From NCBI GenBank assembly GCA_029977665.1, contig JAPOKK010000009.1:1-35892 (forward strand): DNA of 35,892 nt. Reading direction: 5' to 3'. Within the stretch, counting starts at the first letter, position 1, and each line of letters opens with the position of its first letter. The notes below the pieces were generated by a model that saw only the letters and a list, made by a program, of their open reading frames with translations, did no database searches and was not told the origin of the DNA. This document shows, piece after piece, positions 1-35,892 of the stretch. A program made the translations under genes and the position numbers. This DNA is from Pseudomonadota bacterium (GTDB taxonomy: Bacteria > Pseudomonadota > Gammaproteobacteria > Ga0077536).

Positions 1-766
1 AATCGACGAAGAACTCGACCTGGGCGAGCAGCTCGTCGAGCGAACCGATGGTACGCATCAGCCATTGCACGACGCCGACGCGCACCTCGGTCTTGGGCAC
101 TTCGACGAGCGGCTTGTCCTGCGGTTCGTAGTAGAGGTTGTCCCATTCCAGCAGCGTCGCGTAGCCACGGCTGGCCTCGTCTTCGGGCAGGTAGGCGCGC
201 ATGATGCGCTTGACCTGGAAGTCGTTGGAGAGCTGGAAATTCAGGACCGGGTCGTCGAGTTCCTGGCGGCGCACCCGGTCGATGTACTCGGCCGGCGTCA
301 TGGTATCGGCATGCTCGGCGTAACCGGTGATGCGGCCGCCGGCGAGGATGCCCCGCAGGTTGAGTTCCATGCAGAGATCCTTGCGCGCGTCGTACAGGCG
401 CCGGCCGAGACGATAGCCGCGGTACTCCGGGTCGACCATGACATCGATGCCGTAGAGCGCGTCCCACTCGGGCTCGTGATGGATTTCGAGCTTGGCGCTG
501 ACCAGGTCCCGGTAGCGATGCGGCGAGGAAAAGCGGTTGTAATCGACGCGCACGGTCAGCGCCGCCGCGACGATGCGCCCGTTGTCCTCGATGCACAGCT
601 GTCCCTCGGGGAATTCCTCGAGCAGGCCGTCGATGGTGTGGCGCGGCCAGGCGCCGCCGAGATCCGGGTAGACGACGTTCTCCAGCCGCTCGAGACCGAT
701 GTGGTCGTCGATGGTGAGATTACGCAGTCGGATCAGGGTATCGGCGCCGGCGTCGGTCTGGCTCAT
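1..766 (-). CDS. Bifunctional GNAT N-acetyltransferase / carbon-nitrogen hydrolase (nitrilase) fusion, truncated at window edge
   Basis: Hand translation from ATG at 766: MSQTDAGADTLIRLRNLTIDDHIGLERLENVVYPDLGGAWP...GIDVMVDPEYRGYRLGRRLYDARKDLC (GNAT acetyl-CoA loop), followed by VRVGVVQWLMRTIGSLDELLAQVEFFVD (start of a nitrilase domain). No stop inside the window, so absent from the ORF track. Confidence 0.85.
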   Translation of the reverse strand, partial: MSQTDAGADTLIRLRNLTIDDHIGLERLENVVYPDLGGAWPRHTIDGLLEEFPEGQLCIEDNGRIVAAALTVRVDYNRFSSPHRYRDLVSAKLEIHHEPEWDALYGIDVMVDPEYRGYRLGRRLYDARKDLCMELNLRGILAGGRITGYAEHADTMTPAEYIDRVRRQELDDPVLNFQLSNDFQVKRIMRAYLPEDEASRGYATLLEWDNLYYEPQDKPLVEVPKTEVRVGVVQWLMRTIGSLDELLAQVEFFVD

Positions 767-845
767 GCGGAAAATCGGTATCAGGCTGGAGTTCCGTCTA
801 GCCTAACGGATTGCCCGGCGCGCGGATATGTCGCGAGCGTTATGG

Positions 846-1828
846 CTACCCGGCGGACGCGTTGTCACGCTCGACGGGGCTACGTCGGACACAATCGCGT
901 CCGGCCCCCTTGGCCGCGTAGAGCGCAGCGTCGGCCAGGCGCATGAGGGTTTCGGGTGTGCCGTCCCAGCCGGGCGCCGCGGTGGCGACGCCGAGACTCG
1001 CGGTCACTTTACGGCATACGCCATCGCGCGCACCGAGCTGCGCCACCGAGCTGCGCCACCGAGCTGCGCCACCGTGCGGCGCACCTGCTCGGCGACCCGT
1101 GCCGCCTGCTCAGCCGTCGTATCGCACAGCAGCAGCCAGAACTCCTCGCCACCGAGGCGCGCCGCGACGTCGGATGCGCGACGTGCACACGGCCGCAGGG
1201 AGCCACCCACGGCCTGCAGACAGCGGTCACCCTCGAAATGCCCGAAGGCATCGTTGTAGGACTTGAAGTGATCGATGTCGAGCGCAATCACGCTGAGCGG
1301 TAGCGCGGCGCGCTCGCGCCGGCGCCACTCCGTGCGCAGCGCCTCGTCGAATCGCCGACGGTTGGCAAGCCCGGTCAAGACGTCTTCGTATGCCAGCCGT
1401 TCCACGCGAAGCTCGGCCAGCTTGCGGCGGGTCACGTCGATGTGCGAAATGACGAACAGGCTTCCGACGTGGCCGCGCACCGGGCGCATTCGGATCACGA
1501 ACCAGCGCTCGCCATCGGGCGCATGACAAGGGTACTCGAACGTGAAATCCGCCGTCCTGCCGGCGACCAGGGAGCGCATGCCGTCGAGTACCTGCGCGGC
1601 GAGGCGATCGCCGCCCTCGGCGGCCCTGGCGCAGGCGTCGAAGTAGTTGCGCCCGATGCCGACCGCCGCGCGCTCGCCGCCATTGTCATCGGCAAAGCAC
1701 AGCCAGGAATCGTTGACGAAAACGATGTTTCCGGCCTCGTCGACCAGGGTGATCTGGTCCTCCAGCGAATCGACCATCGCCAGGAGCGCTTCGTCGGGAA
1801 GCTTGCGCCACGCGCCGTCCTTGTCCAT
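846..1828 (-). pseudogene. PAS-GGDEF diguanylate cyclase, frame-disrupted by a 13-bp tandem repeat (possibly phase-variable rather than dead)
   Basis: N-terminal part (ORF 1004..1870, likely ATG at 1828) has PAS, an RxxD I-site (RASD-VAARL-GGEEF) and GGEEF, then runs into AQLGGAARWRSSVRAMAYAVK*. The missing GGDEF C-terminus (VTASLGVATAAPGWDGTPETLMRLADAALYAAKGAGRDCV) is in another frame, ORF 846..1046. Confidence 0.85.
1031..1074. repeat. 13-bp tandem repeat, unit CACCGAGCTGCGC, 3 full copies plus 5 bp
   Basis: Read directly: caccgagctgcgc|caccgagctgcgc|caccgagctgcgc|caccg. Confidence 0.98.
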
Positions 1829-2112
1829 GCTCCATCCGTGTCCGGTGTATCGTGTCGGCCGTTCGACCACACTCGGTCACCGCGCCGCGGCCCGTGTTCC
1901 GCACGGCCGTCGGATGAGAAGTTTAACCGAGCCCAACCCGCTCGAATAGCGCTACCGCGCCATCCCCGGGGAGCCGCCGATCATGTGTCAGTCAGCGCGC
2001 GTGCGAGCCGCCCGCAACCGGTGGCGGGGCATAGGCCCAATGCCAGGCGTGCGATGCGCGCTCGAAGGGCCGTTGCGGCCACGCAGATCGGATTCCCCCA
2101 TCGCCCGGGCGC

Positions 2113-2841
2113 ATGCTTGAGATGTCGCGACCCTACCTCGTCTTCCAGCACGTGGCGGTGGAACACCCCGGCATCCTGCGCGATTACATGCGCGCTGACG
2201 GCATCGCCTGGGACACCGTCGAATTCGACGAAGATGACCGCATCCCACCGCTCGACGACTACGCCGCGCTGATCGTCATGGGCGGACCGATGGATACCTG
2301 GGAAGAAGACGCCTACCCGTGGCTCGCCGCGGAGAAAGCGGCCATCCGTCGCTGGGTGCAGGCCGGCCGGCCGTTCCTCGGGGTGTGCCTCGGCCACCAG
2401 CTGCTCGCCGCGGCGCTCGGCGGGGACGTCGGGCCGGCCGCGCTCGCCGAGGTGGGAGTGATGCCGGTCACGCTGACACCGGCCGGTCGCGGCCATCCGT
2501 TCCTCGCCGATGTGCCGGCACGCTTCGAGTGCCTGCAGTGGCACGGGGCCGAAGTGCGCCAGCCGCCTGCAGGGGCCCGGGTCCTGGCTACCTCGACGGC
2601 GTGCGGCGTGCAGGCGCTCGCGATCGGCACGCATGCGTTCAGCTTCCAGTTCCATGTCGAAGTGACCGCCTCGACCGTCGACGACTGGGCGGCCATCCCG
2701 GCTTATCGCGACGCGCTCAGCCGCGCCCTCGGTGAGCACGGCGCCGATACCCTGCGCCGCGACTGCATCGCGCGGCTGTCCTCGTTCAACGAACTGGCGC
2801 GCCGCTTCTATGACAACTGGCGAGGTTGCGCTTTCGCCTGA
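2113..2841 (+). CDS. Class I (type 1) glutamine amidotransferase
   Basis: ALIVMGGPMDTWEED, GVCLGHQLLAAALGG nucleophile motif, FQFHVE. Start could be 2113 or 2122. Confidence 0.9.
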   Translation: MLEMSRPYLVFQHVAVEHPGILRDYMRADGIAWDTVEFDEDDRIPPLDDYAALIVMGGPMDTWEEDAYPWLAAEKAAIRRWVQAGRPFLGVCLGHQLLAAALGGDVGPAALAEVGVMPVTLTPAGRGHPFLADVPARFECLQWHGAEVRQPPAGARVLATSTACGVQALAIGTHAFSFQFHVEVTASTVDDWAAIPAYRDALSRALGEHGADTLRRDCIARLSSFNELARRFYDNWRGCAFA

Positions 2842-2853
2842 GCGCCGCCGATG

Positions 2854-4242
2854 TCACGCCGGCAGGCGCAGGCTGACGCGCAGGCCAGGCGCGTTGTCGG
2901 CGAACTCGAGCGTGCCACGATGGCGTTCCGCGACCGCCTTGACGAGGCTCAGCCCGAGCCCGCTACCTGGCAGACTGCGGCTCCGGTCGAGTCGCGCAAA
3001 GCGTTGCGTCACCCGCGCGTGCTCCTCGACCGGGATACCGGGGCCGCTGTCGGCCACGGTCACGCGGACCATGCCGGGCGCCTTGCCGCCGTCACCCTCG
3101 TGATGCACGGTCACCAGCACCGTCGTTCCGGTCGCGGTGTACTTCAGTGCGTTGTCGATCAGATTCGCGATCGCCTGGAACAACAGGTTGCGGTCCCCGC
3201 TGATGTTGCATCCGGGTTCGGAATCGGCCGCGAGCACGACGTTGCGCTCCTGTGCAAGGCCCTGGTAGAGATCGAGCGCATCGTCGACGATGCGAGCGAG
3301 GTCTACCGGCTCGAAATGCGCGTCGTAGCTGCCCGACTCGATACGCGCGATGCGCAACAAGGCCGTAAACGTGGCGAGCAGGGCGTCGGCTTCGGCAACG
3401 CTCGCTTCGAGTTCGCCACGCAGTTCGTCCTGCGCGTCGCGCGCGGCCAGCTCGATGCGGTTGCGCAGCCGCGTCAGTGGTGTGCGCAGGTCATGGGCGA
3501 TGTTGTCGGAGACGTGGCGTACAGTCTCGAGCAGCGCTTCGAGCCGATCGAGCATCACGTTGAGATGTCCGGCGAGCAGATCGAACTCGTCGCCACCGCC
3601 CTGCTCGTCGAGCCGCCTGTCGAGCCGCCCCGCGACGATCTCCGAGGTGGTGCGCGTGAATGCGGAGATGCGGTTGAGCACCCGGCCTGACATCAGCAGG
3701 CCGCCGGCCGCGGCGAGCACGAAAGTCAGTCCGCCACCGATCAGCAGCGCGCGGTTGAAGGTCTGCTTAAGCTGGCGCAACTGGCCAATGTTGCGCCCGA
3801 CGAGCAGGTGCAGCCCGTCGCGCAGCAGGTAGACGCGCGCGCGGGCCGGCACCTCGCGGCCATCCGCGCGGCGATGCACGAACTCGATCCACCCCTCCTC
3901 GTCAGGCGTCGCCGGCGGATAGGCAGCGAGATTGCCGGCGAGCGGTTGATTGTCGCGGGTCGTGAACAGGTAGAGCATGTCGCCGCTGGGGTCGTTGCGA
4001 ATGCGGTGCGCAATGACCTGGACCAGGCGATCCAGACCATGTTCGAGGTACTGTTCGGCAAGCCCCGTGATCTCGGACTTCAGCGTGGCATCGGTCTCGC
4101 GCACGATGAGGCCGATGGTCGACCAGTAGAAGAACAGCGTGAGCAGACTGACCGAGATGCCGAATAACGCGATGTAGGACAGTGTCAGGTGAAAGGTCGT
4201 CGTGCGCAGAATCGCGCCGAGCCGCTGGCGCAGGCGCCGCAT
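2854..4242 (-). CDS. Two-component sensor histidine kinase
   Basis: N-terminal TM, HAMP-like region, H-box VSDNIAHDLRTPLTRLRNRIE, HATPase GSGLGLSLVKAVAERHRG. ATG at 4242 overlaps the stop of the response regulator (ATGA). Confidence 0.93.
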   Translation of the reverse strand: MRRLRQRLGAILRTTTFHLTLSYIALFGISVSLLTLFFYWSTIGLIVRETDATLKSEITGLAEQYLEHGLDRLVQVIAHRIRNDPSGDMLYLFTTRDNQPLAGNLAAYPPATPDEEGWIEFVHRRADGREVPARARVYLLRDGLHLLVGRNIGQLRQLKQTFNRALLIGGGLTFVLAAAGGLLMSGRVLNRISAFTRTTSEIVAGRLDRRLDEQGGGDEFDLLAGHLNVMLDRLEALLETVRHVSDNIAHDLRTPLTRLRNRIELAARDAQDELRGELEASVAEADALLATFTALLRIARIESGSYDAHFEPVDLARIVDDALDLYQGLAQERNVVLAADSEPGCNISGDRNLLFQAIANLIDNALKYTATGTTVLVTVHHEGDGGKAPGMVRVTVADSGPGIPVEEHARVTQRFARLDRSRSLPGSGLGLSLVKAVAERHRGTLEFADNAPGLRVSLRLPA

Positions 4243-4928
4243 CAGGTCTGCTCGCTGCCGGCGGCGATCTTGTAGCCGGCGCCGCGCACGGTATGCAGCA
4301 GGGGTTCGTCGAAGCCCTTGTCGATCTTCGCGCGCAGGCGACTGATGTGAACGTCGATGACGTTGGTCTGCGGATCGAAATGGTAATCCCACACGTGCTC
4401 GAGCAGCATGGTGCGCGTGACCACCTGGCCTGCGTGGCGCATGAGATACTCGAGCAGGGCGAACTCGCGTGGCTGAAGGTCGATCGCGCTCTCCCCGCGA
4501 TGCACGCTGCGGGTCATGAGGTCCATCTCCAGATCGCCCACGCGCAACAACGTGGCCGGGCCTTCCGGCGCCGTGCGCCGCGCCAGCGCCTCGAGTCGTG
4601 CCTCGAGCTCGCTGAAGGCGAACGGCTTGACCAAGTAGTCGTCGCCGCCGGCACGCAGACCGGCGACACGCTGATCGACTTCGCCGAGCGCGCTCAGAAT
4701 CAACACCGGCACGCGGTTGTCCGAGGCGCGCAGCGTACGCACGACGGTCAGTCCGTCGACCTCGGGCAGCATGCGGTCGAGCACGATCAGGTCGAAACTG
4801 CCGGTGCTCGCGACGAGCAGGCCGTCGCGCCCGTTGTCGGCCACGTCGACCGTGTGCCCGGCCTGCACCAGGCCGCTGCGCACGAACTCGCGCGTGTCGC
4901 GATCGTCCTCCACGACCAGGATGTGCAT
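4242..4928 (-). CDS. OmpR/PhoB-family response regulator
   Basis: MHILVVEDDRDTREFVRSGL...DLIVLDRMLPEVDGL receiver and winged-helix REFALLEYLMRHAGQVVTRTMLLEHVWD...VDVHISRLRAKID. Start ATG at 4928. Confidence 0.95.
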   Translation of the reverse strand: MHILVVEDDRDTREFVRSGLVQAGHTVDVADNGRDGLLVASTGSFDLIVLDRMLPEVDGLTVVRTLRASDNRVPVLILSALGEVDQRVAGLRAGGDDYLVKPFAFSELEARLEALARRTAPEGPATLLRVGDLEMDLMTRSVHRGESAIDLQPREFALLEYLMRHAGQVVTRTMLLEHVWDYHFDPQTNVIDVHISRLRAKIDKGFDEPLLHTVRGAGYKIAAGSEQT

Positions 4929-5107
4929 TGCCGTCTCTCCGCTGTCCGCGCTCGAATGCCGTGCCCGAAGGTCACGCCGGCCGCGATTATGCCCGGGCGG
5001 CCGGCGCGCGGCGCCGGCATTACGAAAAGTTAATGTCCAGGAAAGCACCGTGTAATCCGCGCGCCCCTACCTTAGGCGCATCGCCAATCCGATTGAAGGA
5101 GCACACG

Positions 5108-6631
5108 ATGAAATCAGTCCTGGCAAAGTTTAACGAACGCCCCATCCGGCGCACGGCCCTGTTCGCGGTGCCGATCATGCTCGGCGCGCTCGCACTGAAC
5201 GGCATCGGACCGGTGGCTGCCATCGAGGCACCGGCCCAGGATGCGCGCCCGGTCTTCGAGCGTGTGCAGTTCGCCGACGTCATCGAACGCGTACAGCCCG
5301 CGGTCGTAAAGATCGACGTGACCAAGACCATCGATGGCATCGCGCAGCTCGGCGGCCAGGCGCTGCCGTTCCGCGAGGGTGGACCGTTCGGTGAGTTCAT
5401 GCGCCGTTTCGGCGTACCGTTCGGGCCGCAGAATGGTCCGGGCATGGGCGGACCGCCGGCGCAGGCGGAGGGTCTGGGCTCGGGCTTCATCATCGATGCC
5501 GAGGGCCACGTCGTCACCAACAATCACGTCATCGACGGCGCCGACAAGATGAGCGTGACGCTGCACGACGGCACCGAGCTGCCCGCCCATCTCGTTGGCC
5601 GCGATCCGCTGACCGACCTCGCCTTGCTCAAGATCGAGGGCGGCGAGGACCTGCCGACCGTCGCCTTCGGTGATTCCGAGCGCGCGCGCGTCGGCGATTG
5701 GGTGGTCGCCATCGGTAACCCGTTCGGTTTCGGCGGCAGCGCCACGGCCGGCATCATTTCCGCGCGCGGGCGGGACATCAAGTCCGGACCCTACGACGAC
5801 TACCTGCAGATCGATGCGCCCATCAACAGCGGCAACTCCGGCGGTCCGATCGTCGACGCGAGCGGCCAGGTGATCGGCGTCAACACCGCGATCTTCTCGC
5901 CCAACGGGGGTAACGTGGGCATCGGCTTCGCGATCCCGGCAAGCGCGGCGGCCAAGGTCATCAACGAGCTGAAAGCGAACGGCAGCGTCACACGCGGCTG
6001 GCTGGGCGTGCAGATCCAACCGGTCACGGAGGACATCGCCGCGGCACTGCAACTCGACGAAGCGGCCGGCGCCCTCGTCGCGACGGTCGTCGATGACAGT
6101 CCGGCAGCGCTCGCCGGGGTCACCGCGGGCGACGTCATCGTCCGCTATGGGGATGTCGACATCGCCGACCCGCGCGAACTCAGCCGTGCCGTTGCCGCAA
6201 CCGACCCGGGCGAGAAGGTCTCCATCGCCGTCGTCCGCGGCGGCCGGGAGAAACGCCTGGTCACCGTCATCGACCGCAACGCACGCCAGGCGCTCGCGGC
6301 CGTCGAGAGCGGCGGCCGGGACGGCGCCAGTGGCGATGACGCCCTCGGTCTCGGTCTCGCTCTCGGCGAATTGCGTCCCGACGCACGCCGGCGCCTGCGC
6401 CTCGACGAGGACGTCGACGGTGCCTTCGTCGTCGGCGTCAAGAACGATGGTCCCGCGGCGAAGAGCGGCGTGCGCCCCGGTGACGTCATCGTCCAGGTCA
6501 ACCAGCGCGCAGTGGCCGATGCCGACGACGCCCAGGCGGCGCTGCGTGAAGCCAAGCAGGCCGAGCGCCCCATCGTCGTCCTCATCCGCGGCGGCGGTGA
6601 CCAGTTCTTCGCCACCATGAAGGTGGCGTGA
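5108..6631 (+). CDS. Do-family (DegP/DegQ/MucD-like) periplasmic serine protease
   Basis: N-terminal signal/TM, catalytic TNNHVIDG, TDLALLKI, NSGNSGGPIVD, two PDZ domains; GGAG RBS upstream of ATG 5108. Confidence 0.95.
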   Translation: MKSVLAKFNERPIRRTALFAVPIMLGALALNGIGPVAAIEAPAQDARPVFERVQFADVIERVQPAVVKIDVTKTIDGIAQLGGQALPFREGGPFGEFMRRFGVPFGPQNGPGMGGPPAQAEGLGSGFIIDAEGHVVTNNHVIDGADKMSVTLHDGTELPAHLVGRDPLTDLALLKIEGGEDLPTVAFGDSERARVGDWVVAIGNPFGFGGSATAGIISARGRDIKSGPYDDYLQIDAPINSGNSGGPIVDASGQVIGVNTAIFSPNGGNVGIGFAIPASAAAKVINELKANGSVTRGWLGVQIQPVTEDIAAALQLDEAAGALVATVVDDSPAALAGVTAGDVIVRYGDVDIADPRELSRAVAATDPGEKVSIAVVRGGREKRLVTVIDRNARQALAAVESGGRDGASGDDALGLGLALGELRPDARRRLRLDEDVDGAFVVGVKNDGPAAKSGVRPGDVIVQVNQRAVADADDAQAALREAKQAERPIVVLIRGGGDQFFATMKVA

Positions 6632-6682
6632 GCGTCCCTTCATCTCCCTTCACACGGATGTCTCCCGCCCTCCCAAGGCATT

Positions 6683-6712
6683 ACCCCGGCTCCGGCCGGG
6701 GTTCTTTTTTTT
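6683..6712 (+). terminator. Rho-independent terminator of the Do protease gene
   Basis: ACCCCGGC-TCCG-GCCGGGGT 8-bp perfect stem followed by TTCTTTTTTTT. Confidence 0.93.
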
Positions 6713-6768
6713 CTCCCTGACGCCCCCTGTTCCTCCCCAGCGCGAACCGGCGCCAACTCGACCCTGCG

Positions 6769-6801
6769 CAAAATTTGAGCAAAAGTGTCAGACACTTTTG
6801 C
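6769..6801. repeat. REP/MITE-like palindromic element, copy 1 (33 bp)
   Basis: caaaatttgaGCAAAAGTGTCaGACACTTTTGC, 11-bp perfect arms around a single A. Confidence 0.9.
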
Positions 6802-6928
6802 TTGAATCTTGACCACACCGCACCTCGCCGCGAGCGTTGCACCCTGCACGGCCCCACGAGCGCGGGCCGCGTGGCATGCCCGCCCGGAAGACGCCTCGCG
6901 GGGACGAAGACGCGCCTTGAGGGTTGAA

Positions 6929-6961
6929 CAAAATTTGAGCAAAAGTGTCAGACACTTTTGC
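6929..6961. repeat. REP/MITE-like palindromic element, copy 2 (33 bp, identical to copy 1)
   Basis: caaaatttgaGCAAAAGTGTCaGACACTTTTGC, exactly 160 bp downstream of copy 1. Confidence 0.9.
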
Positions 6962-6984
6962 GTTGTGCAGCACGCGCGTCGCCG

Positions 6985-7007
6985 AGCAAAAGTGTCTGAC
7001 ACTTTTG
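6985..7007. repeat. REP/MITE-like palindromic element, copy 3 (centre base T instead of A)
   Basis: agCAAAAGTGTCtGACACTTTTG; 10-bp perfect arms. Confidence 0.88.
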
Positions 7008-7073
7008 AACGCGCTGGGCCGCTCTCGGTCGGCGGGGGCTTCGTATCAGAGGCGCTTGCCGCGTCGCGTGGGG

Positions 7074-7757
7074 ATGCAGGTATGCTTGCGACAAGTCATT
7101 TCGCGAGACCTTGTCGTGCCCCATCTCACTGCACCGTGGACGCTGCTCGCCGACGCAGCGGCCCTGATCGTGCTGCTGCTCTACCATGCGCGCCTCGCCC
7201 ACCACCTGCGCCACGATCCGGGACGCACGGTGATCGGACGCAACCGCGGCGTGCGCCGCGCCTGGCTGGCCGAGGTCATTGCGCGAAAGGCCGACATCCT
7301 GGCCGTGCAGACCCTGCGCAACTGGGCAATGACGGCGACTTTCCTTGCCTCCACCGCCATCCTCGTCGCCGTCGGCATCGTGCATTTCATGTTCACCAAC
7401 GTCCCGGGGGCGGCGGCGGCGAGTGAGCTGTTGCGGGCGCCGTGGGCAGGCGCGAAGCTGCTCACGCTGGCGAGCCTGTTCTTCATCGCGTTCTTCTGCT
7501 TCGCGCAGACCCTGCGCGCCCTCAACCACCTCGGATTCGAGATCGTAATAGCGCGGGACGACACGTTCGAGACGGTGCTCACGCACCTGCATCGCCATGC
7601 CGACAGCTTCACGCTCGGCATGCGCAGTTTCTATCTCAGCCTGCCGGTCTCGCTGTGGTTATTCGGTGCCGCCCATTTTCTCGCCGCCACGCTCGTGTTG
7701 ACGTTGCTGCTCGCGCATCTCGACTACGCGCGCGATCCCGGCCCACCCGTGGCCTGA
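7074..7757 (+). CDS. DUF599-family multi-TM membrane protein
   Basis: NRGVRRAWLAEVIARKADILAVQTLRNWAMTATFLASTAILVAVGI... typical of DUF599 proteins. Start uncertain (ATG 7074 or a later GTG); the ORF-track start at 6945 lies in the palindromic repeat. Confidence 0.75.
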   Translation: MQVCLRQVISRDLVVPHLTAPWTLLADAAALIVLLLYHARLAHHLRHDPGRTVIGRNRGVRRAWLAEVIARKADILAVQTLRNWAMTATFLASTAILVAVGIVHFMFTNVPGAAAASELLRAPWAGAKLLTLASLFFIAFFCFAQTLRALNHLGFEIVIARDDTFETVLTHLHRHADSFTLGMRSFYLSLPVSLWLFGAAHFLAATLVLTLLLAHLDYARDPGPPVA

Positions 7758-7906
7758 GCGGCCCGGAGGTGCTCCAGGCCACGGGCGGCGCAACCTCTCG
7801 CAGTCGGGTGCAGAGGACGCGGCCGTATCGCGGCAGCGGGCTTGCGCAGGTCGTCGCACGAGGCATACGCTCCCCTTTTCGGGACTATCGGCCGGGGGAG
7901 TCTGAC

Positions 7907-8110
7907 ATGCGTCTGTCGCGCAACGGTTACTACGTCGAGCGCTACGTCAAGTGCGATAACTGCGGCGTGCTCATCTACGACGAGGGTCTTTCTGCAACCG
8001 TCGCCGAACAACCAGGACTGTACTGCTCGCAGTGGTGCATCGATTGGGCCGATGCCCGCGCCCGCGGCATCGAACAACCGCGCCTGCCACTGCCGCGCAC
8101 CGCGCGCTGA
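7907..8110 (+). CDS. Small (67 aa) putative zinc-ribbon protein
   Basis: MRLSRNGYYVERYVKCDNCGVLIYDEGLSATVAEQPGLYCSQWCIDWADARARG...; CxxC and CxxxC pairs. GGGGGAG RBS upstream of ATG 7907. Confidence 0.7.
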   Translation: MRLSRNGYYVERYVKCDNCGVLIYDEGLSATVAEQPGLYCSQWCIDWADARARGIEQPRLPLPRTAR

Positions 8111-8127
8111 GCGATCGCCTGTACGGC

Positions 8128-8712
8128 TCAGGCCGTGCCGCCATCGTCATCCGCCGGCTGCCCGGCCGTCTCGACCAGCTGGCGGGCGTAGGCGAGATTG
8201 TCGACATGCAGGTCGCGCATCCAGCGCAAGTCAGCCAGCAGGCCGGAATCGCGGATCCGCGGCAGCGCCGCGTCCAGCCGGCGTACGACCCAGGCCTGGC
8301 CGCGATCGAGCAGCGCGAGGCGCGCCCGGTGGTGCGGCTCGGCCCGGAGCCGCGAGAAGAACGCACCGGCGGCGATGTCGATGCGCCCACCGTAGCGGCG
8401 CAGCTGTCGCGCCAGCATCGTGCAGCAGCGGCCCTCGTCGCGCGCGAGCGCGCGCAGCGCCTGGCGATGCGCCGGCGGGCAGTCGGGCAGGCAGACCTCG
8501 GAGATGCCGCGCGCCCCGGCGCGCTCGGCGGCGAGCAGTTCGGTCAGTAATGCACGGATCTCCGCGGCGTCCGCGAAGCCGGACCAGGCAGCCTGCGCTT
8601 CGTCGAGACCGCACGGCGCTGACGCGGCTTCATGGTCGGCACCGGCACGCGCGGACTTGCCAGCCGTGGGCGCGGCACCATCGCCGCCGTCGGCGCGGCA
8701 GCGCCGCGTCAT
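8128..8712 (-). CDS. Ferritin-like DUF6306-type protein
   Basis: LLTELLAAERAGARGISEV...LARDEGRCCTMLARQLRRYGG...GAFFSRL...RLALLDRGQAWVVRRLDAALPRIRD...HVDNLAYARQL; family pattern recalled, not searched. Confidence 0.65.
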   Translation of the reverse strand: MTRRCRADGGDGAAPTAGKSARAGADHEAASAPCGLDEAQAAWSGFADAAEIRALLTELLAAERAGARGISEVCLPDCPPAHRQALRALARDEGRCCTMLARQLRRYGGRIDIAAGAFFSRLRAEPHHRARLALLDRGQAWVVRRLDAALPRIRDSGLLADLRWMRDLHVDNLAYARQLVETAGQPADDDGGTA

Positions 8713-9404
8713 GCTTCGGCCGCGGCGTTTGCCGCAGACCACGTGTGTTCGACGGCCGCGGCCCGCAGATCACCCCGCCCGGCGAAACGAATCAACGCGC
8801 GGTCGGTGACGATCACGTCCATCGGCACGTCGTGCGGCTGCGGCACGATGCTCGCGAGGCGCGCGGCGGCGTAACCGACGCCGACGGCGACAGGACGCGG
8901 CGACAGCGCGGCGAGCGTACGGTCGTAGTAGCCACCGCCATGGCCGAGGCGGTAGCCTGCCGCATCGTGGCCGAGCAACGGCACCAGTAACACGTCGGGG
9001 TGTAGTTCGGCGCCGCTCGCCGGAACCGGAATGTCCCACGTCCCGCGCGTCATGCGCATGCCCGGCCACCAGCGCCGGAACAGCAGCGGCTGCCCGGCTG
9101 CGGCAACGACCGGCAGCGCGAAGTCGCGCGCTCGCTCGGCCAGCACATCGGCGAGGCCACGCAGGTCGAGTTCACCCCGGAATGGCCAGTAGAGCCCGAC
9201 GCAGGCACCGTCGAGTTCAGGCAGGTGGTGTTCGACGACCGCCTGCACGAAGCGCCCGGTACGTTCCCGCAGCGCGCGTGGGGCCGCCTCACGGCGGGCC
9301 CGCAGGATTTTACGCGTTGCCACCCGCCAGTGCTGCACCCTGTGCCAGGGCGCATCGGCGGGCGGCGGCGAAGGCAGGATATCGTGCGACGGGACAGAGG
9401 ACAT
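8709..9404 (-). CDS. 5-formyltetrahydrofolate cyclo-ligase family protein
   Basis: RVATRKILRARREAAP...CVGLYWPFRGELDLRGL...DVLLVPLLGHDAAGYRLGHGGGYYDRTLA. Start ATG 9404 preferred over 9482; ATGA overlap with the downstream gene. Confidence 0.85.
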   Translation of the reverse strand: MSSVPSHDILPSPPPADAPWHRVQHWRVATRKILRARREAAPRALRERTGRFVQAVVEHHLPELDGACVGLYWPFRGELDLRGLADVLAERARDFALPVVAAAGQPLLFRRWWPGMRMTRGTWDIPVPASGAELHPDVLLVPLLGHDAAGYRLGHGGGYYDRTLAALSPRPVAVGVGYAAARLASIVPQPHDVPMDVIVTDRALIRFAGRGDLRAAAVEHTWSAANAAAEA

Positions 9405-9502
9405 GTCGGGCAAGGCTCCGCTGTTGGTGACTGGTTCGGTACGCGAAGACCCGACGCTAAGCCGCCCTATTGATTCGTTCAAGAAAAATTTATTGGCGGT
9501 TA

Positions 9503-9521
9503 ATATCGAATTATTCGATAT
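9503..9521. promoter_or_regulatory. 19-bp perfect inverted repeat upstream of the LysR gene, putative autoregulatory operator
   Basis: ATATCGAAT-T-ATTCGATAT, in an AT-rich patch, 14 bp before ATG 9536 between divergent genes. Confidence 0.6.
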
Positions 9522-9535
9522 AAAATAAACCCGAC

Positions 9536-10426
9536 ATGGATATCGAACTCGCTCGCACCTTTCTCACCGTCATCGAACGCGGCAGCTTCGTGGCCGCCGC
9601 CGAACGCCTCCACCTGACTCAGTCGACGATCAGTGCACGCATCGCCAACCTCGAACGCGAACTCGGCTGCCCGCTGTTCGTGCGCAACCGTGCCGGCACA
9701 CGCCTGACGCCGGACGGCCGCCGCTTCCAACGACACGCGCTCGAACTCGTCGGTGCGCTCGAGCGGGCCCGGCAGGCGCTGGGCGTGGCGCGTGCCTACC
9801 GCGAGGCGCTGGTCGTCGGCGCCCGCTTCGGTCTGTGGGAGGGCTGCATGCTCGACTGGCTCGCCGCGATGCGCACCGCCGCGCCCGGCATCGCAGTGCG
9901 CGCGGAGATCGGCTTCGAAGATGACCTCATGCAGGGTCTGATCGACGCGCGCCTCGATCTCGGGGTGATGTACACGCCGCAGTATCGGCCGGGTCTGACG
10001 GTACGCAAGCTCTTCGAGGAGACCCTGGTGCTCGTGACGACCCGTGCCGGCGCGCCCGCCGGGCCCGGCGACGATTACGTCTACGTCGACTGGGGCCCCG
10101 AGTTTCACCGTCGCCACCAGGCCGATTTCCCCGACTACGCGGGCGCCGCGATCACGGTCAACATCGGCTGGCTCGGCCTGCGCCACATCCTCGCCCACGG
10201 TGGCAGCGGGTATTTCCCCGAACGCCTGGTACAGGGCGACCTGGCCGCGAACCGGCTCCATCGCGCAGCAGGCGCGCCGAGCTTTGCCCTGCCGGTCTAC
10301 GCCGTTTACGCGGCGGCAGCGGCCGACTCCGATGCGCTCGCCACGGCCGTCGCGCTGCTCGAGGACCGTGTCTCCCGACCCGCGCCGGTGACACCGCCGC
10401 CGCGGACGGGACCCCAGCCGCGCTGA
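9536..10426 (+). CDS. LysR-family transcriptional regulator
   Basis: MDIELARTFLTVIERGSFVAAAERLHLTQSTISARIANLERELGCPLFVR LTTR HTH; HdfR-like N-terminus. Confidence 0.95.
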   Translation: MDIELARTFLTVIERGSFVAAAERLHLTQSTISARIANLERELGCPLFVRNRAGTRLTPDGRRFQRHALELVGALERARQALGVARAYREALVVGARFGLWEGCMLDWLAAMRTAAPGIAVRAEIGFEDDLMQGLIDARLDLGVMYTPQYRPGLTVRKLFEETLVLVTTRAGAPAGPGDDYVYVDWGPEFHRRHQADFPDYAGAAITVNIGWLGLRHILAHGGSGYFPERLVQGDLAANRLHRAAGAPSFALPVYAVYAAAAADSDALATAVALLEDRVSRPAPVTPPPRTGPQPR

Positions 10427-10442
10427 GCGCGGCGTGCAGCGT

Positions 10443-11399
10443 TCAGGCGTCGAGATCCTCGAACAGCACGCTCGAGAGATAGCGCTCGCCAGCATCCGGC
10501 AGCACGACCACGATGGTCTTGCCGGCAAACGCCGGCTCGGCCGCCAGGCGTGCCGCGGCCACCGTCGCCGCGCCACAGGAAATCCCGGCGAGGATGCCCT
10601 CTTCGGTAGCCAGGCGCCGCGCCATCGCGACCGCTTCCTCGTTGGACACGCGCTCGATACGGTCGACCAGGTCGAGGTCGAGTACGCTCGGCACGAAGCC
10701 CGCGCCGATGCCCTGGATCTTGTGTGGCGCCGGTTTGACCGTCTCGCCCGCCAGCGTCTGGCTGATGACCGGGCTCGCCTCGGGTTCGATGGCGACCGTC
10801 GTCACCGCGTGACCGCGGGTCTTCTTGAGGTAACGCGACACACCGGTGATGGTGCCGCCGGTGCCGACACCAGCGACGAAGGCATCGATCACACCGCCGG
10901 TCTGCTCCCAGATCTCCGGGCCGGTGGTTTTCTCGTGAATGGCCGGGTTGGCCGGGTTATCGAACTGCTGCGGCATGAAATACCGGCCCGGATCGCTCGC
11001 GACGATTTCCTCGGCCCGGGCGATGGCACCTTTCATGCCTTTCGCGCCCTCGGTCAGGACGAGATTCGCGCCGAAGGCCTTGAGTACCTTGCGCCGCTCG
11101 ATGCTCATGCTGTCCGGCATGGTCAGGGTCAGGCGGTAGCCGCGCGCCGCGCAGACGAAGGCCAGCGCGATGCCGGTGTTGCCGCTGGTCGGCTCGACCA
11201 CCTCCACGCCGGGCCCGAGCAATCCCTTCTCCTCGGCATCCCAGATCATCGCCGCACCGATACGGCATTTCACCGAGTAGGCCGGGTTGCGTCCCTCGAT
11301 CTTGGCCAGCACCGTGGCCTGCGCCGGGTCGACGATCCGGTTCAGCCGCACCAGTGGCGTGTTGCCGATGGACAACGAATTGTCGGTGAAATAGCTCAT
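10443..11399 (-). CDS. cysK: Cysteine synthase A
   Basis: [28 protein letters not shown]-lysine region, [30 protein letters not shown]. Confidence 0.95.
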
Positions 11400-11508
11400 G
11401 GCCCAGTTCCTCCGCTTGACCGGAACGCCCGCGGCGCCGGTCTGCTCGTGTGTGACTGACGGGTCACCCGCATGCTACGCGATTGGCCCCGCCTGCGCGC
11501 CGCCGCAC

Positions 11509-12138
11509 TCATTCCTCCTCCGTGCGGGGCACGCCATCCGCTGTACCCGCGGCTTCGCGTGGACGCGAACCGCTTGCCTGCGGCTCGAAGAGATCCGAGC
11601 CGAGGCTGCGGGTCGATGCCCCGCTGGTCGTGCGGATGGCCCGCTGGAAGAGCATGTTGTTGGGGATCCTTACCGTCGAATCGTCGTCGTCCTGCAGCGT
11701 GGTGTAAATCAGGTCGATACCGGTCACCTTGCCGCGCAGGCCCTGCTTGGTACCGTCGTTGAGCACGATCTCGATGACCTCGATCCGATCGCCGATGCGA
11801 AACGGCGCGAAGAGGACGAGAAAGACCGCGCAGAGCATGTTGCTGAGCACGCTCCACAGCGCGACGAAACCGACCGCGACGAGCACGAACACGGCCGACA
11901 GGGCCGTCCACAGCGAGTGCACCGAAATGCCGAACTGCTGCATGACCGCGATCGATGCGATCACGACCAGCCCCCACTTGAGCACGGCAGTCGCGATGAA
12001 GCGCGTGTTCGAACTCAGGCGCCCGGCGTGAGCCACGCGTTCGAGCGCGCGCCGACCGAGCAGGTGCAGCGCGAGCGCGACGGCGAGGATCACCGCCGCG
12101 CGCAGCAAGGTCACCGACAAGGGGTCCGCCGCCATCAC
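11509..12138 (-). CDS. Small-conductance mechanosensitive channel (MscS family)
   Basis: TM helices, LVAVGFVALWSVLSNMLCAVFLVLFAPFRIGDRIEV, RGKVTGIDLIYTTLQDDDDSTVRIPNNMLF. Confidence 0.88.
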   Translation of the reverse strand: MMAADPLSVTLLRAAVILAVALALHLLGRRALERVAHAGRLSSNTRFIATAVLKWGLVVIASIAVMQQFGISVHSLWTALSAVFVLVAVGFVALWSVLSNMLCAVFLVLFAPFRIGDRIEVIEIVLNDGTKQGLRGKVTGIDLIYTTLQDDDDSTVRIPNNMLFQRAIRTTSGASTRSLGSDLFEPQASGSRPREAAGTADGVPRTEEE

Positions 12139-12161
12139 TGCTCAGCCGTGCGCGCGAGGCA

Positions 12162-13175
12162 TCACAGGTGCGGGATGACCTGCTCGCCGAACAGGCGGAT
12201 GTCGGCCAGCGCCTCGGCCTGCGGCGGTCCGCCCGGCTGGCGCATGCGCAGCATCACGTAGTCGGGCTGGATCTCGTCGCGCCACATCTGCAGCTGCTCC
12301 AGGCACTGCGCCGGCGAGCCGGCGATGAGGCGATCCCGCGCCGCGATGTCGAAGCTCAGGTCCTCGGGACGCTTGACGTCCTTGATGTAGTCGTCGTGCA
12401 CGTAGGCGCCGTAGTGGAAGTACCAGCGGTGGGTGACCATGGTCGGCGCGCTCTTCGCCACGCAGGCCTCCCAGTCCTTGCCGATGACGCAGTCGCGCAT
12501 GAGCACGACGAACGGCTTGCGCCCGTGCTTCTTGGCTTCGGCCCGGTACTGCGCGGCGTAGTCCTTGATCACCGGCAGGGACTGGATTGGATCGGCGATC
12601 CAGCCGTCGCCCATGCGTCCGGCGCGTTCGAGGCCGGCCGGCACCCAGCCGGCGAGCCAGATCGGCGGTCCGCCTTCCTGGTAGGGCGTGGGCGTGACGC
12701 GCACGTCTTCGATGGTGTGGTACTTGCTCGGGTAGCTGAACGTTTCGCCCGACCACGCCTGGCGCAGGATCTCGACGCATTCCTCGGTGCGCCGTGCACG
12801 CTGCTTGACCGGCACCCCGAAGGCGTCGAAATCATGCGGGTGGTAGCCGATGCCGAGCGCCGAGACCATGCGCCCGCGGGTCGCCTGGTCAACCACCGCG
12901 ATGTCCTCGGCAAGACGGATCGGGTGGTACAGCGGCGCGAGCAGCACGCAGGTACCGACCTTGATGCGTCGCGTGCGCATGCCGATCATGCCCGCGAGCA
13001 GCACCGGTGCCGGCAGGTAACCGTCTTCCTGCTGGTGATGCTCGGTGAAGTAGAAGCCGTCGAAGCCCACCGCCTCGCACAGCTCGGCCTGCTCGACCAG
13101 TTCATCGATGAGTCCGGCGACGTTCTCGCCACGGGGTGGATCCTGGGTGCATGGGAAATAGCCTACGGGCAACAT
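12162..13175 (-). CDS. LLM class flavin-dependent oxidoreductase
   Basis: AELCEAVGFDGFYFTEHHQQEDG, VGTCVLLAPLYHPIRLAEDIAVVDQATRGRMVSALGIGYHPHDF, GGPPIWLAGWVPAGLERAGRMGDGWI. Confidence 0.9.
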   Translation of the reverse strand: MLPVGYFPCTQDPPRGENVAGLIDELVEQAELCEAVGFDGFYFTEHHQQEDGYLPAPVLLAGMIGMRTRRIKVGTCVLLAPLYHPIRLAEDIAVVDQATRGRMVSALGIGYHPHDFDAFGVPVKQRARRTEECVEILRQAWSGETFSYPSKYHTIEDVRVTPTPYQEGGPPIWLAGWVPAGLERAGRMGDGWIADPIQSLPVIKDYAAQYRAEAKKHGRKPFVVLMRDCVIGKDWEACVAKSAPTMVTHRWYFHYGAYVHDDYIKDVKRPEDLSFDIAARDRLIAGSPAQCLEQLQMWRDEIQPDYVMLRMRQPGGPPQAEALADIRLFGEQVIPHL

Positions 13176-13333
13176 CGTCTTCCTCTCCTCTGGGGCAGGC
13201 CGCGGGGCGGCATCATGGCAGAAAATCGTGCACCGGGGCGCACGCGCGCGGTCAAGCTACGCAAGGCGTCGTGCCGGGGTCAATCGCCCCGGCGTGGCGT
13301 GCGCACGGCTGTCCGGATTCGCGACGCGTGCGC

Positions 13334-14509
13334 TCAATCCCGCGCCCGGCGCGGCACGCCGAACAACAGCGCCGCGCCGAGCAGCGCCGAGGCGAGGGAG
13401 CCGAGCAGTACGCCGATACGGGTCGCGCCGACGTACTCGAACGCGCCGCGCTCGAAGGCCAGATTGCCGATGAACAGGCTCATCGTGAAGCCAATTCCCG
13501 CGAGCGCGCACACGGCGTAGAAACTGCGCCAGCTCGCGCCTTCCGGCAGGCTGGCCAGGCCGGCACGGATCGCGAGCCAGCAGATCAGGAATACGCCGGC
13601 CTGTTTGCCGAGGAACAGGCCCGTCGCGATGCCCAATGGCACCGCGCTGACCAGGAGCGCCGGATCCAGCCCGGTAAACGGTACGCCGGCATTGACGAAG
13701 GCGAAGACCGGCAGCACCAGGTAGGCCACCCACGGGTGCAGCGCATGTTCGAGCCAGCGCAGCGGAGAATGGCCGCGCACGTCGCTGGCAAGCGGGATGC
13801 ACAGGGCAACCACCACGCCGGCAAGCGTCGCGTGCACACCGGACTTGAGCACGCCGACCCACACCACGAGGCCGATCAACACGTAAGGCGTGATGGCCCG
13901 GATACCGGTACGGTTCAGTACGATCAGCGCAATCGTACCGACGGCAGCCACCATCAGCGCGATCAACGACAGGTCCGCGGTGTAGAACACCGCGATTACG
14001 ATGATCGCGCCGAGGTCGTCGAAGATCGCGAGCGAGGTCAGGAACATCCGCAACGACACCGGCACGCGCGAGCCGAGCAGCGAGAGTACGCCGAGCGCGA
14101 AGGCGATGTCGGTCGCGGCCGGGATGGCCCAGCCCTGCCGCGCCAAGGGATCGTCGTGGGTGAAAGCAAGATAGATCAGCGCCGGCAACACGAAGCCGCC
14201 CGCCGCGCCGAGCGCGGGCAGGACAATCTGCGCTCGTTCGGAGAGCTCGCCTTCGAGAACCTCGCGCTTGATCTCGAGGCCCACGAGCAGGAAGAACACG
14301 GCCATGAGGCCGTCGTTGACCCACAGGAACAGTGGTTTGTCGATGCCGACATCGCCGATGAGCACGCTCAGGTGCACGGTGAGCAGGCGGTCGTACCACA
14401 CGGCAAGCCCGGTGTTGCTGGCAAGCAGCGCCGCCGCCGTGGCGAACATCAACAGGATGCCCGCAGCGGCCTCGAGGCGCAGGAAGTCACGAATCAGCGA
14501 GATAGCCAT
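13334..14509 (-). CDS. nhaA: Na+/H+ antiporter NhaA
   Basis: MAISLIRDFLRLEAAAGILLMFATAAALLASNTG, WVNDGLMAVFFLLVGLEIKREVLEGEL, FTMSLFIGNLAF. Confidence 0.95.
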   Translation of the reverse strand: MAISLIRDFLRLEAAAGILLMFATAAALLASNTGLAVWYDRLLTVHLSVLIGDVGIDKPLFLWVNDGLMAVFFLLVGLEIKREVLEGELSERAQIVLPALGAAGGFVLPALIYLAFTHDDPLARQGWAIPAATDIAFALGVLSLLGSRVPVSLRMFLTSLAIFDDLGAIIVIAVFYTADLSLIALMVAAVGTIALIVLNRTGIRAITPYVLIGLVVWVGVLKSGVHATLAGVVVALCIPLASDVRGHSPLRWLEHALHPWVAYLVLPVFAFVNAGVPFTGLDPALLVSAVPLGIATGLFLGKQAGVFLICWLAIRAGLASLPEGASWRSFYAVCALAGIGFTMSLFIGNLAFERGAFEYVGATRIGVLLGSLASALLGAALLFGVPRRARD

Positions 14510-14611
14510 GCACGGCAATGTCGCCTGCCATGGCCGCGGAATCAAGCCACGGCAGCCGCGAGGCGCCGCGGCTCGTTACAATCCGGGCCTCACCCTGTAC
14601 GGGAAACGCAC

Positions 14612-16249
14612 ATGTATCTCGATCGTGCCGCGACCACCTACGAGGCGGTCCACGTGGGCTTCCGCTGGGACGGACTCGTGCCTGCCGAACTCAACCTCGC
14701 CACCGCCGTGTGCGACCGCTGGACCGACGACCCGGCACGTATCGCGCTCGTCTACGAATACGCCGACGGCCGCGTCGATCGCTACACCTATCAGCGGCTG
14801 CGCGAACTCAGCGACCGCTGCGCCAACCTTTTCGCCGCCCGCGGCCTGGCTCGCGGCGAGCGCGTCGCGGTGCTGCTGCAACAACATCCCGAGACCGCCA
14901 TCAGCCACATCGCGGCATGGAAGCGCGGGCTGGTGTCGTGCCCGATCTCGGTCCTGTTCGGGCCGGACGCCCTCGCCTATCGGCTGAACGACAGCTGCGC
15001 GCGCGTCATCGTCACCGACGCCGCCAACGCCCCCAAGGTCCTCGAGGTCCGTGCCCAGTGCCCGCAGCTCGAGCACGTGTTCGTCATCGACGAAGCGCCG
15101 GCCGGCTGCGAAGACTTCCACGCTGCACTCGCCGCGAGCCCGGACGGCGGCGAGGTCGTGACGACCGCCGCCGACGACCCGGCCTGGATCAGCTACACAT
15201 CGGGTACTACCGGCCCGCCCAAGGGGGCGCTGCAGCCCCACCGCATGCTGCTCGGCCTGCTGCCGAGCCTCGAGTTCGTTTGGGACTTCTTCCCACGCGA
15301 AGGCGACGTCACCTGGTCGCCCGCGGACTGGTCGTGGATGGGCGGGCTGACTGGCGTCATGCTGCCGAGCCTGTGGCACGGACTGACCACGGTCGGCACC
15401 CATCTCGGGCATTTCGACCCGGAGAACGCGTACCGCATCCTCGCCAAATACGGCGTGACCTGCACCCTCCTCGTACCGACGATGCTCAAGATGATGCGCC
15501 AGGTGCCGGCGCCGCGCGAACGTTACGACCTGCGCCTGCGCGTGGTCAAATCGGGCGCCGAGGCGGTCGGTGCGGAACTGCTGGAATGGGCCGAGCGCGA
15601 ACTCGGCGCGATCGTCAACGAGGTCTTCGGCCAGACCGAGTGCATGGAACCGCTCGGCAACAATGCGGCCGTGATGCCGATCAAGCCGGGATCGATCGGC
15701 CGCCCACTGCCCGGACACACCTGCGCCATCGTCGACGATGCCGGCAGCGAGCTCGGCAGCGGTGAGCTCGGCCACATCGCGGTGCGCGCCCCGCACCCCG
15801 TGATGTTCCTGGGCTATCTCAACCGCGACGAAGCCACGCGCGAGAAATACCGCGGCGAATGGTTGCTGACCGGCGACCTAGGTATACGGGACGAGGACGG
15901 CTACTACTGGTTCCGCGGACGCGCCGACGACGTCATCACCAGCGCCGGCTACCGCATCGGCCCGGCTGAGATAGAGGACGCCCTGCTGCGCCACCCGGCG
16001 GTCGCCAACGCGGCGGTGATTGGCGTGCCCGACGTCGAGCGCACCGAGGTCATCAAGGCTTTCGTGGTGCTCGCGCCGGGGCAAACCGGCGACGCGGCGC
16101 TGGTCGAGACGCTGCGCGACTTCGTGCGTACGCGACTCGCCCGCCACGAGGTACCGCGCTTCATCGAGTTCGTCGAGGCACTCCCGATGACGACCACGCA
16201 CAAGGTGATGCGGCGCGAGCTACGCGAGCGCGAGCGCTCGCGCGACTGA
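14612..16249 (+). CDS. AMP-binding acyl-CoA synthetase (medium-chain/acetyl-CoA synthetase-like)
   Basis: AWISYTSGTTGPPKGALQPHR, NEVFGQTECM, GEWLLTGDLGIRDEDGYYWFRGRADDVITSAGYRIGPAEIEDAL. Start ATG 14612. Confidence 0.93.
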   Translation: MYLDRAATTYEAVHVGFRWDGLVPAELNLATAVCDRWTDDPARIALVYEYADGRVDRYTYQRLRELSDRCANLFAARGLARGERVAVLLQQHPETAISHIAAWKRGLVSCPISVLFGPDALAYRLNDSCARVIVTDAANAPKVLEVRAQCPQLEHVFVIDEAPAGCEDFHAALAASPDGGEVVTTAADDPAWISYTSGTTGPPKGALQPHRMLLGLLPSLEFVWDFFPREGDVTWSPADWSWMGGLTGVMLPSLWHGLTTVGTHLGHFDPENAYRILAKYGVTCTLLVPTMLKMMRQVPAPRERYDLRLRVVKSGAEAVGAELLEWAERELGAIVNEVFGQTECMEPLGNNAAVMPIKPGSIGRPLPGHTCAIVDDAGSELGSGELGHIAVRAPHPVMFLGYLNRDEATREKYRGEWLLTGDLGIRDEDGYYWFRGRADDVITSAGYRIGPAEIEDALLRHPAVANAAVIGVPDVERTEVIKAFVVLAPGQTGDAALVETLRDFVRTRLARHEVPRFIEFVEALPMTTTHKVMRRELRERERSRD

Positions 16250-16268
16250 CGACCCTGCGGCGACCGGG

Positions 16269-16295
16269 TGTCACATGCGGGGCCGCCGCGTCGTC
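16269..16295 (+). promoter_or_regulatory. ECF41-type sigma promoter TGTCACA-N16-CGTC (putative autoregulation)
   Basis: TGTCACA at 16269-16275 and CGTC at 16292-16295, exactly 16 nt apart, upstream of the ECF41 CDS. Confidence 0.8.
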
Positions 16296-16341
16296 TATGC
16301 ATCGAACAAGGCCGGTGCCGCCGGCCGCCGGAGTCAGCGTC

Positions 16342-17256
16342 GTGAGTGTGACCACCGACGACATCTTCTCAGCCGAGCGGCCCCGCCTGTTCGGTATCGC
16401 TTACCGCATGCTCGGCAGTGTCGCCGATGCCGAGGACGTCGTGCAGGAAGCCTGGTTGCGCTGGCGCAGCCATGCCGGTGATGACATTGCCAACCCGCAA
16501 GCCTACCTCAGCCGTACCGTCACTTCGCTCAGCATCGATGCGCTGCGCCGCACGCGCCGCGAGCGCCATGTCTATCCCGGCCCGTGGTTGCCGGAACCCC
16601 TGCCTGACGCCGTGAGCGACGATGGTGAAGCCCACCTGGCGCTTGCGCAGACACTTTCGCTCGGACTGCTCGCGCTGCTCGAGACCCTCACAGCGAGCGA
16701 ACGCGCGACCTTTGTCCTGCGCGAGGCATACGGCATGGCTTACGACGACATCGCGGCGTGTCTCGACGCGCGGCCGGCGACCTGTCGCCAATGGCACCGC
16801 CGAGCCCGCGCGCGCCTGGCCCGCATCGACTGGCACGACGAGGCGCCGCTGGCCGGGCGTGAGCTGCTCGAGCGTTTTCTCGCGACGCTGCACCGCGGCG
16901 ATCCCGACGCACTCGTGGCCCTGCTCGACGAGGACGTCGATCTCGTCAGTGACGGCGGCGGCAAGGCCGTCGCGGCGACCCGGCCGCTGCACGGGCCACG
17001 CGCGGTGTCGCGCTTCCTGCATGGCATCGCGCGCCGCGGCGGCGCCGCCGCGTGCGTCGACATCGTGCGCTTCAACGGCCGCTGGGGCGCGGTGATCCGA
17101 TTCGACGAGCGGCTCGACACGGCGCTCTCGCTCGCCAGCCACGCGGGTCGCGTGCGCGGCATCTACCTCGTGCGCAATCCGGACAAGCTCGCGCGTCTGC
17201 AAGCGTGTCGTGCGCTAGCGGATTCCTCAGCGACGCGCGCCGCCGAGCGCCCATAG
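16342..17256 (+). CDS. ECF41-type (SigJ-like) RNA polymerase sigma factor with fused SnoaL-like C-terminal domain
   Basis: RLFGIAYRMLGSVADAEDVVQEAWLRW, GPWLPEPL, YDDIAACLDARPATCRQWHRRAR, C-terminal DLVSDGGGKAVAATRPLHG and YLVRNPDKL signatures. GTG 16342 chosen (GGAG RBS); the ORF-track start 16297 lies next to the promoter. Confidence 0.9.
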   Translation: MSVTTDDIFSAERPRLFGIAYRMLGSVADAEDVVQEAWLRWRSHAGDDIANPQAYLSRTVTSLSIDALRRTRRERHVYPGPWLPEPLPDAVSDDGEAHLALAQTLSLGLLALLETLTASERATFVLREAYGMAYDDIAACLDARPATCRQWHRRARARLARIDWHDEAPLAGRELLERFLATLHRGDPDALVALLDEDVDLVSDGGGKAVAATRPLHGPRAVSRFLHGIARRGGAAACVDIVRFNGRWGAVIRFDERLDTALSLASHAGRVRGIYLVRNPDKLARLQACRALADSSATRAAERP

Positions 17257-17607
17257 CCCCCAGCCGATACCCACCGCGAGCACCGCATGACCGGCCATGC
17301 GCAGGCTGCCGTCGGCCGTTCCCCCGTCGATGAGAAACCCGCACAGGAGCAGCAGAAAACCGGCGCCGACGCAGCGCAGGGGTGCGCGCAGCACCGCGAC
17401 CGCGCGGTTGACGAACAGGCCGGCCAGCGTCGCGGCCACCAGGACGCAGAAACCGCACCAGAAGACGACCAGCAGTGCGGGGCCCGGACCGGCCACCGCG
17501 ATGGCCGCGAGCGCCGCCAGGGCAAGCGCGAAGCCGGTCAGGGCGACCAGGCCGACCGCGCGCTCGGGCGCGGAAAGTTCGGGCCAGCGGGGTTCCCGTT
17601 CTGTCAT
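17227..17607 (-). CDS. Small predicted multi-TM membrane protein of unknown function
   Basis: About four hydrophobic segments; AAGGAG RBS 5 nt before ATG 17607 (alternative 17631). 3' end overlaps the convergent ECF41 CDS by 30 bp. Confidence 0.65.
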   Translation of the reverse strand: MTEREPRWPELSAPERAVGLVALTGFALALAALAAIAVAGPGPALLVVFWCGFCVLVAATLAGLFVNRAVAVLRAPLRCVGAGFLLLLCGFLIDGGTADGSLRMAGHAVLAVGIGWGLWALGGARR

Positions 17608-17692
17608 CACGGCTCCTTGCAGCGTGTTCATCCCTGTCTACGCGCGCCCGGTGCGCGCGGTTCTGCACCCTCTGCGCCGCACGTGCCCGCGG

Positions 17693-18724
17693 TCAGTACG
17701 CGGCCTGCCCGTACGGCTCGGCGAGCGCGGCGAGTTGCTCGCGCAGCTCGAGTACGTGGCGCTCCCAGTAGGCCTGGCTCGCGAACCACGGGAACGCCTG
17801 CGGAAACGCCGGGTCGTCCCAGCGGCGCGCCAGCCAGGCGCTGTAGTGCAGCATGCGCAGCGTGCGCAGCGGCTCGACCAACGCGAGCTCGCGATAATCG
17901 AAATCCGCGAACTCCTCGTAGCCTTCGAGCACCGCGTCGAGCTGGCTGCGCTGCTCCTCGCCCTCGCCCGAGAGCAGCATCCACAGATCCTGCACGGCGG
18001 GCGCCATCCGCGCATCGTCGAAATCGACGAAGTGCGGGCGCTCGTCGCGCCACAACACGTTGCCCGCATGGCAATCACCGTGCACGCGCAGCATGCGCAC
18101 CCCGCCGGCCTGCGCGAAACGCGCCTCGATATGGGCGAACAGGTCGCGCGTGATGCTCGCGTATGCCGCGCCGAGGTCGGACGGGATCCAGCGCTCGGCG
18201 AGGAACGCGACGCTGTCGTGGCCGAATCCCTCGACGGTGATCGCTTCGCGGTGCACGAACGGCCGCGTGGCGCCGACAGCGTGCATGCGGGCCAGGAAAC
18301 GCCCCATGACGACGAGGTTCTCGCGCCGGTCGAGTTCCGGTGCCCGCCCGCCGCGGCGCGGATAGAGGGCAAGCCGGAAGCCGTCGACATGCCGCAGCGT
18401 CGCGCCGTCGGCGGCGGCCAGTGGCGCGACGACCGGCAGCTCCTGCGCGGCAAGTTCGGCGACGAAGCCGTGCTCTTCGGCGATCGCCGCGTCGCTCCAG
18501 CGTGCCGGCCGGTAGAACTTCGCGACCAGCGGTTCGTCTGCCTCGCGCCCGACCTGGTAGACGCGGTTCTCGTAGCTGTTCAGTGCGAGCAAGCGGCCAT
18601 CACAGCGATGACCGCAGGCTTCGACCGCGGCGAGGATGAAGTCCGGCGTCAGGCGCGCGAACGGATGACCGGGGTCGTTCTCTTGCTCGTGCCCGCCGGC
18701 ATCTGCTCCTGCCGTCGGGGGCAT
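17693..18724 (-). CDS. srkA: Stress response serine/threonine kinase SrkA (YihE/RdoA) family
   Basis: LALNSYENRVYQVG, VAKFYRPARWSDAAIAEEHGFVAELAA, RVHGDCHAGNVLWRD, FVDFDDARMAPAVQDLWMLL. Confidence 0.92.
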   Translation of the reverse strand: MPPTAGADAGGHEQENDPGHPFARLTPDFILAAVEACGHRCDGRLLALNSYENRVYQVGREADEPLVAKFYRPARWSDAAIAEEHGFVAELAAQELPVVAPLAAADGATLRHVDGFRLALYPRRGGRAPELDRRENLVVMGRFLARMHAVGATRPFVHREAITVEGFGHDSVAFLAERWIPSDLGAAYASITRDLFAHIEARFAQAGGVRMLRVHGDCHAGNVLWRDERPHFVDFDDARMAPAVQDLWMLLSGEGEEQRSQLDAVLEGYEEFADFDYRELALVEPLRTLRMLHYSAWLARRWDDPAFPQAFPWFASQAYWERHVLELREQLAALAEPYGQAAY

Positions 18725-18725
18725 T

Positions 18726-19577
18726 TCAACCGCGCAGGCGTTCGACCAGCGCTGCAACCTGGTCGAGCACTGGCAGCACTTCCGCGGCGGGCGCCGACGG
18801 CAGGCCGAAGATGAAGTGCGAGTAGCCGCCCGCGATCTCGGCACGCACCTTGGCCTCGTCCAGCGGTGCGAAGAACAGCGCGAGCGTGATGTCCTCGGGT
18901 TTACGCCCGCGCGCCGCACAGGCCTCGCGCACCTGCTCGATGGAGCCTTCTCCGCCGCGACCGCCGATCGGGATCCAGCCGTCGGCATACTCGGCAACGC
19001 GCGCCGCGGCGTATTTCGAATTGGCACCGATCCAGATGGGCGGGCCGCCCGGCTGCACCGGCTTGGGGTAGGACCACATCTTGTCGAAATCGACGTACTC
19101 GCCGTGGAACTCGGGCTCGTCTTCGCTCCAGATCGTCTTCATCGCCAGGACCCGCTCGCGTACCACGCGCCAGCGCCGCGCGAATTCGACCCAGTGGTTC
19201 TCGACCTCGGGCTTGTTCCAGCCGGCACCGATACCGAAGATGAAACGACCCTGCGACATGCGGTCCAGGGTCGCGACTTCCTTCGCCAACGTGATGGGGT
19301 GGCGCTGCGACACCAGGCAGATGCCGGTGCCGAGGCGGATGCGTTCGGTCACCGCGGCGCAGGCGCCGAGCACGACGAAGGGATCGTAGGTGCGCTTGTA
19401 GGGCGGCGGCACCTGGCCGTCGGGGAAGAACGGCGACTTGCTGTCGAGCGGCATGTGGGTGTGCTCGGGCACGAACAGCGAATCGAGACCGCGTTCCTCG
19501 ACCGCGCGCGCGAGCTCGACCGGCTGGATCGACTCGTCGGTCACGAAAATCATCACCCCGAAGGCTGGCTGCGACAT
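18726..19577 (-). CDS. LLM class F420/flavin-dependent oxidoreductase
   Basis: ELARAVEERGLDSLFVPEHTHMP, RIRLGTGICLVSQRHPITLAKEVATLDRMSQGRFIFGIGAGWNKPE, ADGWIPIGG. Confidence 0.92.
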   Translation of the reverse strand: MSQPAFGVMIFVTDESIQPVELARAVEERGLDSLFVPEHTHMPLDSKSPFFPDGQVPPPYKRTYDPFVVLGACAAVTERIRLGTGICLVSQRHPITLAKEVATLDRMSQGRFIFGIGAGWNKPEVENHWVEFARRWRVVRERVLAMKTIWSEDEPEFHGEYVDFDKMWSYPKPVQPGGPPIWIGANSKYAAARVAEYADGWIPIGGRGGEGSIEQVREACAARGRKPEDITLALFFAPLDEAKVRAEIAGGYSHFIFGLPSAPAAEVLPVLDQVAALVERLRG

Positions 19578-19890
19578 CTCTGCTCCTCGCTGATTAACGA
19601 CATCACGCGGCGCCTGCGCGAACGCGCGGCGCAACGGCGACAGGTTAGACCAATCGGGACGGCACAGACAGGCCCCGTGCCTCGTGCCGGGTTTATCCTG
19701 TATAAGGGCCCTTCGCCGGTAGCGCACGGCCCCCGGACCGCGCGCGCCCGCCGTGCCGCTCGCGACTAGCGTGCGTATGGCGCGGCCGCCCGGCCACCGC
19801 ACAGGAACACCACATGCACACACAGATCAGGGCGATCGACGCGCGCGGCTGCGCGAGCGCCGCGCGGGCCGGACGGCCGACCTCCGCACC

Positions 19891-20772
19891 GTGAACCACG
19901 CACGCACCAGCGTTCTCGGCCTCGGCCGCATGGGCGGCGCGCTGGCCTCCTGTCTCGCCTCGGCCGGCGTGCCGCTGACGGTGTGGAACCGCTCGCCGGG
20001 CCGCGCCGCTGCACACGAGCGCCATGCCACGGTCGCACCGAGTGCGGCTGCTGCCTGCGAGGCGAGCGAACTCATCGTGTTGTCGCTGACCAACTACAGT
20101 GCCGGGCTCGAAGTCATGGACGCGGTCGCCGCGCAGACCGTGCTCGACGGCAAGACGCTGCTGCAACTGACCTCGGGCTCGTCGTCGGATGCGCGCACGA
20201 TGCAGGCCTGGGCGCAGATGCACGGCCTCGGATACCTGGACGCAGCGATCATCGCCTACCCCAATGCCGTCGGTGGTGACGGTGCGATCCTGCTCTGTGC
20301 CGGCGACGAGCGCCTGTGGGAACATCATCGCACCACCGTCGAACTGCTCGCCGGCACCTGCCGTTATCTCGGCGAGGCGGTCGGTGCGGCAGCGACCCTC
20401 GACTGCGCGGTGCTCGAGTACTACTACGGAGCGACCCTCGCCATGCTGCACGGCGCGGCGCTGTGCGAATCGGAGTCCCTGCCATTGACCGAGTATTTCT
20501 TCCTGGCCAAGAAGCTCGCGCCGCTGATGCACGCCACCGCTGACGGCGCACGCGAGATGATCGCGCGCGAAGTCTACGCCGGGAACGATTGCACGCTCGA
20601 CGTGCACGTCGCCGCGATCCGCCACATCCAGCGCATGAGCCACGACAACGAAATCGACACGCGCGTCCCGGACACCATCATGCAGCTCTACCGTAAGACC
20701 GTTGCCGCGGGCTACGCGGACGACGAGATCGCGGCCCTGTTCGAGGTGCTCCGCCGCGGCGGCGCACGCTGA
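19891..20772 (+). CDS. NAD(P)-binding 3-hydroxyisobutyrate dehydrogenase/imine reductase-like protein
   Basis: VLGLGRMGGALASCLASAGVPLTVWNRSPGRA, GLGYLDAAIIAYPNAVGGDGAILLCAGD. Probable GTG start at 19891. Confidence 0.82.
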   Translation: MNHARTSVLGLGRMGGALASCLASAGVPLTVWNRSPGRAAAHERHATVAPSAAAACEASELIVLSLTNYSAGLEVMDAVAAQTVLDGKTLLQLTSGSSSDARTMQAWAQMHGLGYLDAAIIAYPNAVGGDGAILLCAGDERLWEHHRTTVELLAGTCRYLGEAVGAAATLDCAVLEYYYGATLAMLHGAALCESESLPLTEYFFLAKKLAPLMHATADGAREMIAREVYAGNDCTLDVHVAAIRHIQRMSHDNEIDTRVPDTIMQLYRKTVAAGYADDEIAALFEVLRRGGAR

Positions 20773-20786
20773 GTCCGCGAGTCGCC

Positions 20787-21551
20787 GTGAACGAGCGCCG
20801 ACGCAGCTTCGTGCTCACCTTCGGCCGCAGCGGCTCGTCGCTGCTGTGCGCCCTGATGAGTGATGCCGGCGCCGATTTCGGGCTGACCGCGCCGTCCGAG
20901 TGGGACCCGCGTGACGGCGTGCTGGAGCATCCCGATATCAAGCGGGCCGCGCACCACATGCGCCGCGCTTACGATATCGATCACGGACGCCGCTACCGCT
21001 TTTCGCCCGAGCTCGAAGCGCGCTGGCGCCGGCGCCGTGCGCGGCACTGGCTGAAGCGCGCCCTGCCGCAGGCACGCTGCTTCAAGATCGGCGACCTGGA
21101 CCTGCTCGTGCAGATGAGTTTCGCGCTCGGCTACGAACCGCGCGTGATCCTCAACTATCGCGATTTCGAGCACGCCCTGGCGAGTACCCTGGTCGGCCGC
21201 AAGCACATCGGTGCCGACGATCTCGCCGCCGATTACCTACGCATCTGTCGGCAGGGCGTGGTGCTCGTGCAGACGTTCGGCGGCTGCGTCGTCGGCTACG
21301 AGGAAATGCTCGGCGCACCGGGTGGCCCCTGGATCAACGCGCTCGCACAGAGCGCCGGTCTCGAGGTGGGCACGCTGCGCGCCGCCGCCGCGGCGCGTAT
21401 TCGCGGCAATGCACCAATCCTCGCCGACACGCCGTCCGCGTATCCCGAATGCCGGCGGCTGCACGAACTGCTGCGCGGCCTGTCCGGACGCAGCTTCGAA
21501 CCGAGCCGCACGGTCATGCGGGCGATCGAGGCGCGGCGCGCCAGGCGCTGA
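20787..21551 (+). CDS. Sulfotransferase-like P-loop protein
   Basis: N-terminal SFVLTFGRSGSSLLCALMSDAG resembles a 5'-phosphosulfate-binding loop; 14 bp after the previous gene. Confidence 0.6.
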   Translation: MNERRRSFVLTFGRSGSSLLCALMSDAGADFGLTAPSEWDPRDGVLEHPDIKRAAHHMRRAYDIDHGRRYRFSPELEARWRRRRARHWLKRALPQARCFKIGDLDLLVQMSFALGYEPRVILNYRDFEHALASTLVGRKHIGADDLAADYLRICRQGVVLVQTFGGCVVGYEEMLGAPGGPWINALAQSAGLEVGTLRAAAAARIRGNAPILADTPSAYPECRRLHELLRGLSGRSFEPSRTVMRAIEARRARR

Positions 21552-21632
21552 ACGGCAACCGGGCCGGGCGCAAGCGCCTAGGTGTGGCGCGTGCGTGCCG
21601 CGGCGCCAGCCGGACGGGCGCCGCGATCCGCG

Positions 21633-21974
21633 TCAGCCACCGTCGGCGGCGAGCGAGAAGGTGTAACTACGTTCAACCCGCGCTACGCGCACGGCATAAC
21701 CGGCGTACCACTGGCTGCGACCACGCTCCTGCGCGGCGCGGTGTTCGGCCTGGCGCTTCCAGGCCAGGATCGAGGCCTCGTCGCGCCAATAGGAGACGAC
21801 GATCTCGCCGCTTGGTTCGTTGGCCGCCTCGACACCGAGAAAACCCGGCTGGTCCGCCACCAGCTCGAGCAGACGCGCCACCGTCTCGCCGTACTCGCGT
21901 GTGTCTTCACTGGGCACAGCGGTGAAGATCACCGCGTAGTAAGGGGCGTCGAGGCCCTCGAGAACGACTGGCAT
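21633..21974 (-). CDS. Antibiotic biosynthesis monooxygenase (ABM) domain protein
   Basis: YYAVIFTAVPSEDTREYGETVARLLELVADQPGFLGVEAA...EIVVSYWRDEASILAWKRQAEHRAAQERGRSQWYAGYAVRVARVERSY. Confidence 0.88.
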   Translation of the reverse strand: MPVVLEGLDAPYYAVIFTAVPSEDTREYGETVARLLELVADQPGFLGVEAANEPSGEIVVSYWRDEASILAWKRQAEHRAAQERGRSQWYAGYAVRVARVERSYTFSLAADGG

Positions 21975-22133
21975 GCGCTTCTCCCGCAAGTGTTGTGACC
22001 ACAGCTTAGAACCGGATTCGGAATTATTCACGGCGACGCCGGCGCAGCCGACGCGCGCGCCCCGGTTCGGCACGACCGCAACAAGGTCTGCGCGGGCTCG
22101 GTTACACTGAGCGGGTTAAGCCGGAGCCTGCCC

Positions 22134-22928
22134 ATGTTTCGTGTCCTTGCGCCCCTCGCTCTGCTGCTCTGCAGCATCGCACCCCAGGCCCAGCAGTCGA
22201 ACGTCGACATCTGGGCAACGCTACTCAAGCCGCACCACTTCCCCGACGCCGAGATCATCGAGGATGCGAGCGTCATCGAACTCAGCACGCCGTACCGCTC
22301 CGAGGACGCCGCTTTCACGCCCGTGCGCATCAAGGCCAAGATGGCGCAGACACCCGAGCGCTACATCGAGACCATTCACCTGTTCGTCGATGCCAACCCC
22401 GAACCCAAAGTCGGCACGTTCACCTTCACGCCGGCAGCCGGCAGCGCCGACCTCGCGCTGCGCATCCGCATCGACCGTTACACGGACGTGCGTGCCGTTG
22501 CCGTGCTGAACACCGGCGAACACCACATGGCGACGAGTTACGTCAAGGCACAGGGCGGCTGCGCCATTCCGGTCGCCATCGATTACAAGGAAGCGATGTC
22601 GGGCCTCGGCAAGGTCCAGCTGCGCACGCTGGCCGCTGACGGTGAAGCGGACGGCGACAACGGCATCGCCACCCAGCTTCGCGTGCGCCACCCCAATTTC
22701 ACCGGCATGCAGATGGACTACAAGATTTACGCCGTGCGCCCGGCGCACTACGTCAACTCGATCCGGGTGCTGCTGAACGGGGAACCGGTGATGAGCGCCG
22801 AGACCGGCATTTCGGTCAGCGAGGATCCGAGCTTCCGCTTCTTCCTCGGTCCGCAGGCGAGCGGCGAGCTGAGCGCCGAGATCACCGACACCAAGGGCAA
22901 CAGCTGGAGCGAAAAGCTGACGCTATGA
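22134..22928 (+). CDS. SoxY-SoxZ fusion / quinoprotein dehydrogenase-associated SoxYZ-like carrier protein
   Basis: Signal peptide, SoxY-like half ending ATSYVKAQGGCAIP (carrier Cys), then SoxZ-like half with LRVRHPNFTGMQMD and FRFFLGPQASGELSAEITDTKGNSW. Confidence 0.8.
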   Translation: MFRVLAPLALLLCSIAPQAQQSNVDIWATLLKPHHFPDAEIIEDASVIELSTPYRSEDAAFTPVRIKAKMAQTPERYIETIHLFVDANPEPKVGTFTFTPAAGSADLALRIRIDRYTDVRAVAVLNTGEHHMATSYVKAQGGCAIPVAIDYKEAMSGLGKVQLRTLAADGEADGDNGIATQLRVRHPNFTGMQMDYKIYAVRPAHYVNSIRVLLNGEPVMSAETGISVSEDPSFRFFLGPQASGELSAEITDTKGNSWSEKLTL

Positions 22929-22947
22929 GCGCGCGCGGCGACGCGCC

Positions 22948-23916
22948 TCAGGCGCGCCGCACGTGCGGCGCCGCGAGGGCCGCGACCGCTTCGGCCACGA
23001 CACGCTCGACGAGTTCGGCCGCCGGCGGCGCATCGTGTAACAGGTCAGCGGCCTCGCCGACGATGACGGGGGCACCCTCGATGTCCCCCGCCGCTTGCGC
23101 GCGCTCGAAGCGCGCACGTTCGGCCGCCAGCGCCGCCTCGAACGCGCCCGGATCGGCGGCGTGGCGCGCGGTCGCCTGGTTGGCGAGCGTGCGCAGCGCA
23201 TAGCCCGCCGGCCATTCCCAGCCGCGCAGCAGGTCGAACACCGGGCTGCGCACCGTATCGTCACCGCCCGCGTCGAGTACGCGCGCGCGCGCCGCCGCGC
23301 CCGCCAGGCTTTCCGCACTCGCGTAGAAGCGGCTGCCGAGCATCGCGCCCTGCGCACCGAGCACCAGCGCCGCGGCGAGACCGCGGCCGTCACCGATGCC
23401 GCCGGCCGCGACGACCGGGCAGCTCCCGGCGATATCGACCACGGCCGGCACCAGCGGCAGTGTCGCGCGCTGGCCGGCGTGTCCACCGGCTTCGCCGCCC
23501 TGGGCGACAATGACGTCGGCGCCCGCGTCTAACGCCGCACGCGCCTGCGCCAGGCTCTGCACCTGGGCAATCAGCAGTGCGCCCGCCGCGTGCACGCGAT
23601 CGGCGTACGGCGCCACCTCGCCGAACGACAGCAGCACCGCGGCGACGCCGTGCTCGAGCGCCATGTCGAGCAAGGCCATACGCCCATCGAGTCGCCAGGT
23701 AATGAAGCCGACACCGATGCGGGCATCGCCGGCACGGGCGAGCTCGGCGCCGAGCCATTCCGGGTCGCCGTACCCGCCGCCGATGAGGCCGAGACCGCCG
23801 GCACCACTGACCGCCGCGGCAAGGGCGCCGCCGGCGACGCCCGCCATGGGCGCGAGCAGCAGCGGGTGACGGATGCCGAGCAGTTGGCACAGGGGCGTGG
23901 TGAGCATCGCTTGCAT
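22948..23916 (-). CDS. Nitronate monooxygenase / 2-nitropropane dioxygenase family
   Basis: RHPLLLAPMAGVAGGALAAAVSGAGGLGLIGGGYGDP, VIVAQGGEAGGHAG, PVVAAGGIGDGRGLAAALVLGAQGAMLGSRF. Confidence 0.92.
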   Translation of the reverse strand: MQAMLTTPLCQLLGIRHPLLLAPMAGVAGGALAAAVSGAGGLGLIGGGYGDPEWLGAELARAGDARIGVGFITWRLDGRMALLDMALEHGVAAVLLSFGEVAPYADRVHAAGALLIAQVQSLAQARAALDAGADVIVAQGGEAGGHAGQRATLPLVPAVVDIAGSCPVVAAGGIGDGRGLAAALVLGAQGAMLGSRFYASAESLAGAAARARVLDAGGDDTVRSPVFDLLRGWEWPAGYALRTLANQATARHAADPGAFEAALAAERARFERAQAAGDIEGAPVIVGEAADLLHDAPPAAELVERVVAEAVAALAAPHVRRA

Positions 23917-24082
23917 GGACGCATTGTCCGCCCTGGCGGCGCCGCTGCCCAGCCCGCGGAGACCTCGCGCCCACCCTGGGCTAAACTGCGCGCGGCCCGC
24001 CACACGGCCCGCCTCGGGAGCCGGCCGCGGCGCTGCCGGGCCGCCCGTTCACTCGCCGCACACGTCGCAGGAAATCATTGCC

Positions 24083-25285
24083 ATGTTCGATCGCAATTTC
24101 ATCGTCCTCGAGCTCGCCAACATCCTCGCCGGCCCGGTCACCACGATGGCTTTCGCGGAGCTCGGCGCGCGCGTCATCAAGCTCGAGAACCCGAACACCC
24201 GTGGCGACGCGACGCGCGGCTGGAAACTCGTCGGCGAGCCGGCCGAGACCGACGTTTCCGGCTACTTCTCCTGCGCGAACTGGGGCAAGGAGTCACTCGC
24301 GGTCGATTTCACCTGCCCGGCGGGCCGCGAGCTCGTCCACGCCCTCGCCCGCCAGGCCGACATCGTCGTGGCGAGCTTCAAGCCCGGCGACGAAATCAAG
24401 CTGGGGCTCGACTACGCGACGCTCGCGGCGCTCAACCCGCGCCTGATCTACGGCCAGGTGACGGCCTACGGTCCCGACGATCCGCGCCCCGGCTTCGACG
24501 CGATCCTGCAGGCCGAGGCCGGCTTCACCTACCTCAACGGCGAACCCGACGGCCCGCCGACCAAGATGCCGGTCGCGCTGATCGACCTGCTGCTGGCCCA
24601 CCAGCTCAAGGAAGGCCTGCTCCTGGCCCTGCTCAAGCGCGAGCGCAGCGGCCAGGGCTCGCATGTCACGACCTCGCTGCTCGAGGCGGGCGTCGCCTCG
24701 CTCGCCAACCAGGCGACCAACTACCTCGTCGGCGGTGTCGTGCCCCAGCGCATGGGCTCCGAACATCCGAACATCGTCCCCTACGGCTCCATACTCGCCT
24801 GCGCCGACGGCCGCGAAGTCGTCATCGCCGCGGCCACCGAGCGTCAGTACCGCGAACTCGTTCGCGCCATGGATCTGGCGGAGCTGGCCGATGATCCGGC
24901 CTTCGCGACCGGGCAGCAACGCGTCGAACATCGCGAACAGCTGCTGGACCGCATCCGCGCACGCGCCGCCGAACTCGCCTCTGCCGAACTGGCCGGCCGC
25001 CTGGAACGGGCCAAGGTCCCGTTCGGCTTCGTCAACGACATGGCCGCGGTGTTTGCGCAAGCCGGCGCGCAGCGCCTGCTGCTGCACGGCGAGGTCGATG
25101 GCCGCGCGCTGCGCGGTGTGCGCAGCCTCGCCATCGGCGGCGACGCCGCCGAACTCGTGCAGCCGGCGCCGCCACCGCATTTCGACCAGCATCGCGAAGC
25201 CGTACTCGGCGACCTGCTCGGCCACGACGCCGCCGCGATCGCCGCCCTCGAAGCGGCCGGCGCATTCGGCCGAGGCACGCCATAG
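24083..25285 (+). CDS. CaiB/BaiF family CoA-transferase
   Basis: VLELANILAGPVTTMAFAELGARVIKLENPNTRGDATRGW, LIYGQVTAYGPDDPRPGFDAILQAEAGF. Confidence 0.93.
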   Translation: MFDRNFIVLELANILAGPVTTMAFAELGARVIKLENPNTRGDATRGWKLVGEPAETDVSGYFSCANWGKESLAVDFTCPAGRELVHALARQADIVVASFKPGDEIKLGLDYATLAALNPRLIYGQVTAYGPDDPRPGFDAILQAEAGFTYLNGEPDGPPTKMPVALIDLLLAHQLKEGLLLALLKRERSGQGSHVTTSLLEAGVASLANQATNYLVGGVVPQRMGSEHPNIVPYGSILACADGREVVIAAATERQYRELVRAMDLAELADDPAFATGQQRVEHREQLLDRIRARAAELASAELAGRLERAKVPFGFVNDMAAVFAQAGAQRLLLHGEVDGRALRGVRSLAIGGDAAELVQPAPPPHFDQHREAVLGDLLGHDAAAIAALEAAGAFGRGTP

Positions 25286-25519
25286 GCGTCGTCTCGGCGC
25301 ATGATGCCGAGATCGGCTTCAGCCACCTCATCCACCCGGGTGAGGTCGGCGCGCTGGCCGCGAGGAAATTCAAGACACGGGTACGCGCGCCGCCATAGCC
25401 TCCAGTGATGCACCAATGTGGATCAGGGGCGATCCCGCCGACACGGAAGGAACCGTGCTGAACGCGCTCGGCGCGGGCACGCCGGACGGGCCGCGGGCGT
25501 ACACGGCGGAGAGGCTCAT

Positions 25520-28500
25520 TTGGACGACCAGGTCAGAACCGCGGAACATCGGCTTGCCGGAGGTCTCGACGCGCTCGCGCAGGCGCTGATTATCGTCGAT
25601 GCCGACGGCATGGTGTGCTACGTGAACGAGGCGGCCGCGCGGCTCACCGGCCAGGATGCCGCGTTCGCGCGCGGGCGCCGTTGGAAAGACATCCTGTGCG
25701 GCACGAGCCCATCGCATACCGCACCGGCACTCGCGCCCGGCACGCACCGCATCGTTCTCGATGGTGAAGTTACCCCCCGCGATCTCGTTGTCACGGCCCT
25801 CGCCTCCGGCGTACCGGGCTACCTGCTCTGCGTGTCGGACAGCGACGACGCTTTCGAACTCGCCCCGGGCCGACGCCAGCAGCCGCTGCTCCAGGTCGCG
25901 CTGGAGAACGGACGCCAGGGTCTGTGGGAGTGGCAACCGCGCGACGACACGCTGCACTTCTCGCGCGAGTGGTACGCCATGTTCGGTCACGCACCCGGCT
26001 CCGTGCGCTCGCTGCTCGTCGATCTGCAGAGCCTGCTCCACCCCGATTCCGTCTCTGCCGGTCGCGCGGCGCTGGTGCCCATGCTGCGCGGCGAGCGTGA
26101 TGACTTCGAAGTCGAGCACCGTATCCGCCGCGCCGACGGCGCTTATATCCACGTGCTGTCACGCGGACGTTGCGTCGAGCGCAGTACCGACGGACAGGCG
26201 CTGCACGTCGTCGGCACGCACGTCGACATCACGCACCTCAAGCAGACGGAGCAACGCCTGCTGGAATCGCGTCAACTGCTCGAGACGGTCATCGACGCGT
26301 TTCCTCAGCGCGTGTTCTGGAAGGATCGCGACAATCGTTATCTCGGTGCGAATCGCAGCTTCGCCCGCGATGCCGGCTTCGCCGATCCGGCGGCGCTGAT
26401 CGGCATCAAGGTCACCGATATTGCCTGGCCGACTTCGTTCGATCCGATCAGGGAGGATGACCGTCGCGTGCTCGCCGGCGAAGTCGATAAGCTCGTCGTC
26501 CGCCGCGAGTTCCGCCCCGTCGCCGGCGACACGTTCTGGGCCGAAACGACCAAGGTCCCCATCCGCGACAGCGACGGCAGCGCCATCGGCATCCTCGGCT
26601 TCTACGATGACGTCACCGAACAGCGCCAGCGCGAACTGCAGATGAGAACCATCGCCGAGGCATTCACTGCCGTCGGGGAAGGCCGCCTGCTGGATGCCCT
26701 GGCACGCGCAGCGGCGGAACTCGCCGGCGCCGATTACGCGTTTCTCGCGCACCTGGACGACGACGGCACGCGTGCCCGCGTCAGCGCCTCTCACCCGCTG
26801 ACGTCGCCGGTCCTCACTGACCTCGACTACGCCCTCGCCGGCACACCCTGCGCGTGCACCATCCGTGACGGCCGCCATGCAACCCTGAACGACCTGGTGC
26901 GGACCTTCCCCGACGACCATCTCGTGCGCGATCTCGGTATCGAGGCGTATGTCGGCAATCGCCTCGAAACCTCCGACGGACGCCCCATCGGCCTGTTCGT
27001 CCTGCTCTTCCGCGAAGCGGTCACGGACCTCGAGCATGTCAACACGGTCATCGACATCTTCTCCGCCCGCGCAACGGCGGAGATTGAACGTGAACGCGCG
27101 CTGAGCGAGTTGCGCACCAGCGAACAGCGCCTGGAGACGGCTATCGCGCACGGCGGCCAGGACGTTTGGGAATGGCGGCCGGCCGACGACCGCCTGAACA
27201 TCATCGGCGATACCTTCGGGCGGCTCGGCCTGGAAAGTGGCAAGGCATTGCGCGTACGGATTCATCCCGATGACCACGCAGTGCAGAAGCGCGCCCTCAC
27301 CGACTACTACCGCGGCGTCAGCGAGCACTACGAGTACGAAGCGCGCATCCTGCATCCGGATGGCAACTATCGCTGGATGCTGGTGCGCGGACAAACCGCC
27401 TCGCGCGACGATCACGGGCGTATCGAACGCCTCATCGGCACGGTCACCGACGTCTCGGCGCTCAAGTCCGCCCAGCTCGGCCTGGAAACGTCGCAGGATT
27501 TTCTCGAACTGGTCATTGATACCGTACCGCAGGCGATCTTCTGGCAGGACCTCTCGTTCCACTATCGCGGCTGCAACCAGCGCTTCGCCGAGCTTGCCGG
27601 CGTCGCAATGCCGGAAGATCTCGTGGGCCGCAGCGATGCCGACCTGTGGTGGCACGCCTCGGCCGCCACGTTCCGTGCCGAGGACCGATCATTGATCGCG
27701 GGCACGGTACCGAGCCTGCACGGTGAGCTGTCGCTGTGCCTGCCCGACGGCACGGACAAGTGGTTCGAACTCGTCAAGGTGCCGATGCGTGACGCCGACG
27801 GCGCCATCATCGGCATCCTCGGCGCGGTGCACGATGTCACCACGCGCAAGCAGGCCGAGGATGCCGCGCGTCATCTCGCGTGCTTCGATCCCCTGACCAA
27901 CCTGCCCAATCGGCGCGACTTCACCGCCCGCCTCCAGAGCAGCCTCGCCCTGGCGCAGCGGCGCCGGCGCACCGGCGCGCTGTTGTTCATCGATCTCGAC
28001 CAGTTCAAGCAGATCAACGACACCCTGGGCCATTCCGTCGGCGATGCATTGCTGCAGGCGGTCGCCAGACGGCTGCAGGGCGTGACGCGCCAGGAGGATA
28101 CCGTGGCGCGCCTCGGCGGCGACGAGTTCGTCGTGCTACTGCCCGAGGTCGCCGGCGACCACGACGACTGCGCGCGCCAGGCGCAGCTCGTCGCGGATAA
28201 GATCCACGAAACACTGCGTCAGCCGTTCCAGTTCGAGCACCACCAGTTCCACGTCACGCCGACCATCGGCATTTCGTTGTTTCCCGACGGCGACAAGGAC
28301 GTCGACGATGTCCTCAAGGAAGCCGACACGGCGATGTACAGCGGCAAGGCTGCGGGCCGCGGCGTCACACGCTTCTTCCGCCGCGAGATGGAGGAAGCGG
28401 CACAGCGGCGCCTGCGCATCGAGGGCGACCTGCGCAAAGCCATCGTGCGCCAGGAATTCGAGCTGCGCTTCCAGCCGCAGGTCGACGCGACCGGTTTCGT

Positions 28501-29182
28501 CAGCGGCGCGGAGGTCCTGTTGCGTTGGCAACACCCCGAGCACGGGGTGATTTCGCCCGGCGACTTCGTACCCATCGCCGAGGAACGCGGGCTTATCGTC
28601 GACATCGGCCGCTGGGTGCTCGATGCCGCCTTCGATCGCTTTCGCGACTGGCTGGAAAGCGGGCGCGCGGATCTCGGCGAGCTCGCCATCAACGTCAGCT
28701 CGCGGCAGTTCCGCGCGGACGACTTCTACGGTGACGTCGAGCGTCTGCTGATCGCCCACCGTATTCCGCCACAACGGGTGGTGTTCGAAATCACCGAAGG
28801 CACCGTGGTCGAGGACGTCGAAGCGACCATCGCCATCATGGAGCGTCTGCGCCGCCTCGGCATCCGCTTCGCGATCGACGATTTCGGTACCGGCTACTCG
28901 TCGCTGTCCTACCTCAAGCGGCTGCCCATCGACCAGCTCAAGATCGACCGCTCCTTCATCGCCGACATCGGGCGCGACAGCAATGACGAGGTCATCTGCC
29001 AGACCATCGTCGCGATGAGCCAGCACCTGCGCCTGCAGACCATTGCCGAGGGCGTCGAGACCCCCGAGCAGTACAACTTCCTCGCGCGTCTGCGCTGCAG
29101 TGGCTACCAGGGCTACCTGTTCCTGCCGCCCGCGACCGAAGCAGAGTTTCTCGCCTACTACGACCGCGCCAACCAGCGCTGA
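25520..29182 (+). CDS. PAS-[PAS-PAS]-GAF-[PAS-PAS]-GGDEF-EAL c-di-GMP signalling protein
   Basis: Several PAS repeats, central GAF-like domain, RQEDTVARLGGDEFVVLLPE (I-site plus GGDEF), AEVLLRWQHPEHG, INVSSRQF, IDDFGTGYSSLSYLKRLPIDQLKIDRSFI, TIAEGVETPEQ. Likely TTG start at 25520 after GGAGAGG. Confidence 0.92.
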   Translation: MDDQVRTAEHRLAGGLDALAQALIIVDADGMVCYVNEAAARLTGQDAAFARGRRWKDILCGTSPSHTAPALAPGTHRIVLDGEVTPRDLVVTALASGVPGYLLCVSDSDDAFELAPGRRQQPLLQVALENGRQGLWEWQPRDDTLHFSREWYAMFGHAPGSVRSLLVDLQSLLHPDSVSAGRAALVPMLRGERDDFEVEHRIRRADGAYIHVLSRGRCVERSTDGQALHVVGTHVDITHLKQTEQRLLESRQLLETVIDAFPQRVFWKDRDNRYLGANRSFARDAGFADPAALIGIKVTDIAWPTSFDPIREDDRRVLAGEVDKLVVRREFRPVAGDTFWAETTKVPIRDSDGSAIGILGFYDDVTEQRQRELQMRTIAEAFTAVGEGRLLDALARAAAELAGADYAFLAHLDDDGTRARVSASHPLTSPVLTDLDYALAGTPCACTIRDGRHATLNDLVRTFPDDHLVRDLGIEAYVGNRLETSDGRPIGLFVLLFREAVTDLEHVNTVIDIFSARATAEIERERALSELRTSEQRLETAIAHGGQDVWEWRPADDRLNIIGDTFGRLGLESGKALRVRIHPDDHAVQKRALTDYYRGVSEHYEYEARILHPDGNYRWMLVRGQTASRDDHGRIERLIGTVTDVSALKSAQLGLETSQDFLELVIDTVPQAIFWQDLSFHYRGCNQRFAELAGVAMPEDLVGRSDADLWWHASAATFRAEDRSLIAGTVPSLHGELSLCLPDGTDKWFELVKVPMRDADGAIIGILGAVHDVTTRKQAEDAARHLACFDPLTNLPNRRDFTARLQSSLALAQRRRRTGALLFIDLDQFKQINDTLGHSVGDALLQAVARRLQGVTRQEDTVARLGGDEFVVLLPEVAGDHDDCARQAQLVADKIHETLRQPFQFEHHQFHVTPTIGISLFPDGDKDVDDVLKEADTAMYSGKAAGRGVTRFFRREMEEAAQRRLRIEGDLRKAIVRQEFELRFQPQVDATGFVSGAEVLLRWQHPEHGVISPGDFVPIAEERGLIVDIGRWVLDAAFDRFRDWLESGRADLGELAINVSSRQFRADDFYGDVERLLIAHRIPPQRVVFEITEGTVVEDVEATIAIMERLRRLGIRFAIDDFGTGYSSLSYLKRLPIDQLKIDRSFIADIGRDSNDEVICQTIVAMSQHLRLQTIAEGVETPEQYNFLARLRCSGYQGYLFLPPATEAEFLAYYDRANQR

Positions 29183-29200
29183 TGCGCTGCCGGCCGTGGC

Positions 29201-30016
29201 TCAACCGGCAAGCCACTCGAGCACCAGGCGATTGACGTCCTCGGGGCGATCGAGCGGCAACCAATGGCCGGCGCCCTCGAGGCGCTCGTAGCGCCACGCG
29301 GCATCGACATGCGCCGCGCTGCCCGCCATCTGGGCTTCTTCGAGATACGGGTCGGCGCTACCCCAGATGCCCAGCGTCGGTACGCTCACGCGCGGGAATT
29401 CGAGGCGGCGGAAGGTCTGCGCGGGATGCGCATTGGCGCGGTACCAGTTGAGCGCCGCGGTCAGTGCCCCCGGGCGGGACAGATCGGCGATCCAGTGCTC
29501 ACCTTCGGCATGGTGTCCGGTGAAATCGCGCAGCAGCGCCCAGTCGTCGGCCATCAGCAGGCGCTCGGCGAGTTCTTCGAACTGGAACAGCAGCATGTAC
29601 CAGGAGCGCGCGCGCTGACCGAGGCCGGCGCCGTAGAAGCTCTGCGGATGGCCGACCGACAAGGCCGTGAGCGATGTCACCCGGGCGGCGTGCAGCGCCG
29701 CCAGCAACCAGCCGAGCGACGCGCCCCAGTCGTGGCACAACACGTGGACGCGCGCGAGATCGAGTCTGTCGAGCAGGGCGAGAACGTCAGCGAGCAGGAT
29801 CTCGACGCGATAATCGGCGCGCGCCGGCGGCCGCGCACTGGCGCCAAAGCCGCGCAGGTCCGGCGCCACGACGCGGTAGCCGTCCGCGGCGAGCGCCGGC
29901 ACCTGGTGCCGCTACAGCTTCGACGAGTCGGGGAAGCCGTGCAACAGCAGCACGGGTGGTCCACTGCCGACGTCCAGGTAATGGAAATCGAGTCCGTTCA
30001 GGGTGAGTTGCGGCAT
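29201..30016 (-). pseudogene. Alpha/beta hydrolase (epoxide hydrolase-like) interrupted by one in-frame TAG codon
   Basis: MPQLTLNGLDFHYLDVGSGPPVLLLHGFPDSSKL-TAG-RHQVPALAADGYRVVAPDLRGFGAS...CHDWGASLGW...GAGHWLPLDRPEDVN; stop at 29912-29914, same frame on both sides. Confidence 0.88.
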
Positions 30017-30173
30017 GGCGCGAGGTCTCCGGCGAGCAAGCGCGCAACGATAGCGGCCCGAGGCGCGTGCGGCCAGCGCGGGGCGCCACCGGCGGCGGCA
30101 AAATGCGCCACAATGGCGCCATCCGGCCACCCCAGTACGTGCCGGTCCGGACCGCCGCCACGAGGACACCGCC

Positions 30174-31157
30174 ATGCCCGATCTGCTCGACAGACTTCAC
30201 ACCCGCGCGCCAATCTGGAGCGCCGGCATGGGCGGCGGCCTCGCCGGTCCCGCGCTGACCGCAGCGGTCTGCGAGGCCGGCGGCTTCGGCGTACTCGGCT
30301 GCGGGGGCGCGCTGCCCCGCGCCGAGGTCACCCGGCTCATCGAGCAGACGCGGGCGCTGACCTCGCGCGCCTTCGGCGCCAACATCATCCTGCCGATGTC
30401 CGACGGCAGCGACGTCGAAGCCTGTTTCGATGCCCGCGTGCCGGTGCTGGTGCTGTTCTGGGGTGACGTACAACCCTTCGTCGCCGACGCGCACCGGCGC
30501 GAGATGTACGTCGTCGCGCAGTGCGGCGGCCCGGACGATGCCGTTGCGGCCGCCGATGCCGGTGTCGACGCGGTCATCGTGCAGGGTAGCGAAGCCGGCG
30601 GCCACGTGCGCGCGCGGGCGCCGCTGGCCGAGACCGTGACCCAGGCGGTACGCGTGCTCGGACCGGTGCCGACCATCGCCGCCGGCGGTATCGCGACCGG
30701 CGCGGACATTGCCACCGCCCTCGCCTACGGCGCGCGCGGCGTCTCACTCGGCACGCGCTTTCTGGCCAGCCGCGAGGCTGCCGCGCACGACGCCTACAAG
30801 GCGCGCGTCGTCGCCGCCGGCGCCGAAGACACGCTGATGACCGAACTGTTCGACATCGGCTGGCCGGCCGCCGCGCACCGGGTCTTGCGCAACGCCACCG
30901 TCGTGGCCTGGGAGGGGGCGGGCCGCCCGGCCTCCGGCGAGCGCCCCGGCGAGGGCGAGGAAATCGGTACAATCGGCGCCGGTACGGAGCGTATCGGGAT
31001 CCCGCGCTACAGCGTCCTGCCGCCGGTCACGGACTTCGATGGCGACATCGAGGCCGCCGCGCTCTACGCCGGAGAATCGGTCGCGCGCATCGACGCCGTC
31101 GACGACGCCGCCGCAATCATGACGACCCTGATGGACGAACTGCGTGCCGCTACCTGA
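30174..31157 (+). CDS. Nitronate monooxygenase family protein (second paralogue)
   Basis: IWSAGMGGGLAGPALTAAVCEAGGFGVLGCGG, VIVQGSEAGGHVRA, PTIAAGGIATGADIATALAYGARGVSLGTRFLAS. Confidence 0.92.
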   Translation: MPDLLDRLHTRAPIWSAGMGGGLAGPALTAAVCEAGGFGVLGCGGALPRAEVTRLIEQTRALTSRAFGANIILPMSDGSDVEACFDARVPVLVLFWGDVQPFVADAHRREMYVVAQCGGPDDAVAAADAGVDAVIVQGSEAGGHVRARAPLAETVTQAVRVLGPVPTIAAGGIATGADIATALAYGARGVSLGTRFLASREAAAHDAYKARVVAAGAEDTLMTELFDIGWPAAAHRVLRNATVVAWEGAGRPASGERPGEGEEIGTIGAGTERIGIPRYSVLPPVTDFDGDIEAAALYAGESVARIDAVDDAAAIMTTLMDELRAAT

Positions 31158-31212
31158 GCGGGAGCCGGCTGTACGCCTAACCGAGCAACGTAAACGAAGA
31201 CGGAAAACGAAC

Positions 31213-32769
31213 ATGCGAGTGACCCAGCCCCTGCAGCGCAACCTGCAACAGATCCCCAACGAGGTGGCGACCATCGACGGCGAGCGGCGACACACCTGGG
31301 CCGAGTTCGTCGACCGCGTCGCGCGCCTCGCCGGCGGACTCCACCAGCTGGGCCTGAAAACCGGCGATCGCGTCGCTGTCATCGGCCTCAACTCCGATCG
31401 CCACATGGAAGTGTTCTTCGCCGTACCCTGGGCCGGCGGCGTCATCGTGCCGACCAACTACCGCTGGTCCGCGCCCGAGATCGCGTTCTCACTGAACGAC
31501 TCGGGCACGCGCGTGCTGTTCATCGACCGCGCGTTCTGGCCCCTCGTCGAAGCGCTCCGTCCGCTCGTCGAAGACCCGCTGACGGTCATCTGCCTGGACG
31601 ACGCGCTCCCGGGGCACGACGCCGTTCACGACGAACTGATCGCGGCCAGCGCAGCGGTCGACGAACACGTCGCCGGCGCCGACGACCTGTCCGGCATCTT
31701 CTACACCGGGGGCACGACGGGACGTTCCAAGGGGGTCATGCTGACGCACGGCAACCACGTCGCCAACACGCTGCAGTTCGCCGCGATGATCGGCCTCTCG
31801 CCCGACATCGTGTACCTGCACGGCGCGCCGATGTTCCACATCGCCGATGCCCTGTACATCTACCTCGTCACCCATCTCGGCGCGCGCCACGTGTTCATCC
31901 CGCGTTTCGAGCCGGCCGCCTGCGCCCAGGCGATGCAGGATCACGCCGTGACCGACACCATCCTGGTGCCGACGATGATCCAGATGCTGCTCGAACAGCC
32001 GGGCTTCGCCGAGTACGACCTCGGCAAGCTGGCGCGGCTGTACTACGGTGCCTCGCCGATGCCGGAATCGGTCGCCATCGACTTGATCGGCAAGCTGCCA
32101 TGGGTGGCCGCCTACCAGCTCTACGGCCAGACCGAAGCGGCGCCGCTGCTGACGGCGCTGGACGCCCGCTACCACGTCACCGAGGGCCCGCTGGCCGGCC
32201 GCCTGCGCTCGGCCGGCCGCGCGGTGCCGGCGGTCGAGCTGCGCATCGTCGACGAGAGCGGCGCCGAAGTGCCGCGTGGCACGGTCGGCGAGATCGTCGC
32301 GCGTGGCCCGAACATCATGAAGGGCTACTGGGGCCGCGAGGACCTCAGCGCGGAAACGCTGCGCGGCGGCTGGCTGCACACCGGCGATGCCGCCTACATG
32401 GACGACGGCGGCTTCATCTTCATCAGCGACCGCCTCAAGGACATGATCATCTCGGGTGGCGAGAACGTCTATTCGACAGAGGTCGAAAACGCGCTCTACC
32501 AGCACGAGGACGTCGCCCAGGTTGCGGTCATCGGCATCCCGGACGAGAAATGGGGCGAGCGCGTGCACGCGGTCGTCGTGCCACGCGACGGCACGCAGCC
32601 CGACCCGGCCGAACTGATGGCCTTCTGCCGCACACTCATCGCCGACTACAAGTGTCCGCGCTCGGTCAGCTTCCGCGACGAGCCGCTACCCCTCTCGGGC
32701 GCCGGCAAGGTCCTCAAGACCGAGCTGCGCAAGCCGTTCTGGGAAGGCCGCGACCGCCAGGTGAACTGA
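31213..32769 (+). CDS. Long-chain-type acyl-CoA synthetase / AMP-dependent ligase
   Basis: LSGIFYTGGTTGRSKGVMLTHGNH, YQLYGQTEAAPLLT, GWLHTGDAAYMDDGGFIFISDRLKDMIISGGENVYSTEVENALY. Confidence 0.94.
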   Translation: MRVTQPLQRNLQQIPNEVATIDGERRHTWAEFVDRVARLAGGLHQLGLKTGDRVAVIGLNSDRHMEVFFAVPWAGGVIVPTNYRWSAPEIAFSLNDSGTRVLFIDRAFWPLVEALRPLVEDPLTVICLDDALPGHDAVHDELIAASAAVDEHVAGADDLSGIFYTGGTTGRSKGVMLTHGNHVANTLQFAAMIGLSPDIVYLHGAPMFHIADALYIYLVTHLGARHVFIPRFEPAACAQAMQDHAVTDTILVPTMIQMLLEQPGFAEYDLGKLARLYYGASPMPESVAIDLIGKLPWVAAYQLYGQTEAAPLLTALDARYHVTEGPLAGRLRSAGRAVPAVELRIVDESGAEVPRGTVGEIVARGPNIMKGYWGREDLSAETLRGGWLHTGDAAYMDDGGFIFISDRLKDMIISGGENVYSTEVENALYQHEDVAQVAVIGIPDEKWGERVHAVVVPRDGTQPDPAELMAFCRTLIADYKCPRSVSFRDEPLPLSGAGKVLKTELRKPFWEGRDRQVN

Positions 32770-32832
32770 GCCCGCGGCGAACCCGGCGCAAAGGTCCACC
32801 GCGGCCCGGCGCCCGGCGGCGCCCGCCCGCCT

Positions 32833-33903
32833 TCAACCCAGCGCGGCGTGGATGTCGCGCAGCAGGGCCGCGGTCGTCTCCCAGTCGATGCAGGCGTCGG
32901 TGATCGAGACGCCGTAGCGCAGCTTGCTGACGTCGTCGCCCAGGGCCTGGTTGCCGAATTCGAGGTTGCTCTCGAGCATGATGCCGATCAGCGCGTTCTG
33001 GCCGGCGGCGCGCTGTGCGACGACCTCGCGCGCGACGCCCGGCTGGCGCGCGGCGTCCTTGGCCGAATTGCCGTGGCTGCAGTCGACCATGACCGCCGAC
33101 GGCAGGCCGGCCTTGTCGAGTGCGGCGACGCAGGCCTCGATCGCGGCGGCGTCATAGTTCGGTTCGCGGCCGCCACGCAGGATGGCATGCAGGTCGGGAT
33201 TACCCCGCGTGCGCACGACAGCGGTGCGGCCATCGGCGTCGATGCCCAGGAAGGCATGTGGCGAGCGCGCCGCCTGCATCGCCTGCACCGCGACCTGCAC
33301 GTTGCCGTCGGTGGCGTTCTTGAAGCCACACGGTGCGGACAGGCCGCTGGCCATTTCACGGTGCGTCTGAGACTCGGTCGTGCGCGCGCCGATGGCGTAC
33401 CAGCTGATGAGGTCGCCGAAATACTGCGGCACGATCGGATCGAGCGCCTCGGTCGCCGCCGGCATGCCACTCTCGACCAGTTCGAGCAGGAAACTGCGCG
33501 CGAGCGTCAAGCCGCTTTCGATGTCGAAGGTGTCGTTCATGTGCGGGTCGTTGACGAGGCCCTTCCAGCCCACCGTGGTGCGCGGCTTCTCGAAATACAC
33601 GCGCATCACGACCAGGACACGGTCGGCGATCTCGCCGGCCAGCGCGCGCAGTCGGCCGAGGTATTCCCGCGCGGCAACCAGGTCGTGTATGGAACAGGGC
33701 CCGACGACAACCAGGAAGCGCGGGTCGCGCCCGGCGATGATCGCCCCGATGTCGCGCCGCGTCGCATCGATGAACGCCGCCTCCGCCGTACCCAGCGGCA
33801 GGCGCTCGCTCAGCGTCGCCGGCGGCATCAGCGGCGTCAGCGAGGCAACGTTGCGGTTCTCGAGGATGAAGGCCTCCAGGGTCAGATCGTCCTCATCGCT
33901 CAT
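32833..33903 (-). CDS. 3-deoxy-7-phosphoheptulonate (DAHP) synthase, class I AroF/G/H type
   Basis: FLVVVGPCSIHD, RVYFEKPRTTVGWKGLVNDPHMNDTFDIESGL, GARTTESQTHREMASGLSAPCGFKNATDGN, MVDCSHGNSAKD. Confidence 0.96.
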   Translation of the reverse strand: MSDEDDLTLEAFILENRNVASLTPLMPPATLSERLPLGTAEAAFIDATRRDIGAIIAGRDPRFLVVVGPCSIHDLVAAREYLGRLRALAGEIADRVLVVMRVYFEKPRTTVGWKGLVNDPHMNDTFDIESGLTLARSFLLELVESGMPAATEALDPIVPQYFGDLISWYAIGARTTESQTHREMASGLSAPCGFKNATDGNVQVAVQAMQAARSPHAFLGIDADGRTAVVRTRGNPDLHAILRGGREPNYDAAAIEACVAALDKAGLPSAVMVDCSHGNSAKDAARQPGVAREVVAQRAAGQNALIGIMLESNLEFGNQALGDDVSKLRYGVSITDACIDWETTAALLRDIHAALG

Positions 33904-34361
33904 GGCCGTGCTCCGCAGTTACCGGGTCGAGGAGTTTGCACATCGCTTCATGCTCCGCGTTTGTCGCCACTTCGTGGCACCGTCGTCACCTGCAATGATA
34001 GCGCGGCGCGCCCGACTCGATCGCAGCAAGCGGAGCGTCGCGGCCGGCATCGCATCCGCGCGCCGCGGCCGCCCACCCGGGCCGGAACCCGGCGAGGGTC
34101 GCGGCAGGCCTCGCGTCGATGCAGCGGAACGGCGAGAATGCGCCCCCGGGGCGGCCGGATGCTTGATAGAGGTCATTGCCAGCGAGCGCATGTCGCTCGA
34201 TGATGCACCGCATACCCCCGCCCGGCCGGACGCCGGCTCCGAGCGGGAAACCCCGGCCGCGCAAGCGGCCGGCGTGGCCGGTCGCGCTCGTCGCGCCACG
34301 CGATGGCGAACGGCCCGCAGCGTCGCTCCGAACATTCCTCAGCCATCAACACCGCGAGACC

Positions 34362-35201
34362 ATGAACTACCGCCATATCGAAATCGAACCCGTGACGCCG
34401 GCCATCGGTGCGACCGTGCGCGGCGTCGACATCGCCAGCACCCTGTCCGAGGACGTGCTCGACGAACTCCGCCACGCCTACCACGAACACCTCGTCCTGT
34501 TCTTCCGCGATCAGAAACTCACGCCGGAGCGCCTCGTCGCCTTCGCGCGCTGCTTCGGCGAGATCGGCTACTACCCCTTCGTCGAAGGCATGGCCGGCCA
34601 CCCGGAGGTCGTCGAAGTGGTCAAGAAGGAAGACGAAACGATCAACTTCGGTGGCCTCTGGCATACCGATACGAGCTACCTCGAACGTCCGCCGATGGGT
34701 TCGGTACTGCATGCGCTCGAGGTGCCCAGGGTCGGCGGCGACACGCTGTTCGCGAACATGTACCTTGCCTACGAATCGCTCACACCCGGCTTCCGGCAGC
34801 TGCTCGAAGGCCTGCGGGGCGTCAACAGCGCCGAAAAGCCGGATGCCGCCGTGACGCGCACCCACCGCATGGCCGACAAGCCGCGCGACGCGCAGGACAT
34901 CGTGACCACCGCGTCCCACCCCATCGTGCGCACCCACCCGGTCACCGGGCGCAAGGCGCTGTACTGCAGCAATGCCCACACCACCCACATCGAGGGCATG
35001 AGCGCGGCCGAATCCGCGCCCATCCTGCAATACCTCTACCGCGTGCAGCAGCGCGAGGAGTTCGGCTGCCGCTTCCATTGGGAACCGGGCTCGGTGGCGT
35101 TCTGGGACAACCGCTGCGCGCAACACAATGCCCTCAACGACTACCATGGGCATCGGCGCGTGATGCACCGGGTCACGCTGGAAGGCGAAGTGCCGGCCTG
35201 A
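34362..35201 (+). CDS. TauD/TfdA family Fe(II)/2-oxoglutarate dioxygenase
   Basis: GLWHTDTSYLERPPMGSVLHALEVPRVGGDTLFANM (HxD), WEPGSVAFWDNRCAQHNALNDYHGHRRVMHRVTL (distal His/Arg). Confidence 0.93.
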   Translation: MNYRHIEIEPVTPAIGATVRGVDIASTLSEDVLDELRHAYHEHLVLFFRDQKLTPERLVAFARCFGEIGYYPFVEGMAGHPEVVEVVKKEDETINFGGLWHTDTSYLERPPMGSVLHALEVPRVGGDTLFANMYLAYESLTPGFRQLLEGLRGVNSAEKPDAAVTRTHRMADKPRDAQDIVTTASHPIVRTHPVTGRKALYCSNAHTTHIEGMSAAESAPILQYLYRVQQREEFGCRFHWEPGSVAFWDNRCAQHNALNDYHGHRRVMHRVTLEGEVPA

Positions 35202-35249
35202 ACGTCTCGGGCGGCGATACCACGCAAATACGAGGGGAGGAACATCACC

Positions 35250-35892
35250 ATGGCTGACCGCTTCTTCAGCGACGAAGAACTGCGCGAGATGGGCAAGCGC
35301 ACCGTTGACCGACTGACCGAGGCCATCGACGCGGGCGACGGCGAAAAGGCCAAGAAGATCGCGAAACGCATGTATAACGAGTTCCTCGGCATGCACGACC
35401 TCTACCGCAACTGGATCACGGCAACGCTGAGCGAAGTCGCGCGCCGCTACGGCGACGAGGCGCTCGACGAGGTGATGGTCGAAGGGGTGCGCGCGTGGTG
35501 GAAGCCGATCGTCGAGAGCCTGCCCAAGGACCCGGAGTCCATGCCGGCGCGCATCAAGATGTTCGCCGCCGGCCTGCAGGGCCACCTGCAACCGCTGGAA
35601 GTCAGCGAGGACGACGAGAAGGTCGAGATCAAGATGTGCCCCTGCGGCAGCGGCGGACGCTTGATCATGGAAGGCAAGTACGAAGGCAAAGAGGCTTTCC
35701 ATACCATCGAGAAGCCGCAGCCGCTCACCTACGGCCGACCGGACTACCCGGTCTATTGCGCCCACGAGTACGCGATGGAACGCGTCGATATCGAGGAAAA
35801 CGGCCGCCCCTTCGTCGTCGTCGAACCGGCCGCCAGGCTCGGCCGCGATTACTGCTCGCTCATCGTCTACAAGGATCCCGACAAGATCCCCG
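35250..35892 (+). CDS. Conserved hypothetical protein with Cys/His-containing C-terminal half, truncated at window edge
   Basis: Hand translation MADRFFSDEELREMGKRTVDRLTEAIDAGDGEKAKKIAKRMYNEFLGMHDLYRNWITATLSEVARRYGDEALDEVMV...KMCPCGSGGRL...YCAHEYAMERVDI...DYCSLIVYKDPDKIP; GGGGAGG RBS. Confidence 0.7.
   Translation, partial: MADRFFSDEELREMGKRTVDRLTEAIDAGDGEKAKKIAKRMYNEFLGMHDLYRNWITATLSEVARRYGDEALDEVMVEGVRAWWKPIVESLPKDPESMPARIKMFAAGLQGHLQPLEVSEDDEKVEIKMCPCGSGGRLIMEGKYEGKEAFHTIEKPQPLTYGRPDYPVYCAHEYAMERVDIEENGRPFVVVEPAARLGRDYCSLIVYKDPDKIP

Follow-up and report, generated by a model that had tools for sequence, protein, structure and literature searches.

The 13-bp tandem array that interrupts a PAS-GGDEF diguanylate cyclase gene in this genome is probably a tandem duplication that arose recently and cost a dispensable gene its function, and its revertibility is likely to be incidental. 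The window (the whole stretch of 35,892 nucleotides that was analysed) is contig 125 of the 442 that make up a draft genome of 4.24 Mb, and the copy number of the 13-mer was taken from this one draft assembly. The original prediction had claimed three head-to-tail copies of a 13-mer at positions 1031–1074, and both the sequence and the coordinates were as it described. The perfect array counts 3.38 copies of the unit CACCGAGCTGCGC, namely three perfect copies and a partial unit, CACCG, which corresponds to the first 5 bases of a fourth. The features concerned are as follows:

1031–1074, no strand assigned: 13-bp tandem array, CACCGAGCTGCGC x 3.38, 26 bp longer than the inferred one-copy ancestor
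1070–1082, no strand assigned: diverged fourth unit CACCGTGCGGCGC, 11/13 identical to the unit (2 mismatches)
1004–1828, minus strand: truncated PAS-GGDEF diguanylate cyclase ORF, 274 aa from the ATG at 1828 as assembled
849–1043, minus strand: intact but out-of-frame GGDEF C-terminal tail of 65 aa, joined to the cyclase frame only at one or four copies
1775–1828, minus strand: first 18 codons of the cyclase, the sole part of the gene found at the syntenic place in G001, a congener genome

The length of the array is far above chance. At lags of 4–60, the longest self-match in the window was 31 bp (at lag 13), compared with 16 bp across 40 Markov-simulated windows. In full, the imperfect array spans 52–57 bp, and the CACCG opening CACCGTGCGGCGC is the right-hand member of the pair of 5-bp repeats from which the duplication probably started. 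Folding of positions 1020–1090 was no stronger than that of shuffled sequences (z of 0.11), which gives no indication of a DNA hairpin as the cause of instability. The doubled 13-mer unit had no other copy anywhere in the genome to which it belongs. A survey of 80 stretches plus the window covered 824,470 bases of this genome, in which contigs shorter than about 3 kb appeared as N, and revealed no other genic non-triplet array of at least three copies. The sole other non-triplet array in this sample was a 7-bp array (CTGCGCA, 4.9 copies) at positions 6080–6113 of locus L141 (G000:C218). It is apparently intergenic and lies upstream of a putative uracil-DNA glycosylase gene, a name assigned by reading the translation.

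According to Pfam, the cyclase gene encodes a PAS domain (PF08448) and a GGDEF domain (PF00990). In the assembled ORF, PF00990 was matched over positions 1–111 of the 161-position GGDEF profile (E value of 1.4e-35), and the motifs LTGLANRRRFD, DIDHFKSYNDAFGH, RASD (I-site), and GGEEF (active site) were all recognised, the last being a form of the GG(D/E)EF signature that marks GGDEF diguanylate cyclases. No single frame holds the complete GGDEF domain, as profile positions 121–160 sit in another frame. Read alone, the out-of-frame tail matched Pfam GGDEF at positions 121–160 of 161 (E value of 1.2e-5) and the C-terminus of the nearest full-length relative (E value of 3e-7), which is encoded at locus L024 of a gammaproteobacterial MAG. 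Given that 13 is not divisible by 3, one or four copies are in frame and two or three copies are out of frame, and the protein predicted from ATG 1828 has 318 aa with one copy, 268 with two, 274 with three (the present state), and 331 with four. The three-copy protein terminates with ...VAQLGGAARWRSSVRAMAYAVK*, and the one-copy frame reads ...VAQLGARDGVCRKVTASLGVATAAPGWDGTPETLMRLADAALYAAKGAGRDCV.... Among the parts that the three-copy protein lacks are the TASLGVA strand and the ADAALYAAKGAGR helix; judging from the family, an active three-copy enzyme is therefore unlikely. The 274-aa product, lacking the last third of the GGDEF domain, is very probably inactive.

The cyclase is otherwise readily recognisable, and a disrupted frame in such a gene is a mark of a pseudogene. 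No stop was found over the 65 codons of the tail, its motifs are kept, and decay beyond the first lesion was not detected in it, which points to an event that either happened recently or can still be reversed. In these respects the original prediction agreed with our analysis. It had held that three copies truncate the GGDEF domain (in our analysis after 274 aa, near position 111 of the 161-position profile), that a single copy gives a normal GGDEF C-terminus, that the frame is open with one or four copies and closed with two or three, and that the well-preserved motifs and out-of-frame tail hint at a recent or reversible inactivation. No sigma-70-like promoters or terminators were found at positions 780–2120. 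An internal restart at GTG 1046 (ORF 846–1046), by which the tail would be made separately, was also considered; it would yield a mere fragment of a GGDEF domain and is unlikely to matter.

The relative at L024 provided a reference for the ancestral copy number. Its protein is 48% identical to the cyclase over residues 15–250. When it is aligned with the predicted one-copy protein, its residues 243 and 254 fall opposite residues 250 and 261 of the latter; the offset is thus equal on both sides, and the array site is spanned without a gap. No array was present at the corresponding site of L024, and the few tandem arrays detected at the loci of relatives were all outside the matched GGDEF regions. 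As the gap-free alignment is obtained at the one-copy length, one copy is likely to be the ancestral state, to which 26 bp would have been added. The ancestral gene probably contained CACCG-AGCTGCGC-CACCG, i.e., 5-bp direct repeats 13 bp apart, along with the 11/13 imperfect second unit. Replication slippage between the CACCG repeats probably doubled the 13-mer, and a further slip would have led to three copies (+26 bp), shifting the frame within the GGDEF domain and ending the protein after 274 aa. There is no physical barrier to back-slippage to one copy, by which the gene would be restored. Three perfect copies are expected to be less stable than one, and the locus may therefore vary in the population. 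We found nothing usable in the literature on measured deletion rates for comparable repeats.

The only congener genome compared, G001, has both flanking genes in the same order, with window positions 1–854 at 95% identity and the right-hand side at 87%. Between them, G001 has 246 bp against about 1,090 bp in the window, and the cyclase start codon is conserved in the remnant. The remnant locus is at about positions 5682–5927 of L199 (G001:C250), and its left junction carries about 75 bp of unrelated sequence. As the start of the gene is common to both genomes, a deletion in G001 appears likelier than an insertion here. Among 35 other genomes of the family, no match to the cyclase was found at E<=1e-35; a search at the order level covered the identical 36 genomes and returned nothing further. 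The cyclase gene seems dispensable given that nearly all of it was deleted in the sister species, as judged from few comparisons and one congener, and this loss does not exclude a role of the cyclase in the present species.

About 30 GGDEF matches were obtained in the genome carrying the array. They include a 1254-aa multi-PAS GGDEF-EAL protein encoded on the plus strand of the window (25418–29182). The window also carries adjoining genes for a histidine kinase, a response regulator, and a DegP/HtrA-like protease (2854–6631), an ordinary arrangement resembling those of envelope stress. Two AMP-binding (acyl-CoA synthetase-like) enzymes are encoded on its plus strand (13136–16249 and 31144–32769). 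In the first of them, only the C-terminal half accounts for the match; for the 500 residues at the N-terminus, Pfam gave no hit at E<=1e-8.

The original prediction had gone beyond the truncation and proposed an ON/OFF switch. At such a contingency locus, slipped-strand mispairing of the 13-mer would toggle the cyclase between ON (one or four copies) and OFF (two or three copies), and the variability would be kept by selection. Part of this proposal stood, in that the frame arithmetic holds and the mechanism permits reversal: the repeat lies within the reading frame, its unit is non-triplet, one and four copies are in frame, the GGDEF tail is intact, and there are c-di-GMP enzymes that undergo phase variation (PMC11868660). 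However, the comparison with orthologues in sister genomes, which had been put forward as a check, turned out against it, since the array is not conserved: L024, the nearest relative, is arrayless, and in G001 the body of the gene is lost and only the 18 codons are left. Furthermore, only three copies are present here, the three-copy allele is the only one known and comes from one assembly, and the sampled part of the genome holds no second genic array of three or more copies with a non-triplet unit. The lack of an orthologue in the family at the threshold used and the roughly 30 GGDEF matches of the genome also speak against an evolved switch, and they agree with the loss of a gene that is dispensable. 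A full product would be made only at one or four copies, and thus each collapse to one copy would end the instability. We consider a contingency locus quite improbable here, and an evolved slippage switch that turns PAS-GGDEF c-di-GMP synthesis on and off within the population very improbable. Nothing in the data points to selection having moulded or maintained the array for switching. A reversible state would also explain the lesion-free tail.

Two further explanations place a working gene in the species. There is a small chance that the three-copy allele is a population variant, either dominant or simply the one sampled, and that most of the species has a working one-copy gene. All but the array looks functional, the single lesion implies a young event, and the fragmented draft is the one genome of its species in the comparison. 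Nevertheless, this explanation shades into that of a loss-of-function duplication, from which it would differ in allele frequency alone. Short tandem repeats can also be miscounted in draft genomes, and the remaining gene looks intact, as it would if the true copy number were one (or four). Against such an assembly error, an array of this span is crossed by ordinary short reads, and assemblers collapse repeats more often than they add copies. We regard this last possibility as extremely unlikely. The preferred interpretation is a recent duplication by which the cyclase was probably inactivated.

Among known systems, the pneumococcal capsule gene cap3A is reportedly inactivated by frameshifts from short tandem duplications and reverts by their precise loss. 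The present array resembles it as a perfect tandem duplication in an otherwise intact gene, for which losing the extra copies would suffice to restore function. By contrast, reversion of cap3A is said to have been observed in the laboratory and concerns a capsule gene, whereas the cyclase is a signalling enzyme known from a single three-copy allele. The simple-sequence-repeat contingency loci of Neisseria, Haemophilus, and Campylobacter have been classified (PMC4235727), and there too a change of repeat copy number within a reading frame alters the frame. Those loci are mostly mono- to pentanucleotide repeats, often with many copies, several loci per genome, and measured switching, whereas here one 13-mer in three copies was identified from sequence alone. 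In c-di-GMP metabolism, the promoters of pdcB and pdcC, which encode phosphodiesterases in Clostridioides difficile, are invertible, and a phosphodiesterase of the E. coli sfa operon is under phase variation (PMC11868660). If the switch were real, the cyclase would resemble them as a gene of c-di-GMP metabolism that is turned ON and OFF, but promoter inversion or epigenetic control acts on phosphodiesterases there, and the repeats here are within a diguanylate cyclase gene. Mutational hot spots in c-di-GMP pathways of Pseudomonas fluorescens are mediated by direct repeats of 6 bp in awsX and 8 bp in mwsR (PMC6324874). In both cases short direct repeats in c-di-GMP genes give length mutations, which recur in P. 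fluorescens; in awsX and mwsR these are deletions that keep the frame and were selected during evolution experiments, whereas here an out-of-frame duplication stands in a natural genome.

In the open-access literature searched, we found no diguanylate cyclase described as phase-variable through repeats. An evolved switch at this locus, if real, would be, to our knowledge, the first repeat-based switch of a diguanylate cyclase between in-frame and out-of-frame states. It would extend repeat-based phase variation to a second-messenger enzyme, as opposed to surface or restriction-modification genes. On the present evidence, the locus rather indicates that, within a redundant and GC-rich gene, a short direct repeat may be the seed of a multi-copy duplication that breaks the frame, and it offers an example of a lesion that could be mistaken for a contingency locus if comparative data were lacking.
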